A stretch of 64,000 bases of DNA from Fundidesulfovibrio magnetotacticus (lineage in GTDB: Bacteria; Desulfobacterota; Desulfovibrionia; Desulfovibrionales; Desulfovibrionaceae): the NCBI RefSeq assembly GCF_013019105.1, contig NZ_BLTE01000006.1, forward strand, positions 124,001-188,000, given 5' to 3'. The position numbers were made by a program, and so were the translations under genes. Under the pieces are notes generated by a model. The model searched no databases, was not told the DNA's origin, and was given only the letters and a program-made list of their open reading frames with translations. Below are positions 1 through 64,000 of the stretch, in pieces. Position 1 is the first letter of the stretch. Each line of letters opens with the position of its first letter.

Positions 1-323
1 TCGTGGTTGGCGCGCGCCTGGCCCAGCTCGGCCTGGAAGATGGCCGGGTCCAGGCGCAGGAGCACGTCGCCCTCCTGCACGCGGCGGTTGTCGTCCGCGA
101 GCACCTCCAGCACGCGCCCGGGCACCTGGGGGGCCACGTTGGCCACATGCCCGGTGATGTAGGCGTCGTCGGTTGTCTCGTAGTGCGATTCCTGCCACCA
201 CCACCAGGCGAGCGCGCCCAGGGCGGCAAGCGTCACGGCCAGAACGGCGAGCTTGCCCGCCTTGCCGCGCGGCGCGGCCTTGCCCGCCGGGTCACTCACG
301 GTGGGCGTATCGGAAGAAGACAT
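1..323 (-). CDS. EmrA/HlyD-family efflux membrane fusion protein, N-terminal part
   Basis: Only the first 107 codons are in the window; the gene runs off the left edge. The protein opens with a short Lys/Arg-rich cytoplasmic tail and one membrane segment (about residues 26-44, ending in a Trp run). It then enters the biotinyl-lipoyl-like hairpin domain, with the family's TTDDAYITGHVANVAPQV-type motif and a D-NRRVQEGDVLLRLDP stretch. This is typical of EmrA adaptors that link an inner-membrane MFS pump to an outer-membrane channel. The start ATG lies 7 nt after the marR stop, and GAGGTG overlapping that stop serves as ribosome site. The pair is therefore cotranscribed, and the MarR protein probably controls the pump. 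Substrate unknown. Confidence 0.85.
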   Translation of the reverse strand, partial: MSSSDTPTVSDPAGKAAPRGKAGKLAVLAVTLAALGALAWWWWQESHYETTDDAYITGHVANVAPQVPGRVLEVLADDNRRVQEGDVLLRLDPAIFQAELGQARANH

Positions 324-330
324 CGTCACC

Positions 331-849
331 TCATGGTCTGGCGGCGCCGCACGCGGCGAAGCCGTCGGCTTCCAGGCGTACCTTGGAGAGCAGCGCGATA
401 AGGGTCTTGAACTCCTCGCCGTTCAGGCCGGACATCACGTCGGCCTGGTAGCGAAAGAGGTCCGGGAGCACGTCGTCGAGAACTTTCTGCCCGGCGGGCA
501 GGAGCGCGATGCGCACCACGCGGCGGTCCTGGGGGTCTTCCAGGCGTTCCACCAGCAGGTCGCGCACCATGCCCGAGAGCACGGCCGACACGGTGGGCGT
601 GGTCACCCCGACCATCTCGGCCAGCTTGCACACGGGGATGGGGTCCGGTTCGCGGCAGAGCAGGTTGAGGATCATGAAACGGCCGAAGGAGAGGCCGCGT
701 TTGGCCAGGCCCCGCTCCACGCAGTGGTGCAGGATGGTGCCCGTGCGCAACACGTGGAGATAGGCTTCGCAAACCAGCACGTCCATGGTGGGATAGCGCT
801 GGGCCCTGTCCAGCAGGGTCTGGTAGCTGGGCATATCCTTGAGGATCAT
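331..849 (-). CDS. MarR-family transcriptional regulator
   Basis: A 172-residue winged-helix protein. The core is recognisable: FGRFMILNLL in helix 2, the recognition-helix region LAEMVGVTTPTVSAVLSGMV at about residues 79-98, and the wing DPQDRRVVRIALLPAG. MarR dimers repress their own operon and are released by small lipophilic ligands. Cotranscription with an EmrA-type adaptor just downstream fits control of a multidrug efflux system. The ATG at 849 follows a G-rich AAGGGGG. A second in-frame Met at 834 is possible but less well placed. The promoter region upstream carries overlapping ATTAG/CTAAT palindromes, so autoregulation is likely. Confidence 0.9.
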   Translation of the reverse strand: MILKDMPSYQTLLDRAQRYPTMDVLVCEAYLHVLRTGTILHHCVERGLAKRGLSFGRFMILNLLCREPDPIPVCKLAEMVGVTTPTVSAVLSGMVRDLLVERLEDPQDRRVVRIALLPAGQKVLDDVLPDLFRYQADVMSGLNGEEFKTLIALLSKVRLEADGFAACGAARP

Positions 850-870
850 GGGAGCCCCCTTGTGATGGCG

Positions 871-895
871 TCTAATAATTAGAACGCTAATGTTT
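871..895 (-). promoter_or_regulatory. Probable MarR operator palindromes
   Basis: TCTAAT-A-ATTAGA is a perfect 13-bp palindrome at 871-883. It overlaps a second inverted repeat, CTAAT/ATTAG, formed with the CTAA at 887-890. The AT-rich half-sites stand out from the GC-rich surroundings and lie about 20-45 bp upstream of the marR start, the usual position for a MarR autorepression site. Binding is inferred, not shown. Confidence 0.6.
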
Positions 896-1190
896 GGAAA
901 GCGAACTGTCTATAAGACGCCCCCTGGGGGCAAACGGTTACCGCTCCGGTGAAAAATCCTCCCTGGCCGGGTTGCAGGCAAACAGCCGAACCCTCACGGA
1001 GGGGAATGACGCCCTGTGCTTGGCATTCCCCCCGGGCCTGGCTGGCGAGTGTCTCGAACAGGCCGCGAGGATCGGCATTCTCAGCGGGCGGTTGCTCCCT
1101 TGGGGAGCCTCGCGGGGCGGCATGGAATGGCTTAGGCGCGGGCGCGCCGCCAGGGAGCGACGGCCTTGCCGCCGACTGGGCCGTGATGCG
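896..1190. other. Intergenic region, no gene seen
   Basis: The stretch between the marR promoter and the 3' end of purN has no convincing coding sequence on either strand. It contains an 8-bp stem GGGGAATG/CATTCCCC (1001-1008 with 1024-1031) around a 15-nt loop. No T-tract follows on either strand, so its role as a purN terminator is doubtful. Confidence 0.5.
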
Positions 1191-1865
1191 TCAGAATCCG
1201 GATTCCAGGGGGGGGTTCACCAGGGCGTCGGAGGGCGGGGTGGCCGAGGCGGCGCGGCCCGGCAGCAGGCGCACCTTGCGGCCGTCGAGTCGCAGGCGGT
1301 CCTGGGCGAGCCACTGCACGGCCTGGGGCAGCACGCGGTGCTCCAGGGCCAGGATGCGTCCGCCCAGGGTCTCGGGGGTGTCGTCGGTCCAGGCGGGCAC
1401 GGCGGCCTGGACGATCACGGGGCCGTGGTCCATGAGTTCGTCCACGAAGTGCACGGTGCACCCGGCGAGCTTCACGCCGTGGTGGGCGGCGTCGCGCTGG
1501 CCGTGAGCCCCGGGGAAGGCGGGCAGGAGCGCAGGGTGGATGTTCAGCACGCGCCCGGGGAAGGCCTGCAGGAACCCGGACGTGAGTAGGCGCATGAACC
1601 CGGCCAGCACCACGGCCTGGGCCCCGGACTCCCGGATGGCCCGGACCATGGCCTGGTCGAAGGCCTCGCGGTCCGGGAACTCCTTGTGGGGCAGGCCCAG
1701 GGTGGCGATGCCGTGGCGTCTGGCGCGCTCCAGGCCGAAGGCCTCGGGCTTGTTGGAGGCCACGAGGCGGATCTCCGCATCCAGGACGCCCGCCTCGATC
1801 CGGTCGATGAGCGCCTGGAGGTTGGACCCGGAGCCCGAGACCAGGACGGCGACGGGCAGGGTCAC
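1191..1865 (-). CDS. purN: Phosphoribosylglycinamide formyltransferase (GAR transformylase)
   Basis: Transfers a formyl group from 10-formyl-THF to GAR, the third step of purine synthesis. The N-terminal nucleotide loop SGSGSNLQAL is present. So is the catalytic segment NIHPALLPAFPG with the family's Asn and His, and the GCTVHFVDELMDHGP motif carrying the conserved Asp. Length (224 aa) is slightly above the usual 190-215 because of a short C-terminal tail. The start is GTG, one nucleotide after the cobA-hemD TGA, so translation is probably coupled. It is the last gene of the minus-strand operon beginning with the cyclophilin. Confidence 0.95.
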   Translation of the reverse strand: MTLPVAVLVSGSGSNLQALIDRIEAGVLDAEIRLVASNKPEAFGLERARRHGIATLGLPHKEFPDREAFDQAMVRAIRESGAQAVVLAGFMRLLTSGFLQAFPGRVLNIHPALLPAFPGAHGQRDAAHHGVKLAGCTVHFVDELMDHGPVIVQAAVPAWTDDTPETLGGRILALEHRVLPQAVQWLAQDRLRLDGRKVRLLPGRAASATPPSDALVNPPLESGF

Positions 1866-1866
1866 G

Positions 1867-3384
1867 TCAGACTGCCGCGGCGGCGCGCACCAGGCTCTGG
1901 GCCAGGGCCGGGATGGTGTAGTTTTCGGGCTGCACGTCGGGCTCGAAGCCGTGCTTTTTCAGCGTGGCCGCCGTGACGGGGCCGATGCAGGCGATGGTGA
2001 GCTTGTCGCGCAGGGCCGCCACGCGCGCGGCCGGGACCACCTGGAAGAAGTTGTCCACCGTGGAGGAGCTGGTGAAGGTGAGGAAGTGGATCTCGCCCTC
2101 CTCGATGGCGGCGAGCACTTCGTCGGGGTCCTGTTGGGCGAGCTTCGTCTCGTAGACGGGCAGCACCTCCACCTGGGCCCCGGCGCGGGCCAGCTCCTCG
2201 GGGAGCACCTCGCGGGCCTGGGCCGCGCGGGGGATGAGCACGCGCTTGCCGCCGATCTGCAGGGCCAGAAGCCCCTCCACCACGGACTCGGCCACGTACT
2301 TCTCGGGCACGAAATCCGCGCGGATGCCGCGCTCGGCCAGGGCCTGCGCCGTGGCCGGCCCGATGGCCGCCACCTTGAGACCGCCCAGGGCGCGCGCGTC
2401 CAGGGCCATGGCGTCCATCTCTGCGAAGAAGCACTTCACGCCGTTAACGGAGGTGAACACCAACCAGTCGAAGCAGTTCAGGCGTCCCAGGGCCTCGCGC
2501 ACGGGCGCGGGATCGGCCAGGGGGGCCACCTCGATGGTGGGGAACTCCCAGGCGCAGGCCCCCAGGTCGGTGAGCAGGCGCACCAGGTCGCTGGCCTGCT
2601 CGCGCGAGCGGGTGACCACCACGCCCTTGCCCAGAAGCGGGCGCTTCTCGTACCAGTTGAGGGTGTCGTGCAGCGAGACGACCTCGCCCACCACCAGGAG
2701 CGACGGGGCCTTGAAGCCCTGGCGCTTGGCCTCGGCCGGGATGTCCTCCAGGGTGGAGACCATGGAGCGGTGGCGGCAGGTGGTGCCCCAGCGCACCAGG
2801 GCGGCGGGGGTTTTGGGGTCGCGCCCGCCCTCGATGAGGCGGCGCGAGATGTCGGCCAGGTTCTTCACGCCCATGAAGAACACCAGGGTGGAGGCCGCCT
2901 GGGCCAGCGCGGGCCAGTTGTGGGCGGACTCATCCTTGGTGGGGTCCTCGTGTCCGGTGATGAAGCTCACGGACGAGGCGAACTTGCGGTGCGTGATGGG
3001 AATGCCCGCGTAGGCCGGGGCGGCCACGGCGCTGGTGACGCCGGGGATCACCTCGAAGGTGAGCCCGTCGGCCAGCAGCTCCTCGGCCTCTTCCGCGCCG
3101 CGCCCGAAGACGTAGGGATCGCCGCCCTTGAGGCGGGCCACCATCTTGCCCTCGCGGGCCTTGGCCACCAGGAGCTTGTTGATGTCGCCCTGGGGCAGGG
3201 TGTGGTCCCCGCCCTTCTTGCCCACGTAGATGATCTCCGCGCCGGGGCGGCAGTAGTCCAGGAAGGCCTTGTTGGCCAGGTAGTCGTAGACCAGCACGTC
3301 GCAGGTCTCCAGGACGCGCTTGGCCTTGAGGGTGAGAAGGCCCGGATCGCCGGGTCCCGCGCCGATGAGGTAGACGTTGGGCAT
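1867..3384 (-). CDS. cobA-hemD: Fused uroporphyrinogen-III C-methyltransferase / uroporphyrinogen-III synthase
   Basis: A bifunctional tetrapyrrole enzyme of 505 residues. Residues 1 to about 245 form the SAM-dependent SUMT domain, with VYLIGAGPGDPGLLTLKA at the start, the GGDPYVFGRGAEE loop and PGVTSAVAAPAYAGIPITHR. Residues from about 255 form the HemD domain, beginning PLLGKGVVVTRSREQA and containing the typical FTSVNGVKCFF and TFTSSSTVDNFF motifs. HemD closes hydroxymethylbilane to uroporphyrinogen III and CobA methylates it to precorrin-2, steering flux to sirohaem, cobalamin and the alternative haem route. Such fusions are known in Desulfovibrio-type bacteria. The gene sits in an operon with purN, 22 nt after the upstream gene. 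Confidence 0.95.
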   Translation of the reverse strand: MPNVYLIGAGPGDPGLLTLKAKRVLETCDVLVYDYLANKAFLDYCRPGAEIIYVGKKGGDHTLPQGDINKLLVAKAREGKMVARLKGGDPYVFGRGAEEAEELLADGLTFEVIPGVTSAVAAPAYAGIPITHRKFASSVSFITGHEDPTKDESAHNWPALAQAASTLVFFMGVKNLADISRRLIEGGRDPKTPAALVRWGTTCRHRSMVSTLEDIPAEAKRQGFKAPSLLVVGEVVSLHDTLNWYEKRPLLGKGVVVTRSREQASDLVRLLTDLGACAWEFPTIEVAPLADPAPVREALGRLNCFDWLVFTSVNGVKCFFAEMDAMALDARALGGLKVAAIGPATAQALAERGIRADFVPEKYVAESVVEGLLALQIGGKRVLIPRAAQAREVLPEELARAGAQVEVLPVYETKLAQQDPDEVLAAIEEGEIHFLTFTSSSTVDNFFQVVPAARVAALRDKLTIACIGPVTAATLKKHGFEPDVQPENYTIPALAQSLVRAAAAV

Positions 3385-3406
3385 GTCGGATTGGCCTTGG
3401 GATCGG

Positions 3407-3778
3407 TTAGGAGTCTTGTTCGAAGACCGCCCGGGCCGTGGCCAGGGCGTTGAGCGCGGCCGGGAAGCCTGCGTAGCCGGACACCTGCATGAACACTTCG
3501 GCGATCTCCTCGCGGGTGAGGCCGACGTTCAGGGCGTTCTTCACATGGGCCGCGATCTGGGGCTGGGCGTGGCCCAGCGCGGCCAGGGCCGCCAGGGTGA
3601 CGAGCATGCGCTCGCGCAGGGGCAGCCCGGGCCTTGCGTACACGTCGCCGAAGAAGCCGAGGATCATCTCGGTCATGCCCGGGGCCGTCTGGTCGAAGGC
3701 CTGGCGGAGCATGGCCTCGTTGCCGGGGTCGAGGGAGGCCAGGACGGCCCGGCCCGCCTCGATGCGATCCTCGGCCAC
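3407..3778 (-). CDS. Carboxymuconolactone decarboxylase (CMD) family protein
   Basis: A 123-residue all-helical protein with the CMD core: LRERMLVTLAALAALGH, then AHVKNALNVGLTREEIAEV and the YAGFPAALNAL helix. It contains no cysteine, so it lacks the CxxC pair of the peroxidase branch (AhpD). It is more likely of the decarboxylase-like or unassigned branch. The start is GTG with a distant GAGGAA ahead of it. It lies 6 nt after the cyclophilin stop and 22 nt before cobA-hemD. No link to aromatic degradation is visible nearby, so its substrate is unknown. Confidence 0.85.
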   Translation of the reverse strand: MAEDRIEAGRAVLASLDPGNEAMLRQAFDQTAPGMTEMILGFFGDVYARPGLPLRERMLVTLAALAALGHAQPQIAAHVKNALNVGLTREEIAEVFMQVSGYAGFPAALNALATARAVFEQDS

Positions 3779-3784
3779 GGGGCG

Positions 3785-4279
3785 TTATTCCTCGCGCAGG
3801 CAGGAGTTGATGGTCACGGGGTCCACGGGCACGTCGTCGTGGAAGCCGGCCCTGCGGGTGCGAACCTTCTTGATTTTGTTCACCACGTCCATGCCGTCCA
3901 CCACCTTGCCGAAGACGCAGTAGCCCCAGCCTTCGGGGGTCTTGCCCTTGTGGTTGAGGAAGTGGTTGTCGTTCACGTTGATGAAGAACTGCGCGGTGGC
4001 GCTGTGGGGGTCCATGGTGCGGGCCATGGCCAGGGTGCCGGTGAGGTTTTCCAGCCCGTTGTCCGCCTCGTTGACGATGGCGGCGTTGGTGGGCTTTTCC
4101 TTCATGGTCACGTTCATTCCGCCGCCCTGGATCATGAAGTTGTCGATGACCCGGTGGAAGATGGTGCCCTCGTAGAAGCCGTCGTCCACGTATTTCAGGA
4201 AATTGGCCACGGTGACCGGGGCCTTGTCCGGGTACAGTTCGATGGTGATCAGACCCATGGAGGTTTCCATCAGGACCAT
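3785..4279 (-). CDS. ppiB: Cyclophilin-type peptidyl-prolyl cis-trans isomerase (PpiB-like)
   Basis: A cytoplasmic 164-residue prolyl isomerase with no signal peptide. The catalytic Arg lies in [13 protein letters not shown], and the substrate pocket motifs [20 protein letters not shown] and [15 protein letters not shown] are intact. A longer reading frame starts at 4318. The Met at 4279 is preferred because AGGAG stands 9 nt upstream and the protein then aligns with the usual cyclophilin N-terminus ([15 protein letters not shown]). It is the first gene of the minus-strand operon ending in purN. Confidence 0.93.
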
Positions 4280-4449
4280 ATGCGTGCGCTCCTTGCGGGT
4301 GTTCTGTGTCCGGGCCATCTAGCGCACATCGGCCTTGGAGTCCATCCCCGGCCCGGAGCGCGGAGCGGTGTTAACATTTTTGTATATTGCTGCTTTTTTC
4401 CCCGAGACATGTTAGCTGTTGGCCAACGTTTCGAAACAAGGAGAACACC

Positions 4450-4698
4450 ATGAACAAGGCCACCTGGGAAAAGATCTTCGAATACGCCTCCATGCCCGTG
4501 CACGGCACCCTCTCGCGCAAGCTGCGCAAGGGCCTGACCATCCAGATCAACGAGGGCAAGGTCTACGCGCAGGCCGTGCTCTTCCTCGGCGAGGAATTCC
4601 TGCGCATCACCGAGAAGAACGGCAAGGAAGCCATCAACACCTACTACGCCTGGGACAAGCTGGTGAACGTGCGCACCATCGGCGAAACCGAGGAGTAG
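4450..4698 (+). CDS. Small conserved-looking protein of unknown function
   Basis: An 82-residue protein with a strong AAGGAG 8-9 nt ahead of its ATG and its own hairpins downstream, so it is very likely expressed as a single gene. It is mixed alpha/beta with no membrane segment and no cysteines. Charged, beta-rich stretches such as LRKGLTIQINEGKVYAQAV and LGEEFLRITEKNGKEAINTY suggest a compact fold, perhaps with RNA or nucleic-acid contacts; that is only a guess. The upstream region is unusually AT-rich (TTAACA at 4371 and TATATT at 4383), a likely promoter zone, but no clear -35/-10 pair can be defended. Confidence 0.8.
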   Translation: MNKATWEKIFEYASMPVHGTLSRKLRKGLTIQINEGKVYAQAVLFLGEEFLRITEKNGKEAINTYYAWDKLVNVRTIGETEE

Positions 4699-4724
4699 CC
4701 CCGCGCGAAGCGCAACCTGGAGCA

Positions 4725-4775
4725 GGGCGGCTTTGCCGCCCGTAAGCGACTCCCGCACACCCCGTTTCGGGGTTT
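4725..4775 (+). terminator. Two hairpins after the small 82-aa gene
   Basis: GGGCGGC-TTT-GCCGCCC (4725-4741) is followed by ACCCCG-TTT-CGGGGT (4759-4773) and a short T-rich tail. Together they form a plausible but weak Rho-independent terminator for the gene ending at 4698. Confidence 0.5.
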
Positions 4776-4971
4776 GTCATCCCGCCGCGGCCCGGCCGCT
4801 CCCGTAGCCGGGCCGCCCGCCCCTCGCTTCTCCCGCCCCGGCGTCACCCCGCCCTTTCCCGCAGCCGGGGCCGCTTTCTGGACTTCGCGGGGACGCTCTG
4901 GCATAAGCCGTGCGTCCCCGCGCGGTCCGCCCGCGCGAAACGCCAGCCCACCCGCGCCTCACGGAGCCAGG

Positions 4972-6504
4972 ATGCACCACATCGCCAGGTCGCTCGCGCC
5001 GCTTCTGCTGGCCGTCCTCCCGGCGGCCCTGGCCTGGGGCGTGGTGCACGCCAGCTTCGGGGCGTCCCTCACGGACTTCATGCCCCACTTCGACCTCGAC
5101 CAGTTCCCCTACTGGCGCGAGATGGCCTCCTTCGCCGCGGCGGGCTTTTCCGGCGGGAACTACGGGATCAACGACACGACCTCCGTCCTCAAGGGCTTCG
5201 GCCCGCACGGCGTGGCGGCGCCCATCTTGTACGGCTCCTTCTACCGCCTCCTGCCGGAGTTGGGTTTCGCCCTGATCCCCGTGGTCAACCTGGGGCTCAT
5301 CACCCTTGGCCTGGGCTTCCTGCTCTGGAAGGAGCGCGCCGACACCGGCGCGTGCCTCCTGCTGGCCCTGGGCGTGGCCCTCTATCCGCCGGTGCTCCTC
5401 TTCGCGCCCTCATCCTTCCAGGACGGGCTGCACATGGCCGGCGCGCTCCCCCTGGCCTGGGGCTTCATCCGGCTCATGGAGGCCAACGCCGCCGGAAAAC
5501 CGGACCGCGTCGCCGCACTCTGGACCGGCGCGCTGCTCCTGATCCTGTGCTTCGTGCGCTACACCTGGGCCGTGTGCCTGGTGCCCTACGCCTACGCCGT
5601 GCTGAGCGGGCGGCCCCGGCGGCTGCTGCTGGCCGTGCTGGCGGGCGGCGCCGCCGGCCTGGCCGTGGTGTGGACGTTCCATCTCTTCGTGCCCGTCTGG
5701 TACGCCTCGCCCGAGGCCCAGGTGTTCCTGGGCGGCTCTGGCGGGGCTGCGGCGGGCCTCTGGGGGCGCGCCGCGCGCAACCTCTCTCAGTTGGTGGACG
5801 TGGACGGCAACCTCCGGGCCAGCGCCCTGCTCTCCCTGGATCTGGCCCTGGCCCTGGTGGCGTGCCTGGGCATCTGGCTGGCCGGATGGAAACGCACCGG
5901 CCGCGCATTCTCCATCCCCGCGCTGCACCGGGAGGCCCTGCTGGCCGTGTCCGCCGGCCTGCTGGGGCTCTTCGTCATGAACACCGTTGCCTGGGTGGGC
6001 AACGGCATGAACATGGCACGGCTCTTGAGCGCCCACTACCTCTTCTGCCTGCCCCTGGCGGTGCGCTTCCTGCCGTCCCGGGTCCTGCACCCCCTGGTGC
6101 TCTACGGTGCGCTGCTCTTGCCCTCGAGCCTGGCGTACTACCAGTACCAGCACTACCCGGCCTACCGCGACGCGGCCGTACGCCCGCGCGTTGAGACCCT
6201 GCGCCAGGAGCTTTCCGAACACCTGCGGGAATGGAAAAGCGGCAACCCATGGGACGAGACCATCGCCCTGCACGTGTCGGGCCCTGACGCGGCCGCGGCC
6301 TGGCTGGCCGTGCCCCAGCGCTACGGCATCCAGTCGCTGACGCAAGGGACCATGCCCGTGCGCTCGCGCTTCGCCCTGCTCGCCGGAGACGCCCGAGAGA
6401 AAGCCCTGGCCTCGCCCCACTTCAAGGTGCTCAAGGAGACGAGCGTGGGCACGCTCTTCCTGAGGCCCCAGACCCCCGATTCCCCGGCCGGGAGCGGCGG
6501 ATGA
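4972..6504 (+). CDS. Polytopic membrane protein, probable GT-C type glycosyltransferase
   Basis: A 510-residue integral membrane protein with about ten hydrophobic segments and a soluble C-terminal tail (from about residue 395). The N-terminal periplasmic loop after TM1 carries acidic residues (PHFDLDQFPYWREM), as in lipid-linked-sugar GT-C transferases. Sequence motifs are too weak to name a family. The reading frame is open upstream to 4774, but GGAG 6 nt ahead of the ATG at 4972 and the hydrophobic start fix the N-terminus. It overlaps the next gene by 4 nt (ATGA) and opens a five-gene glycan operon. It could instead be a flippase- or polymerase-like protein. Confidence 0.8.
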   Translation: MHHIARSLAPLLLAVLPAALAWGVVHASFGASLTDFMPHFDLDQFPYWREMASFAAAGFSGGNYGINDTTSVLKGFGPHGVAAPILYGSFYRLLPELGFALIPVVNLGLITLGLGFLLWKERADTGACLLLALGVALYPPVLLFAPSSFQDGLHMAGALPLAWGFIRLMEANAAGKPDRVAALWTGALLLILCFVRYTWAVCLVPYAYAVLSGRPRRLLLAVLAGGAAGLAVVWTFHLFVPVWYASPEAQVFLGGSGGAAAGLWGRAARNLSQLVDVDGNLRASALLSLDLALALVACLGIWLAGWKRTGRAFSIPALHREALLAVSAGLLGLFVMNTVAWVGNGMNMARLLSAHYLFCLPLAVRFLPSRVLHPLVLYGALLLPSSLAYYQYQHYPAYRDAAVRPRVETLRQELSEHLREWKSGNPWDETIALHVSGPDAAAAWLAVPQRYGIQSLTQGTMPVRSRFALLAGDAREKALASPHFKVLKETSVGTLFLRPQTPDSPAGSGG

Positions 6505-7055
6505 CCGGCCGCCGGACCGCTCGGGCGCTCTACGCGCTGGCCATGGCCGTCGCCGTCTGGGCGGGCACGGCCTGGTACGGGGGGGGATTCCTCCACGACG
6601 CGTGGTGCCTTTTCGCCCGCGAACTGCCCGTGGAGCACGCCGGCCAGGACAGGCTGCTGGCGTGCAGCAACGTGGAGCAGGAAATCATCGGCCAGTCCGC
6701 CTTGCGCGACGCCCCCACGGACAACCGCGAATGGCGCGTGTTCGAGCGCTCCGGCCCCCTGCCGGGCAGCCTCCTGGTGCGCGCCAGGCTCACGGCGCCC
6801 CGTTTCCTCTTCTATCCGCGCTTCTCCGGTCCCGGGGACCGGCTTGTCATTTCCCAGGTGATCGGCAAGGATAGAAAAATTCTGTACGACCAGCGCGGCC
6901 CGGCCCCCGGGTGGACCCCCGTGGGGGCCATCCACGAACTCTGCGTCGGCTGCGCGGACCAGGGCTGGAGCAGGCCGGGCACCCCCGTGGACCTGGAAAT
7001 CGTCCTGGAGGGCGGCGCGCAGCTCTGGCACAAGGACGCGTTCATCTTTTTCTGA
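6501..7055 (+). CDS. Membrane-anchored protein of unknown function in glycan operon
   Basis: A 184-residue protein with an N-terminal signal-anchor (about residues 6-27) and a soluble, probably periplasmic, beta-rich remainder holding four cysteines (CLF, ACSN and a CVGCAD pair). Its ATG overlaps the stop of the membrane glycosyltransferase gene, so the two are translationally coupled and probably work together. No family is recognised. The CxxC-like CVGC might bind a metal or form a disulfide. Encoding just ahead of nucleotide-sugar genes suggests a part in assembling or modifying a surface glycan. Confidence 0.75.
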   Translation: MTGRRTARALYALAMAVAVWAGTAWYGGGFLHDAWCLFARELPVEHAGQDRLLACSNVEQEIIGQSALRDAPTDNREWRVFERSGPLPGSLLVRARLTAPRFLFYPRFSGPGDRLVISQVIGKDRKILYDQRGPAPGWTPVGAIHELCVGCADQGWSRPGTPVDLEIVLEGGAQLWHKDAFIFF

Positions 7056-7068
7056 GGACCCTCCTCCT

Positions 7069-8076
7069 ATGACCGACATCGACAAGGACATCCTCCCCGC
7101 CTTCGCGGGCAAGCGAGCGCTCATCCTGGGCGGCCTGGGCTTTCTGGGCTCCAGCCTGGCCCTGCGCCTGGCCGGGGCAGGGGCGAAGGTCATGGCCGTT
7201 GACGCCATGATCGACGAATACGGCGGCAACCTCTTCAACATCGAGCCCGCCCGGGACGCCATCCAGGTCAACTTCTGCGACATCCGCGACGCCTCGGCCA
7301 TGGAATGGCTCGTGCGCGACCAGGACTACGTGTTCCACTCGGCCGGCCAGGTCTGCCACCTGAAGAGCCTCTCGGACCCCTACCCCGACGTGGACATCAA
7401 CATCCGCGGCACGGTGGTGGTCATGGAGGCCCTGCGCAAGGTGAACCCCCGGGCCAAGGTGGTGAAGCTGGGCTCGCGCGGCCAGTACGGCCCGGTGCTC
7501 ACGCTCCCGGCGGGCGAGGACGTGGTGCCCCGGCCCAAGGGCATCTACGAGATCTCGCTCCTGGCGGCCGAGCACATCATCCAGTCCTACCTGAGCGCCC
7601 ACTCCATCCCCTGCGTGCTCACGCGGCTCACCAACATCTACGGCCCGCGCGCCCAGATGCGCCACAACCGGTTCTGCGTGGCCAACTGGTTCATGCGCCT
7701 GGCCCTGGAGAAGGAGCCCATCTCCGTGTTCGGCGACGGGCTCATCAAGCGCGATTTCCTCTACGTGGACGACTGCGTGGACGCCCTGCTGGCCCTGGCC
7801 GTGCATCCCGAGGCCGCGGGCGGGGTCTACAACATCGGGCACGACCGGCCCTCGCACTTCCGCGAACTGGCCGAGACCATCGCCCGGGTGGAGCCGGGGG
7901 CGAGCTGGCGCTACACCCCCTTCTCGGCCGAACGCAAGGCCCAGGAACCCGGCGACTTCTATTCCGACATCACCAAGATCCGCACCCTCACGGGCTGGCA
8001 GCCGCGCGTGGATCTGGAGGAAGGCGTGCGCCGCACCCTGGACTACTACCGCCAGCACAAGGCGCGGTACTGGTGA
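7069..8076 (+). CDS. NAD-dependent epimerase/dehydratase (extended SDR), catalytic Lys replaced
   Basis: A 335-residue extended short-chain dehydrogenase. The Rossmann motif GGLGFLG is at residues 21-27, followed by an Asp-ended beta strand (VMAVDAMI) for NAD. The substrate-side motifs NIYGP and IKRDFLYVDDCVDAL and a GVYNIGHD loop mark nucleotide-sugar dehydratases or epimerases. The usual YxxxK is Y160-E-I-S-L164: the lysine is replaced by leucine while the flanking LAAEH is kept. It follows GAGGA and overlaps the acyltransferase start by 1 nt. It probably prepares a 4-keto or epimerised sugar nucleotide for the aminotransferase and acyltransferase in the same operon, if it is still catalytic. 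Confidence 0.9.
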   Translation: MTDIDKDILPAFAGKRALILGGLGFLGSSLALRLAGAGAKVMAVDAMIDEYGGNLFNIEPARDAIQVNFCDIRDASAMEWLVRDQDYVFHSAGQVCHLKSLSDPYPDVDINIRGTVVVMEALRKVNPRAKVVKLGSRGQYGPVLTLPAGEDVVPRPKGIYEISLLAAEHIIQSYLSAHSIPCVLTRLTNIYGPRAQMRHNRFCVANWFMRLALEKEPISVFGDGLIKRDFLYVDDCVDALLALAVHPEAAGGVYNIGHDRPSHFRELAETIARVEPGASWRYTPFSAERKAQEPGDFYSDITKIRTLTGWQPRVDLEEGVRRTLDYYRQHKARYW

Positions 8077-8654
8077 TGGACGCGCCCGGCTTCTTCGTGC
8101 ACCCCAAGGGCCTCTGCGAAAGCGCTCGCGTGGGCCAAGGCTCGCGCGTGTGGGCCTTCGCCCACGTGCTCCCCGGCGCGGAGATCGGCCGGGACGCCAA
8201 CATCTGCGACTTCGTGTTCGTGGAAAACGACGTGGTGCTGGGCGAGCGCGTCACGGTGAAGTGCCACGTGGCCCTCTGGGACGGCCTGCGCGTGGGCGAC
8301 GACGTGTTCATCGGCCCCGGCGTGTGCTTCACCAACGACAAGAACCCGCGCAGCAAACGCTACAAGACGCCGCTGCACACCATCATCGGGCGCGGGGCCT
8401 CCCTGGGCGCCGGGGCCGTGATCCTGCCCGGGATCGAGATCGGCCAGTACGCCCTGGTGGGCGCGGGCGCCGTGGTCACGCGCGACGTGCCACCCTTCGC
8501 CCTGGTCACCGGCAATCCCGCCAGGCAGCGCGGGCTGGCCTGCGTCTGCGGACGCCCGCTGGCGCGCGACGGCGAACTCCTAAAATGCCCCGGCGGCTGG
8601 CAGGGCCAGGCCCCCTCCCCGGACATGGACTGCCCCGCATGCGAACCATCCTGA
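8076..8654 (+). CDS. Hexapeptide-repeat sugar N-acyltransferase (WbpD/WlbB-like)
   Basis: A 192-residue left-handed beta-helix acyltransferase. The imperfect [LIV]GxxxxI repeats run from about residue 17 to 145 (VGQGSRVWAFAHVLPGAEIG; LGAGAVILPGIEIG; VGAGAVVTRDVPP), ending in the family signature TGNPARQRG. The C-terminal tail holds CVCG, one further Cys and CPAC, a small zinc-ribbon-like knuckle also seen in WlbB-type enzymes. These acetylate an amino group on UDP-sugars using acetyl-CoA. The gene starts within the stop of the SDR gene and overlaps the next gene by 16 nt. Together with the DegT domain downstream it implies synthesis of an N-acylated amino sugar. Confidence 0.9.
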   Translation: MDAPGFFVHPKGLCESARVGQGSRVWAFAHVLPGAEIGRDANICDFVFVENDVVLGERVTVKCHVALWDGLRVGDDVFIGPGVCFTNDKNPRSKRYKTPLHTIIGRGASLGAGAVILPGIEIGQYALVGAGAVVTRDVPPFALVTGNPARQRGLACVCGRPLARDGELLKCPGGWQGQAPSPDMDCPACEPS

Positions 8655-10771
8655 AACGCCTGGCCGTGGTGGTGCCGGTCTACGGCAACGAGGCCAGCCT
8701 CCCCGAACTCTACGAGCGCATCGACGCGGCCACGCGCGGCCTGGACGTGGAGCTGACCCTCCAGTTCGTCAACGACCGCTCACCCGACGGCAGCCAGGCC
8801 GTGCTGGAAAGCCTTGCCGCGCGCGACCCCCGCGTGCGCGTGATCCTGCTCTCGCGCAACCACGGCTCCTTCACGGCCATCGCCGCGGGCATGGCCCAGG
8901 TGGCCACCCACGACGCCGTGGTGATCCTCTCCGCCGACCTCCAGGACCCCCCGGAGCTGATCCCGGAGATGGTCCGGCGCTGGCGCGCGGGCATTCCCGT
9001 GGTGCTCTGCTCCCGCAAGGACCGCGACGACCCCCTGGCCTCGCGCCTCTTTTCCCGGGCGTTCTGGTGGTCCTTCCGGCGCTTCGCCATGCCCGACATG
9101 CCACCCGGCGGCTTCGACTTCTGCCTCATCGACCGCCGCGTGGTCCGCGTGATCCTGGAGTCCTCCGAAAAGAAGACCAGCCTCGTGGGCCTGATCCTCT
9201 GGGCCGGATTCGAGCGCAGCGTCATCCCCTACGAACGCGCCGCGCGCAAGCACGGACGCAGCATGTGGTCCATGGGGCGCAAGCTGGCCTACGCCTTCCA
9301 CTCCCTGGTGGCCTTCAGCTCGCTTCCCATGAAGCTTTTCGCGGGCTTGGGGCTGGTGGTGGGGGCGGCGGGCGTGCTCATGGCCTTCTACGTGCTCCTG
9401 GCCAACCTTTTCGGCTGGATCACCGTGCCGGGCTGGTCGGCACTGATGCTCATGCAGACGGTGATCCTGGCCACGGTGCTCCTGGGCTTCGGCGTGCTGG
9501 GCGGGTACCTGTGGATCAACCTGGAGCAGACCAGACGCCGCCCGCTCTTCATCGTGGACAAGACCGTGGGGCAGGACCTGGCCCCGGGCGACCGCGACGG
9601 ACGCGTGGACTTCTTCAGCCTGGAGCGCGTCTCGGCCCCGGCGCGCCACGGCCTGCGCGAGGCCGCCCACCGGGCGCTGGCCTCCCGCCGGATCATCCTG
9701 GGGCCGGAGGTGGAGCGCTTCGAGCGCGCCTTCGCCCGCTACGTGGGCGCACCCCACGCCGTGGGCGTGGCCAACGGCACGGACTCCATCACTTTGGCCC
9801 TCTGGGCGCTGGGCGTGGAGCCCGGCAGCCTGGTGGCCGTGCCCGCGCTCACCGCGCCGCCCACGGCCGTGGCCGTGCTGCGCGCCGGGTGCGTGCCCCT
9901 CTTCATGGACGTGGACCCCCAGACGCTCCTCCTGCCCGCCTCGGCCGTGGCCCGTGCGGCGGCGCTGGGGGCCAAGGCCGTCGTCCCCGTGCACCTCTAC
10001 GGAAACCTCTGCGACATGCCCGCCATCCGCGCCGAGGCCGACCGCCTTGGCCTGGTGGTGATCGAAGACTGCGCCCAGTCCACCGGCTCCGAGGCCTTCG
10101 GCCGCCACTGCGGCACGTGGGGCCACGCGGCCTCCTTCAGCTTCTACCCCACCAAGAACCTGGGGACCTACGGCGACGGCGGGGCCGTGGTCACGGCCGA
10201 CCCGGGCGTGGCCCAGCGCCTGGTCTCCATGCGCTTCTACGGCCAGGACGCCTCGGGCGTGTGCGTGCTGCCGGGCATGAACTCCCGCCTGGACGAGATG
10301 CAGGCCGCGCTGCTTACCGAACGCCTGGCCTGCCTGGACGAGCACAACGCCCGGCGCGTGGCCGTGGCCGCCCGCTACGACCAGGCCCTCTCCGCCCTGG
10401 ACCCCGTGCCCGGCCAGCCCGGACGCGTGCCGCACCTCTATGTGGTGCGCCCGGACGAACGCGCGGAGTTCAGGCGCTTCCTCTCCGAGCGCGGAGTGGA
10501 CACGGGCGTGCACTACTCCCAGGCCCTGAACCGGCACCCGTATCTTGCGGCACAGGGCCGCGTCGCCCAAGCCCCGGAGTCGCAAGCCCCCGCCGCTCCG
10601 GGAACGGTCGCCGTGGCGCACGGCCCGGACGCCAGGAGCGCGGACGCCGGATGCCCCACGGCCGAGGCGGCAGCCGCGCGCGTGACGAGCCTGCCCTGCT
10701 ACCCGGGCATCCCCGAGGCCCACGTGGAGCGCGTGGTGGAGGCCTGCCGGGAGTGGGCCGCGCGCGGCTGA
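8639..10771 (+). CDS. Fusion of GT2 polyprenyl-phosphate glycosyltransferase and DegT/DnrJ aminotransferase
   Basis: A single 710-residue frame joins two enzymes. Residues 1 to about 300 are a GtrB/DPM1-like GT2: VVPVYGNEASLPELYE, FVNDRSPDGSQ, the metal-site ILSADLQDPPE, and two C-terminal membrane helices at about 230-252 and 270-294. Residues from about 337 are a PLP-dependent sugar aminotransferase (DegT/DnrJ/EryC1 family): ANGTDSITLALWALG, VIEDCAQSTG, and the PLP lysine K506 in FYPTKNLGTYGDGG. An Ala/Pro-rich insert of about 35 residues (about 640-676) interrupts the C-terminal domain. No stop or frame change separates the halves. The enzyme would make an amino sugar and transfer a sugar to a lipid carrier. 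Last gene of the operon. Confidence 0.9.
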   Translation: MRTILKRLAVVVPVYGNEASLPELYERIDAATRGLDVELTLQFVNDRSPDGSQAVLESLAARDPRVRVILLSRNHGSFTAIAAGMAQVATHDAVVILSADLQDPPELIPEMVRRWRAGIPVVLCSRKDRDDPLASRLFSRAFWWSFRRFAMPDMPPGGFDFCLIDRRVVRVILESSEKKTSLVGLILWAGFERSVIPYERAARKHGRSMWSMGRKLAYAFHSLVAFSSLPMKLFAGLGLVVGAAGVLMAFYVLLANLFGWITVPGWSALMLMQTVILATVLLGFGVLGGYLWINLEQTRRRPLFIVDKTVGQDLAPGDRDGRVDFFSLERVSAPARHGLREAAHRALASRRIILGPEVERFERAFARYVGAPHAVGVANGTDSITLALWALGVEPGSLVAVPALTAPPTAVAVLRAGCVPLFMDVDPQTLLLPASAVARAAALGAKAVVPVHLYGNLCDMPAIRAEADRLGLVVIEDCAQSTGSEAFGRHCGTWGHAASFSFYPTKNLGTYGDGGAVVTADPGVAQRLVSMRFYGQDASGVCVLPGMNSRLDEMQAALLTERLACLDEHNARRVAVAARYDQALSALDPVPGQPGRVPHLYVVRPDERAEFRRFLSERGVDTGVHYSQALNRHPYLAAQGRVAQAPESQAPAAPGTVAVAHGPDARSADAGCPTAEAAAARVTSLPCYPGIPEAHVERVVEACREWAARG

Positions 10772-10794
10772 CTCTGGAGCGGAGCAACGCAAAA

Positions 10795-10861
10795 GGGCCG
10801 CCGCCCGCCCTGTGGCGGAACGGCGGCCCGGAGCCATCCCCCCTGCGCGCTTCGCGCAGGG
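10795..10861 (-). terminator. Hairpins ending the minus-strand secreted-protein gene
   Basis: A 9-bp stem CCCTGCGCG-CTT-CGCGCAGGG (10841-10861) lies next to the stop of the minus-strand gene. A second 9-bp stem GGGCCGCCG/CGGCGGCCC (10795-10803 with 10821-10829) is followed on the minus strand by TTTT. The second fits a Rho-independent terminator on the minus strand, and its stem may also stop the converging glycan operon. Confidence 0.65.
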
Positions 10862-10867
10862 CTCAGG

Positions 10868-11131
10868 CTACTTCCAGCCGGATTCCTTGTCGCACTTGGC
10901 CCGCTCGGCCGGGTGCGTCTTCTCCCACTGCGTGATGGACTGGGTTTCGTTGTCGTCCATCAGGTTGTTCATGCAGGTGCAGTATTTGGTGACCACTTCC
11001 ACCGGCACGTTGGCGTCCTTGTTGTCCTGGATGCACTTGGCGATCCACTTGGCGTCGTCCTGCCCGGCGAAAGCCGCGGAGGCCATCAGCAGCAGGGCGG
11101 CGCAGCACAACGTCGCTATCCGTTTCATCAT
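10868..11131 (-). CDS. Small secreted cysteine-containing protein
   Basis: An 87-residue protein with a clear signal peptide (MKRIATLCCAALLLMASAAFA, cleavage after AFA, split here from the two adjacent Met starts at 11131 and 11128). The mature part of about 63 residues is acidic and has cysteines in KCIQDN, KYCTCMNN and AKCDKE, probably making two disulfides. AAAGGGG lies 8-12 nt upstream of the starts. It is a monocistronic gene between the two glycan operons, with its own terminator. No family is recognised; a periplasmic helical binding or stress protein is possible. Confidence 0.8.
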   Translation of the reverse strand: MMKRIATLCCAALLLMASAAFAGQDDAKWIAKCIQDNKDANVPVEVVTKYCTCMNNLMDDNETQSITQWEKTHPAERAKCDKESGWK

Positions 11132-11515
11132 GCAGAAGTCCCCTTTGTTTGGCAGTGCGGTCACGCGGGTGTCCGCGTACTGCCGGTTTGAAACCACGGC
11201 TTCAGCCTATCACACCTCGCAAATTCAGCGCAATACGGAATGAATTGTCTAGCCCACTAGGTATCGAACAGACCTCCCTCGAAAAGCGAATGCGGTTGGC
11301 GACAGGCGTTCCCAGTTCCGGCCTCCGAGACCTGAGATTCCCGGAGTTCGGGCGGAAGGGGGCCGCACGCGGACGGCGCGACATCGGAGCCACGCCTGCC
11401 GGGACTTTCGCCCACGAGGCTCCGGCGGCGGCCAAGCGCGGAGCGCAACCGGGAACTGGACGTCTTTGCCGCACGCAACCGGCGTCGGCGAATCCCGTCC
11501 ATGGGGCTTGTCACC
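11132..11515. other. Intergenic region, no gene seen
   Basis: No coding sequence with a plausible start or ribosome site is visible. The part near 11200-11270 is comparatively AT-rich and on the minus strand probably carries the promoter of the small secreted protein, but no strong -35/-10 pair stands out. The right end runs into the terminator of the aminotransferase operon. Confidence 0.4.
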
Positions 11516-11551
11516 AAAAGAGGCGCGCGGCACGTGGGCCGCGCGCCTCTT
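11516..11551 (-). terminator. Rho-independent terminator of the minus-strand glycan operon
   Basis: A 14-bp perfect stem AAGAGGCGCGCGGC/GCCGCGCGCCTCTT (11518-11531 and 11538-11551) with a 6-nt loop is followed on the minus strand by TTTT. It lies about 30 nt past the stop of the aminotransferase gene and is a textbook terminator. Confidence 0.85.
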
Positions 11552-11579
11552 CTCGGCGGAACGCGCAGGTGCGAGCGGG

Positions 11580-12698
11580 TCAGCCCTTGAAGACCCCCCG
11601 CACGGTCTCGATGACGTAATCGCATTCGGCGTCGGTCATCTTCGGGTAGAAAGGCAGGCTGATGGTGCGGTCACCGATGGCCTCGGCGTTGGGGAAGTCG
11701 CCGGGCTTGAAGCCGAAGGTCTCCCGGAACCATTCCAGCAGGTGGATGGCCCGGAAGTTCACGGCCACGCCCACGCCGGCCTGCTGGAGCGCCGGGAGCA
11801 GGGCGTCGCGCCGGGCGGGGTCCGCCCAGACGGTGTAGAGGTGGTGGCCGCTCTTGCCCACAACTTTGGGCCGTGCCACGTTCGTGCCCTCGAACCCCTG
11901 CTCGTAGCGTTTCCAGAGGGTGTTGCGCCTGGCCCAGAGCGCGTCCAGGCGGCCGAGCTGGTCCACCAGCAGGGCCGAGTGGATGTCGTCGAGGTTGCAC
12001 TTCCAGCCCAGGGTGAGCATGTCCCAGTGCTGGTAGAGGCCATGATAGCGCCCGGCCGCGTTCTTGCTCATGCCGTGCAGCGAGAGGAGCTTGGCCTTGC
12101 GGGCCACCTCCTCATGCCGGGTGATGAGCGCCCCGCCCTCGCCGCAGGCCAGGTTCTTGGTGGCATAGAAGCTGTAGCAGGCCGCGTCGGAGAGGTGCCC
12201 CGGGCGGACACCGTCGCGCTCGCCCTCCACGCAATGGGCGCAATCCTCGACAAGGAAGAGCTTGTGCTCGTCGGCCAGGACGCGCAGGGCCTTCATGTCC
12301 GCCATGACGCCGTAGAGGTGCACGGGCAGGATGGCCTTGGTGCGCGGGGTGACGGCGCGCCGGGCGGCCTCGGGATCCATGCAGCCGGTCTCGGGGTCCA
12401 CGTCCACGAGCACGGGGGTGGCCCCGGCGTGGACCACGCAGGTGGCCGAGGCGATGAAGGTCATGGCCGGGACGATCACCTCGTCTCCGGGGCCGACGCC
12501 CAGGGCCATGAGGGTCATCTGCATGGCCGCCGTGCAGGAGTTCACGGCCAACACGTTGGGCACGCCGGTGTATTCGGCGAAGCGGCGCTCGAATTCGGCC
12601 GTGACGGGGCCTGTGGTCAAAAAGACCGAATGGAGCACTTTGACGACGTTGGCGATGTCCTGCTCGTCGAGGTTGTGCCGGTAGAATTCCACCTTCAT
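11580..12698 (-). CDS. DegT/DnrJ/EryC1-family sugar aminotransferase
   Basis: A 372-residue PLP enzyme of the nucleotide-sugar aminotransferase family. It shows the substrate and PLP-phosphate region AVNSCTAAMQMTLMALGVG, the cofactor Asp in LVEDCAHCVEG, the Schiff-base lysine in YSFYATKNLACGEGG, and the C-terminal LPFYPKMTDAECDYV. It converts a keto-sugar nucleotide to the 4- or 3-amino sugar using glutamate. It is the last gene of a five-gene minus-strand operon (GT2, methyltransferase, B12-radical SAM, GT-C protein, aminotransferase) and ends at a strong terminator. A second aminotransferase of the family is fused to a GT2 in the facing operon, so the two may act on different sugars. Confidence 0.93.
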   Translation of the reverse strand: MKVEFYRHNLDEQDIANVVKVLHSVFLTTGPVTAEFERRFAEYTGVPNVLAVNSCTAAMQMTLMALGVGPGDEVIVPAMTFIASATCVVHAGATPVLVDVDPETGCMDPEAARRAVTPRTKAILPVHLYGVMADMKALRVLADEHKLFLVEDCAHCVEGERDGVRPGHLSDAACYSFYATKNLACGEGGALITRHEEVARKAKLLSLHGMSKNAAGRYHGLYQHWDMLTLGWKCNLDDIHSALLVDQLGRLDALWARRNTLWKRYEQGFEGTNVARPKVVGKSGHHLYTVWADPARRDALLPALQQAGVGVAVNFRAIHLLEWFRETFGFKPGDFPNAEAIGDRTISLPFYPKMTDAECDYVIETVRGVFKG

Positions 12699-12783
12699 GG
12701 GAGGCCTCTCGGCGCGCGGCGCGCTGGCCGCGCGGTTACGGGTCGGTGGGGCGCGACGCCGGGCCTGTCAGGGCGGCCGTTCG

Positions 12784-15441
12784 TCACGGTTTGATCCTCA
12801 GGGTCACCTCGTGGCGGCCCGTCTGGAGGGGCACGGCCACGGTGTTGCCCGGCCCGCGCAGGACCCGGGCGGGTCGGCCGTCCACGTCGGCGATCCAGTG
12901 TCCGTGCCATGGAAGGGCGAACACGGCCTCTCCGGGGCCCGGCGTCTCCACGCGGGCGAAGGCCAGGCGCATGCCCAGGGCGGCGGGCTGGGCCTGTGGC
13001 TGGGGCACGATCTCCAGGGGCTCGGCCGAGACGGCGAGCACCGAACATGTCGCTCCGGGAGCGGCGGGGTTGATCTCGTAGCCGGCCTCGCGCCCGGGGA
13101 CGGTCCGGTAGGGCAGGTCCAGGGTCTGGCGTCCGGGACCGGCCAGCAGGGAGACCGGGCGCTCCCCGCCCTTGAGGAGCACGTCCATGGGGCCGTCGCA
13201 GTCCAGGACCAGGCGCACGCGCAGGAGGCCAGCCGGAACAGCGCCCTGTGCGGCGGGATCGTAGAGCGCGCCGAAGGGCTTGAGCCTGCCCCGGCCCAGC
13301 AGCCCTCCCCAGGAGCGCTCGCGGGCCTGCGTCGAACCGGGCGGCGGCGCGGGCAGAAAGAACACCCGGCCCTGGTAGCCCTGGTTGCGGTAGAGGGCCA
13401 CGCCTTGCGGCAGGGCCTCCAGGCCCGGCCCCTGGGCGGGCTCCAGGCGGTAGACGCCCGACTGGAGCACCTCGGAGCGGAAGGCGTCGTCCTGGAGGGC
13501 CAGTACGTACTTCACGCCCCAGAGGGTGAGCAGCTCGGGCGGAACCTGGTGCACGTAGGCCGGGGGCGCGGCCGGGTCGCGCAGGGCCGAGGTGAAGAGA
13601 CGTCCCGGCAGAGGCAGCACGGTGTCCGGGGTCTTGCCCAGAAGCTCCAGCCCAAGCGGGAACATGGAAAGCCCCCGATAGCTCAGGATGGTGAACTCCG
13701 GCTCGGCGTCGGCGCGCGTGAAGGTCCCCAGCGCCGCCTCGGCCGCGCCCGGGCCGGGAATATCCCCGGCGGCGGCGCCGTCCTTGCGGCGGTACACCGA
13801 ATAGATGTCGTCCTGGTAGAATCCGTAGGTTTCCCTGGGGAGACGGCTGCCGGTGTCCACGCGCAGCAGGGGCTCGTAGCCCGACGGTTCAGGGGTGCGG
13901 CGCACGGGGTCCAGGACCACGCCCAGGGCGAAGTCCGGACGCAGGGCATCCAGGTGCTCGCCCTGGTCGCCCGTGGGGACCAGGCGGTGGCGGAAGGGAT
14001 CGGCCATGAAACGGTCGGTGAAGCCCAGGTGTTCCTGGCGCGCCATGGGCACGCCCAGGGAGGCCCCGGCCGGGATGTTGTCGCGGACCCAGGCGTGGAC
14101 GCTCTGGCGGGTGGATGGTCCGCCCAGGAAACGCAGCACGGCCAGGGTGTCCGAGAAGGTGGCCAGGAGCACGGCCGCCACGCCGACAAGGCAGGCGGCG
14201 CGCGGAAGCGGGCCGCGCGCCGCGTCCCACAGCCATCCCAGAAGGAAGGCCACGAGCACGAGTGCCAGCACGGCCTGGGAATAGTAATAGTAGCTGAGCA
14301 CCAGCATGAGCTGCGCCCGGGCCAGCCACCACAGGAAAAGGCCGTTGCCGACGAAGAGCAGCAGGACCACGGCCTGGGCGGAGAGCCGGAAGCGCTCCGA
14401 GACCAAGCGCCAGAGGGCGAAGGCCAGGGCCGGGAGGACCAGGAGGTTCAGGGCCTGCCCCAGGTAGGGCTCAAAGTGGGTGAGGCGGTACCACGTCACC
14501 TCGGCGAAGGACTGGGGGAGGGGCAGGGCACCCGAATAGGCATGGAGCACGGAAGAATAGCGGGCGACGAAGCTCGTGAAGATCCTGGGCGCGTGCAGGA
14601 AGAGCGGGTTGGCGGCCAGGAAGGTGGCAAGCACCACGCAGCAGGCTTTGGCCGCCAGGATCAGGGCCTCGCGCGAGAGCCAGGGCAGGCCCCTGCGCCG
14701 CCGGGAAACGAAGAAGGCCGCCACGGCCAGGAGCCCGGCCGGGGCCAGGGTGAACTTCATGGAGAAGGCCAGGCCCAGGAAGGCGCAGGCGGTGAAGAGG
14801 TGGCGCGCCCGGCCGGAGCGCATGTGTTCGAGCAGGTTGAGCAGGGCCAGGAGGGTCATGGCCAGCACCACGCCCTCGGGCTTGAGGCGCAGCTCGTAGG
14901 CCGGGAGGAAGGGCATGGCAGCCAGGAGCCAGACGGCGATGGTCCCGGTGGCCTCCCGGTCGAAATTCCTGGCGATCCAGTAGACCGAGAGCGGCAGGAG
15001 CAGCAACACGACGAGCTTGTAGAGGGCGAAGAGCTGCCAGAGGGCGCGCAGCTCCTCGGGGTAGGCCACGTAGAAGAGGGGGTCGTCGCAGAGCTTCACC
15101 AGCCCGAGCTTCGCCCCCGCCCAGACCACGGCCCGGCCGCCGTGGAGCAGCGGCCCTCCGAAGTTGGTGCCTATGGAGAAGGTGTCCTTCACCTCGCCGT
15201 AGAGGCCCATGGCGTGTCCCATGGTCACCTGGGCGTCGTCCTCGTAAGTGTTCACGGGCACGAGCTTGGAGGTGTTGAGCAGGTAGCCCTCGGCGTCGGC
15301 CACGCCGTGCATGGATCGAATGGCCCAGAGGTTCACGGCGGCGAACACCGCCAGGCACAGGAGGATGTGCCCGGGCACGCCGAGGTCGAGCCCGGGGACG
15401 CGCTGGGCGTCCGGCGGAGGACGTTTTCCGAGGCGGATCAT
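12784..15441 (-). CDS. Large polytopic membrane glycosyltransferase (GT-C/PMT-like) with C-terminal soluble domain
   Basis: An 885-residue protein. The N-terminal half holds about 11 membrane segments. The first periplasmic loop contains acidic residues (NTYEDDAQVTMGHAMG) as expected for dolichyl/undecaprenyl-phosphate-sugar dependent GT-C enzymes. Residues from about 460 to the end are soluble and beta-rich, including a C-terminal stretch typical of bacterial YfhO/PMT-like proteins (FALPWHGHWIADVDGRPARV). The ATG at 15441 is 5 nt after the radical SAM gene's stop. A much longer open frame extends upstream but overlaps that gene out of frame. It probably adds a lipid-linked sugar, supplied by the GT2 of the same operon, to a surface glycan or protein. 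Confidence 0.85.
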   Translation of the reverse strand: MIRLGKRPPPDAQRVPGLDLGVPGHILLCLAVFAAVNLWAIRSMHGVADAEGYLLNTSKLVPVNTYEDDAQVTMGHAMGLYGEVKDTFSIGTNFGGPLLHGGRAVVWAGAKLGLVKLCDDPLFYVAYPEELRALWQLFALYKLVVLLLLPLSVYWIARNFDREATGTIAVWLLAAMPFLPAYELRLKPEGVVLAMTLLALLNLLEHMRSGRARHLFTACAFLGLAFSMKFTLAPAGLLAVAAFFVSRRRRGLPWLSREALILAAKACCVVLATFLAANPLFLHAPRIFTSFVARYSSVLHAYSGALPLPQSFAEVTWYRLTHFEPYLGQALNLLVLPALAFALWRLVSERFRLSAQAVVLLLFVGNGLFLWWLARAQLMLVLSYYYYSQAVLALVLVAFLLGWLWDAARGPLPRAACLVGVAAVLLATFSDTLAVLRFLGGPSTRQSVHAWVRDNIPAGASLGVPMARQEHLGFTDRFMADPFRHRLVPTGDQGEHLDALRPDFALGVVLDPVRRTPEPSGYEPLLRVDTGSRLPRETYGFYQDDIYSVYRRKDGAAAGDIPGPGAAEAALGTFTRADAEPEFTILSYRGLSMFPLGLELLGKTPDTVLPLPGRLFTSALRDPAAPPAYVHQVPPELLTLWGVKYVLALQDDAFRSEVLQSGVYRLEPAQGPGLEALPQGVALYRNQGYQGRVFFLPAPPPGSTQARERSWGGLLGRGRLKPFGALYDPAAQGAVPAGLLRVRLVLDCDGPMDVLLKGGERPVSLLAGPGRQTLDLPYRTVPGREAGYEINPAAPGATCSVLAVSAEPLEIVPQPQAQPAALGMRLAFARVETPGPGEAVFALPWHGHWIADVDGRPARVLRGPGNTVAVPLQTGRHEVTLRIKP

Positions 15442-15446
15442 GCCCG

Positions 15447-16874
15447 TCAGCGGCAGAAGAGGCTCTTGAAGAGCCCGATGCCCGACTTGGCCAGGGAGAG
15501 GAATTCGCCCGGCGAGCGGATGGACAGCAGGTGTTTGAGCACCATGCGCGGACGCATGTAAAAGCCCTTGTAGGCCGCCTGGTGCAGCTCCAGGAGCCGC
15601 TCGGGGCTGATGCCCCCGGGCACGTAGACGGGCTTGTCCAGGAAGTTGAACTCCGGGATGATGCCGTGCAGGAAGTACTCCGGATCCTGGAAGGAGCCGG
15701 TGCGCAGGGCGCGCTTGTAGTCCAGTGTGCCGGGCAGGGGCAGGAACATGGTGAAGGTGGCGATGTCGATGTCCAGCTCCTGGGCGAAGGCGATGGTCTG
15801 GCGGATGTCCTCTTCGGTCTCGCCGGGGAGCCCGACCATGAAGTAGCCCCGGATGGGGATGCCCACTTCCTGGGTGATGCGCACCTTCTCGCGGATCTCC
15901 TCCTTGGTGATGCCCTTTTTCATGTGGTCGAGCATGCGCTGGCTGCCGCTCTCGATGCCGTAGGCGATGAAGGAGCAGCCCGCCCCCTTGAGGGTGCGCA
16001 GGATCTCGCGGTCCACCAGGTTGATGCGCGACTCCACGTTCCAGGTGAGCCCGAACCCGCCCCGGTTGAGGCTCTCGCAAACGTTGAAGAGCAGCTCCTT
16101 GTCGGAGGTGAAGTTGTCGTCCCAGACGGAGACGTCGCGCGCGCCGTAGCGGTCGCGCAGGAGGAAGAACTCCTCCACGATGCGCTCCAGGCTGAAGTGG
16201 CGCACCCGGGAGCCGAAGGTGCGGTGGTCGCAGAAACTGCAGATGCCCGGGCAGCCGCGCGAGGTAAACATGGAGTGGGAGGGATAGTTGCGCGAACGCG
16301 CCGGGCTGGTGGAATAGAGGTGCATGGGCAGCAGATCGCGCGCGGGCAGGGGGAGCAGGTCCAGGGGGTCCACCAGGGGGCGGCGGCCGGTGTGGCGCAC
16401 CTTGCCGTCGTCCAGATAGGCCAGCCCCTTGATGCCCGAAGGGTCCTTGCCGCTCCGTGCCAGGTGTTCCACCAGCTCCAGCATGGTGATCTCGCCCTCG
16501 CCAGTGACCTCGAAATCCGCCCCGAAGCCCAGCAGGTGGCCCGGCATGGCCGTCACGTGCGGTCCGCCCGCCACGATGGGCGCGCGCACCCCTTCGCGCC
16601 GCGCGGCCTGCATCAGCTCAATGCAGCGCGTGGCGTAGGACGACAGGGCCGTGAGCCCCACCACGTCGTAGCCGTGCATGGAGCGCGCCACCTCTTCCAG
16701 GGGTCTGGGCTGGGCTATGCCGTCATAAACGGCAGGCTCGTGGCCATGGGCCCGCAGATAGGAAGCGATGTAGGCCACGCCAAGGGAGGGCAGCTTGCTG
16801 GCGGTGGACTCCGCCCCCTTGGTGAACAGCTCGCTGGCGGCCAACGGCGGGACGATGAGCAGGACTTTGGCCAT
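15447..16874 (-). CDS. B12-binding-domain radical SAM protein
   Basis: A 475-residue enzyme with an N-terminal cobalamin-binding Rossmann domain (VLLIVPPLAASE; VVGLTALSSYA; GGPHVTAMPG) and a radical SAM barrel. The [4Fe-4S] motif is C208-x3-C212-x2-C215 in RGCPGICSFCDH. Further conserved features are VWDDNFTSD and IAYGIESGSQRMLDHMKKG. The B12-binding DxHxxG motif is not evident, as in many base-off class members. Relatives include BchE, hopanoid methylases and sugar or lipid C-methyltransferases. Placed between a GT-C protein and a SAM methyltransferase, it may methylate or rearrange a glycan or its lipid carrier. The substrate is unknown. Confidence 0.92.
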   Translation of the reverse strand: MAKVLLIVPPLAASELFTKGAESTASKLPSLGVAYIASYLRAHGHEPAVYDGIAQPRPLEEVARSMHGYDVVGLTALSSYATRCIELMQAARREGVRAPIVAGGPHVTAMPGHLLGFGADFEVTGEGEITMLELVEHLARSGKDPSGIKGLAYLDDGKVRHTGRRPLVDPLDLLPLPARDLLPMHLYSTSPARSRNYPSHSMFTSRGCPGICSFCDHRTFGSRVRHFSLERIVEEFFLLRDRYGARDVSVWDDNFTSDKELLFNVCESLNRGGFGLTWNVESRINLVDREILRTLKGAGCSFIAYGIESGSQRMLDHMKKGITKEEIREKVRITQEVGIPIRGYFMVGLPGETEEDIRQTIAFAQELDIDIATFTMFLPLPGTLDYKRALRTGSFQDPEYFLHGIIPEFNFLDKPVYVPGGISPERLLELHQAAYKGFYMRPRMVLKHLLSIRSPGEFLSLAKSGIGLFKSLFCR

Positions 16875-16892
16875 GGTTTTTTCCCGGGCCGC

Positions 16893-17564
16893 CTAGCTGG
16901 CGGCCCCGTCGTCGTCGCGCCCGAGCAGCACGAGTTTCTTGCGCGCCATCACCGGCCAGGGGGTCAGGAAGGCCGCGTTGTCGAAGGATTCCTCGGACAA
17001 CACCCGCAGGCCCGGGGTGGACCGGAGCATCGCCAGGAGTTCGGTCCCCGGCCGCACGTGTTCGCCCTCCTCCATGCGCAGGATCAGGCGTTCCAGCCAG
17101 CCGGGATGGGGCCTGTTGTCGTAGTCGACGACTACCAGGCGTCCGTCGCGGTCCAGGAGCCGGGCCGCGTGGGCCAGCACCTGGCGGGCCGCGTCGTCGG
17201 GGATGTGGTGGAGCGTGCCGCACAGCAGGATGAAATCGAAGCGGTGCGCGGAGGGGTCCAGAGAGCGGGGGTCGGCCGCCTCGAAGCGCATGTGGGGCCG
17301 ATTCGCGTAGCGTTTGCGGGCGCTCTCCACGGCGGGCAGGTCCACGTCCACGCCCAGATACAGGCATGGCCTGCGTGCGAAGTGAACACTGTCGATGCCC
17401 ACCGAGCAGCCGATCTCCAGCACGCGCCGCTGGCCGGCATAATGCTTGAGGATGTGGCGTCCCCTGTCGAAGAATCCCGCGAAAAGATGCTGGGCGGCCA
17501 GCCAGAGCCTGGGCAGCCGGGTCTGGAGGGAGCCCCCCCCGGCGGGGATGGACGGGGCGCTCAT
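16893..17564 (-). CDS. Class I SAM-dependent methyltransferase
   Basis: A 223-residue Rossmann-fold methyltransferase. Motif I is VLEIGCSVGIDSVHFA (about residues 47-62), the acidic SAM-ribose residue follows in YLGVDVDLPAVESA, and motif IV-like FDFILLCGTLHHIPDD is present. The family acts on many small molecules. The start ATG overlaps the stop of the upstream GT2 gene (ATGA), so translation is coupled, and 18 nt separate it from the radical SAM gene. A sugar or lipid-linked sugar substrate is inferred from this context. Confidence 0.9.
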   Translation of the reverse strand: MSAPSIPAGGGSLQTRLPRLWLAAQHLFAGFFDRGRHILKHYAGQRRVLEIGCSVGIDSVHFARRPCLYLGVDVDLPAVESARKRYANRPHMRFEAADPRSLDPSAHRFDFILLCGTLHHIPDDAARQVLAHAARLLDRDGRLVVVDYDNRPHPGWLERLILRMEEGEHVRPGTELLAMLRSTPGLRVLSEESFDNAAFLTPWPVMARKKLVLLGRDDDGAAS

Positions 17565-18571
17565 GCGGCGGGGTCCCGCGGGGTGCGGCCCAGGGATTCC
17601 CGGGTTTCCATGATCACCCAGGGCTGCTGGCGTGAGGTGTTGGTCTTCACGCGGCTGACCATGGCCGCCAGGATGAAAAAGAACGCGGCCGAAAGCCCCA
17701 TGGAGAAGATGTTGAGCATGACCACCGTGGTGATGCCCATAGGCACCGGGGTGCCCGAGAAGCGCAGCACCAGCATGCCAGCCCCCAGGAACACCAGCAC
17801 CACGAAGAGCACGCCCATGGCCGCCAGGATCAGTCGCATGGGCAGGTCCGAATGCAGGATGAAGGCCCGGAACGAAAGGGCCACCAGCCCCTTGAGCGCC
17901 ACCTTGGACGAGCCGCTGGCGCGGGCCTGGCGGTCCAGTTCGATGGACTTCTGCCGGAAGCCCACCGCAGCCCTCAGGCCCGGGAAGTAGGGGTTGGCGT
18001 CGGCGCTCTCGACGAGAAGGCCCGCCACCTCCGTGCGGATGATGGAAAAGGTGCCGGCGTTGCGTGGAATGTGGAAGCTCGCGGACATGGAGAGCAGCCG
18101 GTAGAACACCGGGGCGCACCAGCGCATCACCAGCCCGTCGTAGCGCTCGGCGCGCACGGCGTAGACCACGTCCTGCCCTGCGCCGTGGTCCAGGAGCAGG
18201 GAGAAGTCCTCTGGACGGTCCTGCAGATCGCCGTCGATGACGCCCACCCACGCTGCCCCCAGCTCGCGCGCCCAGGCCGCCGCGCAGTGGCATCCCGCCA
18301 CCACGGCTGGCTGATGGCCGAAATTGCGCGAAAGGCGCACGAGCTTCACCGGCGCGGGATAATCGTGCAGATAGCGCTCCACGAGGGTCACGGTCTGGTC
18401 GGTGGAGCCGTCGTCCACCACCACCACGCCCTTGACGTCCGGCCCCACGCCCCGGGCAAGGCGGTCGAAGAAGGCCTCCACATTGGATTCCTCGTTGTAG
18501 AGGGGCACAACCACCACCAGGGAGCGGTCGTCGGCGGAGGGGCTGCGGTTGCTGCTGGGCGTCATGGGCAT
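17561..18571 (-). CDS. GT2-family polyprenyl-phosphate glycosyltransferase (GtrB/DPM1-like)
   Basis: A protein of about 336 residues with the GT2 core: VVVVPLYNEESNVEAF, VVVVDDGSTDQT, and the metal-binding VGVIDGDLQDRPED. Two long membrane helices follow near residues 240-265 and 277-302, as in GtrB/ArnC enzymes that load undecaprenyl phosphate with a sugar. The reading frame is open to 18790, but the first 70 codons look non-coding. Met codons at 18571 and 18565 just before the domain are the likely starts, though neither has a strong ribosome site. First gene of the minus-strand glycan operon, divergent from the GT-C gene at 18784. Confidence 0.88.
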   Translation of the reverse strand: MPMTPSSNRSPSADDRSLVVVVPLYNEESNVEAFFDRLARGVGPDVKGVVVVDDGSTDQTVTLVERYLHDYPAPVKLVRLSRNFGHQPAVVAGCHCAAAWARELGAAWVGVIDGDLQDRPEDFSLLLDHGAGQDVVYAVRAERYDGLVMRWCAPVFYRLLSMSASFHIPRNAGTFSIIRTEVAGLLVESADANPYFPGLRAAVGFRQKSIELDRQARASGSSKVALKGLVALSFRAFILHSDLPMRLILAAMGVLFVVLVFLGAGMLVLRFSGTPVPMGITTVVMLNIFSMGLSAAFFFILAAMVSRVKTNTSRQQPWVIMETRESLGRTPRDPAA

Positions 18572-18783
18572 GGGCGTGGAGGGTGCGGCTGCCGGGTTGC
18601 AGGGCTGCGCGCCGCGTATGGCGCTCGCCATTCCGATCCGGCCATCTACCACGATCCCCCCGGAAGCGCAACGAGGCGCGCCGACGCGCCATCCCTCGCC
18701 ATGTTGCCTTTTTTCATGCCCGGCGCTAGTCAGGGCCAACCCGGACGCCCCGCGCGCCCGCGAATTCCAGGCGGCCTGCCCCC

Positions 18784-21753
18784 GTGACACATCCTCAGCA
18801 ACATTCCGGCGACCGGATCCTCATCGCCCTCCTCACCCTGCTGGCCGCCTGCCTGCGCCTGAGCCACCTGGGACAGCCTTCCCTCTGGTGGGACGAGTTC
18901 ATCACCCTGGGCGTGGCCCTGGAACCCCTGGCCCGGAGCCTGCGCACCCTCGCCTTCCAGTCCGCCTCGGACTACGGCGTCGAACTCTTCCCGCCCCTGG
19001 CCCACCTGATCACCCGCGCGACCCTCCTGGCCGGGCACGCCGACTGGCTCGTCCGGCTGCCCGTGTCCCTGGCGGGCATCGCCACCGTCCCGGCCTGCTT
19101 CGCGCTCCTGCGCCGCCCCCTGGGCAGGACCAGCGCCTTCGCCGCCGCGCTGCTCCTGGCCCTGTCGGTGTACCACGTGCACTTCAGCCGGGAGCTTCGG
19201 CCCTACGCCCTCTTCATGCTGGAGAACGCGCTCTCCATGGCCTGTCTGCTCCGCCACCTGGAGCGCCCCCGCCTGGGGACCGCGCTCGGCTTCGCGGCCC
19301 TGGCCCTGGCCATGCTCTACACCTCCTACATGGCCTCCACGCTTCTGGCGGCGCAGTTCCTCTTCGCGGGGGGCGTGCTGGCCCTGCGCGCCGCACGGGG
19401 CCGCGACGCCCGGCGGGAGGCCTTCCGGGCAGGCCTCCTCCTGGCCCTGGCCCTGGTCCCGGCCGCACTGGCCTACCTGCCCTGGCTGCACGCCCAGGCG
19501 CGCGTGCTCACCCTCCTGCGAGACCCGGGCTTCGTGCCGCCCCTGGACTGGGGCTTCGTGCTGCGCACCCTCCGGGAGTTCGCCGCCTTCGCCTACGTCG
19601 GCGATTTCCCCGCCTGGGCCCTCCTGGCCGCCCTGGGCCTTGCCGGAGCGGTTCTGGCCCTTCGCGAAAGGCGCTCGCGCCCCCTGGCCTGCCTGCTCCT
19701 GCTCTGGGCCGGGTTGCCGTGGCTTTCCATCGTGCTTGTCGGAGTGCGCATGGAGCTCTCCTCGCGCTACGTGTTCCCCACCATGCTGGCCTGCGTGCTC
19801 CTGGCCGGGCACGCCCTGGGCTGGACCGCCCGCACGCTCATGGACCGCCTGTTGCGCGGCGCCCGCTTCCCCCTGGCGGAAATCTCCCTGGCCGCCCTGG
19901 CCTGCGCGCTGGTCTCCATCCCCAACCTCCAGAGCCTGGACGCCTACTACGGCCGCGAAAGCTCCCACTACAAGGACCTGGCCGCCTGGTGCGCCGAGAA
20001 CCGCGACGACGCCGACCTCCTGCTCTTCGCCCACCCGCGTCAGCTCAAGCTGGTCTCGAACTGGTACGTGCCCGGGCTCCTGGACGAGGCCCGAGCCCTC
20101 GCGGGCAAGGGCTACCTGCGCGCCCTGCTCCTTGCGCCGGACTCCCTCGGCGCGGCCGCGCTGCCCGGGGCCGTGCACCGCGCGCGCATCGCCTGGACCG
20201 ACGTACTGCGCCTGGGCATCGCCCGCACCCCGGTGCGCCCCCTGATCCCAGACGCCACGGGCCTCTGCCGCTATGAGGACGACTTCTCCACACAGCGCTT
20301 CTACGAGGACGCCTTCGAGGCCCGCAACGCCGCCCCGTCCTTGGAGCAAAGGGTGCTCACGTCCTACGAACCGGCCCTGCCTGCCCGGGCCGTCTACCGG
20401 TTCCAGGCCCCCCCGGAGTCGCGACCCGCCCGCGCGTCCCTCACCCTGGAGCTGGTCCTCTACGCCACCAACCTCGCGGATTCCGACGGGGCCGTCTCCG
20501 TGTGGGTCCGCCCCGGCGACGGGGAGCCGCGACCCGTGGCCCGCGTGGAGGCCCGCGAACTGCGCGGCCAAACGCCCGGCCCGGACAGGAAGCTGCGCAA
20601 GACCATCTCCTGGCCCCTGGACGACGCAGTGCGCGGCGCGTCCGCCTTCGACCTGATCCTGGAGATCGATCCTTCCACGCGCGAGATGCCGCTCGAAATC
20701 TCCGCCCTGCGCCTGGAAGCCGCCCTGGACGGCCTGCCCCCGCCGCCCCAGGCCCTGCCCCAGGCGCTCCTGGACCAGCTGCCCCTCGCGCCCTGGACAC
20801 CCGGCGAACGGCTGGCCCTCTCCCGCGCCCTGCACGCCTTCGCCCTGGACGATGCGGCCCCCTTGGCAGGGACGTCACCCGCCTCCCTGCACCAGCGCTT
20901 CCTGGCCGAACACCCGGGCATCGACCCCGTGCGCCTGCTGGCGTACCCCGACGGAAGACCCGCCGCGGCCCTCTACGACGCCTCCCTGGCCGACCCCTTC
21001 GCGCCCCTGCCCGCAGGCGGCGAGACCCCGCTGGACGCCTGGCCGCGCAGCCCACGCGCCGTTCCGGCCCTGCGTCTGCGCGGACTCCTGGACCGCCCCG
21101 TGCTCCAGGCCGGAAACGCGCGCCTCTCCGTGGATGTGGTCAGCCCGCAGACCGGGACCCTGAGCCTGAACCTGGGCGGACGAGCGCGCCTGACCCTGGA
21201 GCCCCTCTTCACTCCCGGAAACCTGCCTCGCGGCATGGCCCTCTACGACGCGCGCCCGGCTGCCCGCGAAGAATGTCTGGTCTGCGACGGACCGCGCCCC
21301 TGTTCGGCCACCCTGGGCATCGTTACGGGGATGCCCGCCGGTCGCCTGCGCGTGCGGGCCTATCCGCGCGTGGAAGCGCGGCCCGACGGGACCAACATGG
21401 TCCGTGCCCTCGTTTCATTGGACGGCCTCTCCTGGCGGGAAATGGGACGCTTCCAGGGCTCGGGCTCCGGCCGCTGGGAAGGCCTCAAAGCCCCGCGCTA
21501 CTGGGAAACCGACCTGAACGGAGCAACCGGCGAAATCTTCGTGCGCTTCGAACTGGCAGGCTCCGGCGCGCAACTCTGGAGCGCGCCCGACGCCCGCATG
21601 CGCATCGACCTGGACCTGGACGCCAGAGCCGCCGCACCCCTCCAACTCCCAGCGTGGCCCCTGGCCGCCTGGACTTCCAATCCCAAAAGCCTCGAACTGC
21701 TCCTGTTGGAGCGCCCCATCGTTTTTCCCGATTGGCTGATGCGTTCGCGCTAG
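18784..21753 (+). CDS. Very large membrane glycosyltransferase (GT39/PMT-2-like) with C-terminal extension
   Basis: A 989-residue protein starting at GTG. The N-terminal part (about 370 residues) is polytopic and has the GT-C hallmark: an acidic WWDEFITLG motif right after TM1 (about residues 36-44), followed by HFSRELRPYALFMLE, as in ArnT-like lipid-linked-sugar transferases. A large soluble region of about 600 residues follows. Parts look like jelly-roll or carbohydrate-binding beta domains (LTLELVLYATNLADSDG and IFVRFELAGSGAQLWS). The domain layout is unusual and no family is recognised for the C-terminus. It is divergent from the minus-strand glycan operon and is followed by repeats, so it is probably monocistronic. 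Confidence 0.85.
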   Translation: MTHPQQHSGDRILIALLTLLAACLRLSHLGQPSLWWDEFITLGVALEPLARSLRTLAFQSASDYGVELFPPLAHLITRATLLAGHADWLVRLPVSLAGIATVPACFALLRRPLGRTSAFAAALLLALSVYHVHFSRELRPYALFMLENALSMACLLRHLERPRLGTALGFAALALAMLYTSYMASTLLAAQFLFAGGVLALRAARGRDARREAFRAGLLLALALVPAALAYLPWLHAQARVLTLLRDPGFVPPLDWGFVLRTLREFAAFAYVGDFPAWALLAALGLAGAVLALRERRSRPLACLLLLWAGLPWLSIVLVGVRMELSSRYVFPTMLACVLLAGHALGWTARTLMDRLLRGARFPLAEISLAALACALVSIPNLQSLDAYYGRESSHYKDLAAWCAENRDDADLLLFAHPRQLKLVSNWYVPGLLDEARALAGKGYLRALLLAPDSLGAAALPGAVHRARIAWTDVLRLGIARTPVRPLIPDATGLCRYEDDFSTQRFYEDAFEARNAAPSLEQRVLTSYEPALPARAVYRFQAPPESRPARASLTLELVLYATNLADSDGAVSVWVRPGDGEPRPVARVEARELRGQTPGPDRKLRKTISWPLDDAVRGASAFDLILEIDPSTREMPLEISALRLEAALDGLPPPPQALPQALLDQLPLAPWTPGERLALSRALHAFALDDAAPLAGTSPASLHQRFLAEHPGIDPVRLLAYPDGRPAAALYDASLADPFAPLPAGGETPLDAWPRSPRAVPALRLRGLLDRPVLQAGNARLSVDVVSPQTGTLSLNLGGRARLTLEPLFTPGNLPRGMALYDARPAAREECLVCDGPRPCSATLGIVTGMPAGRLRVRAYPRVEARPDGTNMVRALVSLDGLSWREMGRFQGSGSGRWEGLKAPRYWETDLNGATGEIFVRFELAGSGAQLWSAPDARMRIDLDLDARAAAPLQLPAWPLAAWTSNPKSLELLLLERPIVFPDWLMRSR

Positions 21754-21767
21754 CGACGACGGGAGAC

Positions 21768-22318
21768 GCCTCCGGCGGCCAGGGCTCCGCCCTGGACCCG
21801 CTGGGGGGATGATCCCCCCAGACCCCGCAATGGCTTCGCGGGCTTCACCGGGTAAGCCGTTGTTTATGGGGGCGGCCACTCCCCAGATGCCCGGACAGCA
21901 GCGGACACCCGCCGGGAACGCGCTCAAAGCAGCGCTTATCCCGGCGGACCGCCATCGTCGCAAGCGACGATGAACGAGGAATTGTTTCATAAAATCCGAG
22001 AATTGAATCTTGCTCGAAAATCTGGCGCGCAGCGCCACGGCTCCCCGCGCGGGGATTCGCGGCTTTGCGCGAATTCCCGCGCGACAGGCGGCGCAGCCGC
22101 AAGGGTCTTGCCAGCCTCTCCCTGCGCAGAGGCCAGGCAAAGGCAACACGATCCTTACCGGTGAAGCCCGCGAAGCGGAGAGGGATTCCAAAGGGCGCAG
22201 CCCTTTGGCCGCCGGAGGCTATTTCTCCGCCTGCCCGGCCGCTCATCACTGCCAGGTCGCACGCCGTCGCGAAGCGGAGAGGGATTCCAAAGGGTGCAGC
22301 CATCTGCCCGCCGGAGGC
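21768..22318. repeat. Nest of REP/BIME-like palindromic elements in an intergenic region
   Basis: Three related elements occupy a 615-bp gene-free gap. Element 1 (21768-21853) begins GCCTCCGGCGGCC and ends CTTCGCGGGCTTCACCGG. Elements 2 (22158-22219) and 3 (22265-22318) are in the opposite orientation, share GCCTCCGGCGG(C/G)C and the block rich in TTTGGAATCCCTCTCC, and differ in the central hairpin. Each has its own internal stem (AGGGCTCCGCCCT in 1, AAAGGGCTGCGCCCTTT in 2). Elements 1 and 2 face each other, so a 300-bp core is flanked by about 20-bp inverted repeats. No transposase is present. The elements may act in RNA stability or termination between the convergent genes on either side. 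Confidence 0.7.
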
Positions 22319-22368
22319 CGCTTCTCCGTCAGTCTGCCGTACTGACGGTCGCCGTATCCTGTCGCGGC

Positions 22369-23064
22369 TTAGCGGTTGCGGGCCTGGTAGCGGTTGGTGC
22401 GTGCTTCCAGCCTGCGGGAGAATTCGGTGAGCACGAAGCAGACCACGAAGTAAAGGACGGCGATGGTGATGAAGATTTCGAAGGGGGCCTTCATGGTGCG
22501 GTTGTTCACCTGAGTGGCGGTCTTGGTGAGTTCGTTGACGCCGATGATGTAGGCCAGGGAGGTGTCCTTGGTGAGCGAGACGAACTGGTTCACGAAGGAG
22601 GGGATCATGTTTTGCAGCGCCTGGGGCAGTATGACGTGGATCATGGCCTGGGTGTGCGAGAGGCCGGTGCCGCGTGCCGCTTCCATTTGTCCTTTGGGCA
22701 GGGAGAGCACGCCCGCGCGCACGATTTCGGCGATGTAGGCGCTGGTGAACACGATGAGTGCGATGATGGCGGACTGCCAGTCGGGCAGGTTGAAGCCGAA
22801 CACGGCGGGGGCCAGGAAGAAGAACCAGAAGATGACCATGAGCAGCGGCGTGCCGCGGATCACTTCGATGTAGACCAGCGACGGCATGTTGAGCCATTTA
22901 CGCGAGGAGAGGCGGCAGACGCCCACCACGAGGCCCAGCCAGAAGGCGCCGAAGATGCCTGCCAGGGCCATGAGGATGGACATGGCCAGGCCGCCGAGGG
23001 GTCCGTTGGGGTAGGCGCCCCAGAGGAAGTAGTCCAGGTTGTTCCAGACGATGTCCCAGTGCAT
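22369..23064 (-). CDS. Polar amino-acid ABC transporter permease (second)
   Basis: A 231-residue HisMQ/GlnP-type permease with about five membrane helices. It has the amino-acid permease hallmark ARGTGLSHTQAMIHVILPQALQNMIPSFVNQF (EAA loop, about residues 137-168), which contacts the ATPase. Neighbouring features are YIEVIRGTPLLMVIFW and SAYIAEIVRAGVLSLPKGQMEA. It follows the first permease after 5 nt and ends the transporter operon, with REP-like repeats just downstream. The two permeases form a heterodimeric channel for polar amino acids. Confidence 0.92.
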   Translation of the reverse strand: MHWDIVWNNLDYFLWGAYPNGPLGGLAMSILMALAGIFGAFWLGLVVGVCRLSSRKWLNMPSLVYIEVIRGTPLLMVIFWFFFLAPAVFGFNLPDWQSAIIALIVFTSAYIAEIVRAGVLSLPKGQMEAARGTGLSHTQAMIHVILPQALQNMIPSFVNQFVSLTKDTSLAYIIGVNELTKTATQVNNRTMKAPFEIFITIAVLYFVVCFVLTEFSRRLEARTNRYQARNR

Positions 23065-23069
23065 GCGTG

Positions 23070-23771
23070 CTACCTCGTGGCCGTGCGCAGCACGCGCAGG
23101 TTGTACTGCTGGATGGAGAAGGAGACGATGAGCGAGATGGACAGGTAGATGAGTGTGGACACCGTGAAGGCTTCGAAGCCGTGGAAGGTGTGCGATTCGA
23201 TCTGCCGGGCCATGTAGGTGAGGTCCATGACGCCGATGGTCATCACCAGTGAGGAGTTCTTGATGAGGTTCAGGAACTGCGAGACGAGGGGCGGCACGAT
23301 GATGCGGAAGGCCTGGGGCAGGATGACGTAGCCCATGGCCTGCATGAAGGAGAGTCCGCAGGCGCGGGAGGCTTCAAGCTGCGTTTTGGGGATGGCGAAG
23401 ATGCCGGAGCGCAGGTCTTCGGCGATGAAGGCGGCTGTGTAGAAGCTCAGGGCGATGACGCCGCAGCTGAATTCGAAGTCCTGTGCGTTGAGCCAGCGGT
23501 TCACGCCGTCGGGCAGCACGGAGTAGGAGCCGAAATACCAGAAGAATATCTGAACCAGGAGCGGCGTGTTGCGGAAGAATTCCGTGTAGGTCCAGGCGAT
23601 CCAGACGAGGGGTTTGACCTTGGTGATCCGGAGGATGCACAGGAGCGTGCCCATGACCAGGGCCAGGACGATGGAGATCGCGGAGATCTTGAGGGTGATG
23701 GCCAAGCCCTGGAGGATCCAGTCTCCGTATTCGCCGGAGACCACCAGGCCGAAGTCGAATTGATATGCCAA
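23070..23771 (-). CDS. Polar amino-acid ABC transporter permease (first)
   Basis: A 233-residue HisMQ-family permease. It has FFRNTPLLVQIFFWYFGSY, AAFIAEDLRSGIFAIPKTQ and the EAA loop SRACGLSFMQAMGYVILPQAF, with about five membrane segments. The start is TTG at 23771 with GGAG 8 nt upstream; no better ATG is available without losing the first helix. It lies 194 bp after the binding-protein gene, and that gap contains two stable hairpins that may lower permease expression relative to the binding protein. Confidence 0.9.
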   Translation of the reverse strand: MAYQFDFGLVVSGEYGDWILQGLAITLKISAISIVLALVMGTLLCILRITKVKPLVWIAWTYTEFFRNTPLLVQIFFWYFGSYSVLPDGVNRWLNAQDFEFSCGVIALSFYTAAFIAEDLRSGIFAIPKTQLEASRACGLSFMQAMGYVILPQAFRIIVPPLVSQFLNLIKNSSLVMTIGVMDLTYMARQIESHTFHGFEAFTVSTLIYLSISLIVSFSIQQYNLRVLRTATR

Positions 23772-23808
23772 CGTGCTGCTCCAGGTGCGCCGGGCGGGGC
23801 CCGGGGGG

Positions 23809-23835
23809 CCGACGGGCGCGCGGGGCGCCCGTCGG
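23809..23835 (-). terminator. Intercistronic GC hairpin ahead of the permease genes
   Basis: A perfect 11-bp stem CCGACGGGCGC/GCGCCCGTCGG with a 5-nt loop lies between the binding-protein gene and the first permease. No T-tract follows. It is a candidate attenuator or RNA-stability element rather than a full terminator. Confidence 0.45.
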
Positions 23836-23870
23836 AGATTGCCGGTCGGTCGGGGCTGCTAGTGTTTGGT

Positions 23871-23969
23871 CCTCAAGGTCCGTCCGTGCGGATTGTCAAG
23901 ACAAGCAGCCAAAACCATTGATTATCCTTTTGAAAAACATGTTCATGTTTTTCAAAAGCTCGACACTAG
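23871..23969 (-). repeat. 99-bp dispersed repeat with long hairpin, copy 1
   Basis: This stretch aligns without gaps to 59642-59740 (79 of 99 positions identical by eye). It includes the stop codon of the binding-protein gene. On the minus strand the stop is followed by a perfect 15-bp palindrome (23927-23941 with 23944-23958, loop TT) containing GAAAAACATG/CATGTTTTTC, then a conserved TGGTTTTG block and a smaller TCCG/CGGA hairpin. It probably forms the 3' end of the mRNA. Confidence 0.75.
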
Positions 23970-24781
23970 GGCCAGAGTTCCATGGTCCAGGTGAGGGGGA
24001 TGTAGTTCTTGGTGTCCTTGCCGAACCACTTGTCGTAGATCTTCTTGTAGGCGCCGGACTCCCACATTTCCATGAGGGTCAGGTTGATGAAGTCGCGGTA
24101 CTTGGAGTCGTTCTCGACCACGCCCAGGCCGTAGGGTTCGGGGGAGATGTAGTCGCCCACGATGTCCCAGGCTTCGGGCTTGTCGTCGGCGTACTTGATG
24201 CCCACGAGGATGGCTTCGTCGGTGGTGACGGCTTCGACCTTGCCCTGCTTGAGGGCCAGGAAGGCTTCGGGGTAGGTTTCGAAGGAGACGACGGTGGTGG
24301 TGGGTTCGGCCTTCTTGACGTTCTGTTCGGAGGTGGAGCCCTTCACGGAGCCGACCTTCTTGCCGGCCAGGTCCTTGACGCTCTTGATGGGTCCGTCTTT
24401 CTTCACGAGCAGGCGCTGGCCGGTCATGAAGTAGGTGATGGAGAAGTCGACCTGGCCCTCGCGGTCTTTCTTGTGGGTCATGGTGGCGGCCACGATGTCC
24501 ACGTCGCCCTGGGTGAGCATGCCGATGCGGGTGGAGGAGGTGACGGGCTTGAGGGCCAGCTTCACGCCCAGCTTGTCGGCGATGTACTGCATGATGTCGA
24601 TTTCGAAGCCGACGATCTGCTTGGTTTTTTCATCGACGAAGCCGAAAGGCTGCTGGGAGTCTTTGACGCCGGCGGTGAACACGCCCTTGGCCTTGATGTC
24701 TTCGAGCTTGCCGGCGAACGCCGGGGCCGCCGCCAGGGTCAGGATCATGAGGGCCACGAGGGCCTTTGCCAAACGCTTCAT
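23966..24781 (-). CDS. Polar amino-acid ABC transporter substrate-binding protein
   Basis: A 271-residue periplasmic type-2 binding protein (SBP_bac_3). A signal peptide (about residues 1-23, ending APAFA) precedes the mature KLEDIKAKG start. Ligand-site features include FGFVDEKTKQIVGFEID, the arginine in TSSTRIGMLTQGDVD, and GSVKGSTSEQN. The length and motifs fit the GlnH/PEB1 class that binds glutamine, glutamate, aspartate or similar. Encoded second in the operon, 29 nt after the ATPase gene and ahead of the hairpin-filled gap before the permeases. Confidence 0.94.
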   Translation of the reverse strand: MKRLAKALVALMILTLAAAPAFAGKLEDIKAKGVFTAGVKDSQQPFGFVDEKTKQIVGFEIDIMQYIADKLGVKLALKPVTSSTRIGMLTQGDVDIVAATMTHKKDREGQVDFSITYFMTGQRLLVKKDGPIKSVKDLAGKKVGSVKGSTSEQNVKKAEPTTTVVSFETYPEAFLALKQGKVEAVTTDEAILVGIKYADDKPEAWDIVGDYISPEPYGLGVVENDSKYRDFINLTLMEMWESGAYKKIYDKWFGKDTKNYIPLTWTMELWP

Positions 24782-24810
24782 CGATGCCTCCTCTCGGTTT
24801 TGGGTTGCGG

Positions 24811-25539
<729 letters not shown>

Positions 25540-25660
25540 GAGGCGCGTTCCTCCCTGATAAATCACAATTCTCGCAAGAGCCCAAGGTAACCGGATAGGG
25601 GCTTTCGGTCAAGGAACCCCTCGAAATGGTCGGGAATGCCCGCTGGCCGGGGCGCGGGGG

Positions 25661-26446
25661 CTACGCGGCCGGGGCGTCCAGGGTCGCGGCGACGCGGGCC
25701 TCGGGCGAGGCCAGGAGCACGCCGCGCGCCGGGGGGGCGGCCGGGGAGGCCGCGGGGTCATCGCGCCAGTTCTCCCGCAGGTAGCTGGCCACGGCTTCCA
25801 GCAGGTCGGCCCCGTCCTCGTGGTCCGGCCTGGCCTGCTCAAGCATTGCGCGCATGCGTTCGTCCAGGTGCAGGGTGAAGCGAAGCTCCGCGCCGCCAGG
25901 CAGGGTCACCGAGCAGGGCAGGCGGTGGGGCAGGTCTTCAAGCTCCCGCGGTCCGGCTTCGCCATGGGCCTTCAGCGGGCAGCGCGCGAAGCGAAGGAAG
26001 GCCAGCTCCAGGGCGCGGGCCAGGGCCTGGAGCGCCCTGCCCCGGGAGGTCGCGCCGTAGAAGGCCTCCAGGCGTTGCGCCCGCTGGCGCTCGCGGGTCA
26101 TGTAGCCCTCCAGGATTTCCGAGAAGCGCGCGGGGTCCAGGTGCCCCAGGGCGAGCAGGGCCTCGCCCAGGTGCACCTGGTTGACGCTCTGGCGGAAGAG
26201 CAGTTCGTCCATGTGGCACCTGGCCACGTAGCCCAGCGACACGGCCAGGCTGCCGAAACTGCGCCCCGTGCCGCGCTGGCGCGCGAGGATGTCCTCCACC
26301 TGGGCGTGGGTGAGCATGCCCGCCTCCACGGCGAAATCGCCCAGGCGGCGGTTGGCCTCGCTCTGATGGGCGCAAGCCTCCTCCACCTGTCGGCGGGTGG
26401 CGTGGCCCTGCTCCACAAGGTAATGCCCCAGGAACTGGAAGCTCAC
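25661..26446 (-). CDS. Cytoplasmic protein with MshEN-like helical repeats
   Basis: A 261-residue protein. The first 130 residues hold four tandem units of about 35 residues of the type LGxxLVExGxxTxxQVExALxxQ (seen as LGHYLVEQGHATRRQVEEA, LGDFAVEAGMLTHAQVEDI, GSLAVSLGYVARCHMDEL and LGEALLALGHLDPARFSEI). This resembles the N-terminal MshEN domain of type II/IV secretion ATPases, which can bind c-di-GMP, but no ATPase follows. The rest (about 140-235) is alpha/beta and might be a degenerate CheX-like domain. The start is GTG overlapping the TPR gene's TGA, so the two proteins are probably partners. Function unknown. Confidence 0.75.
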   Translation of the reverse strand: MSFQFLGHYLVEQGHATRRQVEEACAHQSEANRRLGDFAVEAGMLTHAQVEDILARQRGTGRSFGSLAVSLGYVARCHMDELLFRQSVNQVHLGEALLALGHLDPARFSEILEGYMTRERQRAQRLEAFYGATSRGRALQALARALELAFLRFARCPLKAHGEAGPRELEDLPHRLPCSVTLPGGAELRFTLHLDERMRAMLEQARPDHEDGADLLEAVASYLRENWRDDPAASPAAPPARGVLLASPEARVAATLDAPAA

Positions 26447-27294
26447 GGCGCGCCTCCCTTGCTGCCGGACGGGCCGGGGCCCTGGGCCTCCAGCGACGAA
26501 TCGGCGATCAGCTCCATGCCCATCTCCACCGGGGGCGCGGGGGAAGCGCCGAGTTTGCGGTCGAGGTATTCCTTGAAGCGCAGGGCCGCGGCGTGGTCGG
26601 CCCGTAGCGCGAGCGCCCTCTCCACGAGGCGCAGGGCGGGGCGCGGTCGGCCCTTTTCCAGGAGCGCCCGGGCCATGTTGAGAAGCAGGTGCTCGTCGCG
26701 CGGGCTCAGGCGCAGGGCCTTGGCGTAGTGGCCCAGGGCCTGGGCGTGCATGCTGTTCTTGCGCAGCTGGATGCCGAACTCGTTGAACAGGTGTTTGTAT
26801 TCGGGATCGAAGGCCCCTTCCAGACGGGAAAGCTTGCGGAAGACGACGTGGGCGTTCTGGGTGTCGCCGCGTTCCAGGTAGGTGAGCCCCAGGCCGAAGG
26901 AGGCGCGGATGTGGTTCTCGTCCAGGCGCAGGGCGTTCTTGTACTCGAATTCCGAGGTGAAGAGCTGGCCCTGCTCGCGGCAGCGGTCGGCGTCGTCCAC
27001 CATCCGCTCCACGCGGGCCATGGCGGGCAGGTATTTCTGCAGATAGATGTGGGGCTCGGGCTTGAACTTGGCCAGCAGTTCCTCGCGGGTGACGTTCCGG
27101 GGCGCTCCGGCCGGGGTGTAGTTCTGCGAGAGCGGCGTGCAGGTCACCACGCCAGGCTCTTTCTCCTCGGCGTATAGATAGACCACCTGCTGCACGCGGC
27201 GTTTCGTGGCCCCGAAGCCCACGGTGGTCGTCGTCTCGGCGGCGAAGACCCCCTGTACGGCCTGGGCGGAGGCTCTGTCCGGCTTTTCGGTCAT
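26443..27294 (-). CDS. Tetratricopeptide-repeat protein
   Basis: A 283-residue cytoplasmic protein with no signal sequence. Residues about 100-235 form three to four TPR units (SEFEYKNALRLDENHIRASFG; GLTYLERGDTQNAHVVFRKL; GHYAKALRLSPRDEHLLLN; RALLEKGRPRPALRLVERAL). The N-terminal 95 residues include a beta-rich part (TTTTVGFGATKRRVQQVVYLY) not assigned to any domain. A Pro/Gly-rich tail ends it. TPRs mediate protein binding. Coupled translation with the MshEN-like gene suggests a two-protein complex, perhaps tied to motility or pilus signalling. Confidence 0.85.
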   Translation of the reverse strand: MTEKPDRASAQAVQGVFAAETTTTVGFGATKRRVQQVVYLYAEEKEPGVVTCTPLSQNYTPAGAPRNVTREELLAKFKPEPHIYLQKYLPAMARVERMVDDADRCREQGQLFTSEFEYKNALRLDENHIRASFGLGLTYLERGDTQNAHVVFRKLSRLEGAFDPEYKHLFNEFGIQLRKNSMHAQALGHYAKALRLSPRDEHLLLNMARALLEKGRPRPALRLVERALALRADHAAALRFKEYLDRKLGASPAPPVEMGMELIADSSLEAQGPGPSGSKGGAP

Positions 27295-27400
27295 TCGTAC
27301 CTACTTGTTATCCAAACCGCGCCGCACTGTCCACGCCGCCGCGCGACATGACGGAATTTGCTGATGACCCCTCGCCGAGCCTGGGCTATGGAACGGCTCC

Positions 27401-28605
27401 ATGAACATGGACCTCGACAAACTGCGCATCGCGCGGGGCCCCTCCGGGAGCGCCCCCGCCGGACGCAGGCGTTTCGGCCGCGCCGCGTGGACGCTCCTTG
27501 GACTGGCCCTGGCGGCCGCCGCATGGTTCTTCTGGCCCTCCACCCACGAGGCGGATCTCGTCCAGGCGGGGCTCTACTACCCCACGCGCGCCCTCACCCT
27601 GGTGAACGCCACGGGCTACGTGGTGGCGGACCGCAAGGCCTCCGTGGCCTCCAAGGTGACCAGCCGCCTGGTCTGGCTGGGCGTGGAGGAGGGCAGCCGC
27701 GTCACGAAGGGGCAGGTGCTGGCGCGCCTGGAGTCCGACGACGTGGAGGCCGCCCTGCGCCAGGCCCAGGCCGACGTGGAGGCCGCCCGCTTCCGCGTGG
27801 AGCAGGACCAGGCCGAGCTTGCCGACGCCACCCTGAACCACGGCCGCTTCGCCCGTCTGGAGAAGGGCCGCGTGGTGGCCCGCTCCGAGTACGACCAGGC
27901 CCAGGCCCGCCTGCGCAAGGCCCAGGCCGCCCACGAGAACTCACGGCGCGTGCTGGAGGCGCGCCGCGCCGCCCTGGAACTGGCCCGCGCCAACGTGGAA
28001 TACACCGTGATCCGCGCCCCCTTCGACGCCGTGGTGCTCACCAAGAGCGCCGACGTGGGCGACATCGTCACGCCCATCGGGGCCTCCTCCACCTCCAAGG
28101 CCTCGGTGGTGACCATCGCGGACCTGGGCTCGCTCCAGGTGGAGGCCGACGTGTCGGAATCCAACCTCTCCAAGGTGCGCGCGGGGCAGCCCGTGGAGAT
28201 CATGCTGGACGCCTACGGCGAGGAACGCTTCCCGGGGCGCGTGCACATGATCGTGCCCACGGCCGACAAGACCAAGGCCACCGTGCTCGTGAAGGTGCGC
28301 TTCGACGCCCTGGACGAGCGCATCCTGCCCCAGATGAGCGCCAAGGTGGCCTTCCTGGAGCGCAGGCCCGAGCCCGGCGAGACCGCGCCCCGCCTGGCCG
28401 TGCCCGCCAAGGCCCTGACGGAACGCGGCGGCGCGCGGGCGGTGTTCGTCCTGCGCGAGGGCCGCGCGCGCCTCACCCCCGTCACCGTGGGAGCGGGCCT
28501 GGGCGACATGGCCGAGATCCTTTCCGGCCTGGCCGCCGGGGACAAGGTGGTGCTCTCCCCGCCGGACTCCCTGCGCGACGGCGACGCCCTCAAGACGGCC
28601 GGGCA

Positions 28606-28609
<4 letters not shown>
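27401..28609 (+). CDS. HlyD/MacA-family membrane fusion protein
   Basis: A 402-residue periplasmic adaptor. One membrane anchor (about residues 24-42) is followed by the lipoyl half-motifs VASKVTSRLVWLGVEEGSRV and NVEYTVIRAPFDAVVLTKSA, which flank an alpha-helical hairpin (about residues 105-195, with coiled-coil heptads). Beta-barrel and membrane-proximal domains come after. It would link inner-membrane permeases to an outer-membrane TolC-like channel. The stop overlaps the ATPase start (ATGA), so the four genes 27401-31609 form one tight operon. No outer-membrane partner is encoded here. The substrate is unknown. Confidence 0.92.
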
Positions 28610-29281
<672 letters not shown>

Positions 29282-29307
<26 letters not shown>

Positions 29308-30442
29308 GAACGCCTTCCGCCACCGGCTGCGCTCCGCCCTGACCATCCTGGGCGTGATGGTGGCCATCCTGGCCTTCGGGCTTCTGCGCACGGTCATCGA
29401 CGCCTGGCACGCGGGCGTGGAGGCCAGCTCGGCCAACCGGCTCGTCACGCGCAACGCCGTGTCCCTGGTGTTCACGCTGCCCCTGGCCTACCGCGAGAAG
29501 ATCCGGGCCATCCCCGGCGTCACCCAGGTCTGCCCGGGCACGTGGTTCGGCGGCATCTACGTGGACGAGAAGAACTTCTTCGCCAACTTCGCCTACGAGC
29601 CCGTCTCGCTGCTGGCGCTCTACCCGGAGCTGGTCATCGACGACCCGGCCCGGCGCGACGACTTCCTCAAGGACCGCAAGGGCTGCCTGGTGGGCGCGAA
29701 GCTGGCCAAACGTTTCGGCTGGAAGGTGGGCGACGAGATCACCCTGCGCGGCACCATTTACCCGGGCGACTGGCCCATGACCGTGCGCGCCGTCTACCGG
29801 GGCGGCCGGGCCAACACCGACGAGTCCCAGCTGTTCATGCACTTCGCCTACGTTGAGGAGTCGTTGCGTCAGAGCGCGCCCTCTCGGGCCGGGCAGGCGG
29901 GGTTCTACCTGGTGGGCGTGCAGGAGGCCTCCCGCGCCGCCGAGACCGCCCGGGCCATCGACGCCCAGTTCGCCAACTCCCCGGCCGAGACCCTCACCGA
30001 GACGGAAAAGGCCTTCCAGATGGGCTTCGTGGCCATGAGCGAGGCCATCATCCTGGCCATCCGGCTGGTGAGCTACGTGGTGGTGGCCATCATCCTGGCC
30101 GTGGCCGCCAACACCATGGCCATGAGCGCCCGCGAGCGCACGGGCGAGTACGCCGTGCTCAAGACCCTGGGCTTCCCGGCGCGCACGGTGGCCCTGCTCA
30201 TCTTCGGGGAGTCCCTGGTGCTCTCGCTCACGGGGGCGGGGCTGGGGCTGGCGCTCATCCTGCCCTCGGCGCGGGTGTTCGGGCGCTTCATGGAGGACTT
30301 CATGCCCGTGTTCGAGGTGTCGCGGCTCACGCTGGTCCAGGGAGGCCTGGCGGGGCTGGCGGTGGGCGTGCTCTCGGGCATCTATCCGGCGTTCTACGCC
30401 TCCAGGGTTCGCATCGCCCAGGCCCTGCGCCGGGTGGGATAG
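29282..30442 (+). CDS. FtsX/MacB-type ABC permease, first
   Basis: A permease of about 386 residues with one N-terminal membrane helix (LRSALTILGVMVAILAFGLL), a large periplasmic domain (about residues 45-255) and three C-terminal helices ending at SRVRIAQALRRVG. This is the layout of MacB, LolC/E and FtsX. The likely start is GTG at 29282 (or TTG at 29285), 5-7 nt after GGGGGAG; both lie inside the ATPase gene. The conserved loop GEYAVLKTLGFPARTVALLI contacts the ATPase. It pairs with the next permease. Confidence 0.9.
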
Positions 30443-30445
30443 GCC

Positions 30446-31609
30446 GTGGCGGTTCCCCTCAGCTATTCGTGGCGCAACCTGCTCACGCGCCGGGCCACCA
30501 CGGCCCTCACGGCAGGGGGCATGGCCCTGGTGGTGTTCGTGTTCGCGGCCACGCTCATGCTGGCCGAGGGCCTGCGCCGCACGCTGGTGGCCACGGGCAG
30601 CCCGGACAACGTGGTGGTGCTGCGCAAAAGCTCCGAGACGGAGGTGCAGTCCTCCCTGGAGCGCTCCGCCGCCAGCGTGGCGGCCACGCGCCCGGAGATC
30701 GCCCAGGACGCCTCCGGGGCGCTGGATGCCGCGCGCGAGGTGGTGGTGCTCTTCGTGATGCCCAAACGCACGGGCAGCTCCTCCAACGTGGTGATCCGGG
30801 GCACGGAGCGCGCCTCGCTGGGGCTTCGGCCCCAGGTGCGCCTCGCGCAAGGGCGCCTGCCCCGGCCCGGGTCTACGGAGATCATGGTGGGCGAAAGCGT
30901 GCGGGAGAAGTTCGCGGGGGTGGCCCTGGGCCAGAGCCTCTCCTTCGGCCAGCGCTCCTGGACGGTGGTGGGCGTGTTCGACGCGGGCAGCACGGGCTTC
31001 GCATCGGAGATCTGGGGCGACGCCGAGCAGCTGATGCAGGCCTTCCGGCGCAACGCCTACTCGGTGGTGGTGGCCCGGCTGCGCGAGCCCGGGCTCTTCG
31101 AGTCCTACCGGGCCGCCGTGGAGGGCGACCCCCGTCTCCAGGCCGAGGTGCGCCCGGAGCGCAAGTACTACGAGGACCAGTCCAAGGCGCTCTCCAAGTT
31201 CCTCAAGGTGCTTGGTGTGTCGCTCACGGCCATCTTCTCCATCGGGGCCATGCTGGGGGCCATGATCACCATGTTCTCGGCCGTGGCCGGGCGCGTTGGC
31301 GAGATCGGGGCCTTGCGGGCGCTGGGGTTCGGCCGCCGGGCCATCCTGCTGGCGTTCCTGGCCGAGGCGGCGCTTCTGGGCGGGCTTGGCGGCGCGGTGG
31401 GGCTCTTCTTCGCGGCGTTCCTCTCGTTCCTTTCATTTTCCACCACCAATTTCCAGACCTTCGCGGAGCTGGCGTTCCGGTTCACGCTCACGGGGGAGAT
31501 CGCGGCGTGGTCCATGGGATTCGCGCTGTTCATGGGGCTTGCCGGGGGGGTGCTTCCGGCGCTTCGCGCCGCGCGCATGAACATCGTGGAGGCCCTGCGC
31601 TCGGGATGA
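30446..31609 (+). CDS. FtsX/MacB-type ABC permease, second
   Basis: A 387-residue permease with the same layout as its neighbour: N-terminal helix (TTALTAGGMALVVFVFAATL), a periplasmic domain and three C-terminal helices with the coupling loop GRVGEIGALRALGFGRRAI, ending ALRAARMNIVEALRSG. The two permeases share only the general fold, so the transporter is a heterodimer, as in LolCDE. The GTG start is 4 nt after the previous stop. It is the last gene of the operon. Candidate cargoes are lipoproteins, glycolipids, peptides or antibiotics; nothing in the sequence decides. Confidence 0.9.
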   Translation: MAVPLSYSWRNLLTRRATTALTAGGMALVVFVFAATLMLAEGLRRTLVATGSPDNVVVLRKSSETEVQSSLERSAASVAATRPEIAQDASGALDAAREVVVLFVMPKRTGSSSNVVIRGTERASLGLRPQVRLAQGRLPRPGSTEIMVGESVREKFAGVALGQSLSFGQRSWTVVGVFDAGSTGFASEIWGDAEQLMQAFRRNAYSVVVARLREPGLFESYRAAVEGDPRLQAEVRPERKYYEDQSKALSKFLKVLGVSLTAIFSIGAMLGAMITMFSAVAGRVGEIGALRALGFGRRAILLAFLAEAALLGGLGGAVGLFFAAFLSFLSFSTTNFQTFAELAFRFTLTGEIAAWSMGFALFMGLAGGVLPALRAARMNIVEALRSG

Positions 31610-31635
31610 GGCGGCGGGCTGTCATGTTTTCAGTT

Positions 31636-31653
31636 GCAATTGGAGCGGATTGC
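31636..31653 (+). promoter_or_regulatory. Inverted repeat ahead of the S24 repressor gene
   Basis: GCAAT-N8-ATTGC lies about 95 bp upstream of the repressor start within a locally AT-richer stretch that also has TTTACA. It could be the repressor's own operator. The half-sites are short, so this is tentative. Confidence 0.3.
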
Positions 31654-31747
31654 TTTACAGGTGGTGGGCAACGCGGCTCGATATTCCTTTTGTTCGGCTT
31701 CGTGGCAGGGTGCATCCGTTTAGGCATCACCGAGAAGGCGGCTGACC

Positions 31748-32494
31748 ATGAACATGGTTGAGAAAGTGAAGCAGGGCATCGTCCGGCTGGCGCGCGAGCA
31801 CGGCGGACCCTCGGCGCTGGCCGAGAAGTCCGGCGTGGGGCAGCCCAACGTCTCCAAGTTTCTCTCGGGCAAGGCCATCCCGCGCTTCGACACGGTGGCG
31901 CGCATCCTGGAGACGCTGGGGGCGCGCATCCTCTTCCCCGACGACGAGCGCGACACCACGCGCCCGGTGGTGTTCGTCTCCGCCCGGCGCTCCGGCGGCA
32001 CCTCGGAGCAGACGTCTCCGCCCGCGCCCGAGAACTACATGGCCGTGCCCCTGGCCCAGGGGTCGGTGGCCGCCGGACCGGGCCTCGTGCCCGAAGACGC
32101 CGTGCGCGGCTGGGTGCTCGCCATGAAGGACCAGGCCTCCATCCGCTACCGCACCAACCTGGTGGCCATGGAGGTGGGGCGCGGGCAGGAGTCCATGGCC
32201 CCCACGCTGCACCCCCTGGACATCGTGCTGGTGGACCGCGACGACTTCCGCCCGGAGCCGGACGGCTCCATCTTCCTGGTGCGCGAGCCCGGCCCCGACG
32301 CCGAGGTGGCCGTGAAGCGCGTCTACACGAGCCGCAAGGAAGGCCAGACCCTGCTGACGTTCGTCTCCGACAACCCGGACAAGCGCTCCTACCCCCCCTC
32401 GGTGCACAGCCTTGAGGGCGACTACCAGGGCGACCTGCGCCGGGCCATCGTGGGCCGGGTGGTCTGGTCCTGGTCGGACATGACGCGCAAATAG
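31748..32494 (+). CDS. CI/LexA-like repressor: XRE helix-turn-helix plus S24 peptidase domain
   Basis: A 248-residue phage-type repressor. The N-terminal helix-turn-helix (about residues 20-45, PSALAEKSGVGQPNVSKFLSG) binds DNA. The C-terminal S24 domain has the nucleophile S149 (QESMAPTL) and general base K190 (VAVKRVY). An Ala-Gly pair (A109-G110 in SVAAGPGL) sits where LexA/CI proteins cut themselves after RecA-ssDNA contact, so SOS-linked inactivation is possible. The ATG at 31748 has AAGG nearby. Together with the phage-like genes downstream it suggests a prophage remnant or a domesticated regulatory island. Confidence 0.9.
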   Translation: MNMVEKVKQGIVRLAREHGGPSALAEKSGVGQPNVSKFLSGKAIPRFDTVARILETLGARILFPDDERDTTRPVVFVSARRSGGTSEQTSPPAPENYMAVPLAQGSVAAGPGLVPEDAVRGWVLAMKDQASIRYRTNLVAMEVGRGQESMAPTLHPLDIVLVDRDDFRPEPDGSIFLVREPGPDAEVAVKRVYTSRKEGQTLLTFVSDNPDKRSYPPSVHSLEGDYQGDLRRAIVGRVVWSWSDMTRK

Positions 32495-33122
32495 GGCGCT
32501 GGCCCGCGCCCCCCGCGCGCCCGCGAGCAGCGCGAGGCCTCCATTCGTGCGGCCAGGGTGGCGCTCGCCCGCCCCCAGTCCGCGAGCAACGCGTCCCCGC
32601 AGACATCGGCCGCGAGACCCGACGACGCGAAGGAACGCGCGAGGCCGCGAGCCGCGACACCGCCGCCGTGGCCCAAGGGGACGCGCCAGGAGCGCGCGCC
32701 CGTCCAGGGCCACTGCGCCGCCGGGGTCCATGGGGCCGCGCTGGAACGCCAGGCCACGACACCGATTCCCTCCCAAAGAGCTTGGTCCATTGGACCGCGC
32801 GCAGACGCCCGGGCACTGCATAAGCCCCGCCCCGCGCGGCATGGCTTGCGCCGACTCCAGGCCCACGGCCCATACCGTCCAATCCGCAGCAAGCGCAAAG
32901 CGCTCCCCTTCGCTCATCCCCTGCCGAGCCCTCGGCACATCCCCTGCCATCCCCTGAACGTCGGGCACGCCTATTCCCGGCGCGGCGCGTGCAGGCTTCT
33001 CATGTGTCAGCTTCATAATTCAAATTGTAGAATATAGATTCATTTTAAATTCTTTAGTGAATTTATTTTTGCTTGTCTGAAGCTCAATCCTGTTAAACAT
33101 CCACAATCGCACGCGATTTTAT
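32495..33122. other. Long gene-free region, GC-rich then AT-rich
   Basis: About 500 bp of very GC-rich sequence (rich in CGCGAG-type words) is followed from about 33010 by an abruptly AT-rich patch. Frames are open on both strands but have no ribosome sites and read as low-complexity Arg/Pro/Ala protein, so they were not called. The composition switch looks like a junction left by insertion or deletion of foreign DNA next to the S24 repressor. Confidence 0.5.
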
Positions 33123-33163
33123 TTGTATACTGTATTTGACAAAAATTCGTTTCAGAATATGAT
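33123..33163 (+). promoter_or_regulatory. Strong sigma-70 promoter with overlapping inverted repeat
   Basis: TTGACA (33136-33141), a 16-bp spacer and TATGAT (33158-33163) make a near-consensus promoter, the best in the window. It lies in an AT-rich patch. TTTGT-N12-ACAAA (33122-33126 with 33139-33143) overlaps the -35 and could be an operator, for example for the S24 repressor encoded upstream. It would drive the phage-like genes from 33519 through a leader of about 350 nt. Confidence 0.7.
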
Positions 33164-33518
33164 TCCAGCCATGCATTCGGGAACGCCACGCAGACGCGGC
33201 GAGGTCGGTACCGGAAGACCCAAGGCTACGCCTCCGAAGCCCAATCACGCGGGACAGGCGGGTGCGAGGGAAGACCGCAAACCATGCGGCGAAGGCGACT
33301 CCGATGCAGACCAGTCCGGCCGGACTGGACAACCCGAAGCCGGTGAGGGATCACCAATCCGGCCCGCCCCGCCCGCCGGGGCGGCGTTCAAGGCAACGCT
33401 TCATCAACCAGGGCCGGGACGCGGCAAGCCAGGGTCCGTCCCGGCCCGCCCCACGGGGAGGGCCTCTATGCACGCCCGCAGCGCACCGACAACGCCCGCC
33501 GCCCCGGGAGAAACCGCC

Positions 33519-33827
33519 GTGACCGAACCAGCCTGCGAACACTGCGGACACTGGGATTCCCGCGATGCCCTGGTGGGTTTCTGCGCGGAGATCACAGGCC
33601 ACCTGCTCCTGGACCGCGCCCTGGGCCTGCGGGGGCTCTCCACCTGCCGCACCGCCGCCTCGGGCCGCTGCGCCCTCTACGAGCCCTCGCCCGAGGTTCT
33701 GGAAGAGGAGCGGAGCGAGGCCCGGCACGCCCGCGACCTCCAGCGTTGCGCGGGGCTTCATTACCCTGCGAGCCTCAACCCCCGGGCTTTCCCGGGAAGG
33801 ACCACCTCATGGCCATCCTCGACGTGA
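33519..33827 (+). CDS. Small cysteine-rich, probable zinc-binding protein
   Basis: A protein of about 102 residues starting at GTG 33519 (GGGAG 8 nt upstream); an ATG at 33468 in the same frame also has GGGGAG and would add 17 low-complexity residues. It carries CEHCGHWD at the N-terminus and three or four further cysteines (VGFC, LSTCRTA, GRCALYE), in a pattern suggesting a zinc knuckle or Fe-S cluster. A helical charged segment (EVLEEERSEARHARDLQRC) follows. It overlaps the next gene by 19 nt. No family is recognised; the setting among phage-like genes suggests a phage accessory protein. Confidence 0.6.
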   Translation: MTEPACEHCGHWDSRDALVGFCAEITGHLLLDRALGLRGLSTCRTAASGRCALYEPSPEVLEEERSEARHARDLQRCAGLHYPASLNPRAFPGRTTSWPSST

Positions 33828-34207
33828 ACCTCGAAGCCGTGCTCCCCGAAACTGAGCAGCCCCTGCCCACCGGAGACTACCCCTGCCGCGTGGCCGACAG
33901 CCTGCTCATCCGTTCCAAATCCGGCAGGCCGCTGCTCAAGCTGGTCTACGACGTGACCCACGGCCCCTTCCAGGGCCGACAAGTGGTCGACGCCATGCTC
34001 CTGGACCACGAGGCGGGCCTGACTCGCCTGAAAACCCTGGCCTTGCGCGCGGGGCACCCCGCCCCGGGACGCCTGCACGACTCCGAGGAACTGCACGGCC
34101 TGCGCTTCACCGCCCGCGTGGCCCTGGAACACTCTGAAACCGGGCAGAGCCCGCCCAGGAATCTCGTGCGGGCCTACCGACCCGCCCAGGACGCCCCAGC
34201 GGCCTGA
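33809..34207 (+). CDS. DUF669-like phage protein, possible ssDNA-binding protein
   Basis: A 132-residue protein starting at an ATG with AAGGACC 6 nt upstream. It has the compact beta pattern of DUF669 phage proteins: an acidic N-terminus, LPTGDYPCRVADSLLIRSKSG, then LLKLVYDVTHGPFQGRQVVD and a helical LTRLKTLALRAGHP. Family members sit in phage recombination or replication modules and are thought to bind single-stranded DNA. No recombinase is encoded next to it here. The assignment rests on motif resemblance read by eye. Confidence 0.55.
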   Translation: MAILDVNLEAVLPETEQPLPTGDYPCRVADSLLIRSKSGRPLLKLVYDVTHGPFQGRQVVDAMLLDHEAGLTRLKTLALRAGHPAPGRLHDSEELHGLRFTARVALEHSETGQSPPRNLVRAYRPAQDAPAA

Positions 34208-34371
34208 GAACGAACCCAACGTCCGGAGGCGCGCGGAAGACGCCCGCCCCGGACGATCCCCATCGCGCTGGCCGGGCACGGCGGGCCAGAACGCAACGCA
34301 TGCCGCATCCGACCCGGGCGGGGGGCCGCCGAAGCCCCCCGCTCCCGCCCGGCGGCAAGGAGACCTGGAAC

Positions 34372-34659
34372 ATGTGGTGCCCCCAATGCGGCACGGACAC
34401 GCGGGTGCTGGAAACCGACAAGCTCGACCGGGCGGTGGTGCGCGTGCGCTGGTGCCGCAACGAGTCCTGCCGCTTCCTCTTCGAGACACACGAGGCCATC
34501 ACCGGGGCCGTGGTGCGCGAGACCCCCGAAACCGCCGGGGCCTACCTGCCCCCGGCCAAGGCCGCCGCGCGCCACCTGGACCTGCTCAAGAGCCAGGGCC
34601 GGGCGCGCGACGCCGTGGTGGTGAAGCGCGGCGAGACCGCCGCCCGCGCCGGACGTTGA
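34372..34659 (+). CDS. Ogr/Delta-like zinc-finger protein
   Basis: A 95-residue protein with AAGGAG 9 nt ahead of its ATG. The first 45 residues match the Ogr/Delta zinc finger of P2-like phages: WCPQCGTDTRV, then CRNESCRFLFETHEA, giving C-x2-C and C-x4-C ligands and the aromatic FxTxE end. Ogr proteins activate phage late promoters by contacting RNA polymerase alpha. The C-terminal half is a charged helix. As the only such gene in the module, without phage structural genes, it is probably a remnant or a domesticated regulator. Confidence 0.7.
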   Translation: MWCPQCGTDTRVLETDKLDRAVVRVRWCRNESCRFLFETHEAITGAVVRETPETAGAYLPPAKAAARHLDLLKSQGRARDAVVVKRGETAARAGR

Positions 34660-34786
34660 CCGCGCGGCCAGCCCCGACTCCCCGGCCCGGCACGGGGCGC
34701 GCCCCCGCCCTGGCCCGCGCGTTGCGAAAACGACACGCGCAGAGCCCGTCCCCTCCTGCCAGTGCGGCAATCCGCGAAGGACCCCG

Positions 34787-34818
34787 TTGACGGATTTAAT
34801 ATGTCAGGATAGACATAT
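34787..34818 (+). promoter_or_regulatory. Promoter overlapped by operator-like palindrome
   Basis: TTGACG (34787-34792), a 17-bp spacer and TAGACA (34810-34815) form a credible sigma-70 promoter. ATATGTC-N6-GACATAT (34799-34818), a perfect 7-bp inverted repeat, covers the -10. No protein-coding gene follows on this strand. Confidence 0.55.
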
Positions 34819-34821
34819 GCC

Positions 34822-34932
34822 CAACACGACATAGCCGCCCCTCCAGCGGGCGGCCCACGCGATCAAACCTCCTGCCAGAGGTGGTCGATGCGGCCCGGAC
34901 GGATCTCGCCCCGTCCGGGCCGCGCAGTTTTT
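34822..34932 (+). ncRNA. Candidate small RNA
   Basis: Between the promoter at 34787-34815 and a strong hairpin with T-tract at 34890-34932 lies a predicted transcript of about 110 nt with no start codon followed by a convincing frame. This promoter-terminator pair with nothing coding between is the signature of a small RNA. It sits between the phage-like module and the flagellar genes. Evidence is architectural only. Confidence 0.4.
34890..34932 (+). terminator. Strong hairpin with T-tract between the phage-like module and fliQ
   Basis: An 11-bp perfect stem GGCCCGGACGG/CCGTCCGGGCC (34892-34902 with 34911-34921), extendable by 2 bp, is followed on the plus strand by TTTTT at 34928-34932. On the minus strand it also directly follows the fliQ stop, so it may end transcription from both sides, though a T-tract is present only on the plus strand. 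Confidence 0.7.
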
Positions 34933-35200
34933 ATTGGATGTATTTTGGCAGGTTGAGCAGGATGTCCCGGGTGAAGCCGACCATCTTGTCCATGAGCCAG
35001 GGGAAGGCGAGGATGATGGCGATGAACATGGCCACCAGTTTGGGGACGAAGGTCAGGGTCATTTCCTGGATCTGCGTGGCGGCCTGGAGCACGGAGAGCA
35101 CCACGCCCACCACCAGGCTCACGGCGAGCATGGGCAGCGAGAGCAGCAGGGTGATCTCGATGGCCGAGCGGGCGAAGCCGATGACGGTTTCGGGGGTCAT
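34931..35200 (-). CDS. fliQ: Flagellar export gate protein FliQ
   Basis: An 89-residue protein with two membrane hairpin helices (ITLLLSLPMLAVSLVVGVVLSVLQAATQIQ region and LVAMFIAIILAFPWL), the full length of FliQ. With FliP and FliR it forms the export gate of the flagellar type III secretion system. AAAGGAG lies just upstream of the ATG. Last gene of the minus-strand fliL-M-N-O-P-Q run, 12 nt after fliP. fliR and flhB are not next to it in this window. Confidence 0.96.
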   Translation of the reverse strand: MTPETVIGFARSAIEITLLLSLPMLAVSLVVGVVLSVLQAATQIQEMTLTFVPKLVAMFIAIILAFPWLMDKMVGFTRDILLNLPKYIQ

Positions 35201-35212
35201 GGCGGAACTCCT

Positions 35213-35998
35213 TTAGACGAAGCTGTTGACGAGCGCGGCGGTCATGAGGTTCCAGCCGTCCACCATCACGAAGAGCAGGAGCTTGAAGGGCATGGAGACC
35301 ATGGCGGGGGGCAGCATCATCATGCCCATGGCCAGCAGCACGCTGGAGACCACCATGTCCAGCACCAGGAAGGGGATGTACACCAGAAAGCCTATGGTGA
35401 AGCCGGTCTTGAGCTCGCTGATCATGTAGGCGGCGCTGAGCATCACCGTGGGCACGTCCTCCTTGGTCTTGGGCTGATCCATCTTGGTGATGGTGTAGAA
35501 GACCGAAAGATCCTTCTCGCGGGTGTGCTTGAAGAGGTAGTCGCGCATGGGCGCCTCGGCGCGTTTCACGGCTTCGGAGAAGCCGAGGCGTTCCTCCATG
35601 TAGGGGTTCAGGGCTTCGTCGTAGATCTTCTTGCCGGTGGGGTACATGATCACCACGGTCATGAAGATGGCCAGGCTGGCCAGGATCTGGTTGGGGGGCA
35701 TCTGTCCGGTGCCCATGGCCTGGCGCAGGAACGAGAAGACCACGATGATGCGCGTGAACGAGGTGCAGCAGAGCACGATGGAAGGCGCCACGGAGAGCAC
35801 CGTGAGCGTGAAGAGGATCTCCAGCAGCATGCTGACCTTCTCGGGCTGCTGCTGCCCGGCGGCCAGATTGAGCGTGAGGGTGGGCTCAGCCCCCTGCGCC
35901 GGAAGCGCCAGGGCCAGGGCCGCCAGCATCAGGGGGGCCGCCAGGGCCGCCGCCTTTGCGGGCCTGGTCCAGGGCGTCTTGGAATTCTTGGGCTTCAT
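35213..35998 (-). CDS. fliP: Flagellar export gate protein FliP
   Basis: A 261-residue FliP with a cleavable signal peptide (about residues 1-36, ending LPAQGA). The FliP core follows: FTLTVLSVAPSIVLCCTSFTRI, FLRQAMGTGQMPPNQ, and the C-terminal helices LVYIPFLVLDMVVSSVLLAMGMMMLPP. The ATG at 35998 is preferred over one at 35929 because it supplies the positively charged n-region of the signal. This start lies inside fliO, giving an overlap of about 113 nt in another frame. Confidence 0.96.
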   Translation of the reverse strand: MKPKNSKTPWTRPAKAAALAAPLMLAALALALPAQGAEPTLTLNLAAGQQQPEKVSMLLEILFTLTVLSVAPSIVLCCTSFTRIIVVFSFLRQAMGTGQMPPNQILASLAIFMTVVIMYPTGKKIYDEALNPYMEERLGFSEAVKRAEAPMRDYLFKHTREKDLSVFYTITKMDQPKTKEDVPTVMLSAAYMISELKTGFTIGFLVYIPFLVLDMVVSSVLLAMGMMMLPPAMVSMPFKLLLFVMVDGWNLMTAALVNSFV

Positions 35999-36329
35999 GG
36001 GACGTGTCCACCTCTGTGAGCAGATTGATGCTCTGGTCCGTGACCCCGAGCACCAACAGCTTATTCAAGAAGCGGACCACCATAATGTTCTTGCGGGGTC
36101 CCAGGGTCATGTGCCCTTCCAGGCGCAGGCCGTGCGCCAGGGATCTGCCGCCCAGCCCCAGGCGGGGGCCGAAGCGGCGCAGCATCCAGAAGGCCAGCAG
36201 GATCACCACCAGGATCACCAGCAGGCCCACCCCCATCTGCACGGCCGCGCCGCCCAGGTCCACGGTGGGTGGGGGCGGGGGGGCCACGGGCGCGGTCACC
36301 TGGGCGGCGGTGGCGGCTGGATCAGCCAA
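35886..36329 (-). CDS. fliO: Flagellar biosynthesis protein FliO
   Basis: A 147-residue protein with a Pro-rich N-terminus, one membrane helix (about residues 31-48, MGVGLLVILVVILLAFWML) and the FliO cytoplasmic core (GGRSLAHGLRLEGHMTLGPR; LLVLGVTDQSINLL). FliO assists assembly of the FliP ring. The C-terminus is a Gly/Pro-rich tail of about 30 residues encoded within the fliP overlap, so the tail's unusual composition may be dictated by fliP's frame. Overlaps fliN by 8 nt. Confidence 0.93.
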   Translation of the reverse strand: MADPAATAAQVTAPVAPPPPPTVDLGGAAVQMGVGLLVILVVILLAFWMLRRFGPRLGLGGRSLAHGLRLEGHMTLGPRKNIMVVRFLNKLLVLGVTDQSINLLTEVDTSHEAQEFQDALDQARKGGGPGGPPDAGGPGPGASGAGG

Positions 36330-36876
36330 GCTGCTTCACCCGTTCGATGGGGCTTATGATGTCGGTGAGGCGCACGCCGAACTTCTCGTTGATCACCACG
36401 GCCTCGCCCCGGGCCACGAGCTTGCCGTTGACGTAGATCTCCAGCGGCTCGCCCGCCAGCTTGTTGAGCTCGATGACGGAGCCCTGGCCCAGCTGGAGCA
36501 GCTCGTTGATGAGCAGCTTGGTGCGCCCCAGTTCGGCGGACACGTCCAGGGGGATGTCCAGGATGAAGTCCAGGTCGCGCCTGCCGGTGTCGGCGCGGGG
36601 GGCGCGGGCGTCCTGCGTCAAATCCTTGAACGAGGCCTCCCGGCTCTTGGCGGCCAGCTGGGCCTGTTCGCGCTCCTTCTTGACGGCGGTTTCCTCTTCG
36701 CCCGCCAGGGCTGCGGCCCACTGCTCGGCCAGGGCGTCGTCGCCCCCGCCGCCGGAGGGCGAGGACGCGGCGGCGAGAGCCTGCTCGAAGGGGTCCGCCC
36801 CGCCCGAGCCGTCGGTTTCCTCCAGGGCTGCCGCCCATTCGGCCGCCAGCTGGTCTTGATCGATGTCGTCGGCCAC
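36322..36876 (-). CDS. fliN: Flagellar motor switch protein FliN
   Basis: A 184-residue switch protein. The C-terminal SpoA domain (about residues 100-184: LDIPLDVSAELGRTKLLINE, LGQGSVIELNKLAGEPLEIYVNG, GVRLTDIISP) forms most of the C-ring. The N-terminal 95 residues are an acidic, Ala/Gly-rich linker with two similar AAEWAAALEE / LAEQWAAALAGEE segments, longer than in enteric FliN (about 137 aa). The repeated WAAAL segment may be a binding helix. Lies 12 nt after fliM. Confidence 0.95.
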   Translation of the reverse strand: MADDIDQDQLAAEWAAALEETDGSGGADPFEQALAAASSPSGGGGDDALAEQWAAALAGEEETAVKKEREQAQLAAKSREASFKDLTQDARAPRADTGRRDLDFILDIPLDVSAELGRTKLLINELLQLGQGSVIELNKLAGEPLEIYVNGKLVARGEAVVINEKFGVRLTDIISPIERVKQLG

Positions 36877-36888
36877 GGTCGCCTCCCG

Positions 36889-37866
36889 CTAGAAATGGGT
36901 TTCTTCCTCCCGCAGCACCTGGAAGGCCTTGTTGGACTTCACGGTGCCGGGGACGCCCCAGAATTTTTTCACGCCCTGCACTTCCACCTTGAGCAGGTCT
37001 TCCACGTCGGTGTCCAGGAGGATGATGTCGCCCTCCTTGAGCGAGAGCAGCTGCCGCCCCGAGAGCTGGGTCTTGCCGAATTCCACCACCAGTTCCACGG
37101 GGGTCTCCATGAGCCGCTCCTTGAAGCGGCTGATCCAGGCGTGGTCCACTTCCAGGCGCTCGGACTGGAAGGAGGCGTAGAGCTTGGAGCGGATGGGCTC
37201 GATGGTGGCGTAGGGCAGGCAGGCGATCATGGAGCCGATGGCGTTCTCCAGCTCCACCTCGAAGGTGACCACCACCACCACGTCGGAGGGGGGCACGATG
37301 GCCGCGAACTGGGGGTTTATCTCGGAGCGTATCAGCTCCACGTGCACCTCGTGCACGGGCCGCCAGGCGTCCTCCAGGTTGGCCAGGGCGATCTTGACCA
37401 CCTTGGCGATGATGGCCTGCTCGATGGGGGTGAAGTCGCGCCCCTCCACCTTGGGCTGGCTGCCCGCGCCGCCGAAGAAGTTCTCCACCAGGGCGAACAC
37501 CAGGCGCGAGTCCACCACGAGGATGGCGTTGCCGCGCAGGGGGTCGAGCTTGAAGATGTTGATGGAGGTGGGCACGGGCAGGCTGCGCATGAAGTCGCCG
37601 AACTTGGACATGTCGATGGAGATGGGGTTCACGTCCACGCGCTTGCGCATGGCGTTGGCCATGGCGTTGGTGGCCAGCCGCGCGAAGCGGTCGTTGATGA
37701 TCTCCAGCACGGGCATGCGCCCGCGGATGATGCGGTCCTGGTTGGAGAGATCGAAGGGGACGATGCCCGAGTCGTCCTCAAGGATCTCGGACTCGGACTC
37801 GATTTCGCCGCCCGTGAGCCCGCGCAGTAAGGTATCGACCTCGTCCTGGCTGAGGATCTTGCTCAT
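36889..37866 (-). CDS. fliM: Flagellar motor switch protein FliM
   Basis: A 325-residue protein with the N-terminal CheY-P binding segment LSQDEVDTLLRGL and the FliG-binding middle domain bearing the FFGGAGSQPKVEGRDFTPIE motif. It also has the C-terminal SpoA domain (VELVVEFGKTQLSGRQLLSL), which pairs with FliN. It controls the direction of flagellar rotation. It lies 9 nt after fliL and 12 nt before fliN. Confidence 0.96.
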   Translation of the reverse strand: MSKILSQDEVDTLLRGLTGGEIESESEILEDDSGIVPFDLSNQDRIIRGRMPVLEIINDRFARLATNAMANAMRKRVDVNPISIDMSKFGDFMRSLPVPTSINIFKLDPLRGNAILVVDSRLVFALVENFFGGAGSQPKVEGRDFTPIEQAIIAKVVKIALANLEDAWRPVHEVHVELIRSEINPQFAAIVPPSDVVVVVTFEVELENAIGSMIACLPYATIEPIRSKLYASFQSERLEVDHAWISRFKERLMETPVELVVEFGKTQLSGRQLLSLKEGDIILLDTDVEDLLKVEVQGVKKFWGVPGTVKSNKAFQVLREEETHF

Positions 37867-37875
37867 GGCCGGTCC

Positions 37876-38466
37876 CTACTGGATCACCCGGTCGGTGATG
37901 AACACCTGCTTGACCTTCCCCTGCCCCATGATCTGGTTCACGCGGCCCTGCAACTCGGTGCGGAAGGCCAGCATGCCGTCCACGGAGGAGAGGTCCTCGC
38001 TGGTCTTGGACCAGAGCAGCGTGAGCACGGCGTCCTTGACGCGCGCCTGGTACTTTTCCGCGAATTCGGAGGCGGCGTGGGCGTCCGCGAAGTCGAACTC
38101 CACGGAAAGGCGCACGTAGCGCTTGCCGCCCGGGTCGGCCAAGTTGGTGACGATGTTGGCGATGGAGGTGACGGGCTTGTTCTTTTCGTCCTTCTTGCCG
38201 CCTTCCTCTTTCTTTTCTTCTTTTTTCTCTTCCTTTTTCTCTTCTTTCTTCTTTTCGTCCTTCTTCTCGGCCTTCTTCTCGCCGTCGGCGGGGGCCTGCT
38301 CTTCCGTGCCCTCGGCGGGAGGCGGGGCGAAGAACTTCAGGTAGGCGAAATACCCGCCGCCGCCCAGGGCGGCCAGGATCACCACCAGGATGATGATGAG
38401 CAGAAGCTTGCTCTTTTTCTTTTTCGGAGCGCCTTCCGCGCTTTCTTCTTCCACTTTCTTGGCCAT
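37876..38466 (-). CDS. fliL: Flagellar basal-body-associated protein FliL
   Basis: A 196-residue protein: short Lys-rich cytoplasmic start, one membrane helix (about residues 21-44), then a periplasmic FliL domain from about 95 (SIANIVTNLADPGGKRYVRL). Between them is a linker of about 35 residues made almost only of Lys and Glu (residues about 63-97, KKEEKKEE-type repeats), encoded by a nearly pure AG tract. FliL stabilises the stator units around the motor. Such a K/E tract could vary in length by replication slippage. It is 19 nt after yggS and first of the flagellar run. Confidence 0.94.
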   Translation of the reverse strand: MAKKVEEESAEGAPKKKKSKLLLIIILVVILAALGGGGYFAYLKFFAPPPAEGTEEQAPADGEKKAEKKDEKKKEEKKEEKKEEKKEEGGKKDEKNKPVTSIANIVTNLADPGGKRYVRLSVEFDFADAHAASEFAEKYQARVKDAVLTLLWSKTSEDLSSVDGMLAFRTELQGRVNQIMGQGKVKQVFITDRVIQ

Positions 38467-38485
38467 GTGCGGCTCCTCGCTTGGT

Positions 38486-39184
38486 TCAGCCTTCGCGCGC
38501 CCCGAAGAGGTCGGTGCCCACGCGCACCAGGGTGGCCCCTTCCTCCACGGCGGTCTCCAGGTCGTGGGACATGCCCATGGAGAGCTCCGGCAGCTCGCGC
38601 CCGAGTCGCTCCGAAAGGCGCTCCCGCAGCCCTCGCGCCCGGGCGAACAGGCCCCGGTTGGCCTCGGGGTCCTCGTTCCAGGGGGGCATGAGCATCAGCC
38701 CGCGCAGTTCCAGGCCCGGCAGCTCCTCGAAGGCCTCGGCCAGGGACTCCACGTCCTCCGGGCGGCAGCCGGATTTGGCCGCCTCGCAGGCCAGGTTGGC
38801 CTGCACGAGCACCCCCTGGCGCACGCCCAGCGCCGACGATTTTTCATGCAATACGCGGGCCAGCTCAAGGGAGTCAACGGAATGGATCAACTCGAAGCGC
38901 CCGGCGACGTATTTCACCTTGTTCTTCTGAAGCTTGCCGATGAAGTGCCAGCTCAGGCCCAGGGGGGACAGGGCGTCCATCTTGGGCAGGGCCTCCTGCA
39001 CGTAGGACTCGCCGAAGAGCGTCTGCCCGGCCCGGGCCAGGGCCCCCACGGCCTGGGCCGGATGGGTCTTGGAGACGGCCACCAGGGTGACCGACGCGGG
39101 GTCGCGCCCGGCCCGGGCGCAGGCCGCCGCGATGCGCTCGCGCACGCGCTCCAGGCGTTCGTGTGGGGAAAGGCTCACCGTCAT
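38486..39184 (-). CDS. yggS: Pyridoxal-phosphate homeostasis protein (YggS/PLPBP family)
   Basis: A 232-residue alanine-racemase-like barrel that binds PLP without being an enzyme. It has the PLP lysine in VTLVAVSKTHPAQAV, FGESYVQEALPK, WHFIGKLQKNKVKYV, SVDSLELA, LMLMPPW, LSMGMSHDLETAVEEG and TLVRVGTDLFG. It buffers vitamin B6 and affects amino-acid balance. It is placed directly upstream of fliL in the same orientation, so it may share a transcript. No strong ribosome site precedes the ATG. Confidence 0.94.
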   Translation of the reverse strand: MTVSLSPHERLERVRERIAAACARAGRDPASVTLVAVSKTHPAQAVGALARAGQTLFGESYVQEALPKMDALSPLGLSWHFIGKLQKNKVKYVAGRFELIHSVDSLELARVLHEKSSALGVRQGVLVQANLACEAAKSGCRPEDVESLAEAFEELPGLELRGLMLMPPWNEDPEANRGLFARARGLRERLSERLGRELPELSMGMSHDLETAVEEGATLVRVGTDLFGAREG

Positions 39185-39307
39185 GGGAGGGGGCTACCAC
39201 ATTCGCGCCCGATGGGAAATGGCCCCGGAGGCAGCGCGGCGCGGGCCTTGACCCCGCGCCCGGGCGCGGTCATCCTGGGCGCAAACCGCCCAAGCAGGGA
39301 GCACCCC

Positions 39308-40162
39308 GTGGAAGAACTCGCACGCGCCATGGCCGCCTGGATGGACGACCGCGCCCACAACGCCCTGGAACCCGGTTCGTCCCTGCCCGCCTTCGACGCG
39401 CCCCTGCTGGGCTGCGCCTCGGGCGCGGACCCTCTCTTCGCGCGCATCCGCGCCGACATCGGGGAGGACTTCTACTGGTCACCGGCCCAGGCTCACGCCT
39501 GGGCCTTCCCGGACGACCCGGCCGAGGACGAAGAACTCTCCGTGATCGCCTGGGTCCTCCCCCAGACCCGAGACACCCGTCAGGCGCATCGCAAGGCCCG
39601 CGAGCTGCCCAGCGCCCAGTGGAGCAAGGCCCGGCATTACGGGGAGCAGGTCAACGAGGCCCTGCGCCGCCACGTGGTGGAGCTTCTGGCCGCGCGCGGC
39701 GTGCGGGCCTGCGCCCCGGCGCTGCTGCCCCAGTGGGGGCGGGCCGTGTCGGAGCGCTTCGGCTTTGCGTCCACGTGGTCGGAGCGCCATGCGGCCCACG
39801 TCTGCGGCCTGGGGTGCTTCGGGCTCTCCGACGGGCTGATCACCCGGGCGGGCAAGGCCGTGCGGGTGGGCTCCGTGGTGGCGCGCGCGGCGTTCGCGCC
39901 CACGCCCCGGCCCTACGAGCGCCACGACGAGTGGTGCCTGCGCGCCCGGGGCGTGCCCTGCCGGGCCTGCATGAAGCGCTGCCCGGCCGGGGCCATCAGC
40001 GAAGCCGGGCACGACAAGGGCAAATGCAAGGCCTACATCCGGGGCGTCACGGCCCCGTGGGTGGCCTCGGACCAGCTGGGCTTCCCCGTGAACAGCTGCG
40101 GCTTCTGCCAGACCGGCACGCCCTGCGAGGCGGGCGTGCCGCCTGTGAAGAAGTCCCGTTAG
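39308..40162 (+). CDS. QueG-like 4Fe-4S protein (epoxyqueuosine reductase-related)
   Basis: A 284-residue protein starting at GTG with AGGGAG upstream. The middle shows the family motif STWSERHAAHVCGLGCFGLSDGLITRAGKAVRVG, like QueG's ERHxAxxxGLGxxGxxxxLIT. It is followed by ferredoxin-like clusters: CRACMKRCPAGAI and a second set ending CGFCQTGTPCE. QueG needs cobalamin and two 4Fe-4S clusters to make queuosine in tRNA. This protein is shorter than QueG (about 350-380) and lacks part of its N-terminus, so it may be a paralogue with another reductive task. It is divergent from yggS and converges on the polyferredoxin gene. Confidence 0.8.
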   Translation: MEELARAMAAWMDDRAHNALEPGSSLPAFDAPLLGCASGADPLFARIRADIGEDFYWSPAQAHAWAFPDDPAEDEELSVIAWVLPQTRDTRQAHRKARELPSAQWSKARHYGEQVNEALRRHVVELLAARGVRACAPALLPQWGRAVSERFGFASTWSERHAAHVCGLGCFGLSDGLITRAGKAVRVGSVVARAAFAPTPRPYERHDEWCLRARGVPCRACMKRCPAGAISEAGHDKGKCKAYIRGVTAPWVASDQLGFPVNSCGFCQTGTPCEAGVPPVKKSR

Positions 40163-40190
40163 CGGCCGCCGGGGAGTTGTCCACGGGCCG

Positions 40191-41621
40191 CTAGAGCCGG
40201 GCCACGCCCAGGAACACGGCCATGAGCGCCCCGGCCAGGGCCGCGTAGGCGGGCTCCGTCCACGGACGCGACCGGCCCAGGAACGTGAGCGAGAGCACCC
40301 CGTGCGGGCAGCGCTCCAGGCAGTCCCGGCACAGCGAACAGGAGACGCCCGGCGCGCGCCGGGCCAGGTCTTCCGGGCGCAGGGCGTCGTAGCGGCAGGC
40401 CCGGGCGCAGCGCCCGCAGCCCGTGCAGCCCTCGGCCACGGCCAGACGCCAGGGCGAAAGCCTGCCCAGGAGTCCGGCCGCCAGACCCATGGGGCACCAG
40501 CCTGCGCAGTGGGCCATCACGCCCAGGCGGCGCGAGACGAAGAGCATCACCCCCACCCCCGCCAGGCCGAACCCGGCGGCCAGGGCTCCGGCCGTCCAGG
40601 CCGGAACGCCCGCGCGTCCCATCGCCCAGGCTCCGCCCAGCGCCAGGGCGGCCAGGACCGCGCGCGCCGCGCGCATGCGCCGGGGGGCCTCGGCGGGGCG
40701 CTTGAGCGCCTGGGAGCAGGCGCTGTCCCAGGCCCCGATGTAGCACAGGTGGCTGCACCAGCCCGGCCCCACAAGAAGCACCGCCCCGGCGAAGAGCGCG
40801 AGCATGAACAGGCCCTCGCCCCGGTAGAGCGGCCCCGCCGCGATGAGCGCGGGCACGGGCAGGTGCAGCGCGCCGCTCATGAGGAAGCGGTCGAACCCGG
40901 CCAGGCCCAGGGCCAGCTGGGCGAAGAAGGCCGCGGAGAAGACGCCCCAGAGCAGCCTGCGCGCCCGGCCGCCGTCCTTGCGCAGCAGGGCCTCGGCGGC
41001 GAAGCCCGCGTAGAGGGCCAGGAGCGCCGCTTCCAGCCACCCCGCGCCAGGGACGAAGCGCTCGGCCAGGAGCATGGGCCGCGCGGCCTTGAGCTGCACT
41101 GCGGCCAGCCCCGCGAAGGCCAGCGCGGCGGCGGCGAGGCCCGGCCAGGGGGAGCGCCCGGCCAGGGCGGGCGAGGCCGCGACCGCGCGCGGGGCCACCT
41201 CGGAGCGGCCCTCGCGACTTGCCGTCTCCTCCTCCGGGCTCGCTCCTGTCGGGCCTTCGGGGGCGGCGTCTCCCGGGCTCTCCCGCCCGGCCCGCGCCGT
41301 GGGGGAAAGGGGGCGCTCCAGGGCCCAGGCCGCCGCAAGCGGGACCAGGGCCGAGGCAGAGAGGATCAGGGCCAGGCGCATCCAGGGCGCGCCCATGGCG
41401 GAGCGCAGCATGATGAAATGGAGCATGGTGTCCACCAGCACCAGGCTCCCGGCCAGCAGCGCCAGCTGGGCCGCGCGGCGGGCGAATTCCCTGCCGGTGA
41501 ACAGGGCAAGCGCCGGGACCAGCCAGGCCAGGGCCTCGGGCAGGCCGTGCCAGCGGTGGGCGTGGGCCGCCGGGAGCAGGAAGCCCAGGGCCGCCAGGAG
41601 CGTCAGGAGCGCGCGTCGCAT
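40191..41621 (-). CDS. NapH/CcoG-like membrane polyferredoxin
   Basis: A 476-residue inner-membrane protein with a signal-like first helix (RRALLTLLAALGFLLPAAHA) and about nine to ten further membrane segments. Two membrane-edge motifs, GPGWCSHLCYIGAWD and HCAGWCPMG, resemble NapH/NosR. At the C-terminus two 4Fe-4S motifs follow: CTGCGRCARACRYDAL and CSLCRDCLERCPHG. It probably passes electrons from quinols to a periplasmic or cytoplasmic partner. The ATG at 41621, with GGAGG 5 nt upstream, is chosen over 41660. An Fnr-type site lies in the divergent promoter region. Confidence 0.85.
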   Translation of the reverse strand: MRRALLTLLAALGFLLPAAHAHRWHGLPEALAWLVPALALFTGREFARRAAQLALLAGSLVLVDTMLHFIMLRSAMGAPWMRLALILSASALVPLAAAWALERPLSPTARAGRESPGDAAPEGPTGASPEEETASREGRSEVAPRAVAASPALAGRSPWPGLAAAALAFAGLAAVQLKAARPMLLAERFVPGAGWLEAALLALYAGFAAEALLRKDGGRARRLLWGVFSAAFFAQLALGLAGFDRFLMSGALHLPVPALIAAGPLYRGEGLFMLALFAGAVLLVGPGWCSHLCYIGAWDSACSQALKRPAEAPRRMRAARAVLAALALGGAWAMGRAGVPAWTAGALAAGFGLAGVGVMLFVSRRLGVMAHCAGWCPMGLAAGLLGRLSPWRLAVAEGCTGCGRCARACRYDALRPEDLARRAPGVSCSLCRDCLERCPHGVLSLTFLGRSRPWTEPAYAALAGALMAVFLGVARL

Positions 41622-41673
41622 CGGTACCTCCACGTCGTCGGAGGCATTCCTACACGCCAACGGTCACGCGGGG

Positions 41674-41689
41674 TTTGATTTGCGTCAAA
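41674..41689. promoter_or_regulatory. Fnr/Dnr-type binding site
   Basis: TTTGATTTGCGTCAAA is an inverted repeat (TTTGA-N6-TCAAA) that matches the Fnr/Dnr consensus TTGAT-N4-ATCAA in nine of ten positions. It lies between the divergent polyferredoxin (41621) and Crp/Fnr regulator (41711) genes, the usual place for an autoregulated site. Binding by the adjacent regulator is inferred. Confidence 0.6.
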
Positions 41690-41710
41690 ATGCGGGTACA
41701 CCCACGCCCC

Positions 41711-42409
41711 ATGGAGAAAAAATCCCCTTCCACCCTGTCGATCCTGGCCAAGGCGCCGCTGTTTTCCGGTCTTTCCCCGGCGCAGCTCGCCACGCTCGAA
41801 AACAACTCCGCCGTGCTCCGGCTGGACAAGGGGCAGGTGGTGTTTTTCGAGGGCGCGGAGGCCAAGGGCCTCTACGTGCTGCTCTCGGGACAGGTGAAGA
41901 TCTACAAGTCCTCGTCCGAGGGCAAGGAGCAGATCCTCCACGTGCTGGGGCCGGGCGAGCCCTTCGCCGAGGTGCCCATGTTCCAGGGCACGCGTTTCCC
42001 GGCCAACGCCATGGCCATCCAGCCCAGTTCGGTGCTCTACCTGGAAAAGAGCGTGCTCACCCGGCTCATGGAGCGCGACGCGGGCTTCGCCATGGCCATG
42101 CTGGCGGCCCTCTCCCAGCGCCTGCGCCAGATGGCCACCATGATCGGCCAGCTCACCCTGCGCGAGGTGCCCGCCCGTCTGGCGGCCTACCTGCTGCACC
42201 AGTCCGAGGGCAAGGACTCCCCAGCCTTCGATCTGGACATGAGCAAGGGCCACCTGGCCGGGTTCCTGGGGGCCACGCGCGAGGCGCTCTCCCGCGCCCT
42301 GGCCCGCCTGGAGGACCAGGGATACATCACCATGCGCGGGCGCAACATCACCATCGAGGACTTCGAGCGCCTGCGCGAACTCTCCGAGGGCGAGACGCGC
42401 CTGAAGTAG
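41711..42409 (+). CDS. Crp/Fnr-family transcriptional regulator
   Basis: A 232-residue regulator with an N-terminal cyclic-nucleotide-binding fold (LFSGLSPAQLATLENNSAVL; GLYVLLSGQVKIYKSSSEGKE; GPGEPFAEVPMFQGTRFPANA) and a C-terminal winged helix-turn-helix (LDMSKGHLAGFLGATREALSRALARLEDQG). There are no cysteines for an Fe-S cluster, so it is not a classical Fnr. It resembles Dnr/HcpR-type sensors that use haem or another ligand (redox, NO). The ATG at 41711 is preferred over 41675. Probably controls the divergent polyferredoxin gene through the palindrome at 41674. Confidence 0.9.
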   Translation: MEKKSPSTLSILAKAPLFSGLSPAQLATLENNSAVLRLDKGQVVFFEGAEAKGLYVLLSGQVKIYKSSSEGKEQILHVLGPGEPFAEVPMFQGTRFPANAMAIQPSSVLYLEKSVLTRLMERDAGFAMAMLAALSQRLRQMATMIGQLTLREVPARLAAYLLHQSEGKDSPAFDLDMSKGHLAGFLGATREALSRALARLEDQGYITMRGRNITIEDFERLRELSEGETRLK

Positions 42410-42580
42410 CGCCGTAATCCCGACGCTCCGGCCCTCCGTACGGGGCTGCCCGCCGCGCCGACGGGCGACGCCCGGACGCCGGGCTGCGCCGGGCCGGACG
42501 GCGGCCGGACACGGCGCGCCCCCGGCCCCCCGCGCACCGCCGCTCCCTCGTGGCCTGGATGTTGCTAACGTCCCAGGGCC

Positions 42581-43021
42581 ATGACCAGACCCTTCCGTTT
42601 CACCCTCGCCCAGGTGCTCGACTACCGCGAACAGCTGGAAGACCAGGCCAAGCTGGCCCTGGCCAAGGCCCAGCAGGCCCTCCAGGAGCGCCTGGAGGCC
42701 ACGGCCCGCCTGGACGCCTCCCTGCGCGAACACCTGGAGCGCATGGCCCGCGAGGGCGCGAGCGCCGCCGACTTCTGGCTGGGACGCAACTACGCCCGCC
42801 GCCTGGAGGAGGAACTTGCCTTCTCCCGCCTGGAGGAGGCGCGGCTGGCCCAGGACGTGCATCAACGCAGGCTCGAGCTGGTGGAGCGCTCCAAGGAACG
42901 CAAGCTTCTCGAAAAACTCAAGGAAACACAGGCGGTTCGCCATGAACGTGAAGAGCATCGCAAAGAGCAGGCCCAATTCGACGAAATGGCGACCCTTCGC
43001 TACCAGCCCCCGGTTGTCTAA
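42581..43021 (+). CDS. fliJ: Flagellar chaperone FliJ
   Basis: A 146-residue, almost wholly alpha-helical coiled-coil protein starting FRFTLAQVLDYREQLEDQAK, the typical FliJ opening. It has long heptad runs (LALAKAQQALQERLEATARL; FSRLEEARLAQDVHQRRLEL). FliJ escorts export substrates and couples FliI ATPase to the export gate. The rest of its usual partners (fliI, fliH) are not in the window. It overlaps the MotE-like gene by 80 nt, an arrangement that suggests coupling. Confidence 0.9.
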   Translation: MTRPFRFTLAQVLDYREQLEDQAKLALAKAQQALQERLEATARLDASLREHLERMAREGASAADFWLGRNYARRLEEELAFSRLEEARLAQDVHQRRLELVERSKERKLLEKLKETQAVRHEREEHRKEQAQFDEMATLRYQPPVV

Positions 43022-43745
43022 GGTCCTGCTGGCGGCCGCCGGCCTCGCGGCCGTGAAGCTCGCGCTGCTGCTCTTCATGGGGCTCTCCACGCCGGGCCAG
43101 CGCCAGCAGGCCCAGGCCCCGGTTGCCGCGCCACCGGCCCAGATGGCGGCCCAGATGGCGACCGCGGCCGCGCCAGTCCAGCCCGCCCCCAAGTCCGCGC
43201 TCCAGTCCGCCGCATCGCCCCCAGGGCAAGCCCCGGCCGCTAGCGCCCAGGCCCCCCTGGCGGCCGTGCGCGCCTCCATCCTGGAGGACGCCCCGGCCCA
43301 CGCCGCCCAGCAGGCTCCCGCCCAGGACAAGAAGACCCCGGCCCAACCCCCGCAAGGCGTGCTCACCCTGGAGCAGCTCAAAACCCGCGCCGAGGAGCTG
43401 GAGCGCCGCGAACAGGCCCTGAAGTCCCTGGAATCGGACCTGAACACCCGCATGACCCAGCTGCAGAACCTCGAGAGCCTGCTCAAGGGCATGCTGGCCG
43501 AAGCCAAGTCCCTCAAGGACGAGAAGCTGCGCCACCTCATCGACGTGTACACCAACATGAAGGCCAAGCAGGCCGCCTCGGTGCTGGAGACCCTGGACGA
43601 GCAGATCGCCGTCAAAATCCTGGCGGGCATGAAGGGCCGCCAGGCCGGCGAGATCCTGACGTTCGTCTCGGCCAAGAAGGCCGCCAAGCTCTCCGAAGAC
43701 CTCACCAAGCTCCAGACCGGCCCCGAGCTGCCCGAAAAGCCCTAG
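42942..43745 (+). CDS. MotE-like flagellar protein (MgtE intracellular-N domain)
   Basis: A 267-residue membrane-anchored protein with one N-terminal helix (about residues 28-46, VLLAAAGLAAVKLALLLFMG). An Ala/Pro/Gln-rich linker runs to about residue 130. A coiled coil (about 140-185, LKTRAEELERREQALKSLES) and a C-terminal MgtE-N-like bundle (LRHLIDVYTNMKAKQAASVLETLDE; ILAGMKGRQAGEILTFVSAKKAA) follow. This is the build of MotE/FlbB, chaperones of stator proteins and basal-body parts. The start inside fliJ lacks a close ribosome site and is uncertain. A strong terminator follows. Confidence 0.8.
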   Translation: MNVKSIAKSRPNSTKWRPFATSPRLSKVLLAAAGLAAVKLALLLFMGLSTPGQRQQAQAPVAAPPAQMAAQMATAAAPVQPAPKSALQSAASPPGQAPAASAQAPLAAVRASILEDAPAHAAQQAPAQDKKTPAQPPQGVLTLEQLKTRAEELERREQALKSLESDLNTRMTQLQNLESLLKGMLAEAKSLKDEKLRHLIDVYTNMKAKQAASVLETLDEQIAVKILAGMKGRQAGEILTFVSAKKAAKLSEDLTKLQTGPELPEKP

Positions 43746-43767
43746 GCCCGGCCCCCAATGACGCCCT

Positions 43768-43812
43768 CCCGGCCCCGTCCGCGCGCACGCGCGGGCGGGG
43801 CCGGGCCTTTTT
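43768..43812 (+). terminator. Rho-independent terminator after fliJ-motE
   Basis: A GC-rich stem of about 17 bp (43768-43784 with 43789-43805, one G-T pair) has a 4-nt loop and is followed by CCTTTTT. It lies about 20 nt past the MotE-like stop and is a clear terminator. Confidence 0.85.
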
Positions 43813-44044
43813 CCCGTCGTAGATCATCGCCTCGTACTGCCGCGCCCGCACGGGCGGGGCCGGACCTCTGCGGCCCTCCCGCTCTGGCGTTCTGTTCCCA
43901 AAGCTCTTTGCGGCGAAAACCGCTTCACACGATCCTTTCACAATGGTAAGTTGAAGCTGGTTTCACCTAACCGCGACCGATCCCTTCGGATCGTTGTCAG
44001 GGCAGCCCAAAGCCGTGTCCGTCGGCTGTCCCCAAGGACTCGCC

Positions 44045-46729
<2,685 letters not shown>

Positions 46730-46763
46730 CCCCCGCGCCCCGAGCGTGTTCCATGCCCGGCCC

Positions 46764-47606
46764 ATGGAACCTACCCTCCGCCTGAAATGCACCCTGGCCT
46801 ACCAGGGCACCGACTTCGCGGGCTGGCAGTATCAGCCCGAGGGGCGCGGGCGCAGCGTGCAGGCCTGCCTGGAAGAGGCCCTGGCCCGCCTGGCCGGACG
46901 GCCCGTGCGCGCCCACGGGGCCTCGCGCACCGACGCGGGCGTCCACGCCCTGCATCAGGTGGCCCACGCCGACGTGCCCGCCGCGCGCGCCCACCTCCCC
47001 TGGCGGCGCGCCCTCAACGCCCTCCTGCCCAGGGACATGGCCGTGCTCGCCGCGGAGGAGGTCTCCCGGGAGTTCCACGCCCGCTACGACGCCACCGCCA
47101 AGACCTACGCCTACACCTTCTGGCTGGAGCAGGGCTTCCTCCTGCCCCAGCGCCGCCCCTTCGTCTGGGACGCGGGCAGCCTGGACCTGGACGCCATGGA
47201 CGAGGCGGCCCAGGCCTTCGTCGGCAGCCACGATTTCGCCGCATTCCAGAACGCGGGCACCCCCGTGGCGGACACCGTGCGCGAGGTCTTCTCCATCACC
47301 CGCCACCCCGGCCCCACGCCCCACGAGGCCGTCTTCCGGGTGCGGGGCGGCGGCTTCCTCAAACAGATGGTGCGCAACATCATGGGCTGCCTGGCCTTGG
47401 CCGGGCAGGGTAAAGCAAACGCCCAAACCGTCCGATCCCTCCTGGAGACGAAGGACAGGACCCTCGCCCCGGCAACCGCCCCGGCCAGGGGGCTCTGCCT
47501 CGAACACATGGAGTTCGGCGGACGTGGACGAAAGCGGCGTCACCAAGGTCCAGACGGGGACCCTGGCGAGCACCTCCCGGATCAAGAGCGACTGGGCGGC
47601 CTCTGA
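46764..47606 (+). CDS. truA: tRNA pseudouridine(38-40) synthase
   Basis: A 280-residue TruA that isomerises uridines 38-40 in the anticodon arm. It has LAYQGTDFAGWQYQP, the catalytic Asp in GASRTDAGVHALHQVAH, LPRDMAVL, FHARYDATAKTYAYTFW, and KQMVRNIMGCL near the C-terminus. The ATG at 46764 is chosen because the family begins a few residues before the first strand. The C-terminal 25 residues (basic, Gly-rich) overlap the start of the next gene and are not conserved-looking. Confidence 0.95.
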   Translation: MEPTLRLKCTLAYQGTDFAGWQYQPEGRGRSVQACLEEALARLAGRPVRAHGASRTDAGVHALHQVAHADVPAARAHLPWRRALNALLPRDMAVLAAEEVSREFHARYDATAKTYAYTFWLEQGFLLPQRRPFVWDAGSLDLDAMDEAAQAFVGSHDFAAFQNAGTPVADTVREVFSITRHPGPTPHEAVFRVRGGGFLKQMVRNIMGCLALAGQGKANAQTVRSLLETKDRTLAPATAPARGLCLEHMEFGGRGRKRRHQGPDGDPGEHLPDQERLGGL

Positions 47607-49596
47607 GGTCTTGTCGCGCGCGGGCGACGCCCTGGACCGCCGCCTCGCCGCCCTGCCCGCCAACCCCCTGCTGAGCGGCCTGGACACCCGCCTGAGGGCC
47701 TTCGAGTCCGCCCTGGGGGCCTTCGCCTGGCCCCAGGCCCGCATGGTCACCGGCAGCGGGGACGCGGCGGGGAAGATCGCCGGGGTCACCCGGGACGCCG
47801 ACCAGGCCACCCCCCTGGTGAAGATCGCCTCCGGCGGCTTCGAGGCCTCCGCCCAGACCTCCCTGGCGGCGGGAAGCTATTCCTTCGATCTCTCCCTGGG
47901 CCCGGACACCCAGACCCTGAACGTGGACGTGGCTAGCGCCGACACCTGGGGCGACGTGCTGGGCAAGGTCGGCGACGCCGTGAACCAGTCCCCCCTGGCC
48001 GCCCGGGCAGACGTGGTCTACCAGAACGCCGCCTTCCAGCAGGCCCCCTCCATGCCCGGCACGGGCGCCGTGCTGGCCCTCTCCGTGAACCCCCTGCGCC
48101 AGGACCAGGACCTGCGCGTCTCCGACCGCTCCGGCGACCTGCTCGCGCAACTGCGACTGCGCGCGGCCAACCGCGCCGTGGGCCCGGCCCAGGAGGCCTT
48201 CTACTCCGTGAGCGGCCAGGCCACCGCCCTGCCCACCTTCTTCTCCTCCACGCCCACGGACCCGCGCGCCGCCACGACCCTGGCCACCGGACGCCACGAC
48301 CTGGGCATCGCCACCGGAATCGGCCCCCAGGCCTCCACCTACATCTCCAAGGCCTTCACCCCCTCCGACGCCACCACCCTGGCCGCCGGGACCTACACCT
48401 TCTCCTCCGCCTACGACGGCGAGACGCGCTCCCATTCGGTCATCGTGGGGTCCGGCTGGTCCTGGGGCGACGTGCTCCAGGCCGTGGGCGCGGAGCTGAA
48501 CGGGCAGCCCGTCTGGGTCAAGTCCGCAAGCCCCACGCTCTCGGCCTCGTCCACGGCCTATTCCCAGCCCGGGGTCACGGCCTCGGTGGGCTACTGGCCC
48601 ATCCCCTCCACCACCACGCCGGGGGCCGCCACCGACGGCAGCTCCCTCACGGTGACCGGAGCGGCCGGGAAGGACTTCGCACTCGCCGACGGCGCGGGCG
48701 GCCTGCTTTCCAGCCTGGGCCTGACGGCGAAGCTCACCGGCACGCCCGTGTCGTTCAACGTGGCCCCGGGCGACACCTGGGAGGACGTGTACCGCTCCGC
48801 CTCCGTGGCCATCGGCGGCAGCCAGCGCTCCCTCGGGGCCGCCACGGCGGGCACGATGATCCCCTCCACCGTGACGCCGGGCAAGGATCTCCACCACCAG
48901 GGCGCGTTCCTGGCGTTGACCCAGCTCAACCAGCGCATCGGGGAGCGCGTGTCCCTCACCGACGGGCGCACCGGGGTGCTGGACTCCCTGGGGGTGCTGA
49001 GCCGCGAGCGCCCCGGGCGCGACGGGATGATCACCGTGAACGGCAGGGAGATGGTCTCGGAGAACGACGCCTTCAGCCTGGACCAGGGCCGCGTGCTCCT
49101 TGGGCTGGAATCGGTCTACGCGGAGGACGTGCCCCTGGCCGTGACCTCGGGCATGGAGGCCACGGAGAAGGGCTGGAGCGGGATCACCGACGCCTGGAAC
49201 TCGCTTTCACGCTATCTGCGGGCCAACGAGGACCAGTTCGCGGCGGGGCTGGGGCAGCGCCTGGAGGCCCCCCTGGCCTCGCGGGCTGGGGACCTGCGCT
49301 GGATGGGCGTGACCACCGCCGGGCGCACCGGCCAGCTGTGGACAAACTCGCGGACGTTCTGGAGTTCGTTCCTGGCGGACACGGACCGCGCCCGCGCGGC
49401 GCTCTGGGCGCCCGCCACGGGGCTCGTGCCCGCCTGGAAGGCGGCGGCGTCCTCGGTGCGCGCCGCCGGGCTGGAGAGCTGGCTCTCGGGCGGGGCGGAC
49501 CGGGAGTCGGGGCTCTCCTTCGAGGCCTCGCGCCCGGCCCTCACCAGCGAATTCCAGCTGGAGCAGAAGCACCGGCTGATGAAGCTCCTGGGCTGA
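47524..49596 (+). CDS. FliD-like secreted flagellar protein of unknown exact role
   Basis: A 690-residue protein with flagellar-filament features: no signal peptide, polar Ala/Ser/Thr/Gly-rich composition, few Lys and no cysteines. A three-times-repeated beta module ends in a T/SWGDVLxxVxxxxN motif (about residues 116-160, 286-330 and 405-435), recalling the hook-IN-type modules of FliD/FlgL. The C-terminus is helical and ends RLMKLLG. It may be a variant filament cap or filament-associated protein. The start is GTG at 47524 inside truA, with GGAG 10 nt upstream. The homology is judged by pattern only. Confidence 0.75.
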   Translation: MDESGVTKVQTGTLASTSRIKSDWAASEVLSRAGDALDRRLAALPANPLLSGLDTRLRAFESALGAFAWPQARMVTGSGDAAGKIAGVTRDADQATPLVKIASGGFEASAQTSLAAGSYSFDLSLGPDTQTLNVDVASADTWGDVLGKVGDAVNQSPLAARADVVYQNAAFQQAPSMPGTGAVLALSVNPLRQDQDLRVSDRSGDLLAQLRLRAANRAVGPAQEAFYSVSGQATALPTFFSSTPTDPRAATTLATGRHDLGIATGIGPQASTYISKAFTPSDATTLAAGTYTFSSAYDGETRSHSVIVGSGWSWGDVLQAVGAELNGQPVWVKSASPTLSASSTAYSQPGVTASVGYWPIPSTTTPGAATDGSSLTVTGAAGKDFALADGAGGLLSSLGLTAKLTGTPVSFNVAPGDTWEDVYRSASVAIGGSQRSLGAATAGTMIPSTVTPGKDLHHQGAFLALTQLNQRIGERVSLTDGRTGVLDSLGVLSRERPGRDGMITVNGREMVSENDAFSLDQGRVLLGLESVYAEDVPLAVTSGMEATEKGWSGITDAWNSLSRYLRANEDQFAAGLGQRLEAPLASRAGDLRWMGVTTAGRTGQLWTNSRTFWSSFLADTDRARAALWAPATGLVPAWKAAASSVRAAGLESWLSGGADRESGLSFEASRPALTSEFQLEQKHRLMKLLG

Positions 49597-49657
49597 GCGG
49601 CCCCGTCGTCGCCGGGCGGGCTGCCGCGCAGTGCGCGGCCGGAGCGCGGGCGCGGGC

Positions 49658-50713
49658 TCAGATGCGTCGGCCCGAGAGCAGCCAGAAGTCGGCCAGGGTC
49701 AGGCAGACCATGGCCTCCAGCACAGGGTTGATGCGAGGGATGGCGCAGGCGTCGTGGCGTCCGCCCACGCGCACGGTGGTCTCCTCGCCGGAGGTGGTGG
49801 TGGTCAGCTGTTCCTTGGCGACGGAGGGAATGGGCTTCACGGCCGCGCGCACCACGATGTCCTGGCCGGAGCTGATGCCGCCCAGCATGCCGCCCGCGCG
49901 GTTGGAGGCGAAACCCCGGGGGGTGATGGGGTCGTTGTTCTTGGAGCCGTAGTTGCGAGCCGCCGAGAACCCGGCCCCGATCTCCACGCCCTTCACCGCG
50001 CCCACGCCCATGAGGGCGTAGGCCAGGCGCGCGTCGAGTTTGTCGAACACGGGTTCGCCCAGCCCGGCGGGCATGCCCGTGGCCGTCACGCAGACCACGC
50101 CGCCGATGGAGTCTCCCTCGGAGCGCACCAGCTCCACGCGGTCGGTCCAGATGTCCACCACGTAGTCGTCCGGGGCGTAGAAGGGGCGCGTGTGGGCGTT
50201 CAGGGGGTCCATGCACTGGGCGGGCACGTCGCCCATCTCGGTGGTGTAGGAGTACACCTTCACGCCGCCGCGCGCCAGGATCAGGCGGGCCACCTCGCCC
50301 CCGGCCACGCGGGCGGCCGTCTCGCGGGCAGAGGCCCGGCCGCCGCCCCGGTAGTCGCGCACGCCGTACTTGGCCTGGTAGGTGTAGTCGGCGTGGCCAG
50401 GCCGGAAGATGTCCTTGATGGCCGAGTAGTCGCGGGAGCGCTGGTCGGTGTTCTCGATCACGAAGGCGATGGGCGTGCCGGTGGTCACGCCCTCGAACAC
50501 CCCGGAGAGGATGCGCGCGCGGTCGGGCTCGTCGCGGGCCGTGGAGGCCAGCCCGCCCTGGCCGGGACGGCGGCGGTCGAGGCCTTGCTGGAGGTCGGCC
50601 TCGCTCAGGGGGAGCCCGGCGGGGCAGCCGTCGAGGACCCCGCCGATGGCCGGGCCGTGGGATTCGCCGAAAGTGGTGAGCCGCAGAAGGCTTCCGAAGG
50701 TGTTGGCGTTCAT
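49658..50713 (-). CDS. aroC: Chorismate synthase
   Basis: A 351-residue enzyme that uses reduced FMN to turn EPSP into chorismate, the last common step of aromatic amino-acid synthesis. It has the three signatures: GESHGPAIGGVLDGCPAGL, RDYRGGGRASARETAARVAGGEVA and GRHDACAIPR. Catalytic His residues are present. Encoded alone on the minus strand between the FliD-like gene and the hemerythrin gene, with both neighbours transcribed in the opposite direction. Confidence 0.97.
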   Translation of the reverse strand: MNANTFGSLLRLTTFGESHGPAIGGVLDGCPAGLPLSEADLQQGLDRRRPGQGGLASTARDEPDRARILSGVFEGVTTGTPIAFVIENTDQRSRDYSAIKDIFRPGHADYTYQAKYGVRDYRGGGRASARETAARVAGGEVARLILARGGVKVYSYTTEMGDVPAQCMDPLNAHTRPFYAPDDYVVDIWTDRVELVRSEGDSIGGVVCVTATGMPAGLGEPVFDKLDARLAYALMGVGAVKGVEIGAGFSAARNYGSKNNDPITPRGFASNRAGGMLGGISSGQDIVVRAAVKPIPSVAKEQLTTTTSGEETTVRVGGRHDACAIPRINPVLEAMVCLTLADFWLLSGRRI

Positions 50714-50763
50714 GGCCGCGCACGCTAGCCCTTAACCCGCCCGGGGGCAAGCCGGGGATTCGC

Positions 50764-50792
50764 TTTACATGCTCCAGCCCGGAGTTTAATAA
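50764..50792 (+). promoter_or_regulatory. Sigma-70 promoter of the hemerythrin-chemoreceptor operon
   Basis: TTTACA (50764-50769), a 17-bp spacer and TAATAA (50787-50792) lie about 32 bp upstream of the hemerythrin ATG, which has AAAAGGAG in front. The spacing and match make this a good promoter for the two-gene operon. Confidence 0.7.
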
Positions 50793-50823
50793 CTGGAATC
50801 TATCCCCCAAAAGGAGATTCCGC

Positions 50824-51231
50824 ATGAGCATGCTGGCCTGGAACGACCGTCTCGCCGTGAACATCAAGGAGATCGACGACCAGCACAAGAAGCTGGTGGA
50901 CATGATCAACAAGCTCCACGACGCCATGAAGGGCGGCAAGGCCGACGCAGTGGTCCTGGGCATCGTGGACGAGATGAAGAAGTACGCCGCCTCCCACTTC
51001 GCCACCGAGGAGCGGCACATGAAGGCCCACGCCTACCCCGAATTCGCCGCGCACAAGGCCGAGCACGACAAGTTCGTGGCCAAGGTGCTCCAGGTGGAAG
51101 CGGACTGCAAGTCCGGCAAGTGCGCCATGTCCATGGACATCCTGAACTTCCTCTCCAACTGGCTGGTGAACCACATCAAGGGCACCGACAAGAAGTACGG
51201 CCCCTACCTCAACGCGCGGGGCGTAAAGTAG
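50824..51231 (+). CDS. Bacteriohemerythrin
   Basis: A 135-residue four-helix diiron protein that binds O2 reversibly. All expected ligands are visible: [27 protein letters not shown] and [11 protein letters not shown]. The length and opening [15 protein letters not shown] are typical of single-domain bacteriohemerythrins in anaerobes. A good promoter and AAGGAG precede it. The chemoreceptor gene begins 4 nt after its stop, so the protein probably delivers or buffers oxygen for an aerotaxis receptor. Confidence 0.95.
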
Positions 51232-51235
51232 GGCC

Positions 51236-53062
51236 ATGCCTTCCCCAGGCGAACTCGCATCCCGGACGGCCGTCGCGGCGGCCGTCCTGTCGGCGGCCGC
51301 GGCGTCCGCCCCCTGGGCCGGGCTCCCTTCCTGGGCGGGCGCGGCGGCCGGGCTGGCCGCGGCGGGCCTTGCCGGGGCGGCGGCCCTGTGGGCCTCGCGC
51401 GGCGAAAGGCAGCTCCTGGGCCGCGTCCGCGAACTGGCGGGCATCGCCCCGGACCAAGCCGTGCAGGACCCCCTGGAGGCCGCCGCGCGCCGCTCCCGGG
51501 AGGACCGGGAGGCCCGCGAGCGCGCCCTTGGCCTGCTGGAGAGCTTCCCCTTCCCGGCGATGACCCTCACCCGCGCCGGAACCCTGCGCTGGATGAACCG
51601 CTCCATGGCCGGGGTGCTGGGCACGCCCCCGCCCGCGCGCGGCGCGGCCATGGACCCCCTGTTCTTCGCCTCCACCTCGGCCGGCGGCTGGGAGGCCCTG
51701 CGCGGCGACGCCCGGACGGAGGACCTGCTGCGCTTCACCCGGGGCGAGGCCTTCTTCCTCTTCCAGTGCGTGGTTCAGGAGGTGGGCGACAACGAGGACC
51801 GCTGGCTCGTGATGCTCGTGGACATGACCTCCTCCAACATGGACGCCGAGCGACTGGCCGCCCAGCAAGCCGAGATCCGCCAGCTGGCCCGCAAGATCCG
51901 GGGCACCACCGCCCGCCTGGAGCAGGACGCCCGCGCCATCAGCGAGACCCTGCAGCGGCTGGTGGACACCATGGCCGACTCCCAGGGCCAGGCGCGCCAG
52001 GTCTCCTGCGCCATGCAGGAGATGACCGACAACGTGCGCATGGTGGCCACCGTGGCCGCCCAGTCCCACGCCACCTCCTCCGAGGCAGAGGGCAGCGCCC
52101 GCGAAGGCATGGAGGAGGTGCGCCACACCGCCCAGGTGACGCGCAAGGTGGTGGACTCCTACGCCGGGCTCCAGGCCATCATGACCCAGCTGGTGGAGCG
52201 CGGCGGGCGCATCCGCAACGTGACGCAGATCATCTCCGACATCGCGGACCAGACCAACCTCCTGGCGCTCAACGCGGCCATCGAGGCCGCCCGGGCCGGG
52301 GAGTCCGGCCGGGGGTTCGCGGTGGTGGCCGACGAGGTGCGCAAGCTGGCCGAAAAGACCCTGGCCGCCACCCGCGAGGTGCACGAGGCCGTGGGCGCCA
52401 TCGACGCAAGCTCCCACGAAGCCCTCGAAGCCATGAACGCCACCAAGGGCGACATCGAAAACGCCTCCGGGCTCGTCCACGACGTGGAGGAGCGCTTCTC
52501 CGCCATCGCCAAGGCCATGGTGGAGACCTCCCAGGCCATCGGGGACATCGCCCGGCGCGCCGAAAGCCAGTGCGCCTCCAGCTTCGAGATCAACATGTGC
52601 GCCATGAACGTCACGGACAACTCGGAGGAGGTCACCGAGACCGTGGGCGAGACCAGCCGCGAGCTCAAGGCCCTGGTGGAAGAGGCCGCCAACGTGCGCG
52701 ACCTGGCCGGACGCTACCTGGACGGCGGCAACGACGAGAGCGAACACCGCGCCCACGACCGCATCTACGTGAAGGCTTACGCCTCCCGCCTGACCTGCCG
52801 CGTGGACCTGGGCGGCCGCCAGGCCATGGGCGAAGTGCTCGACGTGAGCCCCGGCGGCGTCCGGCTGCGCCTGCTGGAGGAGGCCCAGCCCCGCGAGGGC
52901 GGACGCGCCGCGCTGGCGGCCTGCTCCTGCAAGGGCGACCTGGGCCTGGACGGCCGCGCCGGAGTGGTGCGCTGGTGCTCGGGCAGGGACGTGGGCCTGG
53001 AGTTCGACAACCCCCTGCCCTATTCCGCCGGCCGCCTCCAGGCCCTGGTGGCGCAGGCGTAG
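51236..53062 (+). CDS. Methyl-accepting chemotaxis protein with PAS and PilZ domains
   Basis: A 608-residue receptor. Two short hydrophobic segments lie near residues 10-55 with no real periplasmic domain between, followed by a PAS-like domain (about 93-200) and a coiled coil. The MCP signalling hairpin comes next (about 330-375, [20 protein letters not shown] and [18 protein letters not shown]). A C-terminal PilZ domain (about 500-600) has [14 protein letters not shown] and [11 protein letters not shown] (RxxxR and DxSxxG motifs for c-di-GMP). It is translated right after the hemerythrin. It probably senses O2 or redox in the cytoplasm and combines that with c-di-GMP level to steer swimming. 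Confidence 0.93.
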
Positions 53063-53197
53063 CGCGCGGACGCAGAAGAGCTGCCCCGCTTTGCCGAACG
53101 GTCCGGACCAGGACCAGCCGCGCGCCCGCCCCGCCGGGACGGCGCGCGCGGCCGTCTGCGAACCGCCAGACTGCGGCGGCCTGGCGGCGCGCCCCGC

Positions 53198-53911
53198 TCA
53201 CTCCTCGCGCACGCGCAGCTCGATGGCGTCGAAACGCCAGGATTCGTGCTCCACGGTGACCACCTGGCCCGCGCCGTCGGTCTTCACGCGGCGAATGTAC
53301 AGGCCGGGCGAGCCCCGGGGCACGTCCAGCTCCGCGCAGACCTCGACGGGAAGGAACTCCGGGCGCACCAGGAGGTCGGTCTGGACCAGGGCGACGCCGT
53401 AGTCCTCGGCGGCCACCTGGGTCATGGCCCGGTCGCGGATGCGGGGCACGATGCCCTCCAGGCGTCCGGCGTGCAGGAAGTTGCGCACGTAGGCCACCTT
53501 CTGCCCGTCCAGGAAGAAGACGTTCTCCACCTCGTACACCCGGGTTCTGGCCGGGAAGAGCCCGGGGCCGCAGGCCTCGTGGGCCCCGTCCAGGAGCGGG
53601 GCGCCCCGGTCCACGGTGGTCCAGCGGGCCGCGCGGCCCTGGGCGGCGGCCAGGCGGGCGAAGTTCACGTGGCGCGCGGGGTTGTGGGTCAGGCGCGCGG
53701 GCGTGACGTACCAGCCCCGGCGGTCCAGCCGGTGGATGCGCCCCTCTTTCTGGAGCTGCAGGAGGGCGTGGCGCACGGTGTTGCGGTTCATGCCCGTGCG
53801 GGCGCAGAGGGCGCGCTCGCTGGGCAGCCGGTCGCCGGGGCGCAGCGCGCCGGAGGCCAGCTCCGCGAGGATGAGCTCGCGCACGGCCTGATAGAACTTC
53901 GGTTTGTCCAT
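53198..53911 (-). CDS. GntR-family regulator with UTRA ligand domain
   Basis: A 237-residue HutC/FarR-type regulator. The N-terminal winged helix (PKFYQAVRELILAELASGAL; GDRLPSERALCARTGMNRNTVRHALLQLQKEG) binds DNA. The UTRA domain from about residue 90 binds a small effector (RVYEVENVFFLDGQKVAY; LYIRRVKTDGAGQVV). The start at 53911 is taken from the domain boundary and AGAGG; the frame is open to 54523 but reads as non-coding. Divergent from the amino-acid transporter operon at 54177, which it probably controls. Confidence 0.9.
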   Translation of the reverse strand: MDKPKFYQAVRELILAELASGALRPGDRLPSERALCARTGMNRNTVRHALLQLQKEGRIHRLDRRGWYVTPARLTHNPARHVNFARLAAAQGRAARWTTVDRGAPLLDGAHEACGPGLFPARTRVYEVENVFFLDGQKVAYVRNFLHAGRLEGIVPRIRDRAMTQVAAEDYGVALVQTDLLVRPEFLPVEVCAELDVPRGSPGLYIRRVKTDGAGQVVTVEHESWRFDAIELRVREE

Positions 53912-53998
53912 GGGGCCTCTGGGCTTGGGTTGCGCCGTGGCTATGACGTGAAATTGTCGCGGTGTCATCACCGTTTCGTTGCGCAGCTCCTGGAAATC

Positions 53999-54010
53999 TG
54001 GGTTAACCCA
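53999..54010. promoter_or_regulatory. Palindrome in GntR/ABC-transporter divergent promoter region
   Basis: TGGGTTAACCCA is a perfect 12-bp palindrome midway between the two divergent genes. It is a candidate GntR operator. No second copy was found in this intergenic region. Confidence 0.4.
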
Positions 54011-54176
54011 ATTGCCAGCGCGAGGCCATCCATGTATGGGGCATGGAACACGCCGGAAGCGCGGCCCCGCAGGCCACGCCATCGTCCGGCGCGGGCTGGT
54101 CATGCGCGGCGCGGACACGGCAACCCCTCCCAGGTCCGCGCGCGGGGAGCACCGAGAGGGACGCAGGAGAGCCTCC

Positions 54177-55187
54177 ATGCAACTGACCCGATTCTGTCTC
54201 GCAGGCCTTCTCACCCTGGCCCTGGCCGCCACGGCCTCGGCGGGAACCCTGCAGAACGTGAAGAAAGACGGCTTCCTCAAGTGCGGGACCCACGTGGAAA
54301 ACCCCGGCTTCTCGGCCCTGGACGACAAGGGCCAGCGCATCGGCTTCGACATCGACTTCATGCGCGCCGTGGCCGCCGCCGCCAACGTGCCCGAGATCAA
54401 GTACGTGCCCCTCAACTCCAAGGAGCGCATCCCGGCCCTGCAGTCGGGCGAGATCGACCTGCTCGTGCGCACCACCACCCAGACCATGAACCGCGACACC
54501 GCCCTGGGCCTGAGCTTCACCACCGTGACCCTCTACGACGGCCAGGGCTTCATGGTGCGCAAATCCTCGGGCGTGAAAAGCGCCAAGGACCTGAACGGCG
54601 CGGCCATCGGCATGGAGACCGGCTCCACCACCGAGCTCAACGTGGCCGACTTCTTCCGCAAGAACGGCATGAACTACAAGCCCGTGGTCTTCGAGAAGCA
54701 GCCCGACGTGCGCAAGGCCTACGACGAAGGCCGCTGCGACGCCCACACCACCGACATCTCGGGCCTGGCCGCCCAGCGCTCCCTGATGAAGGACCCCGCC
54801 GAACACGTGATCCTTCCCGAGGTGATCTCCAAGGAACCCCTCGGACCCTTCGTGCGCAAGGACGACGCCCAGTGGACGGACATCGTGCGCTGGGTGGTCT
54901 GGCTGACCATCGCCGCCGAGGAATACGGCGTCACCCAGGCCAACGTTGAAGAGATGTTCGCCAACAGCAAGGACCCCGAAGTGCAGCGCATGCTGGGCAA
55001 GACCGGCACCCTCTGGACCGACCTGGGCCTGGACCAGGGCGCGCCCGTGCGCGTGATCAAGGCCGTGGGCAACTACGGCGAGATCTTCGAGCGCAACCTG
55101 GGGCCCAAGACCCCCCTGCGCATGGAGCGCGGCCTGAACGCCCAGTGGACCAAAGGCGGCCTTCTCTACTCTCCGCCCTTCCGTTGA
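54177..55187 (+). CDS. aapJ: Amino-acid ABC transporter substrate-binding protein (AapJ-like)
   Basis: A 336-residue periplasmic binding protein with a signal peptide (LAGLLTLALAATASA, residues about 9-23). The mature part is longer than in GlnH-type proteins and fits AapJ/BztA of the general L-amino-acid transporter: FLKCGTHVENPGFSALDDKG, GFDIDFMRAVAAAA, LVRTTTQTMNRDTALGLSF, GEIFERNLGP. GGAGA precedes the ATG. It leads a four-gene operon. A strong hairpin follows its stop before the permease genes. Confidence 0.93.
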   Translation: MQLTRFCLAGLLTLALAATASAGTLQNVKKDGFLKCGTHVENPGFSALDDKGQRIGFDIDFMRAVAAAANVPEIKYVPLNSKERIPALQSGEIDLLVRTTTQTMNRDTALGLSFTTVTLYDGQGFMVRKSSGVKSAKDLNGAAIGMETGSTTELNVADFFRKNGMNYKPVVFEKQPDVRKAYDEGRCDAHTTDISGLAAQRSLMKDPAEHVILPEVISKEPLGPFVRKDDAQWTDIVRWVVWLTIAAEEYGVTQANVEEMFANSKDPEVQRMLGKTGTLWTDLGLDQGAPVRVIKAVGNYGEIFERNLGPKTPLRMERGLNAQWTKGGLLYSPPFR

Positions 55188-55231
55188 TCGAGCGCCGCAG
55201 GACCGGTCGCCGCACCGGCTCCGAACGGACT

Positions 55232-55259
55232 CCCGCGCCGGGCCAGCCCCCGGCGCGGG
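55232..55259 (+). terminator. Intercistronic hairpin after the binding-protein gene
   Basis: A perfect 11-bp stem CCCGCGCCGGG/CCCGGCGCGGG with a 6-nt loop lies 45 nt past the aapJ stop, in a 235-bp gap before aapQ. No T-tract follows. A second, weaker GC stem lies near 55290-55315. It is a likely attenuation or mRNA-stability point. Confidence 0.5.
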
Positions 55260-55422
55260 AACCCAGGGCGACGGGAAAACGGGGGGAGCGGGCCGGCCCT
55301 CCACCCGGCCCGGCCCGCCCTCTGGCGCGAACCGGCCCTGCGTGCCATACCCCGGCCCGGGGCGGCAGGCCCGGAGCGCCGACTCCCGCAATCCCAACCC
55401 CGGCCGGACGGCCGCATTGCCC

Positions 55423-56796
55423 ATGAACCAACGCCCCGCCCCGCCGCAGGTCCCCTTCTGGCGCAGCCCCCAGGGCCGGGCCTGGACCTTCCAGATCGCC
55501 ATGCTCGCGGCCTTCCTCTGGCTGGTGGCCGCGGCATACTCCAACGTGCTGGCCAACCTGGAGAGCCGGGGCATCAGCTCAGGGTTCAAGTTCCTGCGCA
55601 ACGAGGCGGGCTTCCGCATCGGGGAGACCATGGGCGTGCCGCTTCCCGGCTGGGGCGTGTTCGTCATCCTGGCCGCCCTGGCCGCCGGGCTTGCGGCCTC
55701 CCGCCTGATGGCCCGCAGGGCGCGGAGCACGCCCGGCCCCCGGGGCGACGCCTGGTTCGCGGCGGGCGTGCTGGCCTGCGCCGGGCTGCCCGTCCTGGCC
55801 CTCTGGCTCACCCGCGACGCCGTGGACGTGGCCCACTACTCCGAAACCTCCAGCTACGGGCTGGCCCTGGCCGTGGGGCTGCTGAACACGCTCAAGGTCA
55901 CGCTCATCGGGTGCGTGGCCTCCACGTTCCTGGGCCTGCTGGTGGCCCTGGGCAGGCTCTCGCCCAACTGGCTTCTGCGCACGCTCTGCCGCTGGTACGT
56001 GGAGCTCAACCGCAACCTGCCGGTGCTGCTCCAGCTTTTCTTCTGGTATTTCATCGTGCTCCAGCACCTGCCCGACGTGCGCAACTCCCTGAGCCTGGGC
56101 GAGTGGGCCTTCCTGAACAAGCGCGGGCTCTACGTGCCCGCCCTGGTCCCCCTGGACGGGGCCTGGCCCTTCTGCGCGGCGCTGCTGGCGGCCCTGGCCG
56201 CGGCCGTGGTGCTGCGCAGGCGCTCGCGCCGCCTGCGCGACGAAACGGGCGCGCCCGGTCGCTGGGTCGTGCCCGGGGCCTGCCTGCTCCTGGCCCTGCC
56301 CGCCCTTTCCTGGCTGGCCGCCGGGCAGCCCTTCGCCCTGGAGCTGCCCGCCCTGAAGGGCTTCAACTTCCAGGGCGGCACGGGGCTCTCGCCCGAATTC
56401 ACGGCCCTTGTGGTGGGGCTCACGGTGTACGTGTCGGCCTTCAACGCCGAGATCATCCGCTCGGGCATCCAGGCCGTGCCCAAGGGCCAGCGCGAGGCCG
56501 CCCGCGCCCTGGCCATGGGCGAGGGCCAGGTGCTGCGTCTGGTGGTGTTGCCGCAGGCCATGCGCGTCATCGTGCCGCCCATGACGAGCGAATACCTGGC
56601 CATCGCCAAGTCCAGCTCCCTTGCCGTGGCCATCGGTTATCCCGATTTCGTCAGCGTGGGCGGCACGGTGCTCAACCAGTCCGGGCAGTCCATCGAGGTG
56701 GTGGGCATCTGGATGGGGGTGTACCTGGCCATCTCGCTGGTCATCTCGCTCGGCATGAACATCTACAACCGCAGGGTCGCCCTGGTGGAGCGCTAG
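55423..56796 (+). CDS. aapQ: Amino-acid ABC transporter permease (AapQ-like)
   Basis: A 457-residue permease, longer than HisMQ proteins because it carries extra N-terminal and central membrane segments, as in AapQ/BztB. Motifs include YVELNRNLPVLLQLFFWYF, the late permease region YVSAFNAEIIRSGIQAVPKGQREAAR and the EAA loop LAMGEGQVLRLVVLPQAMRV. It pairs with the AapM-like protein. It starts at an ATG without a strong ribosome site and ends directly before the next ATG (no gap). Confidence 0.93.
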   Translation: MNQRPAPPQVPFWRSPQGRAWTFQIAMLAAFLWLVAAAYSNVLANLESRGISSGFKFLRNEAGFRIGETMGVPLPGWGVFVILAALAAGLAASRLMARRARSTPGPRGDAWFAAGVLACAGLPVLALWLTRDAVDVAHYSETSSYGLALAVGLLNTLKVTLIGCVASTFLGLLVALGRLSPNWLLRTLCRWYVELNRNLPVLLQLFFWYFIVLQHLPDVRNSLSLGEWAFLNKRGLYVPALVPLDGAWPFCAALLAALAAAVVLRRRSRRLRDETGAPGRWVVPGACLLLALPALSWLAAGQPFALELPALKGFNFQGGTGLSPEFTALVVGLTVYVSAFNAEIIRSGIQAVPKGQREAARALAMGEGQVLRLVVLPQAMRVIVPPMTSEYLAIAKSSSLAVAIGYPDFVSVGGTVLNQSGQSIEVVGIWMGVYLAISLVISLGMNIYNRRVALVER

Positions 56797-57885
56797 ATGG
56801 CCCCCGAAATCCCCGACAGGCCCCCGCCGCGCCTGGAGACCGGCGCTTTCGGATGGGTCCGGCGCAACCTGCTCTGGCCCTGGTACAACGCCGTGCTCAC
56901 GGCCCTGTCGCTCCTGCTGGCGTGGTCGGCCGCGAAACCTTTCTGGAACTGGGCCGTGGCCAACGCCACCCTCACCCTGGACCCGGCCGTGGCCAGGCAG
57001 CACACCGGCGCGGCCTGGGGCTACATCCGCGACACCTGGCCCATCTTCATGACCGGCATCTACCCCGCCGAGGAACGCTGGCGGCCCCTGGCGGCCCTTG
57101 TGCTGGTGCTGGCCCTGGCGGGGCTCAGCCTTCTGCCCCGCCTGCGCCGGGGCCGGGCGTTGCGCCTGGCGTGGCTGGCCTCGCCCCTGGCGGTGTTCGC
57201 CCTGATCCACGGCGGCGGCTTCACGGGGCTGCCCGCCGTGGAGACCCACTACTGGGGCGGGCTGATGCTCACGGTGCTCCTCTCGGTGGTGGCCATGGCG
57301 GCGGCCTTTCCCCTGAGCGTGCTCCTGGCCCTGGGGCGCACCTCGGAGCTGCCCGTGGCCCGGCCCTTCTGCGTGGCCTACATCGAGGTGGTGCGCGGCG
57401 TGCCGCTCATCACCATCCTCTTCATGGCCTCGGTGGTGCTGCCGCTCTTTCTGCCCTCGGACGTGAAGCTCGACAAGGTGATGCGCGCCATGGTGGGCAT
57501 CACGCTCTTCTTCGCGGCGTATCTCGCCGAGAACATCCGGGGCGGTCTCCAGGGCATCCCCAAGGGCCAGTACGAGGCCGCCGACGCCCTGGGCATGGGC
57601 TACTGGAAGAAGATGACCGTGGTCATCCTGCCCCAGGCCCTGCGCATCGTCATCCCGCCCATGGTGAACAACTTCATCGCCATCCTCAAGGACACGTCCC
57701 TGGTGGGCATCGTGGGCCTCATGGACCTGTTGCAGATTGCCTTCGCCACCACGTCGAGCCCCAAGTGGTTCGGCCGCCTGGAGGAGGCCAACGTCTTCAT
57801 CGCCTTCTGGTACTGGGTGCTCTGCTACGGCATGTCCAGCTACAGCGCCCGCCTGGAACGCAAGATCCCCTCGGCGGACAGATAG
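56797..57885 (+). CDS. aapM: Amino-acid ABC transporter permease (AapM-like)
   Basis: A 362-residue permease of the AapM/BztC class: about eight membrane segments, YIEVVRGVPLITILFMASVV, AAYLAENIRGGLQGIPKGQYEA and the EAA loop DALGMGYWKKMTVVILPQAL. The ATG follows the previous TAG directly. It forms a heterodimer with the AapQ-like subunit for broad uptake of L-amino acids. Confidence 0.94.
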   Translation: MAPEIPDRPPPRLETGAFGWVRRNLLWPWYNAVLTALSLLLAWSAAKPFWNWAVANATLTLDPAVARQHTGAAWGYIRDTWPIFMTGIYPAEERWRPLAALVLVLALAGLSLLPRLRRGRALRLAWLASPLAVFALIHGGGFTGLPAVETHYWGGLMLTVLLSVVAMAAAFPLSVLLALGRTSELPVARPFCVAYIEVVRGVPLITILFMASVVLPLFLPSDVKLDKVMRAMVGITLFFAAYLAENIRGGLQGIPKGQYEAADALGMGYWKKMTVVILPQALRIVIPPMVNNFIAILKDTSLVGIVGLMDLLQIAFATTSSPKWFGRLEEANVFIAFWYWVLCYGMSSYSARLERKIPSADR

Positions 57886-57894
57886 GGGCCAGCC

Positions 57895-58674
<780 letters not shown>

Positions 58675-58698
58675 GCCGCACCGGCCGGAGACCCCCCT

Positions 58699-59556
58699 TT
58701 GCCATCCCTTACGCTTTTCAACGACGCGCCCGCGATCTGGGCGCACCGGGGCGGCCGCTCGCTGGCCGCCGAGAACACCCTGCGCGCCCTGCGCATGGGC
58801 CGCTCGGCCGGCGCGCGAGGCTGCGAGATCGACGTGCAGCTCACGCGCGACGCCCAGGTGATCGTCCTGCACGACCTGAACCTCCTGCGCACCACCAACG
58901 CGGGCGCGCACCCGCGCTTCGCCTCCGGCCCCCCGGCCCTGCCCTGGCTGCACACGCTCGAAGACATCCGCGCCCTCTGCGCCGACGTGTTCCCGCGCCG
59001 CACGTGCACGGGCTCGCGCCACCACAAGCCCTGGCGGGAGCTGCCCGACCCCTGCCCAGAGGACGTGCGCGTGCCCACGCTGGCCCAGGCCCTGCGCCTG
59101 ACCCGCCAGCTGGACATGTGGCTCAACGTGGAGATCAAGGACTTGGCGCGCGCGGCCCCGCCGGAGCTGGCCGGGCGCGTGGTGGAGCGGGTGCTGGAGG
59201 AAGTGGCCGCCGAGGGCATGGAGGACCGGGTGATCGTCTCCTCCTTCAGCGCGACCTGCGTGCTGCGAAGCAAGGAGGCGGCCCCCGGGGTGCTGGCGGC
59301 GCTGCTCACCCCGCACGGCTTCCGGGGAGACGTTGAGCGCGCCCTGCGCGCGGTGAGGGCCGACGCCTGGCACCCTGGGCATCGCGGCCTGGAGCGGGAC
59401 GCCGTGCGCGCCGCCCTGGCCGCGGGCTACGGGGTGAACCCCTACACCGTGAACGACGCCGCCGACATGCTCCGCCTGGCGGAATGGGGCGTAACGGGCA
59501 TCGTCACGGACAGGCCCCAGGACGCTCCCCGTTTCGCGGCCCGGCCCAAGTCCTGA
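58699..59556 (+). CDS. Glycerophosphodiester phosphodiesterase
   Basis: A 285-residue TIM-barrel enzyme of the GDPD family. Catalytic and metal-binding motifs are [14 protein letters not shown] (about residues 15-28), [17 protein letters not shown] (Glu, Asp, His) and LNVEIKD, with [27 protein letters not shown] at the end. It splits glycerophosphodiesters from phospholipid turnover to glycerol-3-phosphate and an alcohol. There is no signal peptide, so it acts in the cytoplasm. The start is TTG with GGAG 9 nt upstream, 24 nt after the ATPase gene, so it may be cotranscribed with the transporter. Confidence 0.93.
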
Positions 59557-59641
59557 AGGCCCGGCCCTGGCGTCCCCCGGGGAAGGTGTCCCGGGCCTCC
59601 CGCGCGTCCCCGCCTGCCGGAGCGCGCCGCTCGTGGTGCGC

Positions 59642-59740
59642 CCTCAAAATCCGTCCCTGCGGATTTTCAAGATAACCAGGCAAAACCATTCATTTAAATA
59701 ATGAAAAACATCTTCATGTTTTTCATACGCGCGCCGCTAG
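59642..59740 (-). repeat. 99-bp dispersed repeat with long hairpin, copy 2
   Basis: Ungapped partner of 23871-23969. It spans the ribF stop codon and on the minus strand runs into a hairpin ATGAAAAACAT/ATGTTTTTCAT (59701-59711 with 59716-59726), an AT-rich patch, TGGTTTTG, and a second stem AAAATCCG/CGGATTTT (59647-59654 with 59661-59668). The same order of parts follows the unrelated binding-protein gene. It probably ends the ribF mRNA. Confidence 0.75.
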
Positions 59741-60678
59741 AGCGCGGCCTCGGGCTCGGCGAGGATGCGCTTGGCCAGGCGGATGTCCTCGGCGATGCGG
59801 GCCTTGAGTTCCTCGATGCCGGGGAACTTGCGCTCGCCGCGCAGGCGCTGGACGAAGTGGAGGTCCACGGTCTTGCCGTAGAGGTCGCCGGAGTAGTCGA
59901 AGATGTGGGCCTCGGTGCTCAGCTGGCTGCCGCCGAAGGTGGGGTTGATGCCGATGTTGGCCACCCCGGCCCAGGTCTGCCCTGCCCGGGAGACCCACAC
60001 GGCGTAGACGCCCGAGCGGGGCAGGAGCTGGTCCTGGCTTTTGACGTTGGCGGTGGGGAAGCCCAGGAGCTTGCCGCCCCGGTCGGCCCCGTGGATCACC
60101 TCGCCGCGCACCTTGTGGCAGCGGCCCAGCAGAGGCTTGGCGTCCCAGACGTCGCCCGCCTGGAGCATGTCGCGCACGCGGGTGGAGCTCACCACCGCGC
60201 CGTCGTGGAGCACAGGGTCCAGGCGTTCCACCAGGTAGCCCATGGAGCGCCCCAGGGCGGAGAGGGTTTCGTAGTCGCCGCGCCGTCCTTTGCCGAAGGC
60301 CCAGTCGTGGCCGACGATGAGTTCGCGCATGCCCAGGTCGCGCACGAGGCAGTCGCGCACGAAGTCCTCCGGCTCGAGGGAGGCGAAGGCGCGGGTGAAG
60401 GGCAGCACGAGGCAGGCCTCGATGCCCGTGTCGGCGATGAGTTCCAGCTTCACGTCCGGCGCGGTGAGGCGCGGCGGGTCGTTCTTGCCGGTGAGCACGC
60501 TGCGCGGGTGCGGCTCGAAGGTGACGGCCAGGCTGACCACGTTGAGGGCCTTGGCCCTGTCGCGGGTGCGCGCGAGGAGCTTCTGGTGCGCCAGGTGCAC
60601 GCCGTCGAAATTGCCGATGGTGAGGCAGGAGCCGTTGAGGACTCCTTCGAGGTCGTCGAAGGTGCGGGCTACGATCAT
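59737..60678 (-). CDS. ribF: Bifunctional riboflavin kinase / FAD synthetase
   Basis: A 313-residue enzyme that phosphorylates riboflavin to FMN and adenylates FMN to FAD. The N-terminal FAD synthetase domain has the nucleotidyltransferase motifs LTIGNFDGVHLAHQKLL, VTFEPHPRSVL, GHDWAFGKGRRGD and VSSTRVRDML. The C-terminal riboflavin kinase domain has GFPTANVKSQDQLLPRSGVY and GVANIGINPTFG. It is encoded alone on the minus strand, divergent from tRNA-Leu, and its stop lies inside the 99-bp repeat. Confidence 0.96.
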   Translation of the reverse strand: MIVARTFDDLEGVLNGSCLTIGNFDGVHLAHQKLLARTRDRAKALNVVSLAVTFEPHPRSVLTGKNDPPRLTAPDVKLELIADTGIEACLVLPFTRAFASLEPEDFVRDCLVRDLGMRELIVGHDWAFGKGRRGDYETLSALGRSMGYLVERLDPVLHDGAVVSSTRVRDMLQAGDVWDAKPLLGRCHKVRGEVIHGADRGGKLLGFPTANVKSQDQLLPRSGVYAVWVSRAGQTWAGVANIGINPTFGGSQLSTEAHIFDYSGDLYGKTVDLHFVQRLRGERKFPGIEELKARIAEDIRLAKRILAEPEAAL

Positions 60679-60772
60679 GGGGTATCCGGTGGGCCGGTTT
60701 GGCGAAAAGCTAGGTAGCGCAAAGCGCGGGGGCCATCAACCGGGGAAAATTCGTCCCGGGGCGAAAAAACGC

Positions 60773-60799
60773 TTGCCAAGGGGGCGGCCCGCGTATAGA
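60773..60799 (+). promoter_or_regulatory. Probable promoter of tRNA-Leu
   Basis: TTGCCA (60773-60778) is followed after 15-17 bp by TATAGA (60794-60799), overlapping TAGATA. It lies 16 bp ahead of the tRNA. Spacing is slightly short for the better -10 reading. Confidence 0.5.
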
Positions 60800-60814
60800 T
60801 ACACGTCTCCCGAC

Positions 60815-60901
60815 GCCGAAGTGGTGGAATTGGTAGACACGCCAGGTTCAGGGTCTGGTGGGGGCAACTCCGTGGAGGTTCGAGTCCTCTCTTCGGCACC
60901 A
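60815..60901 (+). tRNA. tRNA-Leu (anticodon CAG)
   Basis: An 87-nt gene including an encoded CCA. The acceptor stem is GCCGAAG/CTTCGGC. The anticodon loop TTCAGGG carries CAG at 60849-60851, with stem CCAGG/TCTGG. A long variable arm (TGGGGGCAACTCCG region) marks a class II leucine tRNA, and GGTTCGAGTCC forms the T loop. It reads CUG codons, which dominate this GC-rich genome. Confidence 0.96.
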
Positions 60902-60908
60902 AAAGCAT

Positions 60909-60937
60909 AAGGCCGGACAGCAATGTCCGGCCTTTTT
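60909..60937 (+). terminator. Terminator of tRNA-Leu
   Basis: An 11-bp stem AAGGCCGGACA/TGTCCGGCCTT with a GCAA tetraloop and a TTTTT tail starts 8 nt after the tRNA. It is a clear Rho-independent terminator. Confidence 0.9.
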
Positions 60938-61317
60938 GCATTGGCGCTCGGCGCGGCGCCCCACTTCCGAACACGTCCGCGAGGGCTGAGGCGTCCCGTC
61001 GCAGGCCTTCTCCCCCGCCACAGACATCCCTGCATCGCCCCAAGCCTCCAGAACGGCGCATTCATCATGCCCGCCGACGCCGCCCCCCGGCCTGCCCGAC
61101 CGGTGAACGCCGCGCCCGTCCCGGGGATCATCGCGGCGAAAACCGGAAGCTGTTGCATCGGCAGCAAAGCTGTGGTTTAATATTACTTAAGTTAAATTCT
61201 CCCACTTTTTGCCTTAGCCCGATCGGGCCGAGGCCTGGAGGTTGACTGGCCGACCGCAGGACCATCCGGCAATCGGTCGCTCGAACGCATCGCGGCATCG
61301 ATCCGGAAGGAGTCCTC
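60938..61317. other. Intergenic region with a promoter-like AT-rich patch
   Basis: No gene is evident between the tRNA terminator and 61318. At 61153-61181 TTGCAT, a 17-bp spacer and TTTAAT form a plausible promoter just before an AT-rich patch (61175-61200) unlike its surroundings. It could drive the genes from 61318 or 61722. Confidence 0.45.
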
Positions 61318-61725
61318 ATGCTTCGCATTGCGGCGCGTCACTTCATCCCGGCCACTCTCCCCCGCCTGGCTGTCCGTCCGGCTGAAGCCGGGTTGATCCG
61401 CGAGGACATCCTCTTCCGGGACACCTGCGGCCCCCCGGGCGAGGCCGCCCCACCCACCCCGGGGACGGGGCTGCGAGCAGGCGTCTCTCCCCGTACGGTC
61501 AGGCGGGGTTGCTCCTCCCGGGCGCGGGGGGAAATGCGCTCCATTTCCGAGGCGGTCCTTTCGAGCCCCTGGCCCGCACGGCGTCGCGATTCGAAATGTA
61601 CGCCCCAAAACGGCGTTCTTCGCCCAGGCAGTTCGATCACGTCATTCAACGGCAGTACTGGCAAACGCAACAGACCACGCGGATCGTCCCCCAAACACCA
61701 TCGACAGGAGACAGAAGGCCAATGA
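61318..61725 (+). CDS. Doubtful small ORF, possibly a decayed gene, ahead of the DUF1254 gene
   Basis: A 135-codon frame whose ATG has an ideal AAGGAG 5 nt upstream and whose TGA overlaps the next gene's ATG (ATGA), as in coupled genes. The encoded sequence, however, is Arg/Ser/Pro-rich with poor codon bias in its second half and no recognisable fold, so it may be a leader or a decayed gene. Its segment EDILFRDTCGPPGE aligns in frame with ADILYRDTFGLLGE of the beta-barrel protein at 63255 (79% DNA identity over 48 bp), hinting at a gene fragment. Confidence 0.3.
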   Translation: MLRIAARHFIPATLPRLAVRPAEAGLIREDILFRDTCGPPGEAAPPTPGTGLRAGVSPRTVRRGCSSRARGEMRSISEAVLSSPWPARRRDSKCTPQNGVLRPGSSITSFNGSTGKRNRPRGSSPKHHRQETEGQ

Positions 61726-63149
61726 GAGCTTCCAGGAAAACAGCACTTGCCATCTGCGTGTCGTTCATGACCCTGTTTCTTCCCTTCAATGCGGGCCAGG
61801 CGAAAGAGAACCTTTTGGAGGCCGTCGCGCTCGGAGTGGAAGCTTACGTCTACGGCTACCCGCTCGTGACCATGGAAATGACCCGGCGCGTCATGACCAA
61901 CGTGGAGAAGCCCCAGGGAACGCACGCCCCCATGGGGCAGTTCGTACGGATGCGCGAGTACCCCACGGCGGAGTTTCGCGACGTGACCGCGCCCAACGCC
62001 GACACGCTCTACACCACGGCGTGGATCGACGTGGGTCGCGAGCCCTACGTGCTCACGCTGCCGGACGCCAAGGACCGCTACTACCTCTTCCCCATGCTCG
62101 ACGGCTGGACGAACGTTTTCCAGGCCCCCGGCAAGCGCACCACCGGCACGGGGCCGCAGCAATACGCCATCACCGGCCCCGGCTGGAACGGCAAGCTGCC
62201 CGACGGCGTGAAGGAGTACAAATCGCCCACCAACATCGTGTGGCTGCTCGGGCGCATTTACTGCACCGGCACCCCCGAGGACTACGAGACCGTGCACAAG
62301 CTGCAGGACGAGATCGCGCTCGTGCCGCTCAGCTCCTACGGCAAACCCTACACGCCCCCTGCCGGGAAGGTCGATCCTTCCCTGGACATGAAGCTTGCGG
62401 TGCGCGAACAGGTCAACGCGCTCAGCGCGCACGACTACTTCAACCTGCTGGCCAGGCTCCTGAAGGACAACCCGCCCGCCCCGGCCGACAAGCCCATGCT
62501 GGCCAAGATGGCCAGGCTGGGCATCGTGCCCGGACAGCCCTTCGACGGCAACAGGCTCAGCCCCCTGGCGCGCGAGGCGTTCGCCACGGTCCCGAAGATC
62601 GGCTTCGAACGGATCATGCTCTGGATGAAGGAAGGCGTCCTCGCGGGCGACATGAAACTCCAGAACGGCTGGGCCTTCACCACCAAGACCGGCGACTACG
62701 GCGTCAACTACATCCAGCGCGCCCTGATCACCGCCATCGGCCTGGGCGCGAACCTCCCCCAGGACGCGGTCTACCCGACCTCCGAAGGCCCCAACGTCCT
62801 CGCATCGTACCACGGCGGGAAGAACTACGTGATGCGCTTCGAGAAGGGCCAGCTCCCCCCGGCGGAGGGCTTCTGGTCGCTGACCATGTACGACAAGGAC
62901 TACTTCTTCGTGAAAAACCCCCTCAACCGCCAGAGCATCAGCGCCAGGCAGAACCTGAAACCCAACGCCGACGGCTCCGTGGACCTCTACATCCAGCACG
63001 ACAATCCCGGGCCGGACAAGGAATCCAACTGGCTTCCCGCGCCCAAGGACACCTTCGTCCTCATGCTGCGGCTCTACTGGCCGAGCAAGGCCAACCCCTC
63101 GATTCTCGACGGATCATGGGTCATTCCTGAGGTCAAAGAGGTGAACTGA
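61722..63149 (+). CDS. Secreted DUF1254/DUF1214-domain protein
   Basis: A 475-residue protein with a signal peptide (about residues 1-27). The DUF1254 domain comes first (about 35-165: GVEAYVYGYPLVTMEMTRRV; TAPNADTLYTTAWIDV; YYLFPMLDGWTNVF) and DUF1214 at the C-terminus (about 360-465: NYVMRFEKGQLPPAEGFWSL; TMYDKDYFFVKNPLNR; RLYWPSKANPSILDGSW). These proteins are widespread in the periplasm or cell envelope. Their function is not established, though some resemble pore-associated or sugar-binding proteins. AAGG lies 4 nt before the ATG. It stands 105 nt ahead of a beta-barrel gene, so a shared envelope role is plausible. Confidence 0.92.
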   Translation: MRASRKTALAICVSFMTLFLPFNAGQAKENLLEAVALGVEAYVYGYPLVTMEMTRRVMTNVEKPQGTHAPMGQFVRMREYPTAEFRDVTAPNADTLYTTAWIDVGREPYVLTLPDAKDRYYLFPMLDGWTNVFQAPGKRTTGTGPQQYAITGPGWNGKLPDGVKEYKSPTNIVWLLGRIYCTGTPEDYETVHKLQDEIALVPLSSYGKPYTPPAGKVDPSLDMKLAVREQVNALSAHDYFNLLARLLKDNPPAPADKPMLAKMARLGIVPGQPFDGNRLSPLAREAFATVPKIGFERIMLWMKEGVLAGDMKLQNGWAFTTKTGDYGVNYIQRALITAIGLGANLPQDAVYPTSEGPNVLASYHGGKNYVMRFEKGQLPPAEGFWSLTMYDKDYFFVKNPLNRQSISARQNLKPNADGSVDLYIQHDNPGPDKESNWLPAPKDTFVLMLRLYWPSKANPSILDGSWVIPEVKEVN

Positions 63150-63171
63150 CGCGCCCCGACGGATCGTTTCC

Positions 63172-63200
63172 GGCCGGGTCTTCGTGTCGAAGACCCGGCC
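63172..63200 (+). terminator. Perfect hairpin between the DUF1254 and beta-barrel genes
   Basis: A perfect 13-bp stem GGCCGGGTCTTCG/CGAAGACCCGGCC with a TGT loop lies 22 nt past the DUF1254 stop. No T-tract follows, so it may attenuate rather than stop transcription into the downstream gene. Confidence 0.5.
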
Positions 63201-63254
63201 TCGGGGCCTCTCGCCCCTTTCGCGCCAACCCCAACCCGACCGGCTGGAGGCCTT

Positions 63255-64000
63255 ATGCCGAACACCACGGCCAGGTGTTTCATCCTGACAGCGCTTCTCG
63301 TGCTCACGATATGTCCCGTTGCCGCCCAAGCCGCCGCGCCGACCCCTCCCGGCGGGGACCTCAAGGTCACCCTGGCCCCCTACGCCTGGCTCACGGGCCT
63401 CTCGGGCACGGTGGGGGTGCGCGGGGCCCAGACGACCGTCGATTCCAGCTTCGCCGACCTCTCCAAATACCTGAACATCGCGGGCATGCTCCACGCGGAC
63501 ATCCTCTATCGGGACACCTTCGGGCTCCTGGGAGAGGTCAATTACGCCCAGCTCGGCGACCAGTCCTCGGGGAAACGGGTCTCCCTGGACGGGCAGATGG
63601 GCCTGTTCCTCTCCGACGTGGCCGGGTTCTGGCGCGTGGGAACCGCCGCGCTGGGCAAGGACGGGGCCGCGCCCGCGAGCCTGGACCTCCTGGCCGGCGC
63701 GCGCATCTGGAGCCTGGCCATGCACCTCAAGAGCGATTCGCCCTTCAACAGCCGTTCGATCTTCAGGCAGAAAAGCTGGGTGGACCCCTTTGTGGGGGCG
63801 CGGGTGCAGTTCCAGCTGACGGACGCCTGGAAGGCCGAACTGCGCGGCGGCGTCGGCGGCTTCGGCATCAGTTCGGCCATCACGTGGGACGCCATGGCCC
63901 TGGTGGGCTACACCTTCCGCGACCACGGCACGGCATTCATCGGCTACCGCGCGGTCGGCGTGAACCACTCCGAAGGCAGCGGCAAGGACTACTTCAAGTT
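63255..64000 (+). CDS. Outer-membrane beta-barrel protein, 5' part
   Basis: The first 248 codons of a gene cut by the window end. GGAGG precedes the ATG by 5 nt. A signal peptide (about residues 1-27, ending AQAA) is followed by alternating-hydrophobic strands: LKVTLAPYAWLTGLSGTVGV, LHADILYRDTFGLLGEVNYA, LFLSDVAGFWRVG, SLDLLAGARIWSLAMHL, WVDPFVGARVQFQL, WKAELRGGVGGFGI, AMALVGYTFRDHGTAFIGYR. The pattern is that of a small barrel of about 8-12 strands, related to uncharacterised outer-membrane proteins that open APYxWLxGLxGTVGVRG. The role is unknown. Confidence 0.85.
   Translation, partial: MPNTTARCFILTALLVLTICPVAAQAAAPTPPGGDLKVTLAPYAWLTGLSGTVGVRGAQTTVDSSFADLSKYLNIAGMLHADILYRDTFGLLGEVNYAQLGDQSSGKRVSLDGQMGLFLSDVAGFWRVGTAALGKDGAAPASLDLLAGARIWSLAMHLKSDSPFNSRSIFRQKSWVDPFVGARVQFQLTDAWKAELRGGVGGFGISSAITWDAMALVGYTFRDHGTAFIGYRAVGVNHSEGSGKDYFK

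Follow-up and report, generated by a model that had tools for sequence, protein, structure and literature searches.

Why should a single gene encode both a GtrB-like GT2 glycosyltransferase (GT) and an aminotransferase of the DegT/DnrJ/EryC1/StrS family, and do the two halves of its product serve one pathway? Such a gene lies in a 64,000-nucleotide stretch of the genome of Fundidesulfovibrio magnetotacticus, which is referred to here as the window. The two families are usually separate proteins, as the first-pass annotation of this DNA had remarked and as is borne out by five loci outside the group that carries the fusion, where the genes are separate and close together. We found no description of a GT2-DegT fusion in the titles and abstract openings among the matches listed in a literature search that took in little of the subscription literature. 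What is new in this protein is the combination of known enzymes and not a new kind of enzyme.

The reading of open frames in the window gives 710 codons without interruption, from the ATG at 8639 to a stop ending at 10771 on the forward strand, exactly the single frame that had been annotated at the outset (the features are collected in Table 1). In Pfam, residues 10-149 match Glycos_transf_2 (E 1.7e-19) and residues 341-650 match DegT_DnrJ_EryC1 (E 7.1e-91), both above cut-off. From the N-terminus, the protein consists of a GtrB-like GT2 domain, a pair of membrane helices, a short, flexible linker and an entire DegT aminotransferase. The AlphaFold2 model of the whole protein, built from an input of 43 sequences, has a mean pLDDT of 80.7 and a pTM of 0.64. 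The GtrB-type domain followed by two membrane helices, as originally proposed, is upheld by the Pfam match for the domain and by the model for the helices.

Table 1. Positions in the window of the fused gene, its parts and its neighbours
Feature	Position	Strand	Evidence
Fused gene: GtrB-like GT2 glycosyltransferase + DegT/DnrJ/EryC1/StrS aminotransferase, 710 aa	8639..10771	+	ORF, Pfam, alignment, AlphaFold2
GT2 half, residues 1-299	8639..9535	+	Pfam, phmmer, alignment, mapping on GtrB
Pair of predicted helices, read as membrane-spanning, at residues 229-257 and 266-299	9323..9535	+	AlphaFold2
Inter-domain linker, residues 300-321; same length in 6/6 fusions	9536..9601	+	AlphaFold2, alignment
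Aminotransferase half, residues 322-710; DesV, WbpE, QdtB and WlaRG among its closest PDB structures	9602..10768	+	phmmer, AlphaFold2, Foldseek
Codon of the PLP lysine, Lys506, in FYPTKNLG	10154..10156	+	Alignment
Ala/Pro-rich insert of 27 residues (640-666); found in none of the 5 other fusions	10556..10636	+	Alignment, AlphaFold2
Hexapeptide acetyltransferase; 16-base overlap with the fused gene	8076..8654	+	Gene call, PDB matches
Extended SDR (epimerase/dehydratase-like), Leu for the YxxxK lysine	7069..8076	+	Pfam, alignment
184-aa protein of no known family; 34% identical to the same-place gene in G302	6501..7055	+	Gene call
510-aa probable multi-pass membrane protein heading the run; candidate GT-C transferase	4972..6504	+	Sequence inference

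The fusion is present in six distinct genomes, of which five (G000, which holds the window, G009, G050, G075 and G094) are among the seven genomes of the window's genus and one (G297) is among 14 Solidesulfovibrio genomes. These six are the total from searches of the family, class and phylum (149, 297 and 395 genomes, overlapping sets), in which the fused protein was the query, strong matches only were taken and up to 7, 3 and 2 candidates per genome, respectively, were scored. Genes on some contigs were missed by the simple gene caller, and stop-to-stop frames were used there; G009 and the locus L038 are, judged by length, the same contig. A pattern scan of genome contigs, which finds close relatives only, gave one locus, in Fundidesulfovibrio agrisoli. 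At E limits of 1e-20 and 1e-30, no single place in the phage records covers 80% of the fused query, and the two plasmid records that do so at one place both carry separate genes, while none of 85 loci from IMG/VR (the best 80 of 295 relatives and 5 more) is fused.

That an error of sequencing or assembly has joined two genes is vanishingly improbable, because the fusion stands without an internal stop in six distinct genomes and its junction is free of gaps in all of them; nor is there a missed stop or frameshift near 9550-9660, where one had been thought worth looking for. Nothing in the fused gene itself speaks for such an error, and the one point in its favour is a distant pair in G138, a genome of the same family as the window, in which a GT and then an aminotransferase stand in one frame, divided by a single TAG with the next ATG 15 bases on. 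A stop between the domains, which had been considered a possible sign of two genes, is thus found in G138, but in a different pair of proteins and not in a split copy of the fusion, since the identity is only 28-29% and the GT, of another type, has the canonical DADLQD. The G138 pair shares the order of GT then DegT and the common frame with the fused gene, from which it differs in being two proteins, and its arrangement illustrates how a fusion of this kind could arise. The fusion of a GT2 with a DegT aminotransferase is real and inherited.

Conservation is uneven along the protein. Mean pairwise identity among the six fusions is 75% over GT residues 7-228, falls to 53% in the membrane helices and 50% in the linker; in the aminotransferase half it is 68% for residues 322-639 and 56% for 667-710. 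Residues 298-317, around the linker, have low pLDDT. An Ala/Pro-rich insert of about 35 residues had been described before the last helices of the aminotransferase; the insert is there, but comparison with the other five fusions gives it a length of 27. Model confidence is low at residues 644-649 and 656-669, in and directly past the insert, which is itself mostly of low confidence and is specific to the window's species.

The GT half matches PF00535 with 70.8 bits (cut-off 23.3) and the GtrB structure 5ekp with an E of 9.5e-48 (phmmer). GtrB itself (sll0501 of Synechocystis; 5EKP/5EKE), a polyisoprenyl-phosphate glucosyltransferase, shares the GT2 domain and the two C-terminal membrane helices, and differs in having no second enzyme. 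Common to GtrB and the GT half are D43, D96, Q98, D99, R122, R125, D157, R200 and A216 (GtrB numbering), whereas D94 is changed to Ser (S98 in the fused protein), K132 to Arg, A136 to Ser, Y140 to Trp, L212 to Lys and R290 to Ile (I293). In the accessible part of the GtrB report, activity is abolished in mutants of R122, R125, K132, A136, Y140, D157, R200, L212, A216 and R290 (PMC4728340); of these positions R122, R125, D157, R200 and A216 are kept and K132, A136, Y140, L212 and R290 are changed.

A literal DXD motif is therefore missing from the GT half, which reads S98-A-D100-L-Q102, with Ser in the place of the first Asp, the metal-site residues D100 and Q102 in place, and R126, D160 and R203 also kept. 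The first position of the motif is Ser or Ala in all nine GT relatives aligned. According to the accessible text of the study of the archaeal enzyme PfDPMS, the metal ligands in this enzyme type are the second Asp and the Gln (Asp96 and Gln98 of GtrB), and the first Asp touches the mannose and not the metal (PMC5526996). With the metal ligands elsewhere, as that text has it, the substitution in 9/9 relatives would point to a different sugar rather than to a dead enzyme. We file the GT half only as a GtrB-like GT2, though it may work in the manner of the polyisoprenyl-phosphate glycosyltransferases.

The aminotransferase half scores 305.6 bits against PF01041 (cut-off 19.8) and its pLDDT is mostly above 90. 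Lys506 (alignment column K191), with its EDCAQ and FSFYPTKNLG surroundings, is invariant in 9/9 aligned aminotransferases, which together with the Pfam match agrees with the earlier description of a complete PLP aminotransferase with K506. In a Foldseek search of the PDB, WbpE ranks first, a sugar transaminase from Archaeoglobus second and DesV fifth, with WlaRG appearing from rank 14, ArnB at 21, a perosamine synthase at 25 and QdtB at 29; WbpE, DesV, Pcryo_0616, WlaRG and QdtB stand ahead of ArnB, except for some QdtB chains that stand behind it. The TM-score by target is 0.93-0.95 for WbpE, DesV, WlaRG and QdtB, and the top phmmer match is DesV. DesV and WbpE are 3-position sugar aminotransferases, and they and QdtB, WlaRG and Pcryo_0616, whose products are 3-amino sugars according to their PDB titles, share the fold, sequence and PLP lysine of the fused half while being stand-alone proteins. 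The site of amination is probably C3, as these nearest structures and the neighbouring acetyltransferase suggest, with some uncertainty left by the best NCBIfam match, the 4-aminotransferase PseC (171 bits, below its cut-off of 423.5); the second match is ArnB (163 bits, below its cut-off of 631). ArnB and ArnC, which are separate proteins, offer a like logic in the Ara4N pathway, where a DegT aminotransferase makes the sugar and a GT2 loads it on undecaprenyl phosphate; both halves of the fused protein match the ArnB and ArnC models, far below the curated cut-offs.

Directly upstream of the fusion, in six genomes out of six, lies the acetyltransferase gene, whose product in the window has as its best PDB matches 7S43 (an N-acetyltransferase) and the WxcM-like 4MZU, with QdtC much weaker. 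The SDR is also upstream in all six, immediately before the acetyltransferase in four. At the position of the YxxxK lysine, 39 sequences of this SDR have Asn (29), Leu (9) or Thr (1) and never Lys, while the Tyr is present in 39/39; a canonical SDR from L044, taken as a control, has the Lys. Matches to the SDR at E 1e-80 or better occur in 46 of the 395 genomes of the phylum, the window's own included, and at 29 other SDR loci a DegT frame lies in the retrieved flank in 24 (in two of which it runs off the retrieved stretch) and a GT match in none. Among the matches listed in the literature search, none was relevant to lysine-less SDRs.

The 510-aa protein that opens the run has no Pfam match, and its AlphaFold model (mean pLDDT 36) was discarded. 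The run in F. agrisoli also encodes an LPG_synthase_TM protein, a possible flippase.

FdtA, a 3,4-ketoisomerase (PF05523), is the partner of QdtB/FdtB-type enzymes, and it is found in 14 of the 21 genomes examined, including G075 and G297, and is absent from G000, G009, G050 and G094. It is present, that is, in only one of the five fusion-bearing genomes of the window's genus, and a route that depends on FdtA is unsupported for the other four, in which the fused aminotransferase differs in this respect from the QdtB/FdtB type. The SDR is an obvious candidate for the source of the keto-sugar, yet it lacks the catalytic Lys, and within the operon it is perhaps more of a surprise than the fusion.

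The partnership of GT and aminotransferase is older and wider than the fusion, because loci with separate genes occur outside the group. In G005 the SDR, acetyltransferase, aminotransferase and GT follow one another as separate frames, and G655 also has these four as separate neighbours. In Phyllobacterium sp. A18/5-2 the aminotransferase frame overlaps the GT frame that comes next, and one protein with acetyltransferase and ketoisomerase-like parts follows (the last of these labels is read from the sequence), while the order in Azospirillum argentinense is GT, WxcM-like protein, aminotransferase. These four share with the fusion a DegT aminotransferase, a GT of the (S/A)ADLQ type and an acetyltransferase or WxcM-like protein, and differ in that GT and aminotransferase are two proteins. 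The aminotransferase comes first, the reverse of the fused order, in three of the five separate-gene loci (G005, G655 and Phyllobacterium). A further version of the operon, SDR-acetyltransferase-GT with no adjacent aminotransferase, is found in the Solidesulfovibrio genomes G025, G058 and G302, whose GT is 63-67% identical and ends at most about 50 residues past the conserved part; in G058, 5.7 kb further downstream, there is a DegT frame that is only distantly related (35%).

In the aminotransferase tree the fused enzymes form one group (support 100/100) that adjoins stand-alone enzymes of the same bacterial family (95/88) and falls outside the group of aminotransferases found near the SDR elsewhere. 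The midpoint root of this tree serves for drawing only. The rows ownL004 (a fragment of the fused protein), G058 (the distant aminotransferase), ownL005, ownL006 and ownL007 were left out of it, and one protein stands in it twice, as G655 and sdrAT_L154, which leaves 24 different proteins in the SDR-linked group of 25 rows. The simplest reading would be that another aminotransferase was recruited and then fused. The order of branching between fused and GT-only rows is not resolved in the GT tree, so that the aminotransferase may have been lost from the latter or may have been absent from the start.

One frame, both folds, most of the active-site residues, inheritance and gene order can be read directly from these data, and they suggest to us, with a probability of roughly 0.56, a bifunctional enzyme of one extracytoplasmic glycosylation pathway, comprising amination, acetylation by a neighbour and loading on undecaprenyl phosphate. 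The C-terminal PLP aminotransferase would convert a nucleotide-linked keto-hexose to an amino sugar, most likely at C3, the acetyltransferase encoded upstream would N-acetylate this, and the N-terminal GT2, anchored by its two membrane helices with its active site on the cytoplasmic side, would move the finished sugar onto undecaprenyl phosphate. The lipid-linked sugar would then be flipped and used outside by a membrane GT-C enzyme. GtrB is a tetramer and DegT enzymes are dimers; were both states retained in the fused protein, the particle would consist of a GT tetramer and two aminotransferase dimers. According to the GtrB report, the GT domain is cytosolic and the second helix is followed by a short beta-hairpin at the C-terminus (PMC4728340); the fusion continues from the position of this hairpin, which would place the aminotransferase half in the cytoplasm. 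It is the substrates, the order of reactions, the oligomer and the final glycan that we infer in this scheme. Against the scheme weigh the Ser or Ala at the first DXD position and the changed GtrB residues, the PseC and ArnB matches as regards C3, the GT-only operons, the lack of FdtA in four genomes together with the Lys-less SDR, the separation of the fused aminotransferases from those that accompany the SDR elsewhere, and the lack of a family match for the 510-aa protein.

The halves might instead be joined only for co-expression and assembly, acting on different sugars or at different steps, with the aminotransferase recruited from a different lineage, an account that we regard as unlikely though worth serious attention. 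It draws on the tree, where the fused aminotransferases stand beside stand-alone enzymes of their own family and apart from the SDR-linked group, and on the GT-only operons of three genomes; on the other side, four loci, two of them in Alphaproteobacteria, have a GT of this type with an aminotransferase gene close by and an acetyltransferase in the run, and this neighbourhood of three genes points to one pathway.

Channelling between the halves had been put forward in the first-pass annotation, and here the constant position of the acetyltransferase gene tells against it, because an acetyl step probably intervenes between amination and lipid loading and makes direct channelling doubtful. A true hand-off from aminotransferase to GT on one particle would place N-acetylation after loading or within a complex that contains the acetyltransferase. 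The retention in six genomes of a physical fusion with a linker of fixed length, and the overlap of 16 bases between the acetyltransferase gene and the fused gene in the window, are in keeping with such an arrangement. WxcM and QdtC, which the acetyltransferase resembles (the latter more weakly), act on nucleotide sugars, however, the linker is of low model confidence and separate-gene versions exist, and we hold a true hand-off to be very doubtful. Under the single-pathway reading, the likely gain of the fusion is co-localisation and fixed stoichiometry, not direct hand-off. A more elaborate version, speculative and rather improbable, is a membrane-anchored particle in which a GT tetramer displays aminotransferase dimers and which, together with the lysine-less SDR and the acetyltransferase, would make a 3-acetamido sugar independently of FdtA and pass it straight to undecaprenyl phosphate.

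The natural joining of a DegT aminotransferase to a GtrB-like loader is good evidence for a shared pathway, and it helps to assign substrates to the separate-gene versions in other bacteria. The S/A-ADLQ motif of the GT, present in 9/9 relatives, lacks the Asp that touches the sugar in a related enzyme, and can be tested as a marker of GTs that load amino or acetamido sugars. The lysine-less SDR family, whose genes frequently neighbour a DegT gene, marks a step in amino-sugar synthesis.

The extended SDR encoded upstream of the acetyltransferase and of the fused gene belongs to a family in which the lysine of the YxxxK motif is present in none of the 39 sequences, the position being occupied by N, L or T; the family also shows a motif that reads TRG(E/Q)YG or SRGQYG. 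A DegT gene lies close to the lysine-less SDR in 24 of the 29 loci fetched from the phylum search, the window's own being excluded.

In the GT half of the fused protein, residues 98-103 (window 8930-8947) read SADLQD, whereas DADLQD is found at the equivalent place in GtrB, the polyisoprenyl-phosphate glucosyltransferase of Synechocystis; the S/A-ADLQ form is common to all nine aligned relatives of this GT. The distant GT and DegT genes of genome G138 share one frame, with a single TAG between them and the next ATG 15 bases on. On four IMG/VR viral contigs (fetched loci L146-L149), one locus encodes a GtrB-like GT together with an aminotransferase, each in a frame of its own.

The GT-only version of the operon, SDR-acetyltransferase-GT with no adjacent aminotransferase, is borne by plasmid pDCAR1 of Solidesulfovibrio carbinolicus (NZ_CP026539.1, L064), where genes for an IS5 transposase and for a recombinase are at most 7 kb away.

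The window holds a second glycan cluster (11580-21753). Its B12-binding radical SAM protein has relatives close to the SDR-acetyltransferase-GT module of several genomes (L038, L042, L045, L047 and L050).

Features of the window and of related loci
Feature	Location	Strand	Remark
Extended SDR family without YxxxK lysine	window 7069-8076		further members at L047, L152-L180
Another DegT aminotransferase	window 11580-21753 cluster	-	
PMT_2 membrane proteins (two)	window 11580-21753 cluster		
Methyltransferase	window 11580-21753 cluster		
Second GT2	window 11580-21753 cluster		
B12-binding radical SAM protein	window 15447-16874		in second glycan cluster
Distant GT + DegT pair	L046 6310-8568	-	genome G138
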